Below are positions 1-64,000 of a DNA stretch of 64,000 nt, one piece after another. Each line of letters begins with the position of its first letter. Position 1 is the first letter of the stretch. Location of the stretch: the NCBI GenBank assembly GCA_030654175.1, contig JAURXZ010000030.1, positions 62,001-126,000 of the forward strand. The letters are read 5' to 3'. Under the pieces are notes generated by a model that searched no databases, had not been told where the DNA came from, and was given only the letters and a program-made list of their open reading frames with translations. Position numbers and translations under genes: made by a program. Origin of the DNA: Bacteroidia bacterium. GTDB lineage: Bacteria; Bacteroidota; Bacteroidia; 2-12-FULL-35-15.

Positions 1-2
1 AC

Positions 3-434
3 TCAAACTTAAGGATAGAAATTGACGACCTGTATGAGCAAACAGGCAAGGTTGATTTGGCTAAATGGGCTATTAAATGTGCAAAACATATTTTGCCATT
101 TTCAGATACAGAAAAACACGATAAAACATCAATTGAAAATGGATTTAAAATAAATGAATTATGGCAGCTTGGGAATGCAAGTGTTCATGAAGTCAGACAA
201 GCTGGATTTAAAATACATGAAGTTGCACGACAATGTAAATCTGAAATAGCGAAAAACGCAATCAGAACCGCTGGACAAGCTGTTGGAGTTGGTCACATGA
301 GAGAACACGCAATGGTTTGTTCAGATTATGCTATTAAAACAATACAATTAGCTTTTCCTGATAATATCGACAAGATCACAGAGGAAAGACAATGGCAACT
401 AAACGAATTAAAACAAATTCTAAAGAAACAATAA
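3..434 (+). CDS. Imm-5-like putative immunity protein, 5'-truncated by window edge
   Basis: The frame is open from base 3, so the true start lies to the left; a TTG at 57 is internal. The visible 143 residues are mostly helical, with an AKWAIKCAKHILP segment, a central block of alternating charged and Ala residues, and a C-terminal GVGHMREHAMVCSDYAIKT stretch. This pattern resembles the Imm-5-like 'putative immunity protein' family, helical proteins often found alone in bacterial genomes. I recall the family from memory and see no toxin partner in the window. It is followed 25 bp later by another small gene. Family assignment is moderately sure; any immunity function is inferred from the family name only. 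Confidence 0.6.
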   Translation, partial: SNLRIEIDDLYEQTGKVDLAKWAIKCAKHILPFSDTEKHDKTSIENGFKINELWQLGNASVHEVRQAGFKIHEVARQCKSEIAKNAIRTAGQAVGVGHMREHAMVCSDYAIKTIQLAFPDNIDKITEERQWQLNELKQILKKQ

Positions 435-459
435 AACCACCCCTATCGAAAGGACAATT

Positions 460-831
460 ATGACAACAACAGAAAAAATAGAACAAGCAATAACAAATTT
501 TGTAAAAGGTGGGGACAATAGGGACACAGTTATGTTAGACAAAGTTTTACATAAAGACTTTAGAGTAACAAATAATGGTTTTATGGGAACTTCAGGTATT
601 ACTGTGATTGACAAACAAAAATATTTATCAAAAATAAAAGACGGTATTTTTGGAGGACTGCCCAGAATAATGAAAATTGAAAGTATTGACGACAGCGAAA
701 CAATTGCAATGGTCAAACTACGCTTAGAAAGTACTGAAAATTATTTTGTATCATACAATTCGTTTGTATTAGACTCAGATAACGAATGGAAACTTATAAA
801 TAATCTTGCTGTTGTTGAATCGAAAAAGTAA
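460..831 (+). CDS. NTF2-like (SnoaL / lumazine-binding-type) small protein
   Basis: This 123-residue protein has the NTF2-like cone-fold layout: an N-terminal helix (TEKIEQAITNFVKGGDN), a 'D...VLHKDFRV' turn, then alternating strands ending in a WKLINNLAVVES strand. It looks like the DUF4440/lumazine-binding-2 group, whose members are mostly small cytosolic proteins of unknown ligand. There is no signal peptide. ATG 460 is preceded by a weak aaaggac. It follows the Imm-5-like gene by 25 bp and may be co-transcribed. No catalytic residue can be assigned. Confidence 0.65.
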   Translation: MTTTEKIEQAITNFVKGGDNRDTVMLDKVLHKDFRVTNNGFMGTSGITVIDKQKYLSKIKDGIFGGLPRIMKIESIDDSETIAMVKLRLESTENYFVSYNSFVLDSDNEWKLINNLAVVESKK

Positions 832-1271
832 GGAGAAAAAAAACAACGCACCGATAAACAACGGGTTGTATAAGCAAAGAAATATAGCCCTCTTTTAATT
901 AGATGTCCAAATAAGTACCAAATCTGAGCAAGATCCATTGTATCTTTAAGGAGCTCGTTCATATTTGGTCTGGAAGGTGCTACTAAGCCCGACTTTTCAT
1001 GCAAAACTTGAGAAGTCCGGTTTTTATTTCTCCTTAACCTCTTGTCAGGTCCCTAATATAGCGATCATTTTATTTACAATCGGGGTTGATAATTGTCAAT
1101 ATTGAGAACTTCCCACCCAATACCGCAGGTTATTATTAATGACACGTATTTGGACCGTGGTGTTTTAGGGATTTTGCTCCGCAACCAACCTGAAATTTGA
1201 ACACCTGTTAAAGCAATATCAGTATTTAAGGATACCTTTGATACAAAATAATTTAAATATTCTTAGGGACT
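832..1271. other. Gene-free stretch with a short palindrome and a hairpin
   Basis: No convincing gene. A 12-bp palindrome (acaacgggttgt) lies at about 853-865, 20 bp after the NTF2-like stop. An imperfect hairpin (ccgactt / aagtccgg) lies near 989-1020. A minus-strand open frame across 741-1004 has somewhat protein-like composition at its N-terminus but overlaps the NTF2-like gene and runs into repeats, so it is at best a remnant. The rest is AT-rich. Confidence 0.4.
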
Positions 1272-1895
1272 ATGAAATGGACGTATAGTATAAAAAACAA
1301 ATTGGCGGCATCAGGGGCACTACTTTCGCTCTGTTTATTGGTTTTGTTTAGTAATTATATTGACAGGGACCATACACAAAACGTAAAAAACTCAATTAGC
1401 ACATTATACGAAGACCGTTTAATCGCGGAAGGCTATATTTTAAAAATGACAAGCGGTGTATATCAAATAAAGGAGGCAATAAACGCTGATATGAATGATG
1501 CCAACAAAAATAATACGATCAATAATTTGCTTTTAAATATTAAAGAAATAAGCAATGCTTACCAAAAAACTAAATTTACAGATGTAGAGAAAAAAAAAGC
1601 TGATGAGTTGTTAAACACGCTGCGTGAGCTTGAACCTCCTTATTTGAATAACACTCCAATTAAATTAGAATCTGCAAATAAGGCACTTGGCATACTCAAT
1701 GAATTATCTGCGATTCAATTAGAGGAGTCTAAACAAATTATGGATTCAGCTGAAACATTATATCTGTCTGGCAAAACTTCATCACAATTCGTTTTCGCTA
1801 TCATTATTATTATTCTATTAGTTCTTCAAGCACTTGTATTTACTTCTAAAACATTAATTCCAAATAATAAAACAAAATCTCCAAATCTAAATTAG
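1272..1895 (+). CDS. Four-helix-bundle sensor (MCP-type) without output domain
   Basis: The 207-residue protein has a hydrophobic segment at about 13-28, a long helical extracytoplasmic region (about 30-170) rich in Lys, Asn and Glu, and a second hydrophobic segment at about 173-191 followed by a short polar tail. This is the layout of the 4HB_MCP ligand-binding module of chemoreceptors. No HAMP, kinase or MCP signalling domain follows, and the frame closes with a clean stop. Short stand-alone versions occur in Bacteroidota, so it need not be a truncation. Its signalling partner is unknown; the next gene is unrelated. Confidence 0.55.
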   Translation: MKWTYSIKNKLAASGALLSLCLLVLFSNYIDRDHTQNVKNSISTLYEDRLIAEGYILKMTSGVYQIKEAINADMNDANKNNTINNLLLNIKEISNAYQKTKFTDVEKKKADELLNTLRELEPPYLNNTPIKLESANKALGILNELSAIQLEESKQIMDSAETLYLSGKTSSQFVFAIIIIILLVLQALVFTSKTLIPNNKTKSPNLN

Positions 1896-2018
1896 TTAAT
1901 ACGAAAATAGAATTTGGTGAAGATGAATATATATTACTAAATAGTGGGAGAAGCCATAAACGACATCACAACAGCCGCAGGAGCGATTTCCAATTACGGG
2001 GAGTTCATAAAAAACACA

Positions 2019-2684
2019 ATGGAAAAGAAAATGAAAGTTGAAATATGGAGTGATATTATGTGTCCTTTTTGTTATATCGGAAAACGAAAATTTGAAGCCG
2101 CATTAGTATTGTTTCCTCAAAGAGATTCAATTGAAGTTGTATGGCATAGCTTCCAATTAGACCCTTCTATTACCTATCAACCCGAAAAAGATGCATACAC
2201 CTATGTTGCGGAACTAAAGGGGCAAACCAGAGAATGGTCGGTAAAGATCCATGAATCAGTTATTCTTACAGCAAAGAGTGTTGGACTTGAATATAATTTT
2301 GATAAAGTTAAAATCACCAACTCTTTTGACGCGCATCGCGTGATTCAACTTGCTAAAAAATATAACCTTACTGATAAAATTGAAGAGCGCTTTTTTAAAG
2401 CGTACTTTACTGAAGGCGCCTTAATGAGCGACCATGGAACATTAGTACGATTAGCAACTGAAGTAGGTATTGATAAACAAGAAGTTCAAAATGTTTTATC
2501 AACCAACTTATACGCTGAAGAGGTTAGAAAAGATGGCGAAGAGGCTCAACATATAGGTGCAAATGGAGTACCTTTTTTTGTAATGGATAGAAAATATGCT
2601 GTGAGCGGGGCGCAAGACCCAAACGTTTTTTTAGAAACACTCACAAAATCATTCGATGGTTGGAAACTTAATACTCCAACCTAA
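2019..2684 (+). CDS. DsbA family oxidoreductase, FrnE-like
   Basis: The product is a cytosolic thioredoxin-fold protein of the DsbA/FrnE group, thiol-disulfide oxidoreductases acting on unknown substrates. It begins KVEIWSDIMCPFCYIGKRKF, with the CPFC active site at Cys15/Cys18, followed by the helical insertion and the late cis-Pro region (GANGVPFFVMDRKYAVSGAQ) typical of the family. Total length is 221 residues, as expected. The frame is open upstream to a GTG at 1944, but homologues start close to KVEIW, so ATG 2019 (or ATG 2031) is preferred. No signal peptide is seen. Confidence 0.85.
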   Translation: MEKKMKVEIWSDIMCPFCYIGKRKFEAALVLFPQRDSIEVVWHSFQLDPSITYQPEKDAYTYVAELKGQTREWSVKIHESVILTAKSVGLEYNFDKVKITNSFDAHRVIQLAKKYNLTDKIEERFFKAYFTEGALMSDHGTLVRLATEVGIDKQEVQNVLSTNLYAEEVRKDGEEAQHIGANGVPFFVMDRKYAVSGAQDPNVFLETLTKSFDGWKLNTPT

Positions 2685-2913
2685 ATGCTTAGTTGGAATC
2701 AGTCAAAACAACAGCTTCCGGTTATGAGAGTCCGTAAGAACCTTAAGCGCCAGAAAAGCCCTCCCGAAAGTTTCGATATCCAAACCCTATACCAAAGCCG
2801 CCCCCTTTATGAGGCCTACGTTTTTGTTCCAAAACCACTGCAGAATCAAGGGTTTCTGAATAAGGAAACCTAATTAAAAATCGATTCACATTGTAGTGCA
2901 ATTTTATTATAAC

Positions 2914-3711
2914 CTAACAACCATCACCACCAAACGGAATACTAAATCCCTGTTTAATTTTTATACCTTTTGAATTTTCCGCTGGCTTCCATTTTGGCAT
3001 TTTATTGGTTGCGTCAAGTAATAATTTATCTATTTGGGGATCTGTAGATGTCCTCAATATTTTAGCGTCAACTATTTGACCTTGCTCATTAACATTGAAT
3101 TTCACAATCGCTTGTTCAACTCTTTTGGAACCATTTGTTTTAGAAACTTTATTAATAACATTTTCTGTAAAATATTTTGTTAGTTGCTTAAAACCGCCAG
3201 GGTATTCAGCTTCGATCTCAGGAACTACCGTAACTGTCAATTGTCCTTCTATGATCTTATCACCACTATTAAGATTATCGTTTACCTGATTTTTATATTT
3301 GAACATAATTTTTATCCTGATATTGGAACTCAGGTCCGCAGCATTTAAAATATTTTTTTGTTCTGTAGTGAGCTTATCACTTGTACTTTCAAACATCAGG
3401 ACTTTACCGTTGCAGGTAGCTAAAATTTCAACAGAAATATAGTCGATTATATCATATCCCCCTTGAGTATAAAGATAAGATCCCAGAGAGTAATCCATTT
3501 TTCTTCGATGATCCAGCTCAACACGATCTTTCTCAGGCATTGCCAGCCTTCCCCAGAATTCAGGCGTTATGTCACAAATGAATTTAGCTTCCTTTAGTTT
3601 TTCTTTTTTAACTGAAGGGTTAGATCTTCCACTATATTCAAATCCGGGATTTTGAGAAAAACCAGGAATAAAAAGCAGGGATAAAAGCAGGGTAATTACA
3701 TAGTTTTTCAT
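2914..3711 (-). CDS. TonB C-terminal domain protein with signal peptide
   Basis: The 265-residue precursor has a cleavable signal peptide (MKNYVITLLLSLLFIPGFSQ). A middle region has no domain I recognise. The C-terminal ~85 residues match a TonB C-terminal domain: IEAEYPGGFKQLTKYFTENV, then IVKFNVNEQGQIVDAKILRT, then KMPKWKPAENSKGIKIKQ. In Bacteroidota such domains occur in true TonB energy transducers and in many secreted proteins. This one lacks the usual N-terminal membrane anchor and Pro-rich spacer, so energy transduction is doubtful and a periplasmic role more likely. The haem lipoprotein gene lies 62 bp upstream in the same direction. Confidence 0.75.
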   Translation of the reverse strand: MKNYVITLLLSLLFIPGFSQNPGFEYSGRSNPSVKKEKLKEAKFICDITPEFWGRLAMPEKDRVELDHRRKMDYSLGSYLYTQGGYDIIDYISVEILATCNGKVLMFESTSDKLTTEQKNILNAADLSSNIRIKIMFKYKNQVNDNLNSGDKIIEGQLTVTVVPEIEAEYPGGFKQLTKYFTENVINKVSKTNGSKRVEQAIVKFNVNEQGQIVDAKILRTSTDPQIDKLLLDATNKMPKWKPAENSKGIKIKQGFSIPFGGDGC

Positions 3712-3773
3712 TTTATCATTTTTTTTAAGTGATTTCGATTCATTATTAAAATTATTGGAGAAAATAACTTAAC

Positions 3774-4196
3774 TTATTTTGGTTGCGTAGCTTTTATAGC
3801 AAGCACATATTTATAAACTGCATCCTTTTGCACATCAGATAAATACGCTTTTTGAGCCATATCCTCAACAACCCCTTTCCATTGCGCTTCCTCAAGCTGG
3901 TAGATATTTACAGCAGCGTGACAACCAATGCAGGCACCCTCCGTATAAATTGCATGACCTTCCTTTAACTTCTCTAATGTAAGATCTTTATATTGTGCCT
4001 GAAGAGCAATTAGCTCTTCATTTCCCGGAGCTGGAATTCCTTCTGCAGGTTTTACAAATAGAAAATTATTTTTTGCAGTAGTTGTTGTTGAAGCCGGAGT
4101 TGAGGGTGCAGTTGATGTTGAGCTCCTTTTAGAAGAGCTACATGCTGCAATAAGTATTGTAGAAATCACTATTAAAATTATTTTAGTTGTTTTCAT
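3774..4196 (-). CDS. c-type cytochrome lipoprotein (single CxxCH)
   Basis: The signal sequence ends in a lipobox with Cys19 (LIAAC), followed by a Ser/Thr/Pro/Ala-rich linker to about residue 42. One covalent haem motif, CIGCH (Cys89, Cys92, His93), lies in the C-terminal globular part; a Met in VVEDMAQKAYLS is a candidate distal ligand. This predicts an envelope-anchored monohaem c-type cytochrome of 140 residues, for electron transfer with an unknown partner. It is transcribed away from the histidine kinase across a 166-bp intergenic region that carries a tandem direct repeat. Confidence 0.8.
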   Translation of the reverse strand: MKTTKIILIVISTILIAACSSSKRSSTSTAPSTPASTTTTAKNNFLFVKPAEGIPAPGNEELIALQAQYKDLTLEKLKEGHAIYTEGACIGCHAAVNIYQLEEAQWKGVVEDMAQKAYLSDVQKDAVYKYVLAIKATQPK

Positions 4197-4299
4197 TTTT
4201 TAAAAATTAAATCTTTATTAAAATTAACTTTTTCATTGCTATAATTTATAGATCAAAAGTAATTCTTATTTAAAAGGAGACCTGTTACTGAGTAGTTAT

Positions 4300-4321
4300 T
4301 GACTTGTTAATGACTTGTTAA
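4300..4321 (+). promoter_or_regulatory. Perfect tandem 11-bp direct repeat, likely response-regulator site
   Basis: Two head-to-tail copies of tgacttgttaa occupy 4300-4310 and 4311-4321 with no gap. Eleven-base spacing on one DNA face is the classic arrangement for OmpR/PhoB-type winged-helix regulators. It lies 27 bp upstream of a good -7 box and just ahead of the kinase/OmpR-type regulator operon, so autoregulation is the simplest reading. It could also act on the divergent haem lipoprotein gene. Confidence 0.5.
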
Positions 4322-4348
4322 TACAGGTTATATACCATTAAAAATGGT

Positions 4349-4356
4349 TAATTTTG
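4349..4356 (+). promoter_or_regulatory. -7 promoter box (TAnnTTTG) of the kinase/regulator operon
   Basis: taattttg matches the Bacteroidota -7 consensus exactly. It ends only 6 bp before the kinase ATG at 4363, which implies a leaderless or nearly leaderless mRNA. No TTTG-like -33 box is present at the usual distance, consistent with activation from the 4300-4321 repeats. Confidence 0.5.
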
Positions 4357-4362
4357 ATTCAA

Positions 4363-5601
4363 ATGAAGTTGAACCGAACCAATATATTCATCATAATTTC
4401 TTCCATTGCATTAGTAATGGTGCTGATCATTCAGGTGAACTGGATCTTTCAAACTGCACAAAGTAAAGAGGAGTTGTTTAACGAAAGAGCAGATATGGTT
4501 CTTGCGAGAACAACCGAAGCACTACTTGCGGATAAAGAAACTTGTGAGAATATGAAAACCGGAATAGGAAAGATTGAAACCCATAAAATAGATTCGTTGT
4601 TCACTCATTATATGAAATTCTACAACTTTCATGTCGATTATTCTTTTGAAGTCGTACAACCAGATTCATCCCCTAAAAAAAACAAAAGTCGTTTTGTACA
4701 TAACGTTCAACCCGACCAGGTAGGCTGCTATGAAGGCGGGTTAGAAAAATTGACCAGTAAAAAAGGATTGGAACTGAAACTGATCTTCCCTGATAAAAAG
4801 CAATTCATAATGGCGGAGATGGGTACACTATTCATCACTTCCGTTATTCTGATACTTATTGTGCTTGTTTTATTTTGGCGAACAACATTATCACTCATGA
4901 TGGAGAAAAAAATATCGGAATATACCACCGATTTTTTAAATAATATGACCCATGAATTTAAAACACCTTTAACAAACATTGCGTTAGCAGGTAAGATGAT
5001 CATAAAGGATCCAAGTATTAAGCAGGAAGATAAAATAAAACATTACTCAGGAATAATACTTGAAGAAAATGAAAAATTAAGACTCCAGGTTGAGCAGGTG
5101 TTAAGTATGACCGCGCTTGAAAGAGGCGAAATTCCTTTACGAAAAACGAAATTTGATTTTCATGAATTGATCAATGATTCTTTAAAATATATTAGCATAC
5201 AGATCGAGAACAAACAAGGAGATTTAAAATTAAACATAGATGCTAAAAGGCTTGTAGTAATGGGAGATAAAACACAACTTACAAATGCTATGTGCAACCT
5301 GATCGACAACGCCATCAAGTATTCTAAGAAAAAACCTGAATTATCTATTCGAACGTATAATATTGATCAAAATTTAATTATTATGGTTTCCGATAAAGGT
5401 ATTGGTATAGAAAAAGAATATCAAAAGAAGGTATTCGATAAATTTTTCAGAGTTCCTACCGGAGATTTACATGATGTGAAAGGATTTGGTCTTGGTTTAG
5501 CATATATAAAAAAGATCATTGAATTACACGAAGGAACAATTGAACTTCAGAGTGAAAAAGGAATGGGAACAACATTCACAATTACACTACCAAATGTTTA
5601 A
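4363..5601 (+). CDS. Two-component sensor histidine kinase
   Basis: The 412-residue inner-membrane kinase has TM1 at about 7-26, an extracytoplasmic sensor loop of roughly 120 residues, TM2 at about 153-172, a HisKA domain with NNMTHEFKTPLTN (phospho-His197), and a HATPase_c domain with an N box (NAMCNLIDNAIKYSK), G1 DKGIGIE (Asp344) and G2 GFGLGLAYIKK (Gly374). There is no HAMP or PAS domain. ATG 4363 is used; a TTG nine bases upstream overlaps the promoter box. The stop overlaps the next gene by 8 bp, so the kinase and the OmpR-type regulator are translationally coupled. The stimulus is unknown. Confidence 0.93.
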   Translation: MKLNRTNIFIIISSIALVMVLIIQVNWIFQTAQSKEELFNERADMVLARTTEALLADKETCENMKTGIGKIETHKIDSLFTHYMKFYNFHVDYSFEVVQPDSSPKKNKSRFVHNVQPDQVGCYEGGLEKLTSKKGLELKLIFPDKKQFIMAEMGTLFITSVILILIVLVLFWRTTLSLMMEKKISEYTTDFLNNMTHEFKTPLTNIALAGKMIIKDPSIKQEDKIKHYSGIILEENEKLRLQVEQVLSMTALERGEIPLRKTKFDFHELINDSLKYISIQIENKQGDLKLNIDAKRLVVMGDKTQLTNAMCNLIDNAIKYSKKKPELSIRTYNIDQNLIIMVSDKGIGIEKEYQKKVFDKFFRVPTGDLHDVKGFGLGLAYIKKIIELHEGTIELQSEKGMGTTFTITLPNV

Positions 5602-6295
5602 AGAAAAACTCAAAATATTACTCGCGGAGGATGATCTTAATTTAGGGATCCTTTTAGTTGATTATCTGGAGACTGAAAATTTCGATGTAAAACTTTGTAA
5701 AGATGGGGCCTTAGCCTTAAAAGCATTTCAGGCCAATCAATTTGACCTATGCTTATTGGATGTGATGATGCCGAAAATGGATGGCTTCTCCCTGGCAAAA
5801 GAGATTCGGATAAAGGATGAAAAAATACCTATCATTTTTATCACTGCAAAATCTTTAAAAGAGGATAAATTAAAAGGCTATGACCTTGGTGCTGATGATT
5901 ATATCACAAAACCATTTGATGAAGAGGAATTACTTTGGAAGATCAAAGCTGTTATTCGCAGGATTCCGGAAAATAAAAGCGAAATCAAAACTGAAACTAC
6001 TTCAATAGGGAAGTATATATTCGATTTTAATAATCAATCCCTAACTATTGGCGGTAAAACAAAACGAATCACTGAAAAGGAAAGTGATATACTTAACTAT
6101 TTGTCCGGCCATCGGAATAACGTAATAAAACGCGAAGTACTATTAAAAGACCTTTGGGGAGAGAACGATTATTTTTTTGGCAGGAGCCTGGATGTGTTTA
6201 TCACTAAAATACGTAAATACCTAAAAGAAGATCCCAATTTAAGCATTGAGAATGTTTTTGGAGTTGGGTTCATATTTAATGTTCCTGCAAAATAG
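5594..6295 (+). CDS. OmpR/PhoB-family response regulator
   Basis: A 233-residue regulator with an N-terminal receiver domain (acidic pocket LLAEDD, phospho-acceptor Asp56 in LLDVMMP, switch Lys in ITKPFDEEEL) and a C-terminal winged-helix DNA-binding domain (about 135-230, with RITEKESDILNYL and SLDVFITKIRKYL). ATG 5594 overlaps the kinase stop; the longer open frame from 5519 lies wholly in kinase coding sequence and is rejected. It is the cognate partner of the upstream kinase and may bind the tandem 11-bp repeat in front of the operon. Confidence 0.95.
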   Translation: MFKEKLKILLAEDDLNLGILLVDYLETENFDVKLCKDGALALKAFQANQFDLCLLDVMMPKMDGFSLAKEIRIKDEKIPIIFITAKSLKEDKLKGYDLGADDYITKPFDEEELLWKIKAVIRRIPENKSEIKTETTSIGKYIFDFNNQSLTIGGKTKRITEKESDILNYLSGHRNNVIKREVLLKDLWGENDYFFGRSLDVFITKIRKYLKEDPNLSIENVFGVGFIFNVPAK

Positions 6296-6311
6296 ATGTT
6301 ATAATAGTTTA

Positions 6312-6474
6312 AGAGCCTGTTTAAATTTTATTCAAAATATTTATAGCCTTCCAACGATTTCTCATCTCCGCTCGAAAACACCAAGCACGGGGTCATTTCG
6401 AGCGGAGTCGAGAAAGGTGCGTTAGCATTAATAAGCAATATTCTTATTCTTTAAATAAAATTTAGATAGGCTCT
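6312..6474. mobile_element. MITE-like element with ~22-bp terminal inverted repeats
   Basis: Arms at 6311-6332 and 6454-6475 are inverted copies matching at 20 of 22 positions; both read inward as agagcct followed by a taaattttatt tract. A TTA flanks each end, a possible short target duplication. The interior is non-coding and holds a second, GC-richer palindrome (6358-6377 with 6396-6415, 18/20 matched). Size and lack of coding capacity fit a miniature inverted-repeat element mobilised in trans. No parent transposase is in the window. Confidence 0.6.
6358..6415. repeat. Palindromic repeat (tcgag-type) inside the MITE-like element
   Basis: Arms of 20 nt at 6358-6377 and 6396-6415 are inverted copies with two mismatches around an 18-nt loop. 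The core tttcgagcggag/ctccgctcgaaa is of the same type as the perfect palindrome at 13974-14029, so this is a dispersed repeat family found both alone and inside a TIR-bounded element. Confidence 0.65.
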
Positions 6475-6565
6475 TTAGTATCAAAAAAAATTGATCTTTT
6501 TGAAAAAGACTTAAATCATGTAACTCTTTTTCGGAATTATGTAACTTATTAACTCTTCGTCCTAT

Positions 6566-6573
6566 TAGTTTTG
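6566..6573 (+). promoter_or_regulatory. -7 promoter box (TAnnTTTG)
   Basis: tagttttg fits the consensus and lies 18 bp before ATG 6592. No clear -33 partner is seen. The box shows that the open frame beginning at TTG 6571 cannot be the true start. Confidence 0.4.
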
Positions 6574-6591
6574 CAAATAAAAATTTTATTT

Positions 6592-7116
6592 ATGCAAGAC
6601 CCTTTAATATGGAACATGGTATCCAGGCACCTTACCAGAGAAGAAACTCGGGAAGAGGCTGAAAAATTCTTAATATGGGTTGAGCAAAGGCAAGAGAATA
6701 AAGAGTTTTTCAATGAAGTAAAAAATGTATGGGAAGGTAAAGTAAATATAACTGAGTCATCTCAGTCAAATTCACCCTTAACTTTTCTCGGAAGGTTCAG
6801 CAAACAAAAAATGAAGGATTTTGTTCTTAAGCAGGCTTTAGGAAATCTTGTAGGTTTTACCATTGGGATGTGGGTAACAGCCTCATTTTCTCATTATGTT
6901 TTAGAAAGAAGAAATCTTAAAAATCTTTTTGGATTAGCAGGTCGAAAGAAATTGGCTGTTAATGATATTCCCGAATGGCTTCAAAAAGGAATAGCCATAC
7001 TGGCCGGTTTTATTGTTCTTGAAATAATTAATCATTTTTTTCAAACAAAAAAACATATAGTAATATGGGTGTATATAAAAGAAAAATTCTACCTAACGGC
7101 AAAAATGCGTTCATAA
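6592..7116 (+). CDS. Membrane protein with FecR/anti-sigma-like N-terminus
   Basis: The first ~50 residues (WNMVSRHLTREETREEAEKF, then LIWVEQRQENKEFFNEVKNVWEG with a break) resemble the N-terminal helical domain of FecR-type anti-sigma factors. The remainder is not FecR-like: it has two hydrophobic segments at about 85-103 and 138-157, a basic loop between them and a short basic tail. No sigma factor gene is adjacent, so a regulatory role is only a suggestion. Length is 174 residues from ATG 6592. The MITE-like element sits just upstream and could influence expression. Confidence 0.5.
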   Translation: MQDPLIWNMVSRHLTREETREEAEKFLIWVEQRQENKEFFNEVKNVWEGKVNITESSQSNSPLTFLGRFSKQKMKDFVLKQALGNLVGFTIGMWVTASFSHYVLERRNLKNLFGLAGRKKLAVNDIPEWLQKGIAILAGFIVLEIINHFFQTKKHIVIWVYIKEKFYLTAKMRS

Positions 7117-7249
7117 ATTAAGGGAGAATTACTCGATATTTGAATTCACAATTTATTTAATTGATTTTTTTAAACAAACTATTTTCCTCACGTATTAAAA
7201 TTTTACCGGGCATAAACTTTGTGTTATCTTTTTGTCGAGCAAAAGAAAT

Positions 7250-7921
7250 ATGAAACGTGTAAAAGAAATAATTCGTTCTATCAATACTAATTTTTTCCTT
7301 AAAAAACACATTCCCCTGCCTTCCACCATGCAGCTTTTAAAGGACCTATACCCAAAGGTAGATTGGAGCCGTGTAGATTTTTATGAAGGCTTGCCCTGGT
7401 ACACGCCTTTTATTGCTTCTTATGTAAACGCACAGGCATTGCCACAATTCTATTCTTTCAGCCGCTTTAGCATCTACTTACGAAAATTTGATGAATCGCG
7501 CGCCCAGTGTCTCGGTGATATAGTTCACGAAGGGATGCATATTCTACAAGGCATGCATTTCTGGAATGGTTATGGCTTTGGGATTTTAAGAGGATTTACT
7601 GTTTATTACAGTGCCTTATTTACCAGGCATGGTTACAGAAATAACCCCTTTGAAATACCGGCATATGATCAAAAATTCCGTTTTATGGCCTTTTGCGAAA
7701 AACATAACCAGCATGGGATCAAACCGGAAATAGATACCGCAGTTCTTAAAAAAATTTATACGGACACTCCGCTTGTTTTCCGAAAGTATCAATTCCATTA
7801 TACAGGAAATTATTTTATTTTGGCTGCCAGCTTTGTGTTTAGTTTATTACTTGCATTGATTAAACCTTTGTTAGATGCGCTTATACTTTTGATCAAACTT
7901 CTAACTAAACCTTTTCGATAG
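7250..7921 (+). CDS. Putative membrane-anchored zincin (HEGMH), unrecognised family
   Basis: I do not recognise a named family. The 223-residue protein has an HExxH zinc motif in DIVHEGMHILQGMHFW, and about 40 residues later RNNPFEIPAYDQ, whose Glu is placed like the third zinc ligand of DUF4157-type zincins. A C-terminal hydrophobic stretch (about 184-215) suggests a membrane anchor with the catalytic part ahead of it. There is no N-terminal signal peptide, so topology is uncertain. ATG 7250 is preferred to the TTG at 7232. Proteolytic activity is inferred from the motif pair only. Confidence 0.55.
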   Translation: MKRVKEIIRSINTNFFLKKHIPLPSTMQLLKDLYPKVDWSRVDFYEGLPWYTPFIASYVNAQALPQFYSFSRFSIYLRKFDESRAQCLGDIVHEGMHILQGMHFWNGYGFGILRGFTVYYSALFTRHGYRNNPFEIPAYDQKFRFMAFCEKHNQHGIKPEIDTAVLKKIYTDTPLVFRKYQFHYTGNYFILAASFVFSLLLALIKPLLDALILLIKLLTKPFR

Positions 7922-8322
7922 CAGCACCGCAATAAATGCCGCGTTTAGAAATTCTTTCGGCAGGTCAGGGAACATTCCGCGTAAAACCACGCCCGAACGA
8001 CTGATATTTTTCAATTGGGCAGTTTTTTTTCAGAAAAGATTAAAGAGGCCCCCCTTTGCCCCCTTCTCCACCATGAGAAAAGAAGGTAGTGATGAATAAA
8101 GATAAAAGGCCAAATGAAAAAGTTCAAACAAATTATTTTTTTAGCAATCAAACTCACCTTTATCCACAAATGCAACTTTTAGAACAATTTTAGTGTCTTT
8201 CAAAAAAGTCAAAATACACTTCCAAAGAATAATGAACGAGGGAGTCATTCAGCATAAACTTAGTTAAATTAGATTGAATGCTTTTTTTACATAACTTTGG
8301 GCAAATTCGAAGAATATCTAAA
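7922..8322. other. Gene-free stretch with the PKD-gene promoter
   Basis: No gene is supported. The left part is mixed-composition filler with a Pro-codon-like run of c residues near 8046-8070; the right part is AT-rich and holds the promoter of the large PKD gene. A minus-strand frame at 8190-8381 overlaps that promoter and is treated as chance. Confidence 0.5.
8292..8299 (+). promoter_or_regulatory. -7 promoter box of the PKD-repeat gene
   Basis: taactttg matches TAnnTTTG exactly and lies 23 bp before ATG 8323. A ttg at 8274-8276 is a weak -33 candidate with short spacing. The box excludes the upstream in-frame ATG at 8278 as the start. Confidence 0.5.
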
Positions 8323-11300
8323 ATGAAGATAAAGGCAATGCGTTTTTGGACATTTTTTATTTTTGCTTTGTACTCCTTCACCCCCTTGATAAGTGGAGCT
8401 CAGGTAGTTGCAAATTTTTCGGCTACCCCTACTTCCGGTTGCGCCCCTCTTAATGTGGCCTTTACCAATCTTTCAACAGGAGCTACTACCTATAGCTGGG
8501 ATTTTGGGAATGGGAACACCTCAACAGCCACAAGTCCGGGTGCTATATTTTCTACTCCCGGAACATTCACTGTTACATTGGTTGCCACAAATGGCACCTC
8601 AAATACATTTACATCCACCATTACTGTATTTGCAAGCCCAATTGCCAGCTTTACTACCAGTACAATGCCTTCCTGTCCTGGTCAGCTGGTTACTTTAACC
8701 GACAATTCAACTCTTGGAAGTGCTGCACTCTCCACCTGGTCGTGGGATTTTGGTGATGGGAATGGTCAACCCACCGTAACCGGTTTAGTCACTCATTCTT
8801 ATGCCTTAGCAGGCACATATCCTGTTACCATGATAGTTACAGATGCCAACGGATGCTCTAACAGTACCATAAAATCTGTTACGATCGCTGCAGCTCCTAT
8901 TGCTTCTTTTACTGGCAGCCCCACATCAGCTTGTGCACCTCCATTGCTTGTTAATTTCACAAACACTTCCACAGTAACCGGAACAGTGAGTTATACCTGG
9001 AATTTTGGCGATAGCAATACTTCAACTCTTACAAATCCTTCCGATACCTACAACGCTTTGGGAGGATATACAGTGTCTCTTACAGTTATTCAGGGCGCAT
9101 GCAGCGACACGGAAGTAAAAACCAATTATATCGGAATTCAAAGTGTTGTTGCTGATTTTAGCGCTGACAATGTATCTGTTTGCGCAGGAGAAGTAGTCAC
9201 TTTCACTAATTTATCATTTCCTCTTTCGGCCACTCAGGCCTGGGATTTCGGAGATGGAACCACCTCAACTTCCACCAACCCTACACATGCGTATGCTGCA
9301 GCCGGAACTTATAACGTTACTTTAATTGAAGGAGCCGCAGGTTGTCAGAATACGGTTGTAAAAAACAGCTTTATCACGGTAACACCTTCTTCCACTGTGG
9401 CTTTCAGTGCTAACCAAACTCAAAACTGTTCCGCACCTTTTGCTGTAACTTTTAGTAATACCTCTACTGCTGGTTCTGATTATAGTTGGGATTTTGGAGA
9501 TGGAACCCCTCCTTTTACCACAAATTCACTTGCAGATTTTACATACACCTATACCACTGCAGGTAACTTCACGGTAACGCTCACGGTAACAAGTGGTAAT
9601 GGCTGTGTAACTGTGCTTACAAAAACTGATTATATTGTAATTCCCGACCCCATTGCCGACTTTACCGCCACTCCTGTACAAGGTTGTATACCTCTTTTAG
9701 CTAGTTTTACCAGCACAAGTATCTCCACCTTCGATCCCATCACAAGTTACATTTGGGATTTTGGGAACGGTTCAGTTACAACCGCTTCGCCAAACACAAG
9801 CAATACTTATAATACGTTAGGATTATTTACAGTTACCTTGATAATTGAAACCTCGTCAGGCTGCAGGGATACTATCACAAAGGTTGATCATATTTCAACA
9901 GGTCAAAAGCCAACCGCCAATTTTAGCGTTGTAGATCCTACCGTTTGTTATGGAACCGATGCTGAATTTAACGACCTTTCGATAGGTGCAGATTCAGCTT
10001 ATTGGGAATTTGACCTTAATCAGGGAACTTTTTCCACACCTCCGGGAGCCGTTTTGCCATTCAGCCCGGTTACCAATCTTTTCCCCGATACAGGTACGTT
10101 CTATGTAACTCAAATTGCTTTCAGCAATGGCTGTGCCGACACGCTCAAAATAGATGATATTGTACAAATTCTTCCTCCAAAACCCATATTTACGTTTGAA
10201 CTGAATTGTATCAATCTTTACTCTGTAACTTTTACCGATGCTTCCCTGGGCGCTGATTCAATTGTATGGAACTTTGGTGACGGAAGTCCTGTATTAAGTG
10301 ACGTGCTAAACCCAACCCATATTTTTGCCACTCGTGGAACAAAAGTAGTGACCCTCACTGCCTATAATTTTGCAACAGGTTGCTCCAGTTCTGTGATACA
10401 AACATTTGAAATAACAGAGCCGATAGCACAATTCACCGCTGTTCCAAATATCGGGTGTTATCCATTAGCAGTAACTTTCACCAGCACTTCCCAGGATGAT
10501 AACAGTGTTGTTTGGAATTTTGGTGACGGCAGCCCTGACCTGGCACTAAACAGTCCTACATTCCCTTTTCTCTATGTTTATTCACTTCCTCAATTAGATA
10601 CAGTGAAACTGGTAATCACAGATGTAAATGGTTGCATGGATAGCACCACCAGTGTAATTACAGTATACGGCCCCACCCCCGACTTTAATGCCGTTACTAC
10701 CTCAGGATGTACCCCTTTTCTGGTAAACTTAACGGATGCTTCCGTTTCAGATTCAGCTCTTGTTCAATGGACATGGGATTTTGGTGATGGCACAGCAAGC
10801 CAGACAGTAAATACATCATCAACAAGTCATACCTATACAGTTCCTGGTTTTTATGATGTAACGATGACAGTAACAGATAAAAATGGTTGTGTTAAAACCT
10901 TGACTAAACTGGCTTATATTCAACCTACCTTTCCTTTTCCTGCCTTTGTTGCTGATACCTTTGCCTGCAGAGATGAACTTGTTGTTTTTAATACAACCGG
11001 AACCATTGTGGCAAATCCGGCCACTTATGATTGGAATTTTGGTGATGGTACAACAGGCACAGGACCCGTTGCCACGCATGCATATACTTCCGACAACCTT
11101 TATACAGTTACCTTAAAAGTTACTGATTTGAATGGCTGCGACAGTTCTATCCAACAACAAATACGTATTCAACACCCTTCAGCCGGCTTCACCGATTCTG
11201 TTCTATTAATAGGCTGTGGTGTCACAAACATGCAATACACCGATAATTCTACCGGTTTGTCACTTACCGGATGGCAATGGAGTTTTGGAGATGGTGCTTC

Positions 11301-12504
11301 TGCCAGCACACAAAACCCTACCCACGCATACACAGTTCCGGGAACTTATGACGTTATACTTGTAACAACCAATATTGCAGGATGCACAGATACAGTAACA
11401 AATAGTGTTATTGTTCCGGGACCAACAGGAACTTTTTCCTTTACCCCTTCCACAGGTTGTCCACCGCTTATAGCTACATTTACTGCTGTAAGCAGCACTG
11501 CCATATCCTATACCTGGGACTTTGGTGATGGAACAGTAATTACAACAGCAAACCCTGTTATACAACATACTTATACCAGTGACATAACAGCAACTCCGGC
11601 ATTGCTCCTGGGCAGTAACCTTCCTGATGGAACTTTTTGCCAGGTACCCGCTCCACCGGCAGGACAAATAACTGTTGTAACTGTGGTACCCACCGTTGTC
11701 ATAAACTTAAACACCTCATCTGGTTGTATTCCGCTTACGGTTAACTTTACAGATGGTTCTATAGTTCCCGGTACCATTCCCGGTGATACAATTACTTCCT
11801 GGAACTGGAATTTTGGAGACGGTACCTCTTCAACATTACAAAACCCTACCCATGTTTTTTCAAGTGCAGGAAGCTATCCGGTAACGCTAGCAATCTCAAC
11901 TTTTGGTGGTTGTTCAAACGACAACTCCGACTCTGCATTAATTGTAACAGCACACCCCGACCCAATAGCTGCTTTCTCAGTTAATGCTACCAGTTTTGAC
12001 CTGCCATTTGATGCAACTATCTGTACAAATCAATCAGTGGGCGGAGCTACCTACATTTGGGATTTTGGAGATGGAAATTCTTCTACATTAGTGGATCCTC
12101 AACATTTGTATACCTTAGTTGGAACGTTCGATATTCAACTTGTTGCAATAACTCAATTTGGATGCCCCGATACTACTTACAATACAATTATCACCAAGGC
12201 CGATGTGGTTTTTCCTAATGCATTTACGCCTAACGCTGACGTGGCTTCAGGAGGAACTTATTCGCTGTTAAGCACAAGCAACGATGTGTTTTTCCCATAT
12301 ACTGCTGGGGTTGTTGATTTTAGCTTTGAAATTTTTAACCGCTGGGGCGAACAGGTTTTTGAATCCCTCGATATCAACAAAGGTTGGGACGGTTATTACA
12401 AAGGAAATTTATCTGAACAGGGTGTTTACGTTTGGAAAGCTTACATTAAGCTGAATGACGGAAAAGAACATTTCAAAAGCGGTGATGTTACGTTGCTGAG
12501 GTAG
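8323..12504 (+). CDS. Giant PKD-repeat adhesin with T9SS type B (gliding-type) sorting domain
   Basis: The 1393-residue secreted protein starts with a signal peptide (MRFWTFFIFALYSFTPLISG) and then carries about fifteen tandem PKD modules of 80-95 residues. Fourteen keep the WDFGDG-type signature (WDFGNG, WNFGDS and WSFGDG variants); the seventh has a degenerate WEFDLNQG. The final ~95 residues (VVFPNAFTPN, then FEIFNRWGEQVFES, then GWDGYYKGN, ending GDVTLLR) match the gliding-motility C-terminal domain, the type B T9SS signal. It is probably exported by T9SS to the cell surface or medium as an adhesin or structural protein. No enzymatic domain is seen. Confidence 0.92.
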   Translation: MKIKAMRFWTFFIFALYSFTPLISGAQVVANFSATPTSGCAPLNVAFTNLSTGATTYSWDFGNGNTSTATSPGAIFSTPGTFTVTLVATNGTSNTFTSTITVFASPIASFTTSTMPSCPGQLVTLTDNSTLGSAALSTWSWDFGDGNGQPTVTGLVTHSYALAGTYPVTMIVTDANGCSNSTIKSVTIAAAPIASFTGSPTSACAPPLLVNFTNTSTVTGTVSYTWNFGDSNTSTLTNPSDTYNALGGYTVSLTVIQGACSDTEVKTNYIGIQSVVADFSADNVSVCAGEVVTFTNLSFPLSATQAWDFGDGTTSTSTNPTHAYAAAGTYNVTLIEGAAGCQNTVVKNSFITVTPSSTVAFSANQTQNCSAPFAVTFSNTSTAGSDYSWDFGDGTPPFTTNSLADFTYTYTTAGNFTVTLTVTSGNGCVTVLTKTDYIVIPDPIADFTATPVQGCIPLLASFTSTSISTFDPITSYIWDFGNGSVTTASPNTSNTYNTLGLFTVTLIIETSSGCRDTITKVDHISTGQKPTANFSVVDPTVCYGTDAEFNDLSIGADSAYWEFDLNQGTFSTPPGAVLPFSPVTNLFPDTGTFYVTQIAFSNGCADTLKIDDIVQILPPKPIFTFELNCINLYSVTFTDASLGADSIVWNFGDGSPVLSDVLNPTHIFATRGTKVVTLTAYNFATGCSSSVIQTFEITEPIAQFTAVPNIGCYPLAVTFTSTSQDDNSVVWNFGDGSPDLALNSPTFPFLYVYSLPQLDTVKLVITDVNGCMDSTTSVITVYGPTPDFNAVTTSGCTPFLVNLTDASVSDSALVQWTWDFGDGTASQTVNTSSTSHTYTVPGFYDVTMTVTDKNGCVKTLTKLAYIQPTFPFPAFVADTFACRDELVVFNTTGTIVANPATYDWNFGDGTTGTGPVATHAYTSDNLYTVTLKVTDLNGCDSSIQQQIRIQHPSAGFTDSVLLIGCGVTNMQYTDNSTGLSLTGWQWSFGDGASASTQNPTHAYTVPGTYDVILVTTNIAGCTDTVTNSVIVPGPTGTFSFTPSTGCPPLIATFTAVSSTAISYTWDFGDGTVITTANPVIQHTYTSDITATPALLLGSNLPDGTFCQVPAPPAGQITVVTVVPTVVINLNTSSGCIPLTVNFTDGSIVPGTIPGDTITSWNWNFGDGTSSTLQNPTHVFSSAGSYPVTLAISTFGGCSNDNSDSALIVTAHPDPIAAFSVNATSFDLPFDATICTNQSVGGATYIWDFGDGNSSTLVDPQHLYTLVGTFDIQLVAITQFGCPDTTYNTIITKADVVFPNAFTPNADVASGGTYSLLSTSNDVFFPYTAGVVDFSFEIFNRWGEQVFESLDINKGWDGYYKGNLSEQGVYVWKAYIKLNDGKEHFKSGDVTLLR

Positions 12505-12586
12505 GGATCAATTTTACAGTTTTTCAGTAGGCAATTCAGGAGTAAGCAATTGTATAATTGTATAATTGCCAAATTGTAAAATTATT

Positions 12587-13828
12587 TTATTCAAACCTCA
12601 ACGCATCAATAGGATCCAGTTTTGAAGCCTTAATAGCAGGGTACAATCCGGCAAATAATCCAACAAACATACATAGTACCACCCCACTGATGATCCACAC
12701 CCAGGGAATTACAAACCCTACTCCTAACTGAAAAGAAATAAGATTACCGATCAGCATTCCAAGAATAATTCCCAATAATCCACCTATCTGACAAATTACA
12801 ATTGCTTCTACCAGAAACTGACCGCGAATAGCCGTTTTTGTTGCTCCAACGGCTTTTCTGATGCCTATCTCTCTGGTTCGTTCTGTTACCGAAACAAGCA
12901 TTATATTCATTAAACCAATGGCTGCGCCCAGCAGCGTAATAATTCCTATGATGGTTGCGCCAGTGGTGGCCTTCCCGATCAAACCAATCAGCATATTTGC
13001 AAGGTTGTCGCTTTTTGTTATTTCAAAATTATTGTCTTCACCAATTCGTACTTTTCTAACCACTCTGAAAGTACCGATAGCCTCATTAATAGCGGCATCC
13101 ATCTGCATCGAACTAGTGGTAAGAACATTTATTGTGTAGGTCATATTAGGCATTGAAAAATACTGACGAACATTGTTTAGTGTCAGTATCCCTACTTTAT
13201 CACCTCCAAAACCTGCACTGTTTCCTTTTGATTTTAAAACACCTATTACTTTGTATTTACCACTTCCTATTGTTACCACTTTATCAATGGGCTCATCTTT
13301 TTTATTAAATAAAGCTTCAACCACCTCTTTACCTAATATTACCACATGACTGCCATAAAGCACCTCTTGTGCAGAAAAATTCCGTCCACGCTCCAGCTCA
13401 TAACCGGAAGTAGCCATATAATTTTCATCCCCGCCAAACACCCGTATATTCGGGTTTGTTTTTTTTGATGCATACTTCATCGTTCCTGCACCGGCTGCCA
13501 TAGTTGAAACAGAAGGCTTTGCTGGAAATGAATACTCTTTACTAAAACGCACCGCTTCATCATAAGTGATATTTTTAAATCTTTTTGGTTTTTTGCCGTT
13601 TTGACCAATACGTAACTTCATTTCACGATTACGGATAGTGAACGTATTGGCCCCCATATTGGTAAAATTGCTGTTGATGGACGATTTAATGGCGTCAATA
13701 GCTGTTAAGATCCCAACCAAAGCCATAATTCCAATAGAGATAATTAAGACAGTAAGTGTGGTTCGCAATAGCTGAGCTCGGATCGAGCCAAGTGATATTC
13801 TAATATTTTCCTTAATATTTGAAGCCAT
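12587..13828 (-). CDS. ABC transporter permease, MacB/FtsX type
   Basis: A 413-residue permease with a cytosolic N-terminus and TM1 at about 20-45, a large periplasmic MacB_PCD domain (about 48-270), and three C-terminal TM helices in the FtsX domain, including the conserved TERTREIGIRKAVGATK segment. It ends PAIKASKLDPIDALRFE, typical of MacB-like permeases. Such proteins act as mechanotransmission permeases for export from the periplasm, needing a MacB-type ATPase and often an outer-membrane partner. Neither is adjacent here. It converges on the PKD gene with an 82-bp gap. Confidence 0.93.
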   Translation of the reverse strand: MASNIKENIRISLGSIRAQLLRTTLTVLIISIGIMALVGILTAIDAIKSSINSNFTNMGANTFTIRNREMKLRIGQNGKKPKRFKNITYDEAVRFSKEYSFPAKPSVSTMAAGAGTMKYASKKTNPNIRVFGGDENYMATSGYELERGRNFSAQEVLYGSHVVILGKEVVEALFNKKDEPIDKVVTIGSGKYKVIGVLKSKGNSAGFGGDKVGILTLNNVRQYFSMPNMTYTINVLTTSSMQMDAAINEAIGTFRVVRKVRIGEDNNFEITKSDNLANMLIGLIGKATTGATIIGIITLLGAAIGLMNIMLVSVTERTREIGIRKAVGATKTAIRGQFLVEAIVICQIGGLLGIILGMLIGNLISFQLGVGFVIPWVWIISGVVLCMFVGLFAGLYPAIKASKLDPIDALRFE

Positions 13829-14363
13829 AAATTAATTTGACAATTTGATAATTTAACAATTTTGACAATTTACTTATGTTTCAAAATGCAAATTATATGA
13901 TAGACTTAATATAAGTTTAAAATACATTATAATGTTTACAACCAAATTGAGGGTTAAAATGCTTACACACAATTTTCTCGACAAGCTCGAAATGAACCAG
14001 CGCGCAGTCATTTCGAGCTTGTCGAGAAAGTGCGGCTGATTACCTAAACGAATTAACTTATATAAAGTCTGATTAAATCAAGAAAGATCCATAATTCAAA
14101 TAAATCCTGATTCATACCAGACAGTAATCACAAAAATAGCAAGAAAAAAGCGATTTTAAAATTATGGGATGTATCATCTTTAAAATGAGGATTTTTATCA
14201 AAATAATAAATTTTAATATATTATCTTTGGTGTCCATAATATTATTATTAACCAACAATTTGACATAAAATTCGAATAATAAACCATTTTGAAAATTTGC
14301 AAATTTGAAGCAAACTTTAATTTTCAAATTAGCAAATTTTCAAATTAATAAATTAACAAAACT
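13829..14363. other. Gene-free stretch with perfect palindrome and AT-rich word repeats
   Basis: No gene. It holds tandem acaattt-like words (13838-13872), a perfect 22-bp palindrome (13974-14029), and before aconitase a run of permuted caaattt words (14280-14350) that can fold back. A minus-strand frame at 14112-14327 is low-complexity and rejected. Confidence 0.5.
13974..14029. repeat. Perfect 22-bp palindrome, dispersed REP-like repeat
   Basis: Arms at 13974-13995 and 14008-14029 are exact inverted copies around a 12-nt loop; the arm core is ctcgacaagctcgaaatga. The same tcatttcgag...gagaaa arrangement occurs in the MITE-like element at 6358-6415. It lies between the permease start and aconitase, where it could act as a hairpin in either transcript. 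Confidence 0.75.
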
Positions 14364-16631
14364 ATGGCATTTGATATTGAAATGATTAAGGCACTTTATG
14401 AGAAATTGCCTGCTAAAGTTGAAGCTGCACGTAAATTATTAGGGCGTCCACTAACACTTACAGAAAAAACATTGTATGCACATTTGCATGTCGATCAAAA
14501 AATGGAATCTTTCCAGCGTGGAAAATCCTATGTTGATTTTGCACCGGATAGAGTGGCTATGCAAGATGCAACAGCCCAAATGGCATTGTTGCAATTTATG
14601 CAATCGGGGCGTCCGAAAGTTGCGGTTCCTTCCACTGTTCATTGTGATCACTTGATCACAGCCAAAGATGGTGCTGCTACCGATCTGGCTTTTGCAACAA
14701 GTGAAAGTAAAGAAGTATTTGATTTTTTAGGTTCCGTTTCTAATAAATACGGTATCGGTTTTTGGAAGCCGGGTGCTGGTATTATCCATCAGGTTGTTTT
14801 AGAGAACTATGCTTTCCCCGGAGGATTAATGATCGGTACCGATTCACACACAGTAAATGCAGGTGGATTAGGAATGGTTGCAATAGGTGTTGGTGGTGCC
14901 GATGCATGTGATGTGATGGCCGGATTGGCTTGGGAATTAAAAATGCCTAAATTAATTGGTGTTAAATTAACAGGAAAACTAAATGGCTGGACTGCTCCTA
15001 AAGATGTGATCTTAAAAGTTGCCGGTATATTAACAGTAAAAGGTGGAACAGATGCTGTTGTTGAATATTTTGGTGAAGGTGCAACATCCATAAGCTGTAC
15101 AGGGAAAGGAACTATTTGTAACATGGGTGCCGAAATTGGTGCTACCGCTTCCACATTTGCTTACGATGCTTCTATGGAACGTTACCTGAATGCAACTGGT
15201 AGAGCTGATGTTGCTGAGCTTGCAAATAAAGTTAAAGAACATTTAACTGCTGATGCAGAAGTCTATGCTAATCCTACCAAGTATTTTGATGAAGTAATTG
15301 AAATTGATCTGTCAACATTGGAGCCTCATGTAAATGGTCCGTTCACACCGGATCTGGCAACTCCTATTTCTAAATTAAAAGAAGAAGCAATAAAAAATGG
15401 CTGGCCATTAAAGATTTCCGTTGGCTTATTAGGTTCTTGTACCAACTCTTCTTATGAAGATATTTCCCGTGCAGTAAGCATTGCAAAACAAGTTTCTGCT
15501 AAAAATTTAAAATCAAAAGCAGAATATTTGATCAATCCGGGTTCAGAACAAATTCGTTACACTATTAAACGTGATGGATTTTTAGATGTGTTTGACCAAA
15601 TTGGTGCAAAAGTATTTACCAATGCTTGCGGACCATGTATTGGAATGTGGGATAGAATGGGTGCTGAGAAACAAGAAAAAAACACGATCATTCATTCCTT
15701 CAACAGAAATTTCTCAAAACGCGCGGACGGAAATCCAAATACGTATGCATTTGTTGCATCTCCTGAAATAGTGACTGCAATGGCAATTGCAGGCGACTTA
15801 ACGTTCAATCCATTAACCGATTTTTTAACAAACGAACAAGGCGTAAAAGTAAAACTGGATGCACCAACAGGCGATGAGTTACCTACAAAAGGATTTGCTG
15901 TTGAAGATGCCGGATACCAGGCTCCTGCTAAAGACGGAAGCTCAGTGAATATAATTGTTTCACCAACTTCCAATCGTTTACAATTATTAAATCCATTTAC
16001 TGCCTGGGAAGGTATTGATCTGAAAGGATTGAAATTGCTCATCAAAGCAAAAGGTAAATGTACCACCGACCATATTTCAATGGCAGGCCCATGGTTAAAA
16101 TTCCGCGGACATTTAGATAATATCTCTAACAATATGCTGATAGGTGCAGTGAATTATTTCAATGAAAAAACCGACACCGTTAAAAATCAGTTTACCGGTG
16201 AATATGGCGCTGTTCCTGCTGTTCAACGTGCATACAAAGCTAAAGGGGTAGGATCAATTGTGGTAGGTGATGAAAATTACGGTGAAGGATCTTCACGTGA
16301 ACATGCAGCTATGGAGCCCCGCTTCTTAGGTGTACGTGCAGTATTGGTGAAATCATTCGCTCGGATCCATGAAACAAACCTTAAAAAACAAGGGATGTTG
16401 GGATTAACATTTGCCAACAAAGCGGATTATGATAAAATTAAAGAAGATGATTCAATTGATATCGATGGATTAACATCCTTTGCACCAAATGTTCCTTTAA
16501 CTTTAGTATTAAATCATGCTGATGGATCTAAAGAGGAATTTAAAGTAAATCATACTTACAACGAGCAGCAAATAGAATGGTTTAAAGCAGGTGGCGCTTT
16601 AAATATCATCCGTGCTAATGTTAAGGCTTAG
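14364..16631 (+). CDS. acn: Aconitate hydratase (mitochondrial-type)
   Basis: This 755-residue enzyme interconverts citrate and isocitrate in the TCA cycle. The [4Fe-4S] ligands are in place: Cys359 in GSCTNSS, and Cys422/Cys425 in ACGPCIG. Substrate-binding motifs [14 protein letters not shown] and [20 protein letters not shown] (swivel domain) are intact. The length and sequence match the mitochondrial-type aconitase clade (AcnA/IPM isomerase superfamily) rather than AcnB. ATG 14364 follows an AT-rich region. It stands alone and is followed by a good intrinsic terminator. Confidence 0.97.
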
Positions 16632-16665
16632 TTATAGATTTAAAGAGCATAGAATCAAAAATCAG

Positions 16666-16703
16666 GAAAATACCCTTCGAAATTCGTTGGGTATTTTCTT
16701 TTT
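16666..16703 (+). terminator. Intrinsic terminator after aconitase
   Basis: gaaaataccc (16666-16675) pairs perfectly with gggtattttc (16689-16698) around a 13-nt loop and is followed by a T run. It lies 35 bp after the aconitase stop and ahead of the bestrophin gene. Confidence 0.8.
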
Positions 16704-16731
16704 ATGAATTAATTGAATAGAAAAAGTATTT

Positions 16732-17601
16732 ATGAAAGCATACAACCCGAAAGATTGGTTCAGCCTTATTTTTAATTTTCACAAGAGCGATACATTCAGG
16801 TTGCTTATGCCTGCAATGGGAGGACTAACTGTCCTATCTTCAATTTTATGTTATATGGATGTTGAATTGCATCTTATTACTTTTCGAAGCACCACAGTAA
16901 TGCACTCCTTACTAGGCTTTGTAATATCATTGTTACTGGTATTCCGAACCAATACAGCTTACGACAGGTGGTGGGAAGGCAGAAAATTATGGGGCGACCT
17001 TGTAAATAACAGCAGAAATTTAATGTTGAAGATCAATGCATTTTTACCGGATGACCAAAAGGAATTAAAAAACAATTTCAGGATATTAATAAGCAATTAT
17101 GCGGTTGCTTTGAAAGACCATTTAAGAGGAGGTTTTAAGGAAGAAGGACTAGAAGAACATCCCAACCTTCAAATAATTGATCTGAAACAAACTAACCATA
17201 CACCTAATAAAATTGCCCTGCAACTATACATTGAAGCAGACAGATTAGTTAAACAAAAATTAATTTCTGAAGAAAAATTTATTGTGTTAAATGAAGAACT
17301 GCGCTCATTTACCAATGTTGTTGGTGCCTGTGAACGCATAAAAAAAACTCCCATCCCCTATTCATACAGTTCCTTCATCAAACGCATTATATTTTTATAC
17401 GTTATCACCCTTCCCTTTGGTTTAATTCATGACCTGAAATGGGCTACTATACCTATTGTATTATTTGTGTTTTATGCTTTTGGAAGCTTGGAATTGCTTG
17501 CCGAAGAGATCGAAGATCCATTTGGTACTGAAAGAAATGACCTTCCAACTGATGAATTGGCGAATACGATCAGGAAAAATTTAAAAGAGATCATAGAATA
17601 A
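16732..17601 (+). CDS. Bestrophin-family anion channel
   Basis: A 289-residue membrane protein of the bestrophin/YneE (RFP-TM) family. It begins YNPKDWFSLIFNFHKSDTFR, has TM segments at about 23-43 and 56-72, and the conserved block LLVFRTNTAYDRWWEGRKLW, then two further TM segments at about 213-250 and the motif ELLAEEIEDPFG near the C-terminus, all diagnostic. Bacterial homologues form pentameric ion channels. It is separated from aconitase by a terminator, so it likely has its own promoter. Confidence 0.92.
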   Translation: MKAYNPKDWFSLIFNFHKSDTFRLLMPAMGGLTVLSSILCYMDVELHLITFRSTTVMHSLLGFVISLLLVFRTNTAYDRWWEGRKLWGDLVNNSRNLMLKINAFLPDDQKELKNNFRILISNYAVALKDHLRGGFKEEGLEEHPNLQIIDLKQTNHTPNKIALQLYIEADRLVKQKLISEEKFIVLNEELRSFTNVVGACERIKKTPIPYSYSSFIKRIIFLYVITLPFGLIHDLKWATIPIVLFVFYAFGSLELLAEEIEDPFGTERNDLPTDELANTIRKNLKEIIE

Positions 17602-17914
17602 TTTCTTGCCTGATACCAAAGCGCCAACAGGATGATTTTTTAAAAGCACTGTCATGCTGAACTTGTTTCAGCATCTATCAGATTCTGAAACAAATTCTGA
17701 ATGAGGTTTTTCATGACTTGTTAATAAATTCAATAAAAAAGACCAGTAAAGGACATATCTAAGTACAACCTCAATTTCAAGAGGCCCCACACGCTTAACT
17801 TGCTCTGTTCTAAGCATTAAATACAAAATATTTGTAACCTTTTTTGTGATTCTAACGTAAGTTAAAATGTTATTGTTGAGAAATTTTAGTATTTTTATTT
17901 TTAATACTGCAAAT
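17602..17914. other. Gene-free stretch with a dispersed hairpin repeat
   Basis: Contains the hairpin repeat at 17652-17700 and AT-rich leader DNA ahead of the next T9SS gene. A minus-strand frame (17668-17925) crosses the repeat and is not supported. No clear TAnnTTTG box was found. Confidence 0.45.
17652..17700. repeat. Dispersed hairpin repeat (tgctgaacttgtttcagca type), copy 1
   Basis: The 27 nt from about 17651 to 17677 recur exactly, reverse-complemented, near 50430-50456. Each copy is followed by a diverged inverted half (here near 17681-17700), so it can fold. Non-coding. Confidence 0.7.
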
Positions 17915-20900
17915 ATGAAAAACAACTACGGCTACTCCATCCAAAATATTAATAAAATTATTGCTTGTATTAAGCAGTTTTTTATTGCAATCGTTATAAT
18001 TGCTTCTATCTCTTTAAATAATTCGTTTGGACAGGTTAGTATAATAGCCCCATCGCTAACAGTTACAGGTTGTTCCTTCCCAACCAATTATAGCAATTTA
18101 GGTAATATTGTTATTAGAGAAACTACAATAGGCTCCATTGGTGCATCAGGGAGTGTTGTAACTTTAACTCTTTCAGCACCTACGGGCTTTGAGTTTTCAC
18201 CCGGCACAGGGGCTGTGGGTGCCACTCCTGGTGACATAACTGCTTCTTCAATAATAGTTGTTTCCAATAACTTAACTGTTTCACTTACAGGTGCCACTGC
18301 ATCAAATTTTGATACAATTACAATAAGTAACCTTATGGTAAGAGGAATAAGCGGTGCAACCGGAGCTTCAAATATTACAAGAACAGGTGGAACGGCAACA
18401 ATTGCTGGTGATCCCAATGGCACAGCGCATGCATCTTTAACTTCTGTTTTAAATAATGTAACAGGTGGTTACATTTCTACCCCTCAAACTATTTGTTATA
18501 ATGGTGATCCTGCCCCTTTTACAGAAACGGTTGCCTCAACAGGTCCCGGCACGCTAACCTACGAGTGGAAACATAACACCGATGGTTACTCTGCCACTCT
18601 TTCAACTACCCCAACATATGACATTCCGCCAGGCTTAACTTCTACTACTACTTATAGGCGTATAACTACCTGCACATTTGGCGGTGTTACTTGTACAGCC
18701 AACAGCACCACTGATTTAACAATTACAGTAATGCCTTTAGTAATAGGTGGCACCAATTTAGGTCCACAAACAATTTGTAGTGGATCTGCACCAACGGGAT
18801 TACTTGGAGGTACCGCGACTGGCGGTGACGGCACCTACACGTATTTATGGGAACAATCTACCACAAGTCCAACCACAGGTTTTACTGCCGCAACAAATAC
18901 GAATACAGCTGCTGATTATTACCCGAATTCGCTTACTGATACAACCTGGTATAGAAGAAAAGTAACATCAGCAGGTTGCTCTTCTAATGATACAGCAGCT
19001 ATTGAAATGACGGTAAATCCTATTCCATTATTAACTAGTGTATTGTTTGATACAGCCTGTAGCGGAACTCCATTTAATTACAATCCTACCAGTCAGGTAA
19101 TTGGTGCATCTTTTGCATGGTCAAGAACCGTTGAGACAGGTATTAGTAACGCTGCAGCATCCGGTGCAAACAGCCCTAATGAAACACTTATTAATACAAC
19201 CGCCAGTCCCGCATTTGTTTATTATTTATATACATTATCAGCAAATGGTTGTACAAATGCAACACCTGCCAGTTTAGCCGTTACTGTAAATAACGGTCCC
19301 GAATTAAGCAGTGATACTACACTACTTCCTATTTGCAGCAACACCCTTTTAGGTTATGTTCCAACAAGTTCAACTACAGGTGCCTCTTTTTCATGGACGA
19401 GGGCTGTTGTAGTTGGTATTAGTAATCCTGCCTCATCAGGAAATGATTCTTTATCAGAAACGCTTATAAATACTACTGTAAGTCCTATAGTTGTCACTTA
19501 CATTTATACAACAACCTCAAACGGTTGCAGCAGCAATCAAAACGTTACTGTAACTGTAAATCCTAAACCTTCATTAATTAGCAGTCTAAGCGAAACAATA
19601 TGCAGCGATGTACTTTTCAATTATACCCCAACAAGTTTAACAACCGGTGCAACATTTGCATGGACAAGAGCATCAGTTCCAGGCATTACTAATCCAGTAG
19701 GAAGTGGTACAGATGACCCAAACGAAATCCTTTATGATACAACAACATCTCCTGTTAATGTTAATTATATTTATACCGCTTCAGCTAATGGTTGCGACAG
19801 CGTTGAAACCCTTATTGTTACAGTAAACCCAGCACCAAACATTACCAATGTAACAGAAGACACAATCTGCAGCGGAACAAATCCTAATGTGCCGTTAACC
19901 GCAAATCTGCCAAGCACTTTTGCATGGACAATAGGTGAAAATCCAGGTGGAATTACCGGAGGAAGTGATAGTTCAGGGGCTACGCTCAATCAGATCCTTA
20001 CAAATCCAAGTAATTCAACAGCCTTTAGTTTGCAATACCAAGTCACTGCTACTTCAACTTCAGGAACCTGCTCAGGCAATTCTTTTTCAATATATATAAC
20101 TGTCAATCCATCTCCACTTGCAAGCGCAGGTGGCAATAGTACAATCTGCTCTGATTCATCAGTTATTATCGGAGGCTCCCCCACAGCAACTGCTGGGACC
20201 GGTCCATATACTTATGCCTGGACCCCTGTTTCAGGTATAGATAACGCAGCATTGTCAAACCCTACTGCTAATCCATCAGCCAATACTACTTATTCAGTAA
20301 CTGTAACGGATTCTTTGGGATGTGCCGCTTTAGTAAGCACAATGCTAGTGACGGTTAATCCGGCACCCAATGTAAGCGCAGGTGCCGATACTACTATTTG
20401 CATCGGACAAACTGCTACGCTTTTGGCTAGTGGGGGGGCATCCTATATATGGTCAACCGGTTCTTCAGCAAATGCAATTACTGTAAATCCTTCAGTAAAT
20501 ACAACTTATAATGTTATGGGCACTATGAATGGATGTTCTCATAGTGATACTGTTTTAGTTACCGTTAATACAATACCAGTTGTTAATGGCGGGACTGATA
20601 CTATTATTTGTGCAGGACAAAGTGCAACACTTTCTGCAATTGGTGGCACAACTTATCTTTGGTCAACTGGGGCGACCGCAAATCCAATAATTGAAACTCC
20701 AACCGCTACCGCAACTTATTATGTTACTGGAACTACAAATGGCTGTTCGCAGAGCGATACCGTTCGAGTAACAGTTGATTCTCTGCCAATAATAAATGCA
20801 GGTGCTGACGTTTCTATTTGCACAGGGCAAAGTACAACCCTTATGGCTAGTGGTGGCGCATCTTATGTCTGGTCAACCGGTTCTTCAGCGAATTCTATCT

Positions 20901-22381
20901 CAGTTGCTCCAACCGCAACAAGCACTTATGGTGTTACAGGAACATTAAATGGCTGCTCCAACACGGATTCAGTTTTAGTAACAGTTAATTCTTTACCAAT
21001 TGTAACTATTAGTCCGTCAGCTCCAATTTGCCAAGGACAAAGTGAAACATTAACCGCCAGTGGTGGTGTAATATTCACATGGTCAACTGGGGCTTCAACA
21101 AATTCAATTATAGATACTCCTGTAACAACTACCACATATACCGTTACGGTAACGGACGGAAACAATTGTTCCAACATGGCAGCAGCAACTATTACTGTTA
21201 ACCCTACCCCATTAGCAAATGCTGGCCTTGATCACACCATCTGTATTGGTGATACCGCAACCCTTGCCGGATCAGGAGGAATGACCTATCTGTGGACAGA
21301 TGGAGGCAATTCTTTTAATACGCCAACCATATTGGTAAACCCTATTACATCAACGCAATATAATTTAACTGTAACTGACAATTTAGGTTGTACAGCATCT
21401 GATACAGCATTGGTATCTGTTACACCAAGTAAAGATATTTTTGGCCATGCAAGTTATTCCGGAGGTCCTGTTACAAATGGTATGGCTGTTTTATATAAAT
21501 ATGAACAATCTCAAACTCGCTTTGATTCTGTTCAATATGTACCACTTAGCCCCTCAACCGGTGACTATTTTTTTACCAACGTCAATTATGGGCAATATTT
21601 GGTTAAAGTATTTGCAGATTCAACAAGCTACCCAACACTAATAAACACTTATTATGGCGATGAATTTTTGTGGGATGGCGACTCTGTTCGTGTCATTAAC
21701 CATTCATGTAATGTAAACACTACACTTGACAGTGTTAGCATGGTGGAATTAACAGGTACCGGAGGTGGTATTGGATTAATAATCGGAAAAATTATAGAAG
21801 GAGCTAGTTTTGGCAGAGTTGATGGGGATCCTATTCCAGGGGTAGATGTTAAACTTGGTAAAAACCCTGGCGGTTCTGTTGTAGCAACAACAAACACCGA
21901 TTCAAGCGGCCACTTTACTTTTTCTGGAGTGGCTGATGGTAATTATACCATTTACGTGGATATTCCAGGGCTAGGAAGAGATTCATCTTATACTTTTACA
22001 GTAGATTCAACCAATAACCAGTTTTTGAACCAAAATTATATCGCGGATTCTAATAGTGTATTTATGAATCCGACTTCAACCGTTGGAATCATAAATCATG
22101 CAAATGCTGTTGAAAATAAATTTAGTGTTTATCCAAATCCTGTAAAAGGAAATACAACCATTGAATATAGTATTCCACAGATGATGGATTCAAAAACAAC
22201 ACTCGAGGTAACGACAGTTCTTGGGGTAAAAATCAACACCCTTGTTAATGCCATTCAATTGGCTGGCACTTACAAATATAATTTTAACCCGCAAAATTAT
22301 CACTTAAATTCCGGTTTGTACTTTATTACACTTACCATCAATGGGAAAGCGAATACAAAACGAATTGTTGTGATTGAGTAA
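17915..22381 (+). CDS. Secreted multi-Ig-like protein with T9SS type A sorting domain
   Basis: The product is 1488 residues from ATG 17915 (an in-frame ATG at 17867 would put extra residues before the signal peptide). A signal peptide ends near NNSFGQ. After an unassigned N-terminal region come PKD-like modules with paired Cys, then six Ig-like repeats of about 70-80 residues with the pattern ICxGQ..LxASGG..YxWSTG. A carboxypeptidase-regulatory-like domain (GDPIPGVDVKLGKNPGG) and a type A T9SS domain (VYPNPVKGNTTIEY ... KRIVVIE) follow. It is likely a surface adhesin or matrix protein. Its C-terminal ~460 residues are a near-copy of the next gene's. Confidence 0.88.
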   Translation: MKNNYGYSIQNINKIIACIKQFFIAIVIIASISLNNSFGQVSIIAPSLTVTGCSFPTNYSNLGNIVIRETTIGSIGASGSVVTLTLSAPTGFEFSPGTGAVGATPGDITASSIIVVSNNLTVSLTGATASNFDTITISNLMVRGISGATGASNITRTGGTATIAGDPNGTAHASLTSVLNNVTGGYISTPQTICYNGDPAPFTETVASTGPGTLTYEWKHNTDGYSATLSTTPTYDIPPGLTSTTTYRRITTCTFGGVTCTANSTTDLTITVMPLVIGGTNLGPQTICSGSAPTGLLGGTATGGDGTYTYLWEQSTTSPTTGFTAATNTNTAADYYPNSLTDTTWYRRKVTSAGCSSNDTAAIEMTVNPIPLLTSVLFDTACSGTPFNYNPTSQVIGASFAWSRTVETGISNAAASGANSPNETLINTTASPAFVYYLYTLSANGCTNATPASLAVTVNNGPELSSDTTLLPICSNTLLGYVPTSSTTGASFSWTRAVVVGISNPASSGNDSLSETLINTTVSPIVVTYIYTTTSNGCSSNQNVTVTVNPKPSLISSLSETICSDVLFNYTPTSLTTGATFAWTRASVPGITNPVGSGTDDPNEILYDTTTSPVNVNYIYTASANGCDSVETLIVTVNPAPNITNVTEDTICSGTNPNVPLTANLPSTFAWTIGENPGGITGGSDSSGATLNQILTNPSNSTAFSLQYQVTATSTSGTCSGNSFSIYITVNPSPLASAGGNSTICSDSSVIIGGSPTATAGTGPYTYAWTPVSGIDNAALSNPTANPSANTTYSVTVTDSLGCAALVSTMLVTVNPAPNVSAGADTTICIGQTATLLASGGASYIWSTGSSANAITVNPSVNTTYNVMGTMNGCSHSDTVLVTVNTIPVVNGGTDTIICAGQSATLSAIGGTTYLWSTGATANPIIETPTATATYYVTGTTNGCSQSDTVRVTVDSLPIINAGADVSICTGQSTTLMASGGASYVWSTGSSANSISVAPTATSTYGVTGTLNGCSNTDSVLVTVNSLPIVTISPSAPICQGQSETLTASGGVIFTWSTGASTNSIIDTPVTTTTYTVTVTDGNNCSNMAAATITVNPTPLANAGLDHTICIGDTATLAGSGGMTYLWTDGGNSFNTPTILVNPITSTQYNLTVTDNLGCTASDTALVSVTPSKDIFGHASYSGGPVTNGMAVLYKYEQSQTRFDSVQYVPLSPSTGDYFFTNVNYGQYLVKVFADSTSYPTLINTYYGDEFLWDGDSVRVINHSCNVNTTLDSVSMVELTGTGGGIGLIIGKIIEGASFGRVDGDPIPGVDVKLGKNPGGSVVATTNTDSSGHFTFSGVADGNYTIYVDIPGLGRDSSYTFTVDSTNNQFLNQNYIADSNSVFMNPTSTVGIINHANAVENKFSVYPNPVKGNTTIEYSIPQMMDSKTTLEVTTVLGVKINTLVNAIQLAGTYKYNFNPQNYHLNSGLYFITLTINGKANTKRIVVIE
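20990..22381 (+). repeat. Segmental duplication, copy 1 (3' end of first Ig-like gene)
   Basis: This ~1.39-kb stretch is closely similar at DNA level to 24608-26005, covering the last two Ig-like modules, the regulatory-like domain and the T9SS domain. Long identical runs occur in the regulatory-like region around 21770-21990. Confidence 0.85.
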
Positions 22382-22396
22382 ATAATCTGATACAAC

Positions 22397-22432
22397 TAAA
22401 CGCTGCCAGGGATTGAACCTTTGCAGCGTTTA
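22397..22432 (+). terminator. Hairpin after the first Ig-like gene
   Basis: taaacgctgc (22397-22406) pairs exactly with gcagcgttta (22423-22432). Only a weak T tract follows, so termination efficiency is uncertain. Confidence 0.55.
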
Positions 22433-22534
22433 TGTTTAAACGCGAATTCGATAATTTAATTAAAAAAAGTTTAAATCAGTTTTTGATAAAAACTTTTTCT
22501 GAAATTCAGAATAAAAAATTCTAAACTAAAAAAC

Positions 22535-25500
22535 ATGTATAAAAAACTTTTACTTACAAACCTTGCCTGCTTTCTGTGGTTTTCTTCGTTTAGCCAATGG
22601 ACCTCACTGACCAGTGGAACCGCAAATGCATTTACTTCGGTTTACTTTATAGATTCCAGCAACGGATTTGCTGTTGATGGTGATGCCGGAGGTATCTATA
22701 AAACTTCTGATGGAGGCACTACCTGGACCCTACAAGCTACGGCAAGCTATCCTTTATTTTCTGTTTCCTTTGGAGGTGCAAATAAAGGCTGTGCAGTTGG
22801 TGCAAACGGAACCGTTATGACCACAGTAGATGCAGGAACTACATGGTCGCCAGGTAGCAGTGGACAAGGGAATGGTTTACGTTCTGTTTTTTTCGTTGGT
22901 ATTGATTCAGCATATGCTGTAGGAGATAATGGCACAATTTTAAAATCTTTAAATAGCGGTATGATGTGGTCACAAAAAATCAGTGGCACAATCTCCAATC
23001 TAAAATCTGTTTATTTTACAGATGGTATAACGGGTTACGCGGTGGGTTTAACAGGTACAATCCTTAAAACTATTAATGCAGGTGTTACTTGGACAACACA
23101 AACCAGCGGTACTATTGAAGATTTACTTTCTGTTAATTTTACTGATGTTAATACAGGTTATGCATCAGGGAGCAATGGTACTATCATTAAAACAACTAAT
23201 GCTGGTTTAGCATGGGCCCCATTAAGCAGCGGCACTTCAAATATTTTAAATTCAATTCGTTTTGTTAATGCAAGTACTGGCTATGCTGTTGGTGCTGTTC
23301 AAACTATTCTTAAAACAAACGATGCAGGTGCTACCTGGTACACACAAATTCCAATTACCAGCGAAAATTTATATTCTGTATATTTTATTGATGCTAATAC
23401 AGGTTATACAGCCGGGGCATTCGGAAAGATCCTAAAAACAATTAACGGTGGCTGCACCACACCAATTTTAAGTGTAAGCGGGGTAACCACAATTTGTGTA
23501 GGAAATAACACTAATTTATCCGCGATCGGTGCTTCAGCTTATGTATGGAACCCGAGCACTGGTTTAGATTGTTCTACTTGTCCCAATGTAATTGCAAACC
23601 CGGCATCTAATACTACCTATTCTATTACCGGAACAAGCACAGAAGGTTGTATTAATGTTACAGCTGTTTCGATAACGGTTAATTCTTTAAATGGGGGTAA
23701 CATTTCGCTTCCACCACCAATTTGTGTTGGTGGTGACCCTGCCGCTTTTACAGAAACTAACATTGCAACAGGCTTAGGTGTGACCACTTACGATTGGAAA
23801 AGCAACACAGATGGATATGTTTCAACATTAGCAACCACCTTACTGTACGATGTTCCACCAGGTTTAACTTCCAGTACTATTTATAGACGAATAGCTACCT
23901 TTACTTTAAATGGGGTATCTTGTACTGCTAACAGCAATGATATTACTGTAATTGTAAATCCCTTGCCTCTTGCCGATGCTGGAACAGACGTACCACTTTG
24001 TTTGGGTGATGCTGCCACGCTCACTGCAAGTGGCGGGACTTCCTATACCTGGTACAATGGAGGTTCTTCCATATCCTCAGCAATATCTCTAATGGTTAAT
24101 CCAACAACTACTACTGCATATAGAGTTGATGTCACAAATTCTTTTGGCTGTTCAAAATTGGATACGGTAATTGTAAATGTGAACACTTTACCAACTATAA
24201 GTGCTGGACCGCCTCAATCTATTTGCTTAGGAGAAAGCGCAATACTTACAGCTAGTGGTATTGGTGCAACTTATGTATGGTCAACCGGTTCTACAGCAAT
24301 TTCAATAACTGAAACTCCGGTAGCTACAACTATATATTTTGTTACTGGTACAGACGGGAATAATTGTTCTGCTAACGACACCGTGCAGGTTACAGTTAAT
24401 TCGTTACCTATTATCGCAGCAGGGGCAGATGTTTCTGTTTGCGCTGGACAAAGCACCACACTTCTTGCCAGTGGTGGTGGTGTAACTTATCTATGGTCGA
24501 CCGGTGCTATAACAAATTCAATAATTGAAACGCCTTCAGCAACTACCTCCTATTTTGTTACAGGAACAGATGGAAATAATTGTACTCAGAATGATACTGT
24601 TCAGGTAACGGTTAATTCTTTACCAATTGTAACAATTAGTTTATCGGTCCCAATTTGCGAAGGGCAAAGCGAAACATTAACGGCCAGTGGTGGTGCAATA
24701 TTCGCATGGTCAACTGGTGCTTCAACAAATTCAATAACAGAAACTCCGGCAATAACTACCACTTATACCGTTACGGTAACAGACATAAACAATTGTTCCG
24801 ACAATGGAACTGCAACAATTATTGTTAACCCTTTACCAATCGCGAATGCAGGAGCCGATCAGACCATCTGTATTGGTGATACAGCAGCCCTTGCCGGAGC
24901 AGGAGGTATTTCATATGTTTGGACGGATGGAGGTACATCTTTTAATACACCTACTGTTTTGGTAAACCCTATTGCATCAACGCAATATACTTTAACGGTT
25001 ACTGACAATTCAGGATGTATGGCATCAGATATGGCAATGATATATGTTACCCCTAGTAAAGCCATATCCGGGAATGTGCATTATTCAGGAGGCCCTGTCA
25101 CAAGCGGAACAGCTGTTTTATATAAATATGAACAATTTCAAACACGTTTTGATTCCATCCAGATAAAACCTCTTGATTTATCAGGAAATTATCTATTTGA
25201 TAGCATCAACCAAGGACAATATTTAGTTAAAATATTTGCAGATTCAGCAAGCTACCCATCACTAATAAACACTTATTATGGTGATGATTTTTTGTGGAAT
25301 GGCGACTCAGTTCATGTTATTAATCATTCTTGTAATTTAAACACTACCCTTGATAGTGTCACCATGGTGGAGTTAACTGGTACCGGAGGTGGTATGGGAT
25401 TAATAATCGGAAAAATTATAGAAGGAATTAGTTTTGGCAGGCAAGACGGTGATCCAATTCCGGGAGTGGATGTTAAGCTTGGTAAAAACCCTGGCGGTTC

Positions 25501-26005
25501 CATTGCAGCAACTGCTAACACCGATTCAAGCGGCCACTTTACTTTTTCTGGAGTAGCCGATGGTAATTACACCATTTATGTGGATATTCCCGGACTTGGA
25601 AGAGATTCATCGTATACTTTTACTGTGGATTCTATCAATAACCAGTTTTTGAATCAGAATTATATTGCGGATTCGAATATCGTTTATATTAATCCGACCT
25701 CAACCGTTGGAATCAGCAATCCTGCAACTATTTTTGAAAATAAATTCAGTGTCTATCCGAATCCTGTAAAAGGAAATACAACAATTGAATATACGATCCA
25801 CCAAATGACGGACTCGAAAACTACACTAGAGGTAACCACTCTTCTGGGAGTAAAAATCAGTTCGCTCGTAAATGCAAATCAACAGGCAGGTACATATAAA
25901 TATAACTTTAACCCGCAAAACTATCAATTGGATTTCGGAGTATACTTTGTTACACTTACCATTAATGGGAAAACTACAACAAAACGAATTATTGTGATTG
26001 AATAA
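22535..26005 (+). CDS. Secreted YCF48/BNR-repeat and Ig-like protein with T9SS type A domain
   Basis: A 1156-residue precursor. A signal peptide (to about residue 20, SSFS) is followed by about seven ~42-residue YCF48/BNR-type repeats (residues ~20-310) with the pattern (I/V)x-KT-x-DGGxTW and a GYAVG strand, predicting a beta-propeller. Then come about five Ig-like Cys-containing modules (residues ~480-850), a carboxypeptidase-regulatory-like domain and a type A T9SS domain (VYPNPVKGNTTIEY ... KRIIVIE). It is probably surface-displayed. The C-terminal 460 residues duplicate the preceding gene, while the N-terminal propeller is unique, so domain swapping created the pair. Confidence 0.88.
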   Translation: MYKKLLLTNLACFLWFSSFSQWTSLTSGTANAFTSVYFIDSSNGFAVDGDAGGIYKTSDGGTTWTLQATASYPLFSVSFGGANKGCAVGANGTVMTTVDAGTTWSPGSSGQGNGLRSVFFVGIDSAYAVGDNGTILKSLNSGMMWSQKISGTISNLKSVYFTDGITGYAVGLTGTILKTINAGVTWTTQTSGTIEDLLSVNFTDVNTGYASGSNGTIIKTTNAGLAWAPLSSGTSNILNSIRFVNASTGYAVGAVQTILKTNDAGATWYTQIPITSENLYSVYFIDANTGYTAGAFGKILKTINGGCTTPILSVSGVTTICVGNNTNLSAIGASAYVWNPSTGLDCSTCPNVIANPASNTTYSITGTSTEGCINVTAVSITVNSLNGGNISLPPPICVGGDPAAFTETNIATGLGVTTYDWKSNTDGYVSTLATTLLYDVPPGLTSSTIYRRIATFTLNGVSCTANSNDITVIVNPLPLADAGTDVPLCLGDAATLTASGGTSYTWYNGGSSISSAISLMVNPTTTTAYRVDVTNSFGCSKLDTVIVNVNTLPTISAGPPQSICLGESAILTASGIGATYVWSTGSTAISITETPVATTIYFVTGTDGNNCSANDTVQVTVNSLPIIAAGADVSVCAGQSTTLLASGGGVTYLWSTGAITNSIIETPSATTSYFVTGTDGNNCTQNDTVQVTVNSLPIVTISLSVPICEGQSETLTASGGAIFAWSTGASTNSITETPAITTTYTVTVTDINNCSDNGTATIIVNPLPIANAGADQTICIGDTAALAGAGGISYVWTDGGTSFNTPTVLVNPIASTQYTLTVTDNSGCMASDMAMIYVTPSKAISGNVHYSGGPVTSGTAVLYKYEQFQTRFDSIQIKPLDLSGNYLFDSINQGQYLVKIFADSASYPSLINTYYGDDFLWNGDSVHVINHSCNLNTTLDSVTMVELTGTGGGMGLIIGKIIEGISFGRQDGDPIPGVDVKLGKNPGGSIAATANTDSSGHFTFSGVADGNYTIYVDIPGLGRDSSYTFTVDSINNQFLNQNYIADSNIVYINPTSTVGISNPATIFENKFSVYPNPVKGNTTIEYTIHQMTDSKTTLEVTTLLGVKISSLVNANQQAGTYKYNFNPQNYQLDFGVYFVTLTINGKTTTKRIIVIE
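24608..26005 (+). repeat. Segmental duplication, copy 2 (3' end of BNR/Ig-like gene)
   Basis: Counterpart of 20990-22381. The two copies keep the same length within a few codons and share long identical runs. Confidence 0.85.
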
Positions 26006-26018
26006 GTTTTTATTATTA

Positions 26019-26076
26019 ATGTGCTGATGTGCTAATTTGGAAATGAAAATTTCATTTCCAAATTAGCACATTTTTT
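26019..26076 (+). terminator. Strong hairpin terminator built from gtgctgat-type words
   Basis: 26028-26048 and 26050-26070 form a perfect 21-bp inverted repeat followed by six T residues. The arms consist of the gtgcta/attagcac words seen at 34187-34290 and 58064-58134, so a dispersed repeat here serves as the terminator of the T9SS gene. Confidence 0.75.
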
Positions 26077-26109
26077 ATTATTTTTACTAAAACTTAAGCT
26101 ATCCTAAGA

Positions 26110-29100
26110 TTGAATAAATTTAAAATAATATTCCTAAGTATACTTCTCCTTTCGAGCATATTTGATTCTTTTGCTCAAAATTATAATTTCCGCAATTTTA
26201 CAGTTGAAGATGGATTGGCCCAATCACAAATATTATCCATGTGTCAGGATAAAAATGGAAATATTTGGTTTGGAACAAACCGAGGTGGCATCAGCATTTA
26301 TGATGGAAATAAATTTACCACCTTCAATGAGAATGATAGTTTAATAAATAATGTAGTCTATTCTATCACTGAACTTAATAACGGAACGCTCCTTTTTGGA
26401 ACAAATGGAGGCTTAAGTATGTTATCTGGAAAAAACATTACAAACTTTACCGATAAAAATGGTTTACCACATAATCGCGTATTTAAAACTATTCAGGATA
26501 AAAATGGCACCGTTTGGATAGGCACAGCCAAAGGTCTTTGTCAATTATCAGGGAATAAAATAATACCATTTATCGAGGATACCTTGCTTAATAAAGCCAA
26601 TATTTTTACTATGTATTCAGATAAAGGAAACAACATATGGTTCGGAACAATGGAGTATGGGCTTATAAAATATAATCTAAAAACGAAAAAAATCAATTAT
26701 TTTAATGCATCAAACGGATTGAATGACAACTTCATTTGGACCATTAATGAGGATCTTCAAGGCAATATCTATGTTGGAACTAATCCAGGAATAAGTAGAA
26801 TTAGTCCTTTAGGAATTATTGAAAAAATTAATATTAAAGGAGCAGAAAATATTGGCTTTAGAAATATTATTGCTGACCATGAAAACAATTTATGGTTTGC
26901 AACACCAAAAGGCGTTTACAAATATGATCACCATACCTACAAATTTTATAACGAAAAAAACGGATTGTCAGGCAATAGCGTTTACTGTGCCTTAGAAGAT
27001 AGGGAAGGAAATATGTGGTTTGGAATACACGGAATTGGGGTTTCAAAATTTAGTGGTGAAGCTTTTACTTCCTATAGCACAAAAGACAGCTTGCCAGGAG
27101 ACTATATTACATCTTTATTTCAGGATTCTAAAAAAAATATGTGGATGGGTGTTAAAGGTTTTGGTGTCTGCAAAATGAAAAGCAATAAAATAACAAATTA
27201 TAAATTGGATCCCAAAAATTTAGAAAACTCAATTGTTGATAATGAAATACAAGCTATTTGCGAAGATAATAATGGCAATATGTATTTTGGGGGGCTTTAT
27301 AAGGGAATGAGCATATTTAATGGAACTTCATTTCAAAATTTTGATGATTCAGATGGATTACCCGGCAGTAATATATTTGCGATTACTAAAGATCATAATG
27401 GTACGATTTGGATTGGAACAGAAAAGGGATTATGTTTTTTAAAAGATGGCAAAATCGAAATAATTGAGGCCATAAAAAAAATAAAAACAGAAAGCGGCAG
27501 CTTACCAATCTATTCCATTTTTGAAGATAGCAATCGAAACCTTTGGCTGGCAACGGAAAATGGTGTATTAAAATACGATCGAAAAAGCGTTGTAAAGTAT
27601 AGTAAGCTTAATGGTTTTACAGATAACAGAGTAATCTCAATTGTGCAGGACACAAAGGGGAATATATGGTTTGGCACAAATGATGGAGTATTCCGTTATG
27701 ATAACTCTGATTTCAAAAAAATTGACCAAAATAACGGTCTGGCTTCAAACGTTGTGTATTTTATTGAGTTTGACATGGCGAATAATTTATGGGTAGCTAC
27801 CACAAAAGGCATTGACAGAATTAATCTTTCCATTTATAATTCAAGCAACAAAATAGAAATACGCCATTTTGATAAAGACGATGGCTTAAAAGGTATGGAG
27901 TACAATGGGAATGCTAAATTTAAAGATAGCGATGGTAATTTATGGTTTGGAACAATTAAAGGGGTTACGGTTTACAATCCGCACTTTGCAAAAGTTAATA
28001 GAAAAGAAGCATTAACTAGAATTACGGGAATACGTTTATTTTTTGAGAATGCAGAAAAGGAGTTAAGCCAATACTCAAGCGGCCTAGACAGCCTTGCATT
28101 CTTGCCAAAAAATTTAGTTTTGCCGTATACTAAAAATCACATCACATTTGATTTTATCGGAGTTTGTATCACTGACCCTAACAAAGTAAAATATCAATTC
28201 AAATTGGAGGGTATTGATAATGATTGGTTCCCGCCTTCGTCAAAAACCGAAGCTACTTATTCATCATTACCACCTGGTGAATATACTTTCCATTTAAAAG
28301 CAATGAATAATGATGGTTTATGGAACAAAAAAGACGTAACCTATACATTTAGCATTCTCCCTCCCTGGTATCAAACCTGGCGGTTCAGAACGCTTTCTGG
28401 ATTTTTAATTATTGGTTCGGTTGTTGGCTTTTTTTATTACAGAACAGCCACTTTACGCAAACGTCAAAAACAATTGGAACAAACTGTTTTGGAAAGAACC
28501 GCTGAAGTTGTTTTACAAAAAGATGAAGCGGAAAAACAAAAAGATATAGCAGATAGCCAGCGTGTGATATCTGAGGAATTAAGAGAAATTTCAGAACAAC
28601 AAAAACACATTGTAGAAAAAAAGCAAAAAGAAATAGTAGATTCTATTACCTATGCAAAACGGATACAAACTGCTTTGCTTACCAGTGATGAGTATATAAA
28701 AAGTAATTTGCCGGCCGATCATTTTATTTTGTTTAAGCCAAAAGATATTGTAAGTGGTGATTTTTACTGGGCATTAAGCATTGCTCGTATACCAGGCTGG
28801 GATTTAGGTACCAACACAATAAAATTGTCTAATTCCAGAATTCCGAAAAACACTTTTTATATAGTAACAGCAGATTGTACGGGTCATGGCGTACCCGGGG
28901 CCTTTATGAGTATGCTCAATATCTCATTCCTGAACGAAAATATTGTAGATCATGGTATACGCCTGCCACATGATGTGCTTAATGCACAGCGGAAAGATAT
29001 TATAGAAGCTCTAAATCCTATTGGAAGTACTGAAGAATCCAAAGATGGAATGGATTGTGTCCTTTGCGTTTACGATTTTGATAAGATGCTTTTGCATTTT

Positions 29101-29445
29101 GCTGGAGCAAATAATCCTTTATGGTTAGTTCGTAATGGGGAATTGAAAGAATACAAGGCCGACAAAATGCCGGTTGGGAAATACACCGAATCCCCTCCAT
29201 CTTTTACCTTACAAACAATAGAACTGCAAAAGGATGATATTATTTATACATCTACTGATGGCTTTGCCGATCAGTTTGGGATTACCGGCAAAAAATTAAT
29301 GAAGAAAAAATTCAAAGAAGAATTGCTTAAAATTCATACGCAACCAATGATTGAACAAAAGGAATATCTGAGCCGTTTTTTCAAAAACTGGAAAGGTACT
29401 TTAGAACAAGTTGATGATGTTTGTGTGATCGGAATACGCATTTAA
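26110..29445 (+). CDS. Two-component-type propeller sensor with SpoIIE (PP2C) phosphatase output
   Basis: The 1111-residue protein has a signal sequence (to DSFAQ), about a dozen Reg_prop repeats (GNIWFGT-type, residues ~22-640), a Y_Y_Y domain (about 677-750), one TM (about 762-780), a coiled coil (about 785-840) and a SpoIIE/PP2C phosphatase domain. Metal-binding motifs are intact: KDIVSGDFYW, ADCTGHGVPGAFMS, STDGFADQFG and VDDVCVIGI. The architecture resembles hybrid two-component sensors, but the kinase is replaced by a Ser/Thr phosphatase. TTG 26110 is the only start after an in-frame stop at 26095 that keeps the signal peptide. Its phosphoprotein target is unknown; the SiaC-like protein at 43.6 kb is one candidate. 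Confidence 0.92.
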   Translation: MNKFKIIFLSILLLSSIFDSFAQNYNFRNFTVEDGLAQSQILSMCQDKNGNIWFGTNRGGISIYDGNKFTTFNENDSLINNVVYSITELNNGTLLFGTNGGLSMLSGKNITNFTDKNGLPHNRVFKTIQDKNGTVWIGTAKGLCQLSGNKIIPFIEDTLLNKANIFTMYSDKGNNIWFGTMEYGLIKYNLKTKKINYFNASNGLNDNFIWTINEDLQGNIYVGTNPGISRISPLGIIEKINIKGAENIGFRNIIADHENNLWFATPKGVYKYDHHTYKFYNEKNGLSGNSVYCALEDREGNMWFGIHGIGVSKFSGEAFTSYSTKDSLPGDYITSLFQDSKKNMWMGVKGFGVCKMKSNKITNYKLDPKNLENSIVDNEIQAICEDNNGNMYFGGLYKGMSIFNGTSFQNFDDSDGLPGSNIFAITKDHNGTIWIGTEKGLCFLKDGKIEIIEAIKKIKTESGSLPIYSIFEDSNRNLWLATENGVLKYDRKSVVKYSKLNGFTDNRVISIVQDTKGNIWFGTNDGVFRYDNSDFKKIDQNNGLASNVVYFIEFDMANNLWVATTKGIDRINLSIYNSSNKIEIRHFDKDDGLKGMEYNGNAKFKDSDGNLWFGTIKGVTVYNPHFAKVNRKEALTRITGIRLFFENAEKELSQYSSGLDSLAFLPKNLVLPYTKNHITFDFIGVCITDPNKVKYQFKLEGIDNDWFPPSSKTEATYSSLPPGEYTFHLKAMNNDGLWNKKDVTYTFSILPPWYQTWRFRTLSGFLIIGSVVGFFYYRTATLRKRQKQLEQTVLERTAEVVLQKDEAEKQKDIADSQRVISEELREISEQQKHIVEKKQKEIVDSITYAKRIQTALLTSDEYIKSNLPADHFILFKPKDIVSGDFYWALSIARIPGWDLGTNTIKLSNSRIPKNTFYIVTADCTGHGVPGAFMSMLNISFLNENIVDHGIRLPHDVLNAQRKDIIEALNPIGSTEESKDGMDCVLCVYDFDKMLLHFAGANNPLWLVRNGELKEYKADKMPVGKYTESPPSFTLQTIELQKDDIIYTSTDGFADQFGITGKKLMKKKFKEELLKIHTQPMIEQKEYLSRFFKNWKGTLEQVDDVCVIGIRI

Positions 29446-29492
29446 TAAAAGGAACAGCCCCAAATAAGAAGATTTAACAACTGTAAGGCAAT

Positions 29493-30731
29493 CTAAGCTA
29501 ATTGCTGCTTCTGCATCTTACCGCTTGCGGAATATATTTGATTTACAATAATCCAAACCAGAAATAGCAATACCAGGAAGGACGAGCCAACCATCGTGTA
29601 CCACAGAAAACTTTTATAATAAAACAAATAAAGTGAGTTGTATAAAGGCAAAAATGCAGCAAACCTCACTATCTCAACCATATTCACCCATTTTTTATTT
29701 TCCATGATCGCGCCACAATTTAAAACTGACAATACGATCAGTGCAAACATGGTTACTTTGTAAAACGTTGAAAGTTCATTATAATGATCCATGTAACTAA
29801 CCAGTCCGAACAAAAGAACAATAAACTGAACAAGCACGTAAACCTGCATATTCAAAGGAACCTTAGTGCGGAATTTCACCGCGCTTAATTGTTCATCGGC
29901 TTTTTGAGCAAGCAACTTACCAAGATATTCAGGACCTCTGAAGGCTAATAAAAACTTTTCTTTCCAACTCTTTAACATTTTAAATCCTCTTAACATATCG
30001 CCATAAAAATGAAGATTGGCCCAAACAGGATTCCAACTGTTTAGTGGAATTGTAATACCATATTCAACCTCCTCCTCTTCCTTCTGAAAAGTATTGAACA
30101 GCCTGTCCCATACAATAAATACAGCAGCATAGTTTTTATCCAGGTACTTCGGATTAGTGCCATGATGAACGCGGTGATGAGATGGGGAATTTAAAACCCA
30201 TTCAAATATTCCCAAGGATTTGATATGCTTTGTATGCAGCCAGTATTGATAAAGCGTGGAAAATGCAGCGGCTCCGGCAAATATCAAGGGATCAAAACCA
30301 AGAAGAGGAAGTGGAAGAAAAAGAAAAAAAGCAAGCGCATTGTGAAACCATGACTGTCTCAAAGCCACCGAGAGATTATATTCCTGACTCTGATGATGCA
30401 CAATGTGTGCCCCCCAAAAAATGTTCACCTCATGCCCCCAACGATGCGCCCAGTAAAAAATAAAATCATACACCACTAAACAAAGCAAAAATGAAATAAT
30501 GCTACTTCCGAGTTTGAAAGGTGCATAATTAAAATAAATATATTCATAAAAACCTAACAACATGAGCTTTAATAAGGTGTTCAAAGCCTGACTTCCAATA
30601 CCGATATTGATGTTGGTAAGGGTATCCTCAAAATTGTAAAAGTTGGTTTTCTTAAAACGTCCCCAAAGGAATTCAATGATTATACTTCCTAAAAAAAACG
30701 GAATGGCAATAAGGATATAGTTAGGGTTCAT
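29493..30731 (-). CDS. Sterol desaturase / fatty acid hydroxylase family membrane protein
   Basis: A 412-residue polytopic membrane protein with the di-iron histidine clusters of the fatty acid hydroxylase superfamily: HRWGHE, HIVHHQSQEYN, WLHTKH and SPSHHRVHHGTNPKYLDKNY. Members introduce hydroxyl groups or double bonds into lipids. An extra C-terminal part (about 270-412) adds four or so TM segments. The substrate cannot be told from sequence; sterols are not expected in this group. A good promoter lies at 30766-30797. Confidence 0.9.
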   Translation of the reverse strand: MNPNYILIAIPFFLGSIIIEFLWGRFKKTNFYNFEDTLTNINIGIGSQALNTLLKLMLLGFYEYIYFNYAPFKLGSSIISFLLCLVVYDFIFYWAHRWGHEVNIFWGAHIVHHQSQEYNLSVALRQSWFHNALAFFLFLPLPLLGFDPLIFAGAAAFSTLYQYWLHTKHIKSLGIFEWVLNSPSHHRVHHGTNPKYLDKNYAAVFIVWDRLFNTFQKEEEEVEYGITIPLNSWNPVWANLHFYGDMLRGFKMLKSWKEKFLLAFRGPEYLGKLLAQKADEQLSAVKFRTKVPLNMQVYVLVQFIVLLFGLVSYMDHYNELSTFYKVTMFALIVLSVLNCGAIMENKKWVNMVEIVRFAAFLPLYNSLYLFYYKSFLWYTMVGSSFLVLLFLVWIIVNQIYSASGKMQKQQLA

Positions 30732-30765
30732 GGCTTCGAAGAAATTATCAGCATTATGATTGAGC

Positions 30766-30797
30766 CAAAGTTACAATATTCCAAAGTCGAAAGTCAA
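30766..30797 (-). promoter_or_regulatory. Promoter of the hydroxylase gene (TTG-N21-TAACTTTG)
   Basis: On the minus strand, taactttg (30773-30766) is an exact -7 match, with a ttg (30797-30795) 21 nt upstream as -33. It lies 34 bp before the ATG at 30731. Confidence 0.55.
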
Positions 30798-30828
30798 GCG
30801 AAACAGGTGATTTATTTTAAAAGCCCTT

Positions 30829-31104
30829 TTAAAGGGCCATCAAGCCTTCAATACCCTCCATTTCCTTGTATTTGGAAATAATAGAATCGGCATTCAGCAT
30901 TACTTCCTTAACCGTTATGCTAAAGTATTTCCCTGTTGTAGATTCTTTATGCAAAATAACAGCTTCATCAGAAAATTTTGCTTCTACCAAGGCTATTTTC
31001 TTATTATCGGCCGGTACAATAAATTTAAACATGTAAACCATCGGCCAGTTATTTTCTTTGTTTAAAAGTTCGCGGAGTTTCTCAAATTGTTCATCTCTAT
31101 TCAT
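30829..31104 (-). CDS. DUF493 (YbeD-like) family protein
   Basis: A 91-residue cytosolic protein with the DUF493 ferredoxin-like fold pattern: WPMVYMFKFIVPADNKKIA, a central beta strand block, and a GKYFSITVKEVMLNADSI segment. The E. coli relative YbeD is a small putative regulator of unknown mechanism. It is divergent from an S4-domain gene across 61 bp. A minus-strand -7 box ends 4 bp before the ATG, so the transcript may be leaderless. Confidence 0.8.
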   Translation of the reverse strand: MNRDEQFEKLRELLNKENNWPMVYMFKFIVPADNKKIALVEAKFSDEAVILHKESTTGKYFSITVKEVMLNADSIISKYKEMEGIEGLMAL

Positions 31105-31108
31105 CTAA

Positions 31109-31146
31109 CAAAGATAAATTTTAATCCATTTAGTTTATTAATTTTG
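31109..31146. promoter_or_regulatory. Back-to-back -7 boxes of divergent DUF493 and S4 genes
   Basis: The minus strand has tatctttg at 31116-31109 and the plus strand taattttg at 31139-31146, both exact TAnnTTTG matches. They face outward 22 bp apart in a 61-bp gap, so the two promoters overlap and the genes may be co-controlled. Confidence 0.5.
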
Positions 31147-31165
31147 TTTCGCAATACAATAATTT

Positions 31166-31372
31166 ATGGAAAAATTTAAAATAAAGGGCGAATACATACA
31201 GCTCAACCAATTGATCAAAGCAATGGCTTGGAGTAGTAACGGAGCCGAAGCTAATTCATTGATTGACCAGGGGCAGGTAAAGGTGAATGGCGAGATCGAA
31301 TATCGAAAAAGGAATAAATTAGTGCCTGGCGATAGTATAGAATATAACCATCAGAAAGTTGAAATAGAGTAA
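31166..31372 (+). CDS. Small S4-domain RNA-binding protein
   Basis: A 68-residue protein that is essentially one S4 fold: EYIQLNQLIKAMAWSSNGAE, then ANSLIDQGQVKVNGEIEYRK with the conserved G-V-KVNGE turn, then RNKLVPGDSIEY. It is similar to YbcJ/YaaA-type S4 proteins that bind RNA or ribosomal particles. Length is normal. The adjacent promoter box is at 31139-31146, 19 bp before the ATG. Confidence 0.88.
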   Translation: MEKFKIKGEYIQLNQLIKAMAWSSNGAEANSLIDQGQVKVNGEIEYRKRNKLVPGDSIEYNHQKVEIE

Positions 31373-31434
31373 ATATTACATTAAGCATTCAATGATATAG
31401 AACGCTAATGATAGCGATTCCTATGATTTAACAA

Positions 31435-31597
31435 AATGCTGCGTTAGGGATTCCTTCGACAAAAACTCAGGATAAATTCCACGAAAATCCTTCTCCGATT
31501 TTTTTATCGCAAAAGTTTGAAGCCCTTCGACTTCACTCCGGATAAATTCCAAGCCCGCCCCTTTCTTTCTTCAAGAAAGGGGAACGCCCAAATGAAT
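31435..31597 (+). repeat. Structured dispersed repeat, copy A (Flavo-1-like)
   Basis: It begins aatgctgcgttagggatt and ends ggggaacgcccaaat, the same boundaries as copies at 49056, 51846 (inverted) and 54266. Copy A is the longest because two 27-28-bp units interrupt it (31453-31480 and 31524-31550). The terminal part holds a ctttct.../...agaaag hairpin. It may correspond to Rfam's Flavo-1 RNA motif, recalled and not checked. Confidence 0.65.
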
Positions 31598-31635
31598 ATG
31601 CTTTTTTACATCGAACTCAAGTGAAGGCTTAACAA

Positions 31636-31998
31636 CTACCCATGATAAACACGTGAAGCAATAATTAATCCATTTTCCACTTCCAGTACTTCTGCAACAT
31701 TCATATCCGGCTCACCATTTACTTTCCTTATATATTCCATAAATACCCTCACATTATTGGCAGTTAAAGCAGTGAGGTTATAGCTCAGTGTCGGTAACTT
31801 ATCAAAAGCTTCCTGCCACCATTCGTGCATTGCCCTTTTACCCATAATTAATCCCTCGGTTTCCGGTTTCCGTATTTTCAACTTAGGGCTAAAATGCCTT
31901 GCATCAGCGTGATACAGTGCCAGAAGTTTTTCTAAATCATGTGTATTAAAAGCTTCCAGCCAGGTTAAGGCAATAGCTTCATTTTTTTGTGAATCCAT
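31636..31998 (-). CDS. SnoaL/NTF2-like family protein
   Basis: A 120-residue protein with the SnoaL-like pattern: NEAIALTWLEAFNTHDLEKL, LLALYHADARHFSPKL, KRAMHEWWQEAFDKLP and a C-terminal EVENGLIIASRVYHG. SnoaL-like proteins are small cone-shaped domains that bind hydrophobic ligands or act as isomerases. No signal peptide. A minus-strand tatttttg -7 box lies at 32023-32016, 17 bp before the ATG. Function unknown. Confidence 0.8.
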   Translation of the reverse strand: MDSQKNEAIALTWLEAFNTHDLEKLLALYHADARHFSPKLKIRKPETEGLIMGKRAMHEWWQEAFDKLPTLSYNLTALTANNVRVFMEYIRKVNGEPDMNVAEVLEVENGLIIASRVYHG

Positions 31999-32015
31999 TA
32001 AAAGAAATATTTCTG

Positions 32016-32023
32016 CAAAAATA
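32016..32023 (-). promoter_or_regulatory. -7 promoter box of the SnoaL-like gene
   Basis: Minus-strand tatttttg is an exact TAnnTTTG match 17 bp from the start codon. No -33 box at the usual spacing. Confidence 0.4.
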
Positions 32024-32103
32024 GTTCAAAAATTGCAGATAAAAGTTTCGCAAAATTATTAAAGCCAAATCTATTTTGTTATTTTTACATACAAATCATT
32101 ATA

Positions 32104-34179
32104 ATGAGTAGTGTGCGTATAAAACTGTTGTTTCTTTTCTTATTTCCATTTTCGATTTGCTTTTCACAGGTAAATCCAAACAATATCACAATTGCAAGAG
32201 ATTCATTTGGGATCCCACATATTTTCGCACCAACAGATGTTGAGGTAGCTTATGGTTTGGCCTGGGCACATTGCGAAGATGATTTTGAGCATATTCAACT
32301 AATGTTGATTGCCGCCAATGCACGTATGGGGGAAGTTTCCGGCAAAGATGGCGCTGCTACAGATTATTTTGTTCAATTCATAAAATCCAGGGAAACTGTT
32401 GAACGGTATTATGAAAGAGACCTGACAACCGATTACAAAAAAACAATTCAGGCTTATGCCGATGGACTGAATGCTTTTGCTCTTGCACATCCCAAAGAGA
32501 TAAAACTTAAAAACATCTTCCCTGTTACTGCAAAAAACATCCTCTCCGGATACCAGTTGATACTCACGAGTATGATTGGAGTGCCAAGAGCTCTCGAATA
32601 TATAATTAAAGGAAAGCCCGATGATTATATTTTTAACGCCAGTGCAGGATCCAACGGTATTGCTGTGAGCTCCAAATTGACTGGTGATAGTTCCGCTTAT
32701 TTACTTATTAATCCCCATGTGCCTTTGGAAGGACAAGCCTCCTGGTATGAAGCTCATGTTTGCAGTGAGCAGGGATGGAACATGTATGGTGCCTTGATTC
32801 CCGGGATGATGTCTCCTGCTATGGGCTGCAATGAACATATTGGCTGGGCGATCACTTTTAACTGGCCTGATTATGTTGATATTTATGAGATGGAGATAAA
32901 TCCTAAAAATAAAGATCAGTATAAATTTGATGGTGAGTGGTATACTTTTGAAGTACGACAGATCCCTTTAAGAGTCAAAACAAAACTGGGAATAATTAAG
33001 GTAAAAAAGGAAGCCTTGTGGTGCATTTATGGACCTGCTTATCGCACAAAAAAAGGGGTATACGGAATGCGTTACAACACGATGTTTAACATTAAAGCCG
33101 CTGAACAATGGTTCAACCTAGGCAAAGCAACAGAGTTTATGTATTTTTATTCTGCAATGCAAATGCAGGGTATTCCTCTTTTTAATTTTATTTATGCGGA
33201 TGATGCCGATTGTATTTCTTATTTATTTAATGCCGCCCTGCCTCATAGAAATCCTGATTATAACTGGCAAAAAGTTGTTCCCGGGAATACTTCAAAAACA
33301 TATTGGAATCAATTTTATACGTTGAATGAATTACCGCAAAAAAACCGCCCTAACTGTGGTTATGTATACAATACCAATAACAGCCCTTTCCGCTGTACAG
33401 CTCCAAACGAAAATCCAAATGAAGCTCTTTTTAATAAAGAATCAGGTTTCAACTGGAACAGAACCAACAATCGCGATTTGCGATTTAATGAGTTGATGGA
33501 AGGGAAAACACATATTACTTTTCAAGAGTTTAAAAACATAAAATATGATTGCACATATCCAAAACAAGCAGGAGGTATTTATAAAACATTCAAACCAATT
33601 TATGCTCTTAAAGAACAGGATTATCCAGATATAGCTGATGCAATTGCTAAGTTAAAAACATGGGATTTCTCAGGCAAAACGGATAACAGGGAAGCTGCTT
33701 TAGTAACATTTACCTTTAATTATTTATTTGAAAAAAAAGAAGCCGCTTATAACGAATTGGAAATTGGAATTGAATATGATACAGAACTATTGATAGAAGC
33801 TATCCGATATGCAAAAAAACAATTACTAAAATACCACAAAAGTATTGATGTGCCTTTTGGTGATGTGCAGCGCCTGATGCGTGAAGACAAAACGTATGCC
33901 GTTCCCGGCTTGCCGGAATGTTTGATGGCAATGGTAAGTGTTGAAACTGAAAATGGTTCTTTACGTGCAATAAATGGAGATTCTTTTATCATGTTCGCGA
34001 AGTTTTCAAAAAAAGGAAATTCATACGAAACGGTTGTGCCATTCGGAGAATCCCGCAGAAAAGAAAGTCCGCACTTAATGGATCAAATGAAATTATATAG
34101 CAAACAACAAACTAAATCAATCACACTTGACAAAGCAAAAGTGTTGCAAACGGCAATACGCACTTATCATCCACAATAA
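32104..34179 (+). CDS. Penicillin acylase family (Ntn) amidase
   Basis: A 691-residue Ntn-hydrolase precursor. A signal peptide (MSSVRIKLLFLFLFPFSICF) leads the alpha region, which begins ITIARDSFGIPHIFAPTDVEVAYGLAWAHCEDD, as in the family. The autocatalytic nucleophile is Ser183 in SAGSNGIAVSSKLT, the expected start of the beta chain, followed by LLINPHVP and GMMSPAMGCNEHIGWAITFN. Related enzymes hydrolyse amides such as penicillins or acyl-homoserine lactones; the substrate here is unknown. Periplasmic or secreted. Confidence 0.93.
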   Translation: MSSVRIKLLFLFLFPFSICFSQVNPNNITIARDSFGIPHIFAPTDVEVAYGLAWAHCEDDFEHIQLMLIAANARMGEVSGKDGAATDYFVQFIKSRETVERYYERDLTTDYKKTIQAYADGLNAFALAHPKEIKLKNIFPVTAKNILSGYQLILTSMIGVPRALEYIIKGKPDDYIFNASAGSNGIAVSSKLTGDSSAYLLINPHVPLEGQASWYEAHVCSEQGWNMYGALIPGMMSPAMGCNEHIGWAITFNWPDYVDIYEMEINPKNKDQYKFDGEWYTFEVRQIPLRVKTKLGIIKVKKEALWCIYGPAYRTKKGVYGMRYNTMFNIKAAEQWFNLGKATEFMYFYSAMQMQGIPLFNFIYADDADCISYLFNAALPHRNPDYNWQKVVPGNTSKTYWNQFYTLNELPQKNRPNCGYVYNTNNSPFRCTAPNENPNEALFNKESGFNWNRTNNRDLRFNELMEGKTHITFQEFKNIKYDCTYPKQAGGIYKTFKPIYALKEQDYPDIADAIAKLKTWDFSGKTDNREAALVTFTFNYLFEKKEAAYNELEIGIEYDTELLIEAIRYAKKQLLKYHKSIDVPFGDVQRLMREDKTYAVPGLPECLMAMVSVETENGSLRAINGDSFIMFAKFSKKGNSYETVVPFGESRRKESPHLMDQMKLYSKQQTKSITLDKAKVLQTAIRTYHPQ

Positions 34180-34186
34180 ATTAAAC

Positions 34187-34290
34187 AATGTGCTGATTTG
34201 TTGATTTGCTGATATGCTGATTAAGATTTTTTCATTGGCCTTTGTGGCATCAGCAAATTAGCACATCAACAAATTAGCACATCAATAAAT
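34187..34290. repeat. Hairpin of gtgctgatttg-type word repeats
   Basis: Permuted words (gtgctgattt, gttgatttgc, tgatatgctg) on the left, and their complements (cagcaaattagcacatcaac) repeated on the right, form a long imperfect hairpin filling the gap between the acylase and hemE. Same family as 26019-26076 and 58064-58134. Confidence 0.65.
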
Positions 34291-34297
34291 AAACTAT

Positions 34298-35323
34298 ATG
34301 CCATTAAAAAACGATTTAATTTTAAGAGCTGCGCGAGGCGAAAAGGTTGAACGCACACCTGTTTGGCTGATGCGCCAGGCAGGACGTATATTACCCGAAT
34401 ACAGAAAGGTACGTGCCAAAATGGGAGGATTTAAAGAATTGGTAGAGACACCCGAATTTGCTTGCGAAGTTACCATACAGCCTGTGGATATTTTAGGTGT
34501 GGATGCTGCCATTATCTTTTCCGATATCCTTGTTATACCGGAAGCAATGGGCTTACCTTATCAAATGATAGAAGCAAAGGGGCCGTGGTTTGAAAAAACT
34601 ATTAAAACAGCAAATGATATTGCACAACTTAAAATTGCAACAGCTGATGATCTGCATTATGTAATAGATGCCATAAAACTTACTAAAAGCGGGTTAAACG
34701 ATCGTGTTCCTCTTATTGGTTTTGCAGGTGCACCCTGGACAATTTTCGCATATATGATTGAAGGCAGTGGAAGTAAAACATTTTCACAGGCAAAAAAATT
34801 CTTATACACTCAACCCGTTTTAGCTCACCTGTTGTTGCAAAAAATTACTGACAGCACTATTAATTATTTAAAAGGGCAAATTACTGCAGGTGCCGATATG
34901 TTACAATTATTTGACAGTTGGGCCGGAGTATTATCACCTGAGCAATATAGAGAATTTGCGTTGAAATATATTTCTCAAATATGTGATGCTATCACAGAAG
35001 TTCCTCTTACAGTTTTTGCAAAGGATGCTCACTTTGTCCGCAAAGATCTGGGGCAGCTAAATTGTAATTCCATAGGTTTGGATTGGACCATGGACATTGC
35101 TGAGTCGCGCGAACTGATTGGAAATACCAAAACACTTCAAGGCAATATGGATCCTTGTTTACTGTATGCTGATTATACAAGCATCAAAAATGAAACTATA
35201 AAAATGCTCAAAGCATTCGGGCCCCAAAGACACATTGCAAATTTAGGACATGGTTTATATCCGGATATAGATAAAGATAAAGTAATCTGTTTTGTAGAAA
35301 CAATAAAAGAATTTAGATTTTAA
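34298..35323 (+). CDS. hemE: Uroporphyrinogen decarboxylase
   Basis: A 341-residue cytosolic enzyme converting uroporphyrinogen III to coproporphyrinogen III in haem synthesis. Signatures are intact: [20 protein letters not shown] near the N-terminus, [12 protein letters not shown] with the key Asp, [16 protein letters not shown], and the C-terminal [13 protein letters not shown]. Length is normal. It stands alone after a repeat hairpin, with no other haem genes adjacent. Confidence 0.97.
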
Positions 35324-35374
35324 ACTGGTTACGGATAAGGCATCATTTGTTTGTTGTTAACCGTTATAGTAAAA

Positions 35375-36481
35375 ATGAAAGCACCGATACTACATACAAA
35401 AGCATTTTTTCAAAAGGCTCCTTTGCTTTTTGCATCTTTGCTGCTGTGTGTTAGTTCATTTGCACAAAAAAAAGAAAAAAACCTGGTGCCCAATCCAAGC
35501 TTCGAGAAGCATAAAAATAAATCCACTGTTATAAAAAATGCCGTACCTTGGTTAGGTGTAGGAACAGTTGATTATTTCCTAAAAGCGGATAAGAAGGACA
35601 CTTCCAGAAGCAAAGGAGCACATTCAGGAACCTGTTACGCAGGTTTACGTTTTCAGCCAAACTATAAGGAATACATGTATGTTAAATTAACTGAGCCTCT
35701 GGAAAAAGGGAAAATGTATGATTTTATGATGCATGTAAAATTGGTGAGAAGCAGCACCGTAACGGTTAAACAATTAGGTGTTTATTTTTCTGATAAACCT
35801 TTCAAAATCGGGATGACTTTCGATAAAGAAGGAATAATAGATTCCACTTACGGCAAAGGAATTTCCGGAACCCTTGGCTGGATACCAATTGAGGGGCTAT
35901 ATAAGGCTCATGGTGGTGAAAAATATATTATTATTGGAAATTTTAAAACCAGAATGAAAGATGATTTTGTTCGAATAAACAAATGGAACATTTTTAAAAG
36001 TCGTGAAGCATATTATTATGTTGATGATATATCAGTGATTAAAAAGTTAAATGCAGCAGATTCAGCGATTATTAAACAAAACGAGATCCATCTGGAGGAA
36101 AATAAAATAGTGAGCACATTGCCCGATACATTTACAACCGGACAAGTTATTGAAATTAAAAACATACAATTCGAAAATGGAAGTGCCAATCTGCTAAAAT
36201 CTTCCTTCAATATGTTAGATGAATTGGTTCGGGTGCTAAATGATCACCCCTTTATGGAAATACAAATTAACGGACATACCGACAATCAAGGAAAAGAAGC
36301 AGTAAATCGTAAATTATCTAAGGCAAGAGCAAAAGCTGTTTACGATTACCTATTGGCACAGAGCGTAATAAACCCAATGACTTATAAGGGATTTGGACCT
36401 TCACAGCCTCTTGCGCCAAATGATACGGATGAGAATAAAGCTAAAAACAGAAGAGTGGAGTTTATTATTTTAAAACAATAA
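35375..36481 (+). CDS. OmpA-domain outer-membrane-associated protein
   Basis: 368 residues from ATG 35375. A signal peptide (to SSFAQ) is followed by a jelly-roll-like region beginning NLVPNPSFEKHKN (about 33-225), seen in Bacteroidota envelope proteins, and a C-terminal OmpA/MotB peptidoglycan-binding domain (about 250-368) with INGHTDNQGKEAVNRKLSKA and RVEFIILKQ. It probably tethers the outer membrane to peptidoglycan. No lipobox. Confidence 0.88.
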   Translation: MKAPILHTKAFFQKAPLLFASLLLCVSSFAQKKEKNLVPNPSFEKHKNKSTVIKNAVPWLGVGTVDYFLKADKKDTSRSKGAHSGTCYAGLRFQPNYKEYMYVKLTEPLEKGKMYDFMMHVKLVRSSTVTVKQLGVYFSDKPFKIGMTFDKEGIIDSTYGKGISGTLGWIPIEGLYKAHGGEKYIIIGNFKTRMKDDFVRINKWNIFKSREAYYYVDDISVIKKLNAADSAIIKQNEIHLEENKIVSTLPDTFTTGQVIEIKNIQFENGSANLLKSSFNMLDELVRVLNDHPFMEIQINGHTDNQGKEAVNRKLSKARAKAVYDYLLAQSVINPMTYKGFGPSQPLAPNDTDENKAKNRRVEFIILKQ

Positions 36482-36610
36482 AACAAATCACTTTTTATTC
36501 TTTTCGTCAACGATTGAGTAGCCGGTAACATAGAAAAAAAGCAAATTAATAGTATCTGATTAGTAGAAATAATATTCGTCAATTGACAGAAATTTAAAAC
36601 TAATAAACCT

Positions 36611-37987
36611 ATGAGTGACTTTAAAAAAGGAGATAAGAAAATAATTAGTGCCTGGACGTTCTATGATTGGGCCAATTCATCATACCCCTTGGTTATAACA
36701 GCTGCTATTTTTCCAATATTTTATGTGAATGTTACGGGCACCAAAGATGCTAATGGAATTATCATTAGTGATGTGGTAACTTTATTTGGCAGACATTTTA
36801 AAAACACTGAATTATACGATTACATAGTAGCACTCTCGTTTATTATTGTATCGCTGTCCTCACCTGTGTTATCCGGTATCGCTGATTATAGTGGAAGCAA
36901 AAAACGTTTTATGCAGTTCTTTTGTTACCTCGGTTCTTTATCCTGTGCATCCTTGTACTTCTTCAGTGCCGAAAATTTAGGCTTAGGCTTATTATCTATT
37001 TTATTTGCCAGTGTTGGTTATTGGGGCAGTGTTGTTTTTTACAATGCATATTTACCTGAAATCGCGGAACCTGCGGATCATGACAAAGTGAGTGCAAAGG
37101 GTTATGCAAAAGGGTATTTTGGAAGTGCTTTACTTTTGATCATTAATTTAATCATAATAATGAATTTCGAAAAGCTGGGCTTCCCAAACAAACTTGCTGC
37201 AACACGTTTTTCATTCATCACCGTTGCCTTATGGTGGGCTGGTTTTGCACAAATAACTTTTGCAAAGTTGCCAACTTCAAAAAGGAAGCATTTATCTGAA
37301 GGGAATGTTATAACCAAAGGATTTAAAGAATTGCAAAAAGTATGGAATGAACTTAAGCATATTAAACGATTAAAACGTTTCCTTATCTCCTTCTTTATTT
37401 ATAGCATGGGTGTGCAAACAGTAATGTTAATGGCTGTTATGTTCGCAAAAAAAGAAGTTAAAGATCTGGTTGAAGTTACAGAAACTGTTAATGGAGTGAT
37501 CGTTACATCCTTTAAAGAAGTTCCCATTCAGGATGCATCATTAATTGCCAGTATATTACTAATTCAATTTCTTGGAATAGCAGGGGCTTTTTTATTTTCA
37601 TTCATCTCCCGAAAGATCGGCAATATCAAAACATTGGGTCTTAGTTTGTTTATCTGGATCGCAATCTGTTTTACAGTTTATAAATATGTACACACCTCCT
37701 TCTCCTTTTATGTTATTGCCGCCCTGGTTGGATTAGTTATGGGAGGGATTCAATCTTTGTCACGTTCAACATATTCAAAACTTCTACCTGAAACGGAAGA
37801 CCATGCATCCTACTTTAGCTTTTTTGATGTATGCGAAAAAGTAGGCATTGTTATCGGGATGCTTTCATTCGGTTTTATTGAAGGAATAACAGGTGGTATG
37901 CGCAATTCAGTATTAGCATTGATAGTGTTTTTTGTAATTGGTTTTTTAGTTTTGCTGACCATACCAAAAACAAAAAATGTAAGTTGA
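36611..37987 (+). CDS. UMF1-type MFS transporter
   Basis: A 458-residue, roughly 12-TM protein of the UMF1/Atg22-like branch of the major facilitator superfamily. The diagnostic N-terminus is present: SAWTFYDWANSSYPLVITAA, followed by LSSPVLSGIADYSGSKKRFM. Late TM segments include MGGIQSLSRSTYSKLLPE. Substrates of bacterial members are not established. It is followed 64 bp later by the LutA-like gene. Confidence 0.9.
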   Translation: MSDFKKGDKKIISAWTFYDWANSSYPLVITAAIFPIFYVNVTGTKDANGIIISDVVTLFGRHFKNTELYDYIVALSFIIVSLSSPVLSGIADYSGSKKRFMQFFCYLGSLSCASLYFFSAENLGLGLLSILFASVGYWGSVVFYNAYLPEIAEPADHDKVSAKGYAKGYFGSALLLIINLIIIMNFEKLGFPNKLAATRFSFITVALWWAGFAQITFAKLPTSKRKHLSEGNVITKGFKELQKVWNELKHIKRLKRFLISFFIYSMGVQTVMLMAVMFAKKEVKDLVEVTETVNGVIVTSFKEVPIQDASLIASILLIQFLGIAGAFLFSFISRKIGNIKTLGLSLFIWIAICFTVYKYVHTSFSFYVIAALVGLVMGGIQSLSRSTYSKLLPETEDHASYFSFFDVCEKVGIVIGMLSFGFIEGITGGMRNSVLALIVFFVIGFLVLLTIPKTKNVS

Positions 37988-38051
37988 TCAATGGTTCATT
38001 AATTAATTAATCAATAATAGTAATTCTTAAAAATTTGTAATTAGTAATAAT

Positions 38052-38774
38052 ATGATTGTAGATATATTTATTCCCTGTTTTATTGACCAGATCTATCCGG
38101 ATACCGGATTGAATATGGTAAAAATTTTAGAGAAGGTAGGTTGTGGAGTAAATTACAATCCTGAACAGACATGTTGTGGTCAACCTGCTTTTAATGTTGG
38201 TCACTGGGCCGAGTGTAAAGAGGTAGGCGAAAAGTTTATCCGGGAGTTTCAGAATGATCGTTACATTGTTTGCCCTTCGGCATCTTGCGTGGGGATGATA
38301 AAAAATTATTATCCCGACATGTTCCATAACTCTGTTTTACACAATGAGTATAAACAAATTCAGAAAAACATTTTTGAGTTCTCTGATTTTATGGTGAACG
38401 TTTTAAAAATTACCGATATCGGTGCCACACTTAATGGAATTGGAACGTTTCATGATTCCTGTGCTGCTTTGCGCGAATATGGGATAAAACGCGAGCCAAG
38501 AGTATTACTTGAAAAAGTACGGGGACTGGAAATGCGTGAAATGAAAGATTCTGATGTGTGTTGTGGTTTTGGAGGAAGTTTTTCCGTAAAATTTGAACCG
38601 ATCGCAGTTGGCATGGGCGAACAGAAATTAGAAAATGCTCTTCAAACAAGCGCTGAATACATTATATCTACAGATTCTTCCTGCCTCATGCATATTGATG
38701 GTGTTGCAAAAAAACAAAACAAAAATATTAAAATGATGCATTTGTGTGATGTATTGGCTTCGGGATGGGACTAA
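38052..38774 (+). CDS. (Fe-S)-binding protein, LutA/YkgE-like (CCG domains)
   Basis: A 240-residue cytosolic protein with two cysteine-rich CCG domains: FIPCFIDQIYPDTG with CCGQPAFNVGHWAEC, then FHDSCAALREYG with DVCCGFGGSFSVKF. This is the LutA/YkgE arrangement, a subunit of lactate utilisation complexes. LutB and LutC partners are not next to it, so lactate oxidation is only a family-based suggestion. ATG 38052 is clear. Confidence 0.9.
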   Translation: MIVDIFIPCFIDQIYPDTGLNMVKILEKVGCGVNYNPEQTCCGQPAFNVGHWAECKEVGEKFIREFQNDRYIVCPSASCVGMIKNYYPDMFHNSVLHNEYKQIQKNIFEFSDFMVNVLKITDIGATLNGIGTFHDSCAALREYGIKREPRVLLEKVRGLEMREMKDSDVCCGFGGSFSVKFEPIAVGMGEQKLENALQTSAEYIISTDSSCLMHIDGVAKKQNKNIKMMHLCDVLASGWD

Positions 38775-38839
38775 AAATTACTGCGGATTGATGATTGTCG
38801 ATTGCGGGTTGAAAAACTCTCAATCTGCAATTGCTCATT

Positions 38840-40255
38840 TTACTTTATTCCTTTAACCACGTCTTCAAACTCCTTTGTGTTTTTTATTCCACTAAACGCC
38901 TCATCCTTTTTCAAGCGCGCAGTATCAGTAAATCCATTTTCAATAGCCCGGTTCAAAGATCTGATTGCCTCTTCATTATTTCCAGTTTTAGCGAAAACTG
39001 CTCCCATTAAATAATTGGCTTCATTATTTGTTGGGTCCACTAACACATAAATTTTACCGAAAAAATCAGCTGCAGGAAGATTATTTTGTTTTAGTGCTCC
39101 TGCGGTTTGCATATAAGCTGCTAAACTCAAAAAATTGAGCAGCCGTTTATTCATGAGTACTTTATTTTTGTCGGTGCCTGTTTTAATTTTCTGATTTAAT
39201 GTTGCAATATTTTTATTCCACCAACTAAGATTTTGAGTCTGCAATGCTTTTAAATAATGCTGTTTTAATTCTTCTTCTTCAGTCCAGCTACCTTCCTCCA
39301 GTTTTAATTGTTTGTCAACTTCAGGATCAGATTGTAATGCTTTATATATTGAATAGCAGGGCGACAAATCTGCAAGGCCATCATAAAAATTAATGGTTTT
39401 CTGACATAACTTATATGTCTCAAATACTTGTTTTTTTTCCTGATACAATTCGATTTGCTTTAATGCCGGTTGATAACGTTTTGCGATTAACACTTCGTTT
39501 TTAGCAGCAGTGTTTTTTCTCATATCATTTAATGCTACCCACCAAAAGGCATCATCCATAATACCTACAGAGGGCCACTCATGCTTACCATCAAAAGTAA
39601 TCAGCAGGTGTTTAATATTTTTTCCTGCTAAATCAATCATATCGTATTTTCTCATTTCCACGTAATTAAAATCTTCATTACCCACTATCCCAAAAAAAGA
39701 ATAATTATCTCGGGGAGCCTCCATTTTGGCCATGGGCGCTGAAGCTCCACAACAAATAACAGCAGCAATGGAGCCATTGGCAATGGCCAGGGCATTTGCA
39801 ACACGAGCCCCACCGGAAAAACCTAAGACATAAATACGTTGAGTATTAAGAGATAATCGATTCCCTACATCAGCAAATAATTTGTTAGCTATGTTTTGTG
39901 AATCTTCCCAGGTGGTTCCGTTTTTTGAATTATTTGAGCCTACTAAAATATAACCATATTGTTCGGCCAGGTCCTTATATAGAGATACCGGCAGTTTCCC
40001 TTCCGCATGAGGATCAAAAGCATATATAACAGGGTAGCTTTTTTCTGTTGAGTAATTAGCAGGTAAATACAAAGCATAACTTTGAGAAGCATCGTTTTTA
40101 CAAATTACCTGTTCAATGACCTTTCCTTTAGGAAAGTTTTCTTTGAAGGATATTGAATCGGAGGATTGTTGCCCCTTATCTTTTTTAGGACCGCTACCTG
40201 ATGAGCATGATTGCATAATAAATGCGGAAGCTAAAATTAATGCGTATAGACGCAA
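38840..40255 (-). CDS. Lipoprotein alpha/beta hydrolase with C-terminal TPR-like region
   Basis: From a TTG at 40255 the product is 471 residues, starting RLYALILASAFIMQSCSSGS, a good lipoprotein signal with a lipobox Cys. It contains an alpha/beta-hydrolase core (YALYLPANYSTEKSYPVIYA; nucleophile elbow GFSGGARVA; HEWPS near the catalytic His) and a C-terminal TPR-like tail (NNEANYLMGAVFAKTGNNEE). The frame stays open to ATG 40420, but that 55-residue extension is encoded by a tttgcgtctttgcgtc-type repeat and would spoil the lipoprotein signal. Substrate unknown. Confidence 0.75.
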   Translation of the reverse strand: MRLYALILASAFIMQSCSSGSGPKKDKGQQSSDSISFKENFPKGKVIEQVICKNDASQSYALYLPANYSTEKSYPVIYAFDPHAEGKLPVSLYKDLAEQYGYILVGSNNSKNGTTWEDSQNIANKLFADVGNRLSLNTQRIYVLGFSGGARVANALAIANGSIAAVICCGASAPMAKMEAPRDNYSFFGIVGNEDFNYVEMRKYDMIDLAGKNIKHLLITFDGKHEWPSVGIMDDAFWWVALNDMRKNTAAKNEVLIAKRYQPALKQIELYQEKKQVFETYKLCQKTINFYDGLADLSPCYSIYKALQSDPEVDKQLKLEEGSWTEEEELKQHYLKALQTQNLSWWNKNIATLNQKIKTGTDKNKVLMNKRLLNFLSLAAYMQTAGALKQNNLPAADFFGKIYVLVDPTNNEANYLMGAVFAKTGNNEEAIRSLNRAIENGFTDTARLKKDEAFSGIKNTKEFEDVVKGIK

Positions 40256-40385
40256 AGACGCAAAGCAATTAAAAAATCCGGCAAACTTGCAAATTTGAGA
40301 GAAACACAAAACATTGAAGGCACTGCAACAAAGCAACAAAAAACCTTTGCTGTTTTGCAACTTTGCGCGAGAAACAAAATAAAAA
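40240..40385. repeat. gcaaag-word repeat at the 5' end of the hydrolase gene
   Basis: Plus-strand words acgcaaagacgcaaag (40249-40264), gcaaacttgcaa, gcaacaaagcaac and ttgcaactttgcgcgag repeat across the region. It overlaps the hydrolase's first codons and fills the gap to the glycosyltransferase gene. Confidence 0.55.
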
Positions 40386-40391
40386 AGCATA

Positions 40392-41261
40392 TTAAATAAT
40401 TTTATAGTTTTTATATTCACCTATCTTCCAGCCAAACTTTTTCTCAATGAACATAAGCACTTTTAGCTTAAAAGATAATTTTTTTATAGTAGGATCGAAG
40501 GAAAATTTCCAATTCATTTTGTTAATCCGTTCCTGCATTACAACAGGGTGTGTTCCTTTAAAATGTTCTATTGAATCAATAGTAGAATAATCAAACTTAT
40601 CAACTTGAGGAATATTTTGTTTCATCCATTCGTCAGTATGCCAGAGCTTATGAAATGTCTGCTGTTTGGCTTGCTGAGCTTCCGGAGGTTTCACCCACCC
40701 ATAGTGATAAACATTGGCAGCAATCGCCTTCACCTTTAACTTTTTTCCATTTTTCCGGAAGCCCTGGGCATCTTTATAGGATGAAATAGCTTTATCATTT
40801 CGCACTACCCGTATCTCTTTACGATACCAGCGCCTTGCATCTCCCACATAATCATAGGAACCATACAAATGAGTATAATCGAACAATAAACCTTCAATCT
40901 TTTTATTGTCTTTGTACTGCTGCATCGCAGCCATTATAACAGGTAATTGCTCTTCATGAATTACTTCATCCCCTTGTATGTAAAATGCCCAATCGCTATC
41001 AGTTGAAATCGCAGCAAATGCTTTATTGGTTTCATCGGCCAATACCCGCCCTCCCTCACGCAGTGAATCATCCCAAACAGTTTCTACAATTTTTATTTTG
41101 CTCGACTTGATCGACCTTATTAATTCTAACGTGCCATCTTCAGATAAACCAACAGCAACAATTATTTCATCACAAATCGGAAGAATGGAAGTAATAGCCT
41201 CCACAATCGGATAATCGAATTTAATAGCATTGCGCACAAAGGTAAAACCACTTACTTTCAT
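40392..41261 (-). CDS. Glycosyltransferase family 2 protein
   Basis: About 289 residues from ATG 41261 (KVSGFTFVRNAIKFDYPIVE). A GT-A fold is suggested by the N-terminal SGFTFVRNA strand, an acidic GLSEDGTLELI loop, and YIQGDEVIHEE in the place of the donor/metal DxD site. The open frame continues 21 residues upstream into a signal-like segment, but cytosolic GT2 enzymes start near this point. Acceptor unknown. It lies ahead of the lipoprotein hydrolase in the same direction. Confidence 0.82.
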   Translation of the reverse strand: MKVSGFTFVRNAIKFDYPIVEAITSILPICDEIIVAVGLSEDGTLELIRSIKSSKIKIVETVWDDSLREGGRVLADETNKAFAAISTDSDWAFYIQGDEVIHEEQLPVIMAAMQQYKDNKKIEGLLFDYTHLYGSYDYVGDARRWYRKEIRVVRNDKAISSYKDAQGFRKNGKKLKVKAIAANVYHYGWVKPPEAQQAKQQTFHKLWHTDEWMKQNIPQVDKFDYSTIDSIEHFKGTHPVVMQERINKMNWKFSFDPTIKKLSFKLKVLMFIEKKFGWKIGEYKNYKII

Positions 41262-41514
41262 TGGAGTAGATTGGGATTTTGAAAGGCTGAATATACTTAA
41301 TAAAACTAATACCTTAAATCGCATTAAATTTATGTTGCATAATTTTTTTTGAGATTTATTTTCCTTATTATTGTAGTAATACTGAATTTAAGGACTTTAA
41401 AAGTGCTTTTTGTTTTTTTATACTACGATCCCGATGCTTTTATTATAACAATTGGAATTACACTTGTTTTGAGTTTAATTAACAAAAAATCACCCAAGCA
41501 TAGCTATTAAGAAA

Positions 41515-43554
41515 ATGAAAACAATAAATCTCCTTTTATCTTCTATCTTAGTTTCTTGCTTATGTTTGTGCGCAGCAGGAGCTGAAAAAACCAAAACAAA
41601 TAATCAGGATAGTCGAACTATTGATTCACTTCAATTATTTTTAAAGAGCACAAAAACAGATACCTCCCAAGTAAATACTCTAAATACGCTTAGCAAGACG
41701 TACCTAAATATTGGTAATTACCAGAAAGCGATGGAATGTGCACAACAAGCGCAAAATCAAGCAGAAAAAATTAAATATAAGAAAGGACTGGCCCATTCTT
41801 TTACGAATATTGGAAATATTTATCGAAAACAGGGGAATTATGATAAGTCATTGATTTGTCACCTGAACTCCTTAGGAATTCTGGAAGAAATTGGAGATAA
41901 AAAAGAAATAGCAATATCTTATAACAGCATTGGACTTATTTATTTCCGCCTTGGTGACTATGAGAAGGCCATGGAAATTTACAGAAAGTGTTTAAAATAC
42001 CATGAAGAAATTGCCGACAAAAGTGGGATCGCTACTTGCTACAATAACATCGGCAATATCTATCTATTCCAGGAAGACTACGAAAAAGCATTGACCAATT
42101 TCTTTACTTCTTTAAAAATCAGTACGGAAATTTTTGATAAAAAAGGGATGGCCGTTTCCTATAACTCTATCGGAAACACTTATCAGGAAAAAGGAAATTA
42201 TGATTTATCCTTAGACAATCAATTAAAATCCCTAAAAATCAATGAAGAGATCGGAAATAAACAAGGAATAGCAAACTGTTCCGGCAATATCGCAAGTACT
42301 TATGAAAAACTAAAAAAACTAAAAGAGTCCTATCTTTATCTTAATAAATCCTTAAACATCTATCAGGAGATTGGTGACAAACATAATATAATGAAGTCCT
42401 ATTTTGCTTTGTCGGAGTTACACAATAAAATGAATGACTTTAAAAAAGCTTATGAATATTACAAATTTTTCTCGGAAATTAAAGACTCCCTTCTCAATGA
42501 GCATTCTGGAAGACAAATTGCGGAGATGGATGCTAAATATGATTCGGAAGAAAAGGAAAAAAACATTGAGCTTTTAACCAAAGACAAGGCTCTTCAAAAA
42601 GCAGATCTAAACAAACAAAAATTCATACGTAATGGTTTTGTTGCAGGATTAATTCTGGCTTTATTATTAGGTATTATCCTTTACAATAGATTTTTAATAA
42701 AGAAAAAATTAAATACAACGTTAAGAAATTCAAATTACGAATTAATTCAAAAGAATGCTCTTATAGAAAAGCAGAAAGAAAAAATAATAGACAGTATTAC
42801 GTATGCTCAGCATATTCAACAAAGTATTTTGATAGAAGAAAGTGAAATACAAAAAATCCTTCCTGATTCTTTTATTTATTACCAACCAAAAGATATTGTA
42901 AGCGGAGATTTTTACTGGTGCTCAAAAATAGGAGATAAAATTATTTTAGCAGCCATTGATTGTACCGGACATGGTGTACCCGGAGCTTTCATGAGCATGA
43001 TAGGAAACACCCTCTTAAACCAGATCGTAAATGAAAAGCATATTACAACTCCATCTGAAATACTCAGGCAATTAAACAAAGGAATTTATCAGGCGCTGCA
43101 TCAGGAAAAAGAAGAAACATTGTCGCGGGATGGGATGGATATTGCATTGTGCAGCATCGATTACAAAAACAATCAACTGGAATTTGCAGGCGCACAAAAC
43201 CCCTTGTATTTGGTATCAGACAATGAGTTAACCGTGGTAAAAGCCGATAGGCAAACAATAGGTGGTGGTGGAATGATATCAAAGAAAGAAAACCCTTTAA
43301 AAAGAGAATATACGAATCATGTTATTCCAATAAAAAAAGACATGTGTATTTACCTGTTTTCAGATGGGTATATGGATCAGTTCAGGGGAAGCGACAGAAA
43401 AAAATTCGGAATCCACCAGTTTAAAGATCTGATACTGGCTAATCAATCATTGAGTATGCAAAAGCAAAAAGCGCTGATGGTAGAGGAACATGAAAACTGG
43501 AAAGAAAATGCACATCAGATAGATGATATTCTGATAATAGGATTAAGGCTATAG
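41515..43554 (+). CDS. TPR sensor with SpoIIE (PP2C) phosphatase output
   Basis: The 679-residue protein has a signal sequence with Cys-rich end (SCLCLCAAG, possibly a lipobox), about seven TPRs (residues ~40-330, with GNIYRKQGNYDKSL-type units), a coiled segment, a TM at about 372-392 and a SpoIIE/PP2C domain. Catalytic motifs are intact: KDIVSGDFYW, IDCTGHGVPGAFMS, SRDGMDIALC, FSDGYMDQFRG and IDDILIIGLRL. The linker KIIDSITYAQHIQ matches the other SpoIIE protein in the window. It converges on the SiaC-like gene with a single base between stop codons, so it is a likely SiaA-like phosphatase for that protein. Confidence 0.92.
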   Translation: MKTINLLLSSILVSCLCLCAAGAEKTKTNNQDSRTIDSLQLFLKSTKTDTSQVNTLNTLSKTYLNIGNYQKAMECAQQAQNQAEKIKYKKGLAHSFTNIGNIYRKQGNYDKSLICHLNSLGILEEIGDKKEIAISYNSIGLIYFRLGDYEKAMEIYRKCLKYHEEIADKSGIATCYNNIGNIYLFQEDYEKALTNFFTSLKISTEIFDKKGMAVSYNSIGNTYQEKGNYDLSLDNQLKSLKINEEIGNKQGIANCSGNIASTYEKLKKLKESYLYLNKSLNIYQEIGDKHNIMKSYFALSELHNKMNDFKKAYEYYKFFSEIKDSLLNEHSGRQIAEMDAKYDSEEKEKNIELLTKDKALQKADLNKQKFIRNGFVAGLILALLLGIILYNRFLIKKKLNTTLRNSNYELIQKNALIEKQKEKIIDSITYAQHIQQSILIEESEIQKILPDSFIYYQPKDIVSGDFYWCSKIGDKIILAAIDCTGHGVPGAFMSMIGNTLLNQIVNEKHITTPSEILRQLNKGIYQALHQEKEETLSRDGMDIALCSIDYKNNQLEFAGAQNPLYLVSDNELTVVKADRQTIGGGGMISKKENPLKREYTNHVIPIKKDMCIYLFSDGYMDQFRGSDRKKFGIHQFKDLILANQSLSMQKQKALMVEEHENWKENAHQIDDILIIGLRL

Positions 43555-43555
43555 A

Positions 43556-43933
43556 TCAATAGATCTTCACTTCAAAAGGTAATTCCACCATTTCTTTGAT
43601 CTCCAGGCCTCTGTTCCGTATTAATTCATCATCCTTAGCATGATACCAAATAACAGTAACAGGCAGATTATTAGAAGAGAGCTTTTCTAAAATTGTAATT
43701 ATTTCAAAAATCTTTTTTGTAGATGCTGAATTAAAATAATCCAGCTTGAATTCAAAGTGAGTAGTCTGATTTGGAGCCATTATGTATTCCTCCATCCACT
43801 TTAAAACCGGAGAATATAACTTAACAGCATTTTCCGGCAAAGATCTACCTGAAATTTCAAAAACCCCTTTTGATTTATCCAAAATTATTTTGGGAGTATC
43901 ATGTGTTTCTTCTATGATCAAACTTTTCTTCAT
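43556..43933 (-). CDS. SiaC-type regulatory phosphoprotein (DUF1987)
   Basis: 125 residues from ATG 43933 (KKSLIIEETHDTPKIILD). It has the DUF1987/SiaC pattern: GVFEISGRSLPENAVKLYSP, an E/W-rich helix, then FEFKLDYFNSASTKKIFEI. In Pseudomonas SiaC a Thr in this loop is phosphorylated by SiaB and dephosphorylated by SiaA; here the aligned position appears to be Ser (NSAS). It lies 38 bp downstream of the double SiaB gene. An earlier ATG (43987) overlaps the SiaB stop and would allow translational coupling. Confidence 0.88.
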   Translation of the reverse strand: MKKSLIIEETHDTPKIILDKSKGVFEISGRSLPENAVKLYSPVLKWMEEYIMAPNQTTHFEFKLDYFNSASTKKIFEIITILEKLSSNNLPVTVIWYHAKDDELIRNRGLEIKEMVELPFEVKIY

Positions 43934-43971
43934 TCTTTTTTTGATGATTTTTTCTTTTCCAGTATTCGTAT

Positions 43972-45072
43972 TTACATCTGCACACACAATGAAAAAAACG
44001 ACAAATCTTCAATCTCTGGTTTTAGATCGAACATTATCTTCTCACCACTCTCCCGGGCAATATCTATTATTCCAAGACCCGCACCATGTTCATCTGATAT
44101 ACTTTCCTTCAATGTTTTTTTATACAAACCGATCAACTCTTCTTTGTTTAAACTATTTACTTTATTGATCTTGTTCTTTATTTTTTCCGAGGAAGCTGCA
44201 TCTACCATATTTCCGGTACAGATAATATATTTTTGCTCGTTTTTACCGATCATAAATATTGCTTCTTTTTTTCCATTTTGCTGAACAGAATGTTTGGAAA
44301 TATTTTGTAGAATTTCCATAAGAACAAGATATAATTTCTTTTTTATATGGAGTTCTTCCTGCTGTTTGTTCAAATTGTCTTCGATCATTTTCAGCATAGG
44401 AATAACGGTTTCCTGCGAAAAATCCCCCTTATAAACCATTAAAATATTCTCTTTTCGCATTATTTCATGCATCTCCTTAACACTATCCATCGAAATATTG
44501 CTTTTTACATTCACACTACCCTTTCCCTGCATTTTCAACATAAGGTAAAACAGAGAAAGTTTGTCATTCTCATTTTCAAAGTTGAATTCCAATGGGTTCT
44601 CCGATTTTCTTGCCATCTCCACTAATCCTAAGCCTGCGCCACCTTTATCTGAAATTTCCCCACTCGAGAGTATGTCAATATAAAGAGCTTTGATCTGTTC
44701 TCTATCTAAATTATTAAGCTTCTCGAGTTTCCCTTTTAATGCAGGAACCTGCGTATTTTCAATCAAATTGGCAGAAGTAATATAAATACTATCCTGTACA
44801 TTTCTGGTAGAAAATAAGCCGGGGAAGGTAACGGTTCTATTGGCTTTAATTTGAGTATCATTTCCATGCCTGACAATATTCTGGAAACATTCAACAATAA
44901 CAAATGATACTTTATTTCTCATTTCTATCATTTCATGACTGTTATCAATCGAATATTCACTAAGGGCGATTATTTTTTCAGTAATTCCATCACTAAAATC
45001 TCCCTGGTAAACAAAGGAAAGATTGTCGTTGCGCAGGATCTGATAAAATTGACTGATGTGATTTATTTTCAT
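43972..45072 (-). CDS. Tandem double SiaB-family (GHKL-type) protein kinase
   Basis: 366 residues comprising two homologous SiaB-like domains, about 1-185 and 193-366; usual SiaB proteins are roughly one such domain. Each keeps the ATP-binding features of the GHKL fold: N box FVIVECFQNIVRHG (domain 1) and LVLMEILQNISKHS (domain 2); G box KGGAGLGLVEMAR and EHGAGLGIIDIAR. Both also begin with a VYQGDFS/VYKGDFS strand. No TM or sensor domain. It probably phosphorylates the SiaC-like protein encoded just downstream. Start ATG 45072 is chosen over the upstream ATG of an extended frame. Confidence 0.85.
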   Translation of the reverse strand: MKINHISQFYQILRNDNLSFVYQGDFSDGITEKIIALSEYSIDNSHEMIEMRNKVSFVIVECFQNIVRHGNDTQIKANRTVTFPGLFSTRNVQDSIYITSANLIENTQVPALKGKLEKLNNLDREQIKALYIDILSSGEISDKGGAGLGLVEMARKSENPLEFNFENENDKLSLFYLMLKMQGKGSVNVKSNISMDSVKEMHEIMRKENILMVYKGDFSQETVIPMLKMIEDNLNKQQEELHIKKKLYLVLMEILQNISKHSVQQNGKKEAIFMIGKNEQKYIICTGNMVDAASSEKIKNKINKVNSLNKEELIGLYKKTLKESISDEHGAGLGIIDIARESGEKIMFDLKPEIEDLSFFSLCVQM

Positions 45073-45344
45073 GACAAAGCGAAGATAGAAATTTATCACA
45101 AATCAGGTTAGAAAACCGGAATTATTTTAAATATTTATTTCGCGCCTGCTTTTTTGTTATAATAACTAATATCATGAAAGAGGTATTCGGGTAAATTGCA
45201 GGTAATAAAAAGTTAAAGCATGCCCCTAATAGCCGGACAGAACGGCAGGAATGAAGTTTGCAGGCAAATCGAAAAATAGTAACACTCTATTAATTTAATT
45301 TTAAAGAAATAAATGCATCCTTAAAATTTAAAAGAAAAACATTT

Positions 45345-46124
45345 CTAACGGACCGGTTCCAGATTATTAAAACCAGATAAAAATGAATTGGCGGAGGCAA
45401 CACAGTAATTTGAGAATTTCCCCAACTCTGCAAATGAGAAAGTGGACCTTTTATCCTGATAATTGGTTGAATCATTTTCAATAAAACTAATGTTCTTCCC
45501 CAAAGTACCTTTGAAACGTTTAACCCGATCCTCCCGCTCCACCAGTGAAACAAAATTATCCACGCAGGCGGAAGAGGGATCAATATCCGGCCAAGCGGCA
45601 GTAACCAATTTTATTTTGTTATATTCTATAGGTATTATTTCTATTTCAGGGCAATTTTTTTTCATAAAATTTCTGATAATAATCGCCTGATATTGATCTG
45701 TTGCAACAGCTATTTTTTTGAATCCCATTTTTTTAGCCAATAACAAAGAATAGAAAATATTTTCGGTGCTATGCTCCGCTTGTGTTTCTGCAAATGTATT
45801 GGCAGATGGGATCCCGAGAGAATCTGCGTAGATCCGCATCATTACACCTTCAATATAAGGATTATAAACAGCTGATCCTGAAAATATGATGTTTTTGGCA
45901 ATGCCATTATCGAATAAATATTTTGCCCAAAGTATCCTGGCTTTAAGGATCACTTTCAGCTTTGGATCCTGGTAAGGAACACCAGGAACAATAATTACGT
46001 CATAAGGCCCTTTCTCTTTCAGCCTTTCAGATTTTTTTTCTGTTGGTTTTGGATCATAATAGCTGCTAAACAAGCACAACGCGCAACCAAGAAATGCAGG
46101 TGTTGAAAACGTTCGGTAGTTCAT
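45345..46124 (-). CDS. YdcF/SanA-like (DUF218) protein
   Basis: A 259-residue protein with the DUF218/ElyC-SanA-YdcF core: DVIIVPGVPYQDPKLKVILK, then YLFDNGIAKNIIFSGSAVYNP, then the acidic/Asn-rich AETQAEHSTENIFYSLLLAK, then ATDQYQAIIIRNFMKK. A short hydrophobic N-terminus (PAFLGCALCLFSS) may be a signal or lipoprotein anchor. Members act in the envelope, some affecting lipid carriers. Specific role unknown. Confidence 0.85.
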   Translation of the reverse strand: MNYRTFSTPAFLGCALCLFSSYYDPKPTEKKSERLKEKGPYDVIIVPGVPYQDPKLKVILKARILWAKYLFDNGIAKNIIFSGSAVYNPYIEGVMMRIYADSLGIPSANTFAETQAEHSTENIFYSLLLAKKMGFKKIAVATDQYQAIIIRNFMKKNCPEIEIIPIEYNKIKLVTAAWPDIDPSSACVDNFVSLVEREDRVKRFKGTLGKNISFIENDSTNYQDKRSTFSFAELGKFSNYCVASANSFLSGFNNLEPVR

Positions 46125-46331
46125 GGCAAGGAGTTTAGATTTTTATATATTTTGAAGAGCAGGATCTTTCGGAAGCGAACAGATCGTTAAAAAGGATTCC
46201 CGCGTATCAAAAAGTAAAAATTTATACCATGGGTGGAAATATAGATTTATTCAAATACGATGAGAAAACGGAGAGATAACATCATTTATTGTGAATACAG
46301 TATTTTCAGATAGATCTAATAAAAAGTCACC

Positions 46332-47396
46332 TTATCCAATCAATAAATTACATCCCCTTATATCGCTGTTATCAAAGCGACCAAGCACTTCAAAAGACAT
46401 ATCAGAAAAGGATTTCCCGAGATCCTGTGTGGCAATAAATGAACAGGAATTAATATTGGCCAGATCAATTACATTGATGCCTCCTGTTTTATTATGAGGT
46501 AAAAAAGAAAACGGATCATTCGTATCACGTATCAGAACTTTCATCCATGGCGGACAGTTGAACACTCCTTTCTCCGTTGAATATGCCTGTGATAAAAGCT
46601 CCGTCATTCCGTATTCACTATGTATTTCATTTACACCAAAACCTTCGCACAATACCGCATGTAACTCTTCTCTTACCATCTCCGTGCGCTTTCCTTTCAT
46701 CCCACCGGTTTCCATAATGATGGTATGTTTTAACTGAAACTTCTGTATCTCAATCAGATCAAGCAAAGCATAAGTTACGCCCAATAAAATAATTTTTTGA
46801 TTTTGAAACTCTAACTCTTTTAATTTCAGAATTAATTCATCATAATTATTTAAATAAAAACCGCTTGCCGAATGTTTGCTTTTATTTATCAGGTCTTCAG
46901 CCATATAAATCAATGATGACCCTTCACGGTCAAGGTAAGAAGGTAATAGAGCTAAAACACAATAATCCTCAATGTTTCCATAAAACAGTTCGAATCCTTT
47001 CCGATAACTTTTTTCATAAATAGAAATATCACTTACATAATGTTTACTTTGAATGCTGCCACTGCTTGTAAAAACCGCTGATTGACTCTTGTCCCTTGAT
47101 TCTTGATTCTTGCTTCTTACCTCTTGCTTCTTGTCACTTGTTTCTTGCCTCTTGATTCTTGCCTCTTGATTCTCGTTTGTGGGATCAGAAATTAAAATAT
47201 GAGTCTTAAAAAACTCAATGGGCATAAACGGAATCTGCTCAAGATCAATGATCTTATCAGCATTAACTTTTAACGCTGTTACATAATTCCGGTAAACCTG
47301 ATTGTTGGCGAATTGAAACTTAAAAACAGACAAAGCCATCTGTTTAAATTCTTCAGATGTGCTGACATTAAAAATGCTGTTGGTGTTTGGTTTCAA
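46332..47396 (-). CDS. LuxE-like acyl-protein synthetase/acyltransferase with in-frame repeat insert
   Basis: A 354-residue LuxE-domain protein; the family adenylates acyl groups and transfers them to protein. Conserved parts include IPFMPIEFFKTHIL (about 55-68), AVFTSSGSIQSKHY (about 107-120), VLALLPSYLDREGSSL and EIHSEYGMTELLSQAYS. Between the first two, residues ~75-106 are a highly charged, Gln/Lys/Arg/Glu-rich segment encoded by a heptamer-like word repeat. The reading frame is kept, so the protein may still function. Genomic neighbours do not reveal the acyl substrate. Confidence 0.8.
   Translation of the reverse strand: MKPNTNSIFNVSTSEEFKQMALSVFKFQFANNQVYRNYVTALKVNADKIIDLEQIPFMPIEFFKTHILISDPTNENQEARIKRQETSDKKQEVRSKNQESRDKSQSAVFTSSGSIQSKHYVSDISIYEKSYRKGFELFYGNIEDYCVLALLPSYLDREGSSLIYMAEDLINKSKHSASGFYLNNYDELILKLKELEFQNQKIILLGVTYALLDLIEIQKFQLKHTIIMETGGMKGKRTEMVREELHAVLCEGFGVNEIHSEYGMTELLSQAYSTEKGVFNCPPWMKVLIRDTNDPFSFLPHNKTGGINVIDLANINSCSFIATQDLGKSFSDMSFEVLGRFDNSDIRGCNLLIG
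47079..47174 (-). repeat. Word repeat (caagaatcaaga type) inserted inside a coding sequence
   Basis: Permuted words of 7-9 bp (caagaatcaa, agaggcaaga, aagaaacaag, gacaagaagc) repeat across about 96 bp on the coding strand. The composition differs sharply from the flanking gene. It encodes residues ~75-106 of the LuxE-like protein. Confidence 0.75.
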
Positions 47397-47506
47397 CTTA
47401 TGGAAAGATCCTTAAAAAGTGATATTAAACAATAATTGATTTTTAGACACGTTATAATTTGCTTTGGCCAAAAATAATTAATAATTTTATGTTCTATTCA
47501 AAATCA

Positions 47507-48004
47507 ATGAAACATTTTATCTACATATCGCTTTTAGTTTTTATTATTGTTACTTCTACCACATCATGTGTTAAGGAAAAGCAGTTTCCACCTCAACCCG
47601 TTATTGAGTTCGAAAAATTTGTGTCCTACGGTAATGATTCCGCTGATTGTTTCATTAAATTTAAAGATGGCGATGGTGATGTTGGCATCCTTCCGGGAGA
47701 TGCAATTTCTGAAGATGATCTGAAAATGAAATATTTATTTAAACACCCAATTACAGGAGTTTTTACTCCTATTGATTCTTCATTCGGCACAGCTCAATTT
47801 GATACTTTATTTTACAGTTATCGTATTCCTAACATAACACCTGACGGGCAATACAAGGCATTAGATGGCCAGATCAAAATAAAGTTGAGAACAGCACCAT
47901 TATTTGGACCACATACAATTGTAAAATTTGAAATAACATTAAAAGACAGGGCCGGCAACAAAAGCAATATGGTTAGCACGAATGAAATAACCGTAATTCC
48001 TTAA
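47507..48004 (+). CDS. Hypothetical lipoprotein
   Basis: 165 residues from ATG 47507; a lipobox is seen in KHFIYISLLVFIIVTSTTSC (Cys20). The mature part is beta-rich with ADCFIKFKDGDGDVGILPGD, a calcium-binding-like acidic loop, and a C-terminal VKFEITLKDRAGNKSNMVST strand resembling Ig-like folds. No named family is recognised. Probably outer-membrane-associated. The ORF start at 47459 is a TTG ahead of the signal peptide and is rejected. Confidence 0.7.
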   Translation: MKHFIYISLLVFIIVTSTTSCVKEKQFPPQPVIEFEKFVSYGNDSADCFIKFKDGDGDVGILPGDAISEDDLKMKYLFKHPITGVFTPIDSSFGTAQFDTLFYSYRIPNITPDGQYKALDGQIKIKLRTAPLFGPHTIVKFEITLKDRAGNKSNMVSTNEITVIP

Positions 48005-48176
48005 AAATACGATCACCTGAAGTAAAGAAAACTCACTCCAAGCAAAACTCTTTACAAATACACCACTAATAAACCTTGCATTTCTTTTGAATTGAATTCA
48101 CCCTTCATTCAGTTCGGACCTGGTCAAATTTCCATCACATGGTCTTACAAAAAAAATAACGATATTTGTAAGCTAT

Positions 48177-49046
48177 ATGACCGAACAAAAAGATAAGAAA
48201 GGTAAATTCATAAAACGACTGCGCAATCGATACAGATTGGTGGTAATGAATGACGACACCTTTGAAGAAAAGCTTTCATTACAACTTACTCCATTAGGCT
48301 TGTTTATTTTAGTAGGGTCGGTTACCATTGTTATGGTTATGATTGTTACCTCTCTTATTGCTTTTACGCCTCTGCGCGAATATATCCCCGGTTATGCCGA
48401 TACCGGTGTAAGAAGAAATTTAGTTCGACTCACTTTTAAAAGCGATTCCCTCGAAAAGTCAATGATAGCACAAAATGCATTTATGGCAAATATCAGCAAT
48501 GTATTACGGGGAGATATTAAGCTTGACACCACTCAAAATCAGAAGGACAAAAATAAAGAATATAACAAATTAAAAATGTCTGCTTCAGAAAATGAAGCTG
48601 AATTGCGAAAGAATATTGAATCGCAGGATCAATATAGTCTGGCATATGAAACCGGAACAAACAAAAACGGGATCATGAACTTTTCCTTTTTTACACCTTT
48701 AAAAGGAATGGTTACGAGTTCCTTTAAAACAAATGAACAACATTTCGGTATTGACATTGTTGGTCCGGAGAACGAAGCCATTAAAACAACCCTTGATGGA
48801 ACAGTGATCTTAGCTACATGGTCGTCAGAAACCGGTTATACCATTACGGTACAGCATAGTAATAATTTAATATCTGTTTATAAACACAACTCCGTACTGC
48901 TAAAAAAAATAGGTGATTATGTAAAAGCCGGTGAAGCTATTGCCATTATTGGTAATTCGGGAGAACAGACCACCGGTCCGCACTTACATTTTGAATTATG
49001 GTATAACGGGAACGCTATTGATCCTCAGGATTATATGGTGTTTTAG
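48177..49046 (+). CDS. M23-family peptidoglycan endopeptidase
   Basis: 289 residues: cytosolic N-terminus, TM at about 40-62, a coiled region, and a C-terminal M23 LytM-like domain (about 170-285). Zinc ligands are visible in HFGIDIVGPENEA (His188, Asp192) and in GPHLHFELWYN (the HxH near 268-270). These enzymes cut peptide cross-links and are membrane-anchored on the periplasmic side. A dispersed repeat starts 10 bp after its stop. Confidence 0.93.
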   Translation: MTEQKDKKGKFIKRLRNRYRLVVMNDDTFEEKLSLQLTPLGLFILVGSVTIVMVMIVTSLIAFTPLREYIPGYADTGVRRNLVRLTFKSDSLEKSMIAQNAFMANISNVLRGDIKLDTTQNQKDKNKEYNKLKMSASENEAELRKNIESQDQYSLAYETGTNKNGIMNFSFFTPLKGMVTSSFKTNEQHFGIDIVGPENEAIKTTLDGTVILATWSSETGYTITVQHSNNLISVYKHNSVLLKKIGDYVKAGEAIAIIGNSGEQTTGPHLHFELWYNGNAIDPQDYMVF

Positions 49047-49055
49047 GAGGTAGAA

Positions 49056-49152
49056 AATGCGTTAGGGATTGCAGCGGAAATCCTTTTCCTTTTAGAAAAG
49101 ATTGTAGAGGAAAGCCCGGCCTTTCTTGTTTAAGAAAGGAACGCCCAAATAA
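49056..49152 (+). repeat. Structured dispersed repeat, copy B (Flavo-1-like)
   Basis: The compact, uninterrupted version: aaaatgcgttagggattg to gaacgcccaaataa, with a central cctttt/aaaagatt hairpin and a terminal ctttct/agaaag hairpin. It separates the M23 gene and dxr. Confidence 0.7.
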
Positions 49153-49195
49153 TTAAATTTTAAATTTTAATTATAAAGGAACAGTTAAAAATTAC

Positions 49196-50383
49196 TTGCA
49201 AATAAAACATTTGGAAACGAAGAAAAAAAACATAGCAATACTTGGCTCTACGGGCTCTATCGGCACACAAGCATTAGATGTGATCCGTGCTAATTCCGAA
49301 ACTCTTGCAGTTGAAGTACTCACCGGCAATGGAAATGCCGATCTATTGATCAAACAAGCCATCGAATTTAATCCGAATGCAGTTGTAATTGCTGACGAAA
49401 GCAAATACCTCTATGTGAAAGAAGCATTAAAAGCATTTGATATTAAAGTGTTTGCAGGCAACAAGGCAATTGTAGAAGTGGTAACAATGGATAGCATTGA
49501 TATGGTACTTGCCGCTATTGTTGGTTATGCAGGTCTTGAATCCACCATGTCCGCTATAAAAGCAGAAAAACAAATTGCATTAGCAAATAAAGAAACCCTG
49601 GTAGTTGCAGGAGACTTGGTTACCGCACTAGCCAAGGAAAAAGGCGTAAATCTATATCCTGTTGATTCGGAACATTCCGCAATATTTCAGTGCCTTGCAG
49701 GAGAATTTCAGAATCCCATCGAAAAAATTTATTTAACCGCCTCCGGTGGGCCATTCAGGGGGAAAGACAAGAACTTTTTAGCAACAATAAAAAAAGAACA
49801 AGCATTAAAACATCCTAATTGGGAGATGGGAGCCAAAATAACGATCGACTCGGCATCACTTATGAATAAAGGATTAGAAGTAATAGAGGCCAAGTGGTTA
49901 TTTGGATTGAAACCCGAACAAATTGAAGTCATTGTTCATCCGCAAAGCATTGTTCATTCCATTGTTCAGTTTACCGATGGCAGCATGAAAGCCCAAATGG
50001 GCCTGCCTGATATGAAATTACCAATACAATACGCACTTGGCTATCCGGAAAGAATAAAATCCGATTTCCCCCGTTTTAATTTTATGAATTACCCGCAATT
50101 AACTTTTGAGCAAGCGGATACAAAAACATTTCGTAACCTTGCACTCGCTTTTGAAGCTATGAATAAAGGCGGTAACTCCCCCTGCGTTTTGAATGCCGCG
50201 AATGAAATTGCAGTTGAAGCATTTTTAAAAGATAAAATTGGATTTTTAGAGATGAGCGATGTAGTAGAAAATTGCTTGCAAACTGTTAGTTTTATTAACA
50301 AACCAAGCTATGCCGATTACGTTGAAACGGATGCCGAAACAAGACGGGTGGCAATTAACCAATTAAAAAAAATAACAATTTAA
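49196..50383 (+). CDS. dxr: 1-deoxy-D-xylulose-5-phosphate reductoisomerase
   Basis: This enzyme makes 2-C-methyl-D-erythritol 4-phosphate in the MEP isoprenoid pathway, using NADPH. The nucleotide-binding motif IAILGSTGSIGTQALDVI, the LANKETLVVAGDLV and LYPVDSEHSAIFQCL metal/substrate motifs, and LTASGGPFRG are intact; about 390-395 residues. No ATG is available near the N-terminus: TTG 49196 is used here, but TTG 49211 (just before ETKKKNIAIL) is equally good. Followed by a hairpin repeat and rseP, a common dxr-rseP pairing. Confidence 0.96.
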   Translation: MQIKHLETKKKNIAILGSTGSIGTQALDVIRANSETLAVEVLTGNGNADLLIKQAIEFNPNAVVIADESKYLYVKEALKAFDIKVFAGNKAIVEVVTMDSIDMVLAAIVGYAGLESTMSAIKAEKQIALANKETLVVAGDLVTALAKEKGVNLYPVDSEHSAIFQCLAGEFQNPIEKIYLTASGGPFRGKDKNFLATIKKEQALKHPNWEMGAKITIDSASLMNKGLEVIEAKWLFGLKPEQIEVIVHPQSIVHSIVQFTDGSMKAQMGLPDMKLPIQYALGYPERIKSDFPRFNFMNYPQLTFEQADTKTFRNLALAFEAMNKGGNSPCVLNAANEIAVEAFLKDKIGFLEMSDVVENCLQTVSFINKPSYADYVETDAETRRVAINQLKKITI

Positions 50384-50399
50384 CAGTAGGCAAAGTTAA

Positions 50400-50456
50400 C
50401 CTGAAGTTGTTTCAGGTTCTCAACACAAGATGCTGAAACAAGTTCAGCATGACAAA
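50400..50456. repeat. Dispersed hairpin repeat (tgctgaacttgtttcagca type), copy 2
   Basis: The right half is the exact reverse complement of about 27 nt at 17651-17677, and the left half (ctgaagttgtttcagg) is its diverged inverted partner. Non-coding, between dxr and rseP. Confidence 0.7.
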
Positions 50457-50497
50457 ACAACAAACACAGATTCGTAAATATTCATTATTCTTAATCA

Positions 50498-51817
50498 ATG
50501 GAAGTTCTAACACAAGCAGCACAATTTATTTTAAGCCTTTCTATACTCATTGTTTTACATGAGTTAGGACATTTTATACCGGCAAGACTTTTTAAGATCA
50601 GAGTAGAAAAATTCTATTTATTTTTTGATCCCTGGTTCTCATTGTTCAAGGTAAAAAAAGGAGATACCGAGTATGGTATCGGATGGTTGCCATTAGGCGG
50701 TTATGTAAAAATTTCCGGAATGATCGATGAATCAATGGATAAAGAGCAAATGAAATTACCTCCTCAACCATGGGAGTTTCGCTCAAAACCGGCATGGCAG
50801 CGATTGATCATCATGCTTGGAGGTGTTACAGTGAATGTGATCCTTGGAATGCTGATTTATGCGATGGTTCTGTTCACCTGGGGGGAAGAGTTTTTACCTA
50901 CAAAAAATGTTAAATACGGTGTAGCTGTTGACACCCTTGGTTACCAGATGGGTCTGCGCGATGGGGATATGATACTTTCGGTTGATAACAAACCCGTTCA
51001 AAGCATCAACAAAGTGCCCTATGAAGTACTCATCAATAAAGCCGAAAGCATACAGGTAGAACGTGATGGCCAGAAAGTGGAAATTGCTGTTACAGAAGAC
51101 GATCTGAGCGAAATGATCAAAAACAAGTATAACCTTGTTGAACCGCGCTTTCCATTTGATGTTGATAGTGTTTATGCGGAATTGCCTGCAGCAGCAGCCG
51201 GAATTAAAAAAGGCGATAAAATAATTGCAGTTAACAGCGCTTCCACACCGTATTACCAGGATGTGGTAAAGATCCTGAAAAACAATCAAAACCTTCCTGT
51301 TACTATTACTTTACTTCGTGGCAGTGACAGTATAGTAACAAAAGCAACCGTAACCGAACAAGGAAAGTTGGGTGTAGCGGCAAAATCTTTAGATAATTAT
51401 TTTACACTTGAAACAAGAGAGTACGGTTTTTTTGCTTCTTTTCCTGCCGGTGTAAATAAGGCCTACGAAACATTTGACAGCTATATCAAACAGTTTGCAG
51501 TGATTTTTACTGTAAAAGATGCCCATAAAGAAATTGGCGGGTTTATGGCCATGGGCAAAGCGTACAGCACCACTTGGGATTGGCAGCGTTTTTGGGCCTT
51601 TACAGCCTTTTTAAGCATAGTTCTTGCTATTATGAACATTCTGCCTATTCCGGCACTGGATGGCGGGCACGTAATGTTTTTACTATATGAAGTTATCACG
51701 GGCAGAAAACCAAACGAAAAACTGATGGAATATGCCCAATACGCGGGTATGCTTTTACTGCTGGCATTGTTATTGTATGCCAATGGGAACGATGTGGTAA
51801 GGTTGTTTAGTAAGTAA
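50498..51817 (+). CDS. rseP: RIP metalloprotease RseP (site-2 protease)
   Basis: A 439-residue intramembrane zinc protease that cleaves membrane-bound substrates such as anti-sigma factors. The zinc motif HELGH (His21, Glu22, His25) lies in TM1, two PDZ domains occupy about 120-310 (VAVDTLGYQMGLRDGDMILS and ELPAAAAGIKKGDKIIAVNS), and NILPIPALDGGH (Asp388) supplies the third ligand in a late TM. Co-located with dxr, as in many bacteria. Confidence 0.96.
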   Translation: MEVLTQAAQFILSLSILIVLHELGHFIPARLFKIRVEKFYLFFDPWFSLFKVKKGDTEYGIGWLPLGGYVKISGMIDESMDKEQMKLPPQPWEFRSKPAWQRLIIMLGGVTVNVILGMLIYAMVLFTWGEEFLPTKNVKYGVAVDTLGYQMGLRDGDMILSVDNKPVQSINKVPYEVLINKAESIQVERDGQKVEIAVTEDDLSEMIKNKYNLVEPRFPFDVDSVYAELPAAAAGIKKGDKIIAVNSASTPYYQDVVKILKNNQNLPVTITLLRGSDSIVTKATVTEQGKLGVAAKSLDNYFTLETREYGFFASFPAGVNKAYETFDSYIKQFAVIFTVKDAHKEIGGFMAMGKAYSTTWDWQRFWAFTAFLSIVLAIMNILPIPALDGGHVMFLLYEVITGRKPNEKLMEYAQYAGMLLLLALLLYANGNDVVRLFSK

Positions 51818-51845
51818 GTTTTATAAAACGCTAATTTTAATTTTT

Positions 51846-51946
51846 GGGGGCGTTCCCCTTTCTTAAACAAGAAAGGGGCGGGCTTTCCGCTTCAATCTTT
51901 TTGTGAAGAACAAAAAGGATTTACGCTTCAATCCCTAACGCAGCAT
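51846..51946 (-). repeat. Structured dispersed repeat, copy C (inverted, Flavo-1-like)
   Basis: The same element on the minus strand: starts at 51946 (aatgctgcgttagggatt) and ends near 51846 (gaacgcccc). It is the cleanest copy, with two gattgaagcg motifs, one in each half, showing that the element is internally repetitive. It lies between rseP and the next gene. Confidence 0.7.
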
Positions 51947-51958
51947 TATCTTTTTCAA

Positions 51959-52747
51959 ATGGCTGATTTTAAAAAAAATATCATTCTGCTTTTTTTAAAT
52001 TTTATCGTGCTATTTTCAATGGCACAGGAAGGCACACGCACCACAAAAACCAATACTGCTGATGATATCCGGAAAATAATGATCGTTCCTTTTAACCCCA
52101 AATTATATATGAGTGATGTTGATATGAAGATCAATCAACAAACAAAATGGAAATTCCCGCAAATTCGTGAAAATTTTCGTCAACAATTAAATGCGCAGCT
52201 TAAGCTTAAATTACAAAGCATTTCACCTGTTGTTTCTTTTTATTCCGATTCCGCTAAAATGGCGAAAGACTTGTCCTATATTTATAAGTCTACCAACCTT
52301 TCTTATGATCTGATTCCGAATCCAACTGACGTAAAAACGCCATTAGTACACAAAAATGGCATTAAAAACGGACAGCTTGCGGTTGAGATCAGCACCGACA
52401 AAAAATTTATGAATGCAAAGGTCGGTGATGAAAAATTATTGAGCTATCTGAGCACTAAATACAAAACAGATTACTATGTTTTTATTAATCAGTTGGATAT
52501 TAAAAACAATATGGATACCTATGACCTTGCCACAGATATCTTTCAACGCGAGATTGCTGTACATTATTCCATTTTAGACAAAACAGGAAAAAACATTGCA
52601 GCTGGAATTGCATCATCCAGCTTTTCATCAAAAGAAAATGATCCTAAAAAAATTGTTTCTCAAAATTTCGGTCCAATTGCTGCATATATAGCCGCAAAAT
52701 TGAATTTAGCCATTAAGCCGGAGATAAAACCAGCTCAAAAAAAGTAA
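51959..52747 (+). CDS. Hypothetical secreted protein
   Basis: A 262-residue protein with a signal peptide (ADFKKNIILLFLNFIVLFSM, cleavage likely after AQ). The mature domain begins RKIMIVPFNPKLYMSDVDMK and includes a long region with LSTKYKTDYYVFINQLDIKN. No family is recognised. Probably periplasmic. The dispersed repeat copy C ends 12 bp before its ATG, so the promoter must lie in or beyond the repeat. Confidence 0.7.
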   Translation: MADFKKNIILLFLNFIVLFSMAQEGTRTTKTNTADDIRKIMIVPFNPKLYMSDVDMKINQQTKWKFPQIRENFRQQLNAQLKLKLQSISPVVSFYSDSAKMAKDLSYIYKSTNLSYDLIPNPTDVKTPLVHKNGIKNGQLAVEISTDKKFMNAKVGDEKLLSYLSTKYKTDYYVFINQLDIKNNMDTYDLATDIFQREIAVHYSILDKTGKNIAAGIASSSFSSKENDPKKIVSQNFGPIAAYIAAKLNLAIKPEIKPAQKK

Positions 52748-52806
52748 TTTTCAGTACTTTTTCCTTTTATCTATTTACAATACCGATTGGATAATTTTCT
52801 ATTGTT

Positions 52807-52902
52807 TTGGGCTAAAGCCCTTTATTAGTTAAATTCCCAATAACCCCGCCATTAATGGCGGGTTACAATAATAATCGATGAATTCAAGGACTTTAGTCCA
52901 TA
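52807..52902. repeat. Composite hairpin repeat (gggctaaagccc type)
   Basis: The outer parts (ttgggctaaagccc at the left, ggactttagtcc at the right) are diverged inverted copies; an inner palindrome ccgccattaatggcgg lies between. It appears only once in this window but has the form of the other dispersed hairpins. Confidence 0.6.
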
Positions 52903-53071
52903 CATAAAAGCACCTGAAATTATAAATATTGTGTTCTATAACTCCTTTTTGGGATATCTCTGGGCAAACGATGGTAGTGGCAATTTTTTTGTACCAATCA
53001 TTGCAGCAAATAATCTTGAAATTCCGGATAGCTATATTTGCATTGAATAGGTTAGAATTAATTATTATTGG

Positions 53072-53079
53072 TAGTTTTG
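53072..53079 (+). promoter_or_regulatory. -7 promoter box of pdxA
   Basis: tagttttg is an exact TAnnTTTG match 21 bp before ATG 53101. It indicates that the longer frame from 53068 is not used. Confidence 0.45.
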
Positions 53080-53100
53080 CCGGTAAATTCGAAAAAAGAT

Positions 53101-54156
53101 ATGGTAGAAGAAAAAATAATTGTAGGGATTTCCCAAGGCGATATTAATGGGATAGGTTTAGAAGTAATTATTAAAACATTCCTTGATCCACAGATGCTGG
53201 AAGTATGCACACCGGTTATTTTCGGTTCTAATAAAACAGCATCTTTCCATCGGAAAGCACTCAACATAGAAGATTTCAGTTTCAACCTGATAAAGGATAT
53301 TTCGGAAATAAATCACAAACGCGCCAATATCATCAACGTATATGAGGAGGATGTTATTATTGAATTGGGAGCCCAAACCGAAGCAGGAGGAAAATATGCA
53401 TTAAAATCGCTTGAAGCTGCTGCGTATGCACTTTCTCAAAACCAGATAGACGTTTTAGTTACAGCCCCTATTAATAAAGAAAATATCCAATCACCCGATT
53501 TCAAATTCCCCGGACATACCGAATATCTGGATGAGAAATTCGGAACAGGTGACAGCCTTATGTTCCTGGTAAGTGACAATTTGCGTGTTGCAGTAGTTAC
53601 CGGTCACATCCCTGTTACGCGGGTAGCACAGGAATTAACAACCGAAAAAATAATTAAAAAGATACAGGTACTGAATAATTCATTGATCCAGGATTTTTCC
53701 ATCCGAAAACCTAAAATTGCTGTTCTTGGCTTAAATCCTCATGCAGGTGATAACGGAGTGATAGGCAATGAAGAACAACAAATAATTATACCGGCTATCA
53801 ATAAAACAAAAGATGAAGGAATGTTGGTTTATGGCCCCTACCCTGCTGATGGCTTTTTTGGCAATGGCACCTATAAAAACTTTGATGCCGTGCTTGCCAT
53901 GTATCACGATCAGGGATTAATTCCATTTAAAACTATTGCATTTAATTCCGGGGTGAATTTTACTGCCGGCCTGCCAATTGTGAGAACTTCTCCCGACCAC
54001 GGTACAGCTTATGACATTGCAGGGAAAAATGTTGCTTCTGAAGAATCGTTCCGCAGAGCAGTTTATATGGCCGTTGATATTTACAGAACGCGTAAACAAT
54101 ATGAAGAAATAACTTCTAACCCATTAAGTATCAGCCTTAAAAAGAGAGATCGTTAA
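53101..54156 (+). CDS. pdxA: 4-hydroxythreonine-4-phosphate dehydrogenase
   Basis: A 351-residue NAD(P)-dependent dehydrogenase in pyridoxal phosphate synthesis. Motifs are present: VGISQGDINGIGLEVIIKTF at the start, VTAPINKENIQSPDFKFPGHTEY, metal-binding His in VVTGHIPVTRVAQ, LGLNPHAGDNGVIG and MYHDQGLIPFKTI, and near the end RTSPDHGTAYDIAGKN. ATG 53101 has a -7 box 21 bp upstream. It is not co-transcribed with other vitamin B6 genes here. Confidence 0.95.
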   Translation: MVEEKIIVGISQGDINGIGLEVIIKTFLDPQMLEVCTPVIFGSNKTASFHRKALNIEDFSFNLIKDISEINHKRANIINVYEEDVIIELGAQTEAGGKYALKSLEAAAYALSQNQIDVLVTAPINKENIQSPDFKFPGHTEYLDEKFGTGDSLMFLVSDNLRVAVVTGHIPVTRVAQELTTEKIIKKIQVLNNSLIQDFSIRKPKIAVLGLNPHAGDNGVIGNEEQQIIIPAINKTKDEGMLVYGPYPADGFFGNGTYKNFDAVLAMYHDQGLIPFKTIAFNSGVNFTAGLPIVRTSPDHGTAYDIAGKNVASEESFRRAVYMAVDIYRTRKQYEEITSNPLSISLKKRDR

Positions 54157-54172
54157 AATTTAGCGGTTTTAA

Positions 54173-54226
54173 AGTTGAAAGTTAAAAGTTTAAAGTTAAA
54201 AGTTTAAAGTTTAAAGTTTAAAGTTT
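54173..54226 (+). repeat. Tandem aaagttta 7-8-bp word array
   Basis: About seven near-identical words (aaagttgaaagttaaaagttt, broken here by point changes) in a row, directly downstream of pdxA. Confidence 0.75.
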
Positions 54227-54265
54227 TGAGTATAAACCTGAGTGCTGCAAATCCTCTTTCATTCA

Positions 54266-54394
54266 AAATGCTGCGTTAGGGATTCCTTCGACAAGAGCTC
54301 AGGATAAATTCCGCGTAAATCCTTTTCTGTTTAGAAAAGATTGAAGCGGAAAGCCCGCCACTTTCTTCTTTAAGAAAGGGGAACGCCCAAATGA
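54266..54394 (+). repeat. Structured dispersed repeat, copy D (Flavo-1-like)
   Basis: Same element as copies A-C; interrupted once by a 28-bp unit at 54285-54312 exactly where copy C reads gattgaagcgtaaatcc. Confidence 0.7.
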
Positions 54395-54495
54395 ACGTTT
54401 TTAGTCAAATTATTCTTTTTATTACTCGAACTTGGGTTAAACCTCAAACTTACCGGCCTAAAACTTGGATCCTGAACTTAAAACTTGAATTTTTC

Positions 54496-54525
54496 TTTGT
54501 TTTAAAGCGGATTTTTCTACCTTTG
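54496..54525 (+). promoter_or_regulatory. Promoter of the yceD-rpmF-plsX-fabH-accBC operon
   Basis: tttg (54496-54499) and tacctttg (54518-54525) are 18 bp apart, a full -33/-7 pair in the Bacteroidota style and the best promoter in the window. It lies 26 bp upstream of the yceD ATG. Confidence 0.7.
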
Positions 54526-54551
54526 TCCTCCTTCTTTAAAAATTAGATGAG

Positions 54552-55088
54552 ATGCGAACCCCAAAAGAATACATTATTCAATTTGTAGGTTTAAGTGTTG
54601 GAGAGCATTTATATGATTTCCATATAAGTGATAAGTTCTTTGAAAGCCTTGATTATTCTGAGATTAAACAAGGTGATATTAATGTGAAGCTAACATTGCT
54701 TAAGCAGTCAAGTATGATGATTTTGCATTTTGAAATTAGCGGAACTGTAAAAATAAACTGTGATCGTTGCACAGCCGAATACGATTTACCCATTGAGGGA
54801 AATTACAAATTAATTGTAAAAGTAGGAGGCAGCGATACAGGCAATGAAGATGATGATATCATTACTGTTGCAGCCAATGAACATGAATTGGATCTGTCGC
54901 AGTATTTATACGAATATATAGCACTTTCTTTGCCTATAAAGCGTGCTCACCCTGACAATGAAAAAGGTGAAACAACGTGTGACAAAAAAATGTTAAAGAA
55001 ATTAAATGATTTTTTGATCGAGGAAGAAAAAAAAGAAGATTCTTCCGATCCACGTTGGGATGATCTGAAAAACATCAGCTTAAACTAA
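54552..55088 (+). CDS. yceD: YceD/DUF177 family protein
   Basis: A 178-residue cytosolic protein with the DUF177 core: GTVKINCDRCTAEYDLPIEG with its paired Cys, then DDIITVAANEHELDLSQYLYEYIALSLPIKRAHP. Relatives in E. coli and plants affect 23S rRNA levels. The position immediately before rpmF is conserved across bacteria. The C-terminus is acidic and Lys-rich, ending SSDPRWDDLKNISLN, as usual. Confidence 0.92.
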   Translation: MRTPKEYIIQFVGLSVGEHLYDFHISDKFFESLDYSEIKQGDINVKLTLLKQSSMMILHFEISGTVKINCDRCTAEYDLPIEGNYKLIVKVGGSDTGNEDDDIITVAANEHELDLSQYLYEYIALSLPIKRAHPDNEKGETTCDKKMLKKLNDFLIEEEKKEDSSDPRWDDLKNISLN

Positions 55089-55184
55089 TTAAACAATTTG
55101 TCAATTTTGCAATAGGCAATTGAAAAAGACTAACAACTGAAAACTAACAACCATCAACTATTAACAACTAAACAATAAAATAAA

Positions 55185-55370
55185 ATGCCACATCCAAAGC
55201 GAAAATTATCAAGATCCAGAAGAGATAGCCGTAGAGGTCATGACAAAGCTGTAGCGTCTACAATTTCAACATGCTCAAATTGCGGAGCACCTACTTTATA
55301 TCACCGTGTTTGTGGTGGTTGCGGGTACTACAGAGGTCAACTAGCAATTGAGAAAAAAGTTTCTGCTTAA
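55185..55370 (+). CDS. rpmF: 50S ribosomal protein L32
   Basis: A 61-residue L32 with the basic N-terminus HPKRKLSRSRRDSRRGHDKA and a complete four-Cys zinc ribbon CSNCGAPTLYHRVCGGCGYY. The conventional bacterial order yceD-rpmF-plsX holds. The gap to plsX (112 bp) holds a long hairpin. Confidence 0.97.
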   Translation: MPHPKRKLSRSRRDSRRGHDKAVASTISTCSNCGAPTLYHRVCGGCGYYRGQLAIEKKVSA

Positions 55371-55380
55371 AAACAGTAAT

Positions 55381-55448
55381 CGAGTAACGAATTTTATGGA
55401 ATAACGGATCAATTTACAGATCCGGTATTCGATAAAATTCGTTATTCG
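55381..55448 (+). repeat. 30-bp intra-operon hairpin between rpmF and plsX
   Basis: 55381-55410 and 55419-55448 pair with only four mismatches around an 8-nt loop. No T tract follows, so it does not look like a simple terminator. In the RNA it would fold strongly between rpmF and plsX and could set their relative expression, or be a dispersed repeat of another family. Confidence 0.6.
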
Positions 55449-55482
55449 TTATAAGTATATTCATAAAAATTTATAGAAACTT

Positions 55483-56421
55483 ATGAAAATAGGTATAGAT
55501 ATTATGGGCGGTGATTTCGCACCCGATGCAACAGTATCAGGGGCAATTTTAGCTTATAACGAATTACCCAAAAATGTTCGCCTTGTATTAATTGGCGATA
55601 AAGAACAAATTATTTCAAGCCTTACTGAAAAAGGGGCCGATTCCAACAATTTCGACATTGTTCATGCCTCCGAAGTAATCAGTATGGGCGAACACCCGAC
55701 TAAAGCCTTTACACAGAAACCCAATTCTAGCATTAGCATTGGGTTTCATCTTTTAAAAGAAGGTGGGATAGATGGTTTTGCCAGTAATGGCAATACCGGA
55801 GCTATGCTTGTAGGCTCGATGTTCAGCGTAAAAACCATTCCCGGTGTTATCCGACCTTGCATTACATCTTTATTACCGAAAGAAAACGGTGAAACCGGAT
55901 TAATTCTAGATGTTGGGATCAACGCGGATTGCAAACCTGATGTATTGTACCAATTTGCCATATTAGGTTCTCTTTTTGCAGAACATGTTTATGGAATAAA
56001 AAAACCCAAAGTGGGCTTATTAAATATCGGTGAAGAACCCGAAAAAGGAAATCTGATCTCTCAAGCCACACACAGTTTAATGAAGGATACCAAAGATTTC
56101 AACTTTATTGGTAATGTGGAAGGACGTGATATATTTAATGATCTGGCGGATGTAATAGTATGTGATGGATTTACCGGAAACGTAGTATTAAAACAGGCCG
56201 AAGCACTTTATACCATGATCAAAAAAAGAGGTTTGAGTGATGAATATTTCGATCGTTTCAATTATGAAAATTATGGAGGAACGCCCGTATTGGGTATCAA
56301 TTCAACTGTAATGATCGGACATGGAATTTCGAATGATATTGCTGTAAAAAACATGTTACTACTTACCAAAGATATTGTGGAAGCAAAACTTTCCGATAAA
56401 ATAAAACAAGCATTTCAATAA
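55483..56421 (+). CDS. plsX: Phosphate acyltransferase PlsX
   Basis: A 312-residue enzyme that converts acyl-ACP and phosphate to acyl-phosphate for phospholipid synthesis. Motifs are intact: [45 protein letters not shown] and [15 protein letters not shown]. The stop overlaps the fabH start by one base (taATGa), so plsX and fabH are translationally coupled. Confidence 0.97.
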
Positions 56422-57416
56422 TGACTAAAATAACCGCTGCTATTACTGCTGTTGCCGGATATGTTCCTGAGTATGTTCTTACAAATGAAATATTAGAAAC
56501 ATTCGTTCCAACTACTTCGGAATGGATTGAATCACGTACCGGAATTAAAGAACGTAGAATATTGAAAGGTGAAGGATTAGGAACATCCGATATGTGTGTT
56601 CCTGCTATTCAGCTTCTATTGAAAAAACGCGGTATCAGCGCTTTAGAGATCGACATGATCATAGTGGCTACCGTTACACCTGATTTTGTTTTTCCTGCAA
56701 CTTCCAATGTTGTTTGTGATAAAGTAGGAGCTACCAACGCATGGGGATTTGACCTTGCTGCAGGTTGTTCAGGATTTGTATTTGCACTTGCCACAGGAAC
56801 TCAATTTATTGAAACAGGAAAATATAAAAAGGTAATTGTGGTTGGTGGTGATAAAATGTCTTCAATAGTTGATTATACCGACCGTGCCACGTGCATTATT
56901 TTTGGTGATGGAGCCGGTGCTGTTTTGTTGGAGCCCAATACAGAAGGTTTAGGAATTATAGATTCTATTTTAAAAGTGGATGGATCCGGTGGTAAATACT
57001 TGCATCAAAAAGCCGGAGGTTCAGTAAAACCGCCATCACACGAAACCATTGATGCAAAAGAACATTATGTGTTTCAGGACGGGCAACCGGTATTTAAAAG
57101 AGCGGTTGTGAGTATGGCTGACGTATCAGCTGAGATAATGGAGAAAAACAAATTACAGTCGGATGATGTTGCCTGGTTGGTACCTCATCAGGCTAATAAG
57201 CGAATTATTGACGCTACCGCATCACGCATGGGTGTACCTGAAGAAAAGGTAATGTTAAACATCCAAAAATATGGTAATACCACAGCCGGAACAATTCCAC
57301 TTTGTTTGTGGGATTATGAAAAGCAACTAAAAAAAGGAGATAATATCATCATCTCTACATTTGGCGCTGGTTTTACATGGGGATCAGTTTATTTGAAATG
57401 GGCATACAATAGTTAA
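56421..57416 (+). CDS. fabH: 3-oxoacyl-ACP synthase III (KAS III)
   Basis: A 331-residue enzyme starting fatty acid synthesis by condensing acetyl-CoA with malonyl-ACP. The catalytic triad is in place: Cys116 in [13 protein letters not shown], His256 in [10 protein letters not shown], and Asn in [16 protein letters not shown] 56421 overlaps the plsX stop. The 152-bp gap to accB contains aacaacta-type word repeats but no terminator. Confidence 0.97.
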
Positions 57417-57568
57417 TTGATTATAGTTATTGGTTGATAGTTCTGAGTTGGTAGTGATATACATTTGTGTAACGAAACCGGAAAGAATTAACAACAATTA
57501 AACAACAACTAACAACCAACAACCATTAACTAACAACTAAAAAAACTAACAACTAAAATTTATATCAA
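57417..57568. repeat. aacaacta-word spacer between fabH and accB
   Basis: A left part of tagttattggttgatagtt-like words faces a right part of aacaactaacaaccaacaacc-like words; together they could fold into an imperfect hairpin. A shorter relative (aacaactgaaaactaacaacc) lies at 55125-55165 before rpmF. No gene or T-tract terminator. Confidence 0.5.
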
Positions 57569-58057
57569 ATGAAATTAAACGAAATTCAGGATTTAATAAA
57601 GTTTGTTGCAAAATCTGGCGTAAGCGAAGTAGAAGTTGAAACAAAAGATATAAAAATTATTATTAAGACCCCTGCCAGCAAAAACAAAGAGCAAATATTT
57701 GTTCAAACCGCTGCGCAACCTGTTATGCAAGCTCAGGCAGTGCAGCAGGAAGCTGTTCAGGTTACTGAATCAAAAACTCCTGAAGTGAAAGCAGTTTCTG
57801 GTGATGATGAATCGAAATATATTGTTGTTAGATCCCCTATGATCGGGACCTTCTATCGTTCTTCCGCACCTGATAAACCGCTATTTGTAAATGTAGGTGA
57901 TGAAATTATTCCCGGAAAAGTGACTTGCATTATTGAAGCAATGAAACTATTCAATGAAATTGAATCGGAAATTAAAGGTAAAATTGTAAAAGTATTGGCT
58001 AATGATGCTACTCCTGTTGAGTATGATCAGCCATTATTTTTAGTAGACCCGGCCTAA
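57569..58057 (+). CDS. accB: Biotin carboxyl carrier protein of acetyl-CoA carboxylase
   Basis: A 162-residue BCCP with an N-terminal domain (KLNEIQDLIKFVAKSGVSEV), an Ala/Gln/Val-rich hinge and the biotinyl domain. Biotin is attached to Lys126 in EAMKLFNE. The 'thumb' region before it (SPMIGTFYRSSAPDKPLFVN) is present. It is co-directional with accC, 86 bp apart. Confidence 0.97.
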   Translation: MKLNEIQDLIKFVAKSGVSEVEVETKDIKIIIKTPASKNKEQIFVQTAAQPVMQAQAVQQEAVQVTESKTPEVKAVSGDDESKYIVVRSPMIGTFYRSSAPDKPLFVNVGDEIIPGKVTCIIEAMKLFNEIESEIKGKIVKVLANDATPVEYDQPLFLVDPA

Positions 58058-58063
58058 TTTGTC

Positions 58064-58134
58064 AATTAGTTGATGTGCTGATGTGCTGATTATTACTATT
58101 CAATCAGCACATCAGCACATTTACACATCATATA
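58064..58134. repeat. gtgctgat-word hairpin between accB and accC
   Basis: gatgtgctgatgtgctgatt on the left and its complement aatcagcacatcagcacatt on the right form a near-perfect stem, the third copy of the family at 26019-26076 and 34187-34290. No T tract follows, so read-through into accC is likely. Confidence 0.65.
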
Positions 58135-58143
58135 ATCGAAAAT

Positions 58144-59484
58144 ATGTTCAAAAAAATACTTATAGCTAACAGGGGAGAGATTGCATTACGCATTATTCGT
58201 ACCTGTAAAGAAATGGGAATTAAAACGGTAGCAGTTTATTCTACTGCCGACAAGGATTCGTTGCATGTTAAATTTGCTGATGAAGCAATTTGCATAGGAC
58301 CACCTCCAAGTAAAGATTCTTATTTAAATATTCCAAGCATTATTTCATCTGCCGAAATTACTGATGCAGATGCGATACATCCCGGTTATGGTTTTTTATC
58401 TGAGAATGCAAAATTTTCAAAGATCTGCCAGGAGCATAACATTAAATTCATTGGTGCTTCGCCCGAAATGATCAATTCAATGGGAGATAAGGCGTCAGCC
58501 AAAGCTACGATGATCGCTGCAGGTGTACCTTGTGTTCCGGGTTCGGAAGGATTATTGGAAAGCGCTGAACAGGCAAAAGAATTGGCCCCTTCGGTTGGTT
58601 ACCCTGTAATTATTAAAGCTACAGCCGGTGGCGGTGGACGCGGTATGCGTATCGTTTGGAAAGAGGAAGACATGGATGCGTTATACGATTCGGCATTCAA
58701 AGAGGCGGAAGCAGCATTTGGAAATGGTGCCATGTATATGGAAAAATATATTGAAGAACCACGCCATATCGAAATTCAGATCGTAGGTGATCAATACGGA
58801 AAAGCCTGTCACTTATCAGAAAGAGATTGTTCGATACAAAGACGTCATCAAAAATTAGTTGAAGAAACACCTTCACCTTTTATGACAGATGAATTACGTG
58901 ATGCCATGGGTGCAGCCGCAATTAAAGCTGCAATGGCTGTGAGTTATGAAGGTGTAGGTACTGTAGAGTTTTTGGTTGACAAGCACCGCAAGTTTTATTT
59001 TATGGAAATGAATACCCGTATCCAGGTAGAGCATCCGATCACTGAAGAAGTAATTAATTATGACCTGATACGTGAACAAATATTAGTAGCTGCTGGTGTT
59101 CCCATTTCGGGGAAAAATTATTTTCCACAATTACATGCTATTGAATGCCGTATCAACGCGGAAGATCCTACACAGAATTTCCGCCCTTCACCAGGTAAGA
59201 TCGTAAACTTACATACTCCCGGTGGACATGGTGTACGTGTAGATTCACATATTTATGCCGGTTATACCATACCTCCTAATTACGACAGTATGGTTGCAAA
59301 GCTTATCACTGTTGCTCAAACACGTGAAGAGGCAATTGCAAAAATGCACCGTGCATTAAGTGAGTATGTTATTGAAGGTATAAAAACAACCATTCCCTTC
59401 CATTTAAAATTAATGAAAGACGAAAATTTTATTAAAGGAGATTATACTACTAAGTTTTTGGAAACCTTTGATCTGAGTGAATAA
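58144..59484 (+). CDS. accC: Biotin carboxylase subunit of acetyl-CoA carboxylase
   Basis: A 446-residue ATP-grasp enzyme that carboxylates biotin on AccB. It has the N-terminal [19 protein letters not shown], the ATP-binding glycine loop [14 protein letters not shown], the active-site region [18 protein letters not shown], and the C-terminal domain [18 protein letters not shown]. It ends the operon, with a strong terminator 20 bp downstream. Confidence 0.97.
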
Positions 59485-59502
59485 TAGAACTATTTTTTGA
59501 AT

Positions 59503-59545
59503 AAAAAAACGGTGCTGAAAAAATTTTCAGCACCGTTTTTTGTTT
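59503..59545 (+). terminator. Strong intrinsic terminator after accC
   Basis: Inverted repeat aacggtgctgaaaa / ttttcagcaccgtt with a four-base loop, followed by a T tract. The upstream A run lets it also function in the reverse direction for the tRNA gene. Confidence 0.92.
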
Positions 59546-59566
59546 TTACAGATATTATCTGAATAG

Positions 59567-59648
59567 TGACCGGGACGAGACTCGAACTCGCACGTCTTGC
59601 GACATACGCCCCTCAAGCGTACATGTCTGCCAGTTTCACCACCCGGCC
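59567..59648 (-). tRNA. tRNA-Leu (anticodon GAG)
   Basis: The minus strand folds as a class II tRNA: a 7-bp acceptor ggccggg / cccggtc with one G-T pair, a D arm (ggtggtgaaactggcaga), an anticodon stem tacgc/gcgta with loop ttgaggg (anticodon gag), a long variable arm, and a TpsiC arm (gcgagttcgagtctcgt). Discriminator A; CCA is not encoded. 82 nt. Confidence 0.94.
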
Positions 59649-59757
59649 AAGGCCACAAAGTTAATTTTATTACCTGCATATTGCAAGTAAAAGAAAAGAA
59701 ATACCAAAATCTTAAAAATGAACATTTTAAAGCAATTAAAGCTCAATGTTTCATTGT

Positions 59758-61815
59758 TCAAATAGATAAATTCGGTGTAAGATATTCCAATGCTTCCTTC
59801 ACTTCAGTAACCGGCTTATTACAGGTTTTGTTAGAACAAACATAAATGGGTGTTTGGTTTGCAATAAACCTGTTTTTTAAGAGCGGTAATGAACTTTCAG
59901 TAAGGCTGCCGGCAAATAGGGTATTGGGCAGATATTGTTTGTTAAAAACCTTCCTTTTATCATCAGCTTGTTTGCCTACAACAGCAACTTCATAAAATGA
60001 TTGAGTAAAATGCAATAACAACATTGCCCAATTACTGTATCCTGAACCGTAATTAACAATTTCGGCCAGAACATTGTTTAACATTTTACGGCTGATGGTT
60101 ATGTATTCCTCCTTTTCGAAGTGATGTCCCAATTTGAATAATGATTTTGCAATACTGGAATTAGATGCCGGAATAACATTATCTGACAATTCCATTTTTC
60201 TGCTGATGAGCGCTTTGTCTTCATCCGAAGTAAAATAAAACATAGCACTTTCTTTATCCTGAAAATGTAGAATGCAATAATCCATAAACTCATGTGCTTT
60301 ATGCAGATAGTGTTCATTGAAAGTAGCCTCATACAATCCGATCAAGGCTTCAATAGTAAAACAATAATCTTCAAGATAACCATTGATCGTTGATTTTCCA
60401 TTTTTGTAATTATGATTCAGACCGCCATCGGTTCGCAATTGTGTATTCAAAATAAATGTTGCATTCTTTACTGCTACCTCTAAAAAATGAGACTCATCAA
60501 ATACAACATAGGCATCCACATATCCCTTTAACATCAAAGCATTCCAAGAGGTTAGCGTTTTATCATCCAATCCCGGTCTAATTCGTTGCTCACGAATTTC
60601 TAAAAGTTGTTTTTTAATTTTATCGATCGTTGATCGCAAAACACCAACTGTTATATTGTATTTTTCAGCAATGCTTTCATCGCTGTCATTGCGCAATAAA
60701 ATATAGTTATCGTGTTCCCATAATCCGCGTTCATTGACATTAAAATAATCGGCAAACAAGTCGAAATCTTCTTTTAAAATAGTTTGTAATTCATCTTTTT
60801 TCCAGACGTAATATTTCCCCTCCACTCCTTCCGAATCGGCATCTAAAGCAGAATAGAATGCACCTTCAGGAGATGTTAATTCCCGCTCAACAAAAGCCAA
60901 GGTATCATAAACTACTTGTTTGTATAAAGGGTTTTGTGTTGCCTGAAAGGTTTCGCTATAAAGTGTTACAAGTTGGGCATTGTCGTACAGCATTTTTTCA
61001 AAATGCGGAGCTTTCCAATAATGATCCACCGAGTAACGTGAAAAACCTCCGCCAATCTGATCGTAAATTCCACCATAGGCCATTTTTTGAAGTGTAAGAT
61101 CAATATGCTGCAATACCTCTCCCCTACTCTCTTTTGTTAGATCGGAAGAAAACGCATATCGTAACAAAAATTGATAATTATTTGGAAGAGGGAATTTTGG
61201 TGCTTTGTCAGGCCCCCCTTCTATGTTATCAAACCGTGATTTCCAGTTTTTACAACTCTGATGTAGGGTTTCAGAGGTAAATATATCCTGCTGTTTGTTT
61301 ATTTTCACAAGTTCTGCAAGTTTAACACCTTCGGTAAGCTGTTTGGCATACTCGAGTGTTTTGTCCCTATCATTCCGATAATGATCAGCAAGATTAACCA
61401 ACACATTCTGCCATTGAGGCTTCTGGAAATAGGTGCCTCCATAAATTGGCCTGCCATCTGGTAGCGCAAAACAATTAAGCGGCCAACCACCCTGACCTGT
61501 CATCAATTGAACAGCAAGCATGTATATCTGATCAATATCGGGGCGTTCTTCCCTATCTACTTTTATACAAATGAAATGATCATTCATAATTTTAGCCACC
61601 GTTTCATCTTCAAAACTTTCGTGTTCCATCACATGGCACCAATGGCAAGCAGAATAACCAATACTTATTAAAATTAATTTATCTTCTGCCCTTGCTTTTT
61701 CGAGTGTTTCGTCATTCCACGCGTACCAGTTTACAGGGTTATGCGCATGTTGAAGCAAGTATGGACTTGTTTCATGAATAAGAGCGTTTGTATATTTTGA
61801 TATTGTTGATTCCAT
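59758..61815 (-). CDS. DUF255 thioredoxin-fold protein (YyaL / SPATA20 family)
   Basis: A 685-residue protein. The N-terminal thioredoxin-like domain starts [20 protein letters not shown] and holds [16 protein letters not shown] with Cys57 and Cys60; the conserved [22 protein letters not shown] follows. The rest (about 190-600) is an (alpha/alpha)6-barrel-like region with [14 protein letters not shown]. The family is widespread but enzymatically uncharacterised in bacteria. Cytosolic. The start ATG 61815 is clear. Confidence 0.93.
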
Positions 61816-61935
61816 TTTTAAAAATTTTGGTAAAGGTAAGAATGAAAAATTTCAGAGTACTATAAATCTTTATTTGCGTAAATCTGTGAAATCTGTGGCT
61901 AAAAAAAATTCACAAATTAAACCTCCCTATTTTCG

Positions 61936-61943
61936 TATATTTG
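61936..61943 (+). promoter_or_regulatory. -7 promoter box of the small membrane protein
   Basis: tatatttg is an exact TAnnTTTG match. It lies inside the longer open frame beginning at 61874 and 26 bp before TTG 61970, which decides the start. Confidence 0.5.
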
Positions 61944-61969
61944 AATATCTAATCAGACAATCCTGCATT

Positions 61970-62482
61970 TTGCAAAAAAAGATAAAAAAATTTATACGGG
62001 ATAAAGGTGTTTATGCTGCCATGCTCATGATCGTTGCCGGATGTATCAGTATTCCACTACTTTTTTGGTTTGCCTCTGTAATTGTGATCGGCATTGGTTC
62101 CATATTTTTTATGTTTTTTGGCTGCGGGCTTCTTGGCCTTCTTCAATGGAAATATGTAAAAGATCATATAGATATGGCCTATAATCATTTTGCCATGTAT
62201 GCCTTTATCGGCTTTGGAATGTGTTTATTAAATTTTCTTTTACTATTAAACTACGTTATCGGCATAAGTGAGCATTCAGAAACATACACTATTTCAAGGA
62301 AAGGATATTACAATGAATTAATAATAGGAGGTGATATACCAAACAGAGCTTTAGAAAGAAATCTGAACACATATATAGGTGGGCATGCCGATGATGCTTC
62401 GTTTGATTTGAATAAAGTTACAATTACCTTTGAAACCGGCCTGTTTGGTTTCGACATGATACGCAATTGTGAATTCAATTAA
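61970..62482 (+). CDS. Small membrane protein of unknown function
   Basis: From TTG 61970 the product is 170 residues with three hydrophobic segments at about 16-32, 36-54 and 78-97 and an Asn/Gly-rich C-terminal soluble part (GGDIPNRALERNLNTYIGGH). No family is recognised. The longer frame from 61874 would have to be transcribed from upstream of its own -7 box, and its extra N-terminus comes from a repeat-like aaatctgtg tract. It overlaps the convergent RDD gene by 4 bp. Confidence 0.6.
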   Translation: MQKKIKKFIRDKGVYAAMLMIVAGCISIPLLFWFASVIVIGIGSIFFMFFGCGLLGLLQWKYVKDHIDMAYNHFAMYAFIGFGMCLLNFLLLLNYVIGISEHSETYTISRKGYYNELIIGGDIPNRALERNLNTYIGGHADDASFDLNKVTITFETGLFGFDMIRNCEFN

Positions 62483-63192
62483 TTATTGCCCAGGTAATTA
62501 TAATCCTGAATAACAGCACTTAAAAATTGTGAATGAGGAAGATCGCTGGTAACGCCCATTGTTGCTTTGGTTTTCATAACAAGTTTGTCGATGGCTCCGA
62601 AATTATTTGACTGAATACATACCTGCATCACTTCTTTAATAATAGCTACATCATTATCGGTGAGCCTGGATACTTCCGGAAAAATCAATGTATAATCCGG
62701 TTTTAATTTATTGAAAATGGTATCGCTTAATTGCACTTTTTGTTTCATTTTTATTACTGTTGTCCCTGCAGCCATATCACCAATCCGTTGACCTTTACCA
62801 TTTATCAATATTGCTATTAACGCAAGAGCGCCTCCAAATAGACGCATATCAATAATTCGTAACAACCAGCGTAATAAATAAGCCCCGAAATTAGCTTGAG
62901 TCCCATCCAGCATAACCACCTTTATTTTCATGATCATTTTACCAAATGATTTTCCTTGAAAAAAGACCTCACAAATCAGATCATAAAACAAAATTGGTAA
63001 AACAAGAATTGACACAATGGCCATGCTGTCAAAAAGTGCCCATGAAGTAAGTGAAGCTATTAATACTACTAATAAAAAATAAGCTAAAAAAAACAAGTAG
63101 TCCAGCAATGTTGCTAAGATCCGGTCACCAATACTGGCGAGCTGGTATTCAATGTCAACATTTTGAGTAGTATGTATGCGAATATTATCCAT
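62479..63192 (-). CDS. RDD family membrane protein
   Basis: A 237-residue RDD-domain protein: the N-terminal VDIEYQLASIGDRILATLLDYL has the Arg-Asp pair that names the family, followed by TM segments at about 30-50, 55-75 and 125-145 and the conserved KSFGKMIMKIKVVMLDG. The C-terminal ~90 residues are soluble and helical. Function is unknown; in Bacteroidota RDD genes often lie beside a SpoIIM-family gene, as here. Confidence 0.9.
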   Translation of the reverse strand: MDNIRIHTTQNVDIEYQLASIGDRILATLLDYLFFLAYFLLVVLIASLTSWALFDSMAIVSILVLPILFYDLICEVFFQGKSFGKMIMKIKVVMLDGTQANFGAYLLRWLLRIIDMRLFGGALALIAILINGKGQRIGDMAAGTTVIKMKQKVQLSDTIFNKLKPDYTLIFPEVSRLTDNDVAIIKEVMQVCIQSNNFGAIDKLVMKTKATMGVTSDLPHSQFLSAVIQDYNYLGNN

Positions 63193-63373
63193 AATAATCA
63201 GGTGGAAGACCGTTCATTTAAATTAAAAACTATATAAAAATAACTATTCTAAAGTATTTAAGCCAAACAATTTTTTAATGATTATTTTTTATAAATTTAC
63301 AGAAGAGCATTTAGAAGTTGTGAGGAATTCTGTTTGACAAATTATTAAATAAAACCGAACAATAAATTAAATT

Positions 63374-64000
63374 GTGAAAGAAATAACTTTTCTAAATCAA
63401 AATGCTGCTAAGTGGGAGCAATTTGAATCACTTATTACGAGCAAAGGAGGCAGCAATCCCGATTTAATGGCCGATCTGTTTGTTCAGCTCACTGATGACC
63501 TGTCATATTCAAAAACCAATTACCCAAAATCAAAAACCACACAATATCTAAATTCAATTGCTGCACGTGTCCACCAGGAAATTTACAAGAACAAAAAAGA
63601 AAAAAGCAGGCGTATCATCACCTTTTGGAAATATGAGTTGCCATTTATTTTTAAAAATTCACATAAACAATTACTGTATGCCTTCTTGATATTTTCAATA
63701 GCCATGCTCATTGGAATTGTTTCTGCTGCCTATGACGACACCTTTGTGCGCCTGATCCTTGGCGACAGTTATGTGAACATGACCCTAGAAAATATTGACA
63801 AAGGTGACCCTATGGCCGTTTACAAAAGCATGAATCAAATAGATATGTTCTTTGGCATCACCATCAACAATATACGTGTTGCATTTATTTGTTTTGTATT
63901 GGGAATACTATTTTCGTTTGGAACCGGTGTTATGCTTTTATATAACGGAATAATGCTTGGCGCATTTCAATATTTTTTTTATGCAAAAGGTTTATTGCTA
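63374..64000 (+). CDS. SpoIIM-family (stage II sporulation protein M) membrane protein, 3'-truncated
   Basis: The frame opens at GTG 63374 and is still open at the window end (209 codons). It begins KEITFLNQNAAKWEQFESLI, has a soluble N-terminal part with AARVHQEIYKNKKEKSRR (about 66-83), then TM segments at about 100-120 and 162-190, with FGITINNIRVAFICFVLGIL. The name derives from Bacillus; in Bacteroidota it is unrelated to sporulation and typically accompanies RDD and MoxR-type genes. Divergent from RDD across 181 bp. Confidence 0.85.
   Translation, partial: MKEITFLNQNAAKWEQFESLITSKGGSNPDLMADLFVQLTDDLSYSKTNYPKSKTTQYLNSIAARVHQEIYKNKKEKSRRIITFWKYELPFIFKNSHKQLLYAFLIFSIAMLIGIVSAAYDDTFVRLILGDSYVNMTLENIDKGDPMAVYKSMNQIDMFFGITINNIRVAFICFVLGILFSFGTGVMLLYNGIMLGAFQYFFYAKGLLL

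Follow-up and report, generated by a model that had tools for sequence, protein, structure and literature searches.

A three-gene locus in the window, a 64,000-nt stretch of a Bacteroidia bacterium contig, probably encodes a SiaABC-type partner switch whose kinase is a single-chain dimer of diverged SiaB halves (probability roughly 0.6). What we observe is the gene content, the motifs, the predicted fold, a recurring neighborhood, two origins in the trees, and motif loss in some lineages. The double kinase itself seems, from the sequences sampled, to be an old and common form in Bacteroidota; what seems new is that SiaB genes were fused at least twice.

Gene content of the locus

The SpoIIE phosphatase gene lies on the forward strand (41515-43554, 679 aa) in the ORF list. 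On the reverse strand are a SiaC gene (43556-43933, PF09345), encoding 125 aa counted from its ATG in the same list, and the gene for the double SiaB-family kinase (43972-45072), whose 366 aa contain two DUF6272 domains without an internal stop. An alternative GTG start for SiaC at 43987 would make it overlap the kinase gene. The convergent stop codons of the phosphatase and SiaC are separated by the single base 43555, and no terminator-like site turned up between them in a simple scan. ORFs and Pfam matches agree with the first-pass annotation, which had placed a phosphatase, SiaC, and a two-SiaB protein side by side. Its statement that the locus has no cyclase also held, as the neighbors do not encode a diguanylate cyclase. 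The window's contig has no GGDEF match; in the whole assembly just one GGDEF protein turned up, on a separate 21-kb contig with deviating G+C and proteobacterial-looking neighbors, which is probably contamination.

The double kinase and its partners

By profile, motifs, and predicted fold, the double is a SiaB-family kinase. It matches PF19788 (DUF6272) twice, at 222 bits against a cut-off of 26.6, and NCBIfam SiaB_fam_kinase (NF038262) at 269.3 bits, above the cut-off of 85. Scores against the Pseudomonas SiaB equivalog NF038264 (131.1 bits) and the slr1658 superfamily regulators NF047703 (46.4 bits) fall under the cut-offs of 225 and 100, respectively. The N-half (residues 1-187; 44512-45072, reverse strand) carries Glu61 (44890-44892), N65, N102, and the ATP-lid KGGAGLG at 143-149; the C-half (residues 195-366; 43975-44490, reverse strand) carries Glu253 (44314-44316), N257, and N288. 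Both domains were said to keep N-box and G-box motifs, and we could read these in each half: the N-boxes are E61-C-F-Q64-N65-I-V-R-H and E253-I-L-Q256-N257-I-S-K-H, and the G-box GAGLG occurs at 145-149 and 330-334. Structure prediction of each half, proposed with the first-pass annotation, models each as SiaB, with the N-half matching 6kko_A at Z 19.1 (2.8 A, 167 residues) and the C-half at Z 16.3 (1.9 A, 166 residues). The full-chain model has a pTM of 0.86, which fits a defined arrangement of the two halves without establishing a dimer-like interface.

Across 72 aligned doubles, E61, Q64, N65, N102, G145, G147, L148, G149, E253, Q256, and N257 are invariant, a conservation that is partly built in because the scan that supplied 71 of the 72 used two of these motifs as seeds. 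Among doubles found without motif seeds, both halves are intact by a four-residue test (E, N, two G; four columns per half) in 19/19 from the genus and 48/50 from the class, counting against a simple division into one active and one pseudo half. One class double lacks the N-half motifs, one lacks the C-half motifs, and none lacks both. We note that N-half motifs are lost in double L186, that L184 passes the test despite a C-half E..RN and a shifted G-box, and that L151 and L080 of the named-genome set have clearly degenerate C-half G-boxes.

SiaC matches PF09345 at 125.3 bits (cut-off 24.5) and scores 85.3 bits against the Pseudomonas equivalog NF038265, short of the 150 cut-off. Its Ser69 (43727-43729) aligns with T68 of Pseudomonas aeruginosa SiaC, named as the phosphosite in PMC7647112; among aligned SiaC domains that accompany doubles, the position is S or T in 85 of 85. 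The phosphatase matches SpoIIE (PF07228) at 69 bits (cut-off 25; model positions 3-190 of 192) and contains TPR repeats; against the SiaA equivalog NF038263 it scores 179.7 bits, with a cut-off of 700, and aligns at residues 399-679 only. Within 41515-43554 it encodes an N-terminal hydrophobic (signal-like) segment, the TPR region, a second hydrophobic segment at about 369-397, a linker, and the SpoIIE/PP2C domain (474-678). Hydropathy suggests that the segment near 369-397 is probably transmembrane; the TPR repeats are probably periplasmic. Profiles, together with the fold and motifs of both kinase halves, support the proposed SiaA/B/C-type set.

The genome has 52 SpoIIE matches, so the flanking phosphatase as SiaC's partner is a guess by position. 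It also holds nine SiaC genes, nine SiaB domains, and, elsewhere, one clear RsbW-like gene; no SiaB is encoded in the roughly 15 kb read around each of two SiaC genes, L022 and L023.

Distribution of the double

The double kinase had been singled out as unusual, and here the first-pass annotation did not hold up. Three doubles occur in the source genome, and doubles are present in 11 of 36 genomes of the genus and in at least 54 of 396 drawn from the class, so that the case for novelty, which was to fall if the fusion proved a common form, is largely undone. The class census required an open frame of at least 350 aa covering at least 280 of 368 positions, with the listed matches judged by eye, and scored at most five candidates per genome, making the count a lower bound; 55 genomes passed, one of which (G403) was dropped for an in-frame stop that left no open double. 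SiaB (DUF6272) matches are present in 202/396 class genomes, the fusion is spread over 20 family-level groups, and single SiaB modules sit alongside doubles in the same genomes.

In a scan of named genomes seeded with KGG[AG]GLG and E[CS][FL]QN, doubles stood at the best 80 of the loci listed, including those in records titled Cesiribacter andamanensis AMV16, Cesiribacter sp. SM1, and Nafulsella turpanensis ZLM-10. The order-wide search covered the genus only. Among viral contigs, 35 pattern matches included no relative; plasmids gave 17 records, and the 10 matches listed were all one-domain stretches of about 540 bases. A rare or chimeric gene was considered and is ruled out by doubles in many independent assemblies.

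Gene neighborhood

SiaC lies directly 3′ of 18/19 genus doubles and 34/50 class doubles, plus one more after a second double; the remaining 15/50 have no adjoining SiaC, one of them at a contig end. In a set of 99 doubles, SiaC follows or is fused in 87: exactly one follows in 70/99 and two to four in 9/99, and SiaC is fused to the double in 7 of the 79 doubles from the named scan.

A convergent SpoIIE gene flanks 16/18 readable genus doubles and 0/53 readable single-SiaB genes, where the 55 singles read are part of the genus's total and L025-L053 were read with a flank of about 1.5 kb only, which a more distant phosphatase would escape. Rows with identical C-terminal stretches entered this comparison, among others, only once. 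The difference (Fisher p 5e-14; 1.5e-10 without a conserved single locus) is overstated, since the tests treat related loci as independent and the genus doubles form about four paralogous groups. Across the class, SpoIIE is adjacent to 27/50 doubles and not to the other 23/50, with the one phosphatase shared by two doubles at L194 counted twice.

Tail-to-tail placement had been called odd, a view we do not share: it recurs at many double loci, and convergent stop codons often overlap in these genomes. We also rejected the one-base stop gap as a special feature. An exact 4-base convergent overlap was found in 13/40 SiaC-SpoIIE pairs and 10/75 other convergent pairs (Fisher p 0.026, uncorrected for relatedness).

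No conserved output gene was seen by the module among the loci checked, and neighbors at checked loci without SpoIIE, in part judged from the start of their sequence, vary (PcrB, chorismate synthase, PriA, adenylate kinase, and others). Six doubles of family f55 lack SiaC, and 31-39 bases after each of them comes a gene whose start resembles BatA-type proteins; a seventh f55 double (L193) lies at a contig edge.

Fusion origins

Nearly all sampled doubles appear to trace to one old fusion. N-halves and C-halves form separate groups with a largely matching internal order, supported in the bootstrapped tree (57 rows) at 100/99 for the N-clade and more weakly, at 85/88, for the C-clade. All other trees were quick searches; the first SiaB-half tree omitted genus loci L063, L067, and L070 and two thirds of the named doubles, and rows were thinned again for a later one preceding the bootstrapped tree.

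Family f65 (L180, L183) points to a second event. Its N-halves cluster with gene one of an unfused SiaB-SiaB pair (97/93), its C-halves with gene two (98/96). We saw this pair in just two genomes, G001 and G021, two species of the window's genus. The gene order is P>B1>B2>C in G001 and P>B1B2>C in f65. In the unfused pair, B1 reads SIEVALI in place of a G-box and has also lost the His of its N-box; B2 is intact. In G001 the two genes are in different frames; in G021, where the contig begins at the pair and no SiaC lies 3′, they lie in one frame, separated by a stop, and this pair may be a broken fusion.

In the SiaC tree, for which every second named locus was taken (52 double, 29 single, and 13 other rows), no single-paired SiaC falls inside the double-paired groups, which are unclean once the 13 others (orphans, extra copies) are included. 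Distances of N- and C-halves correlate with those of SiaC almost identically (mirror tree, r 0.621 vs 0.623), singling out neither half as the binder.

Proposed mechanism and alternatives

We hypothesize that the two SiaB halves form a covalently joined, diverged heterodimer of a GHKL kinase. The double would use ATP in phosphorylating the neighboring SiaC at Ser69, the phosphorylated SiaC would be off for its target, and the convergently encoded membrane phosphatase would strip the phosphate once its signal arrives. Fusion would fix a 1:1 pairing of unequal halves; with a working active site retained in the pair, one half could specialize, whether in regulation, in docking, or in catalysis by way of a looser lid. 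Kinase activity, phosphosite, the dimer itself, switch direction, division of labor, and membrane topology are what we infer in this model.

The halves could instead be two independent kinases on one string, serving different SiaC proteins (adjacent and orphan) as a hub of two outputs. Both pass the motif test in 67 of the 69 doubles found without motif seeds, the genome's nine SiaC genes include the two without nearby SiaB alongside its nine SiaB domains, and two to four SiaC genes follow some doubles, all of which favor this reading. We nevertheless think it unlikely: numbers of SiaB matches and SiaC genes do not go hand in hand within the genus (2 vs 8 in G035, 9 vs 7 in G006), most doubles are followed by exactly one SiaC, and both halves' distances correlate equally with it. 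A regulatory or scaffolding C-half, with the N-half alone acting as the SiaC kinase, would agree with the higher mean pairwise identity of N-halves (39.7% vs 33.4%; N > C in 859/990 pairs), with a G at C-half column 330 in 30/72 doubles against an invariant G145, and with failure of the G-box pattern by 17/99 C-halves vs 1/99 N-halves, in a set partly motif-selected towards the N-half. Yet E253, Q256, and N257 are invariant in the 72 doubles, the C-half passes the motif test in 49/50 class doubles, L186 lost its N-half motifs instead, and G-box loss in the unfused pair hits the first, N-like gene, all of which make this reading improbable.

We regard a plain, functionally inert duplication acting as a single SiaB as very unlikely. 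Single modules of the same fold in the same genomes would suit it, but the fusion occurs in 20 family-level groups with both active sites mostly kept, arose twice according to the trees, and is accompanied by SiaC lineages of its own. Returning to the single-chain heterodimer, we tentatively extend it, at somewhat under even odds, to a general form: tandem SiaB kinases may be obligate heterodimers that underwent repeated fusion in Bacteroidota, with one half or partner being allosteric (sometimes a pseudokinase) and gating SiaC phosphorylation by the other.

Our literature searches found no paper on a SiaB-SiaB double and no asymmetric built-in kinase dimer described for any partner-switch system; among the papers listed, work on SiaB/SiaC concerned Pseudomonas only. 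With the double, nature supplies one chain in which the two active sites of a partner-switch kinase can be mutated one at a time, and the fused and unfused pairs are matched material on why such kinases pair. If true, the heterodimer reading would show how a symmetric anti-sigma-type kinase turns into an asymmetric, regulated one.

Comparison with known systems

The locus resembles P. aeruginosa SiaA/SiaB/SiaC/SiaD (SiaB-SiaC complex 6kko; PMC7647112 and PMC8457831) in its SpoIIE-type phosphatase, SiaB-family kinase, S/T at the SiaC T68 position, and Glu at the predicted catalytic E61 position. Unlike that system, it joins two SiaB domains in one kinase chain, has a TPR-type phosphatase that is convergent and outside the kinase operon, lacks an adjacent SiaD cyclase, and misses the SiaA, SiaB, and SiaC equivalog cut-offs. 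The anti-sigma kinases RsbW and SpoIIAB act on a STAS-like phosphoprotein. They share the GHKL protein kinase fold with the double (1tid, 1th8, 6m36; Z about 9 to 12), but they are single-domain and match its structure less well than SiaB does; the likeness is one of fold only, and we noticed no sigma factor next to the locus. Likeness to the slr1658 superfamily regulators (NF047703) is a weak profile match only. As in Rv1364c of Mycobacterium tuberculosis (RsbU and RsbW domains, 3ke6), partner-switch enzymes are fused; there the fusion joins phosphatase to kinase, whereas here it joins kinase to kinase.

The module and its two SiaB domains

The window belongs to a Bacteroidota genome (5.1 Mb, 51 contigs). 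Open reading frames and two DUF6272 domains confirmed the module that the first-pass annotation had described at 41515-45072. On the minus strand, a 366-aa double kinase with two DUF6272 domains lies upstream of a SiaC gene; on the plus strand, a 679-aa SpoIIE protein with TPR is encoded by a gene whose stop is one base from the SiaC stop. The arrangement of the SpoIIE protein (hydrophobic N-terminus, TPR repeats, a strongly hydrophobic segment at ~369-397, then a PP2C domain) suggests that it is likely a TPR sensor in the periplasm joined to a phosphatase in the cytoplasm. Elsewhere in the window, one of the 52 SpoIIE matches in the genome overlaps a 1111-aa protein (26110-29445), whose sensor we take to be propeller-type.

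Each half of the double has E..QN..(R/K)H, a later conserved Asn and a GxGLG lid, bearing out the N-box and G-box proposed for both domains. Both halves also model as the SiaB fold, as structure prediction had been suggested to examine. In the full-length model (pLDDT 86.6, pTM 0.86), the C-half matches 6kko_A with Z 16.3 and 1.9 Å over 166 residues; the N-half modelled alone (pLDDT 86.1, pTM 0.81) matches it with Z 19.1 and 2.8 Å over 167 residues. By anatomy, both halves are predicted kinases. We take Glu61 and Glu253 as counterparts of P. aeruginosa SiaB Glu61, the predicted catalytic residue (PMC7647112). SiaC Ser69 aligns to T68, and Ser or Thr occupies this column in all 85 SiaC domains aligned from the partners of doubles.

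In census sets gathered without motif seeds, both halves passed a four-residue test (E, N and two G per half) in 19/19 genus doubles and 48/50 class doubles; none of these 69 had lost the tested motifs in both halves. The N-half motifs are lost in L186 and the C-half motifs in L229 (same gene as L182), while L184 passes though its C-half motifs look worn. In a larger, partly motif-selected set, 17/99 C-halves failed a simple G-box pattern versus 1/99 N-halves. These counts argue against a strict split into active and pseudo halves as a general pattern, yet either half can be lost. Evolution is slower in the N-halves, with a mean identity of 39.7% vs 33.4% for C-halves and the higher identity in 859/990 pairs.

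Distribution and gene neighbourhood

The double kinase was initially thought unusual, a view that our census refutes. The window's genome has nine DUF6272 domains in six proteins, three of them doubles; across the genus, the domain occurs in 34/36 genomes and doubles in 11/36 (19 doubles read). An even draw of the class gave any DUF6272 match in 202/396 genomes; scored with a profile of the double, at least 55 qualified by frame length and span, or at least 54 without one having an internal stop, in 20 family-level groups. An even draw of the phylum gave any match in 23/296 genomes, with doubles shown only by the window's genome and G080. A motif-seeded scan of named genomes returned 546 relatives, the best 80 loci being 75 Bacteroidota and five labelled Chlorobiota; the closest named record among the matches listed, a lake MAG, is 93% identical across the window double. 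Seven of 79 named-set doubles are SiaB-SiaB-SiaC triple fusions of 505-518 aa (L126, L129, L130, L132, L133, L152, L153). The proteins are already annotated, since NCBIfam names the domain family. Among the papers listed from open-licence PMC literature, all work on SiaB/SiaC concerned Pseudomonas, and we found no study of a double SiaB kinase.

The tail-to-tail phosphatase, also singled out as unusual, recurs. A convergent SpoIIE gene follows SiaC at 16/19 genus doubles (one runs off its contig; L068 and L070 have other genes). Among the single SiaB genes of the genus, none of the 53 whose neighbour could be read has one (0/28 without the conserved single locus). SpoIIE genes directly beside single SiaB modules are co-directional (7/30 outside the conserved locus; two downstream, five upstream). 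Among class doubles, 27/50 have SpoIIE: 13 convergent, 11 co-directional downstream and three upstream. SiaC directly follows 34/50, and follows a second double in one more. In the named set, SpoIIE is convergent in 23/72 readable doubles and co-directional downstream in four. Because of these counts, we regard the convergent layout as a recurring yet non-universal mark of doubles.

In a SiaC tree with few columns and many weak forks, the SiaC partners of single kinases all lay apart from the SiaC proteins of doubles. An orphan SiaC with convergent SpoIIE in the window's genome (L023:7548-9088; no kinase found in the 15 kb read) was placed weakly among those of doubles. Other arrangements include, in G001, a 320-aa fusion of single SiaB to SiaC directly after a TPR-SpoIIE gene (L057:4605-5567) and a 273-aa SiaC-SiaC tandem fusion after a SiaB-SiaC pair (L055:9428-10249). 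In the window's genome, a single SiaB-SiaC pair (L020:7311-8249) adjoins two GTPase-like genes, presumably Der and Era; within short flanks, none of the 25 such single SiaB genes read in the genus had SpoIIE directly beside it.

Two probable origins of the fusion

A tree was built from 45 doubles, P. aeruginosa SiaB and 14 single SiaB proteins of these loci. Its N-halves fall into a single clade (SH-aLRT 100), the C-halves are one further change from doing so, and the internal groupings of the two mostly agree. A smaller bootstrapped tree gave 100/99 for N-halves and 85/88 for C-halves. Given these clades and matching groupings, almost every double sampled seems to go back to a single ancient fusion.

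The f65 doubles (L180, L183) fall outside both main clades. They group, half by half, with an adjacent, unfused SiaB-SiaB pair that occurs in G001 (L056) and G021 (L071), two species belonging to the window's genus: the N-halves with its upstream gene, B1 (97/93), and the C-halves with its downstream gene, B2 (98/96). The paired genes are 17-18 bases apart, in different frames in G001 but sharing a frame, separated by a stop codon, in G021. Gene order is SpoIIE>B1>B2>SiaC in G001 and SpoIIE>B1B2>SiaC in f65; the G021 contig starts at the pair, and no SiaC was found after it. Fused and unfused forms share 47% identity. In both species, SIEVALI in B1 stands in place of the GAGLGFI of B2, and B1 has also lost the N-box His; B2 is intact. 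The pair in G001 adjoins a 367-aa SiaC domain protein with a long N-terminal extension (L056:3859-4962). These groupings indicate that SiaB-SiaB fusion evolved twice. Fusion of partners also found as neighbours is a classic sign of joint working, and we consider the second fusion and its unfused counterpart the most informative findings.

Output and proposed mechanism

As the first-pass annotation had observed, no diguanylate cyclase was found near the module. The sole GGDEF protein found in the assembly (L156, G000:C7:10000-20000), with two GGDEF matches in one frame, lies on a 21-kb contig of 43% G+C (10 kb read) versus 36% in the window. Its neighbours look proteobacterial, including one we assume to be TolC-like, and the contig is probably an assembly contaminant. 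Genes checked beside modules without SpoIIE shared no common function except in the f55 group, where six doubles without SiaC (L184, L220, L221, L222, L223, L225) are followed after 31-39 bases by a 664-669-aa gene, presumably BatA-like.

A mirror-tree analysis did not single out the SiaC-binding half. Our best reading is that a single-chain SiaB heterodimer would phosphorylate SiaC, that the TPR-SpoIIE phosphatase would reverse this on signal, and that the state of SiaC would control an unlinked target. The sense of the switch is assumed by analogy with the Sia switch of P. aeruginosa, where SiaC is off when phosphorylated (PMC8457831); phosphorylated SiaC would likewise be the off state in the window module.
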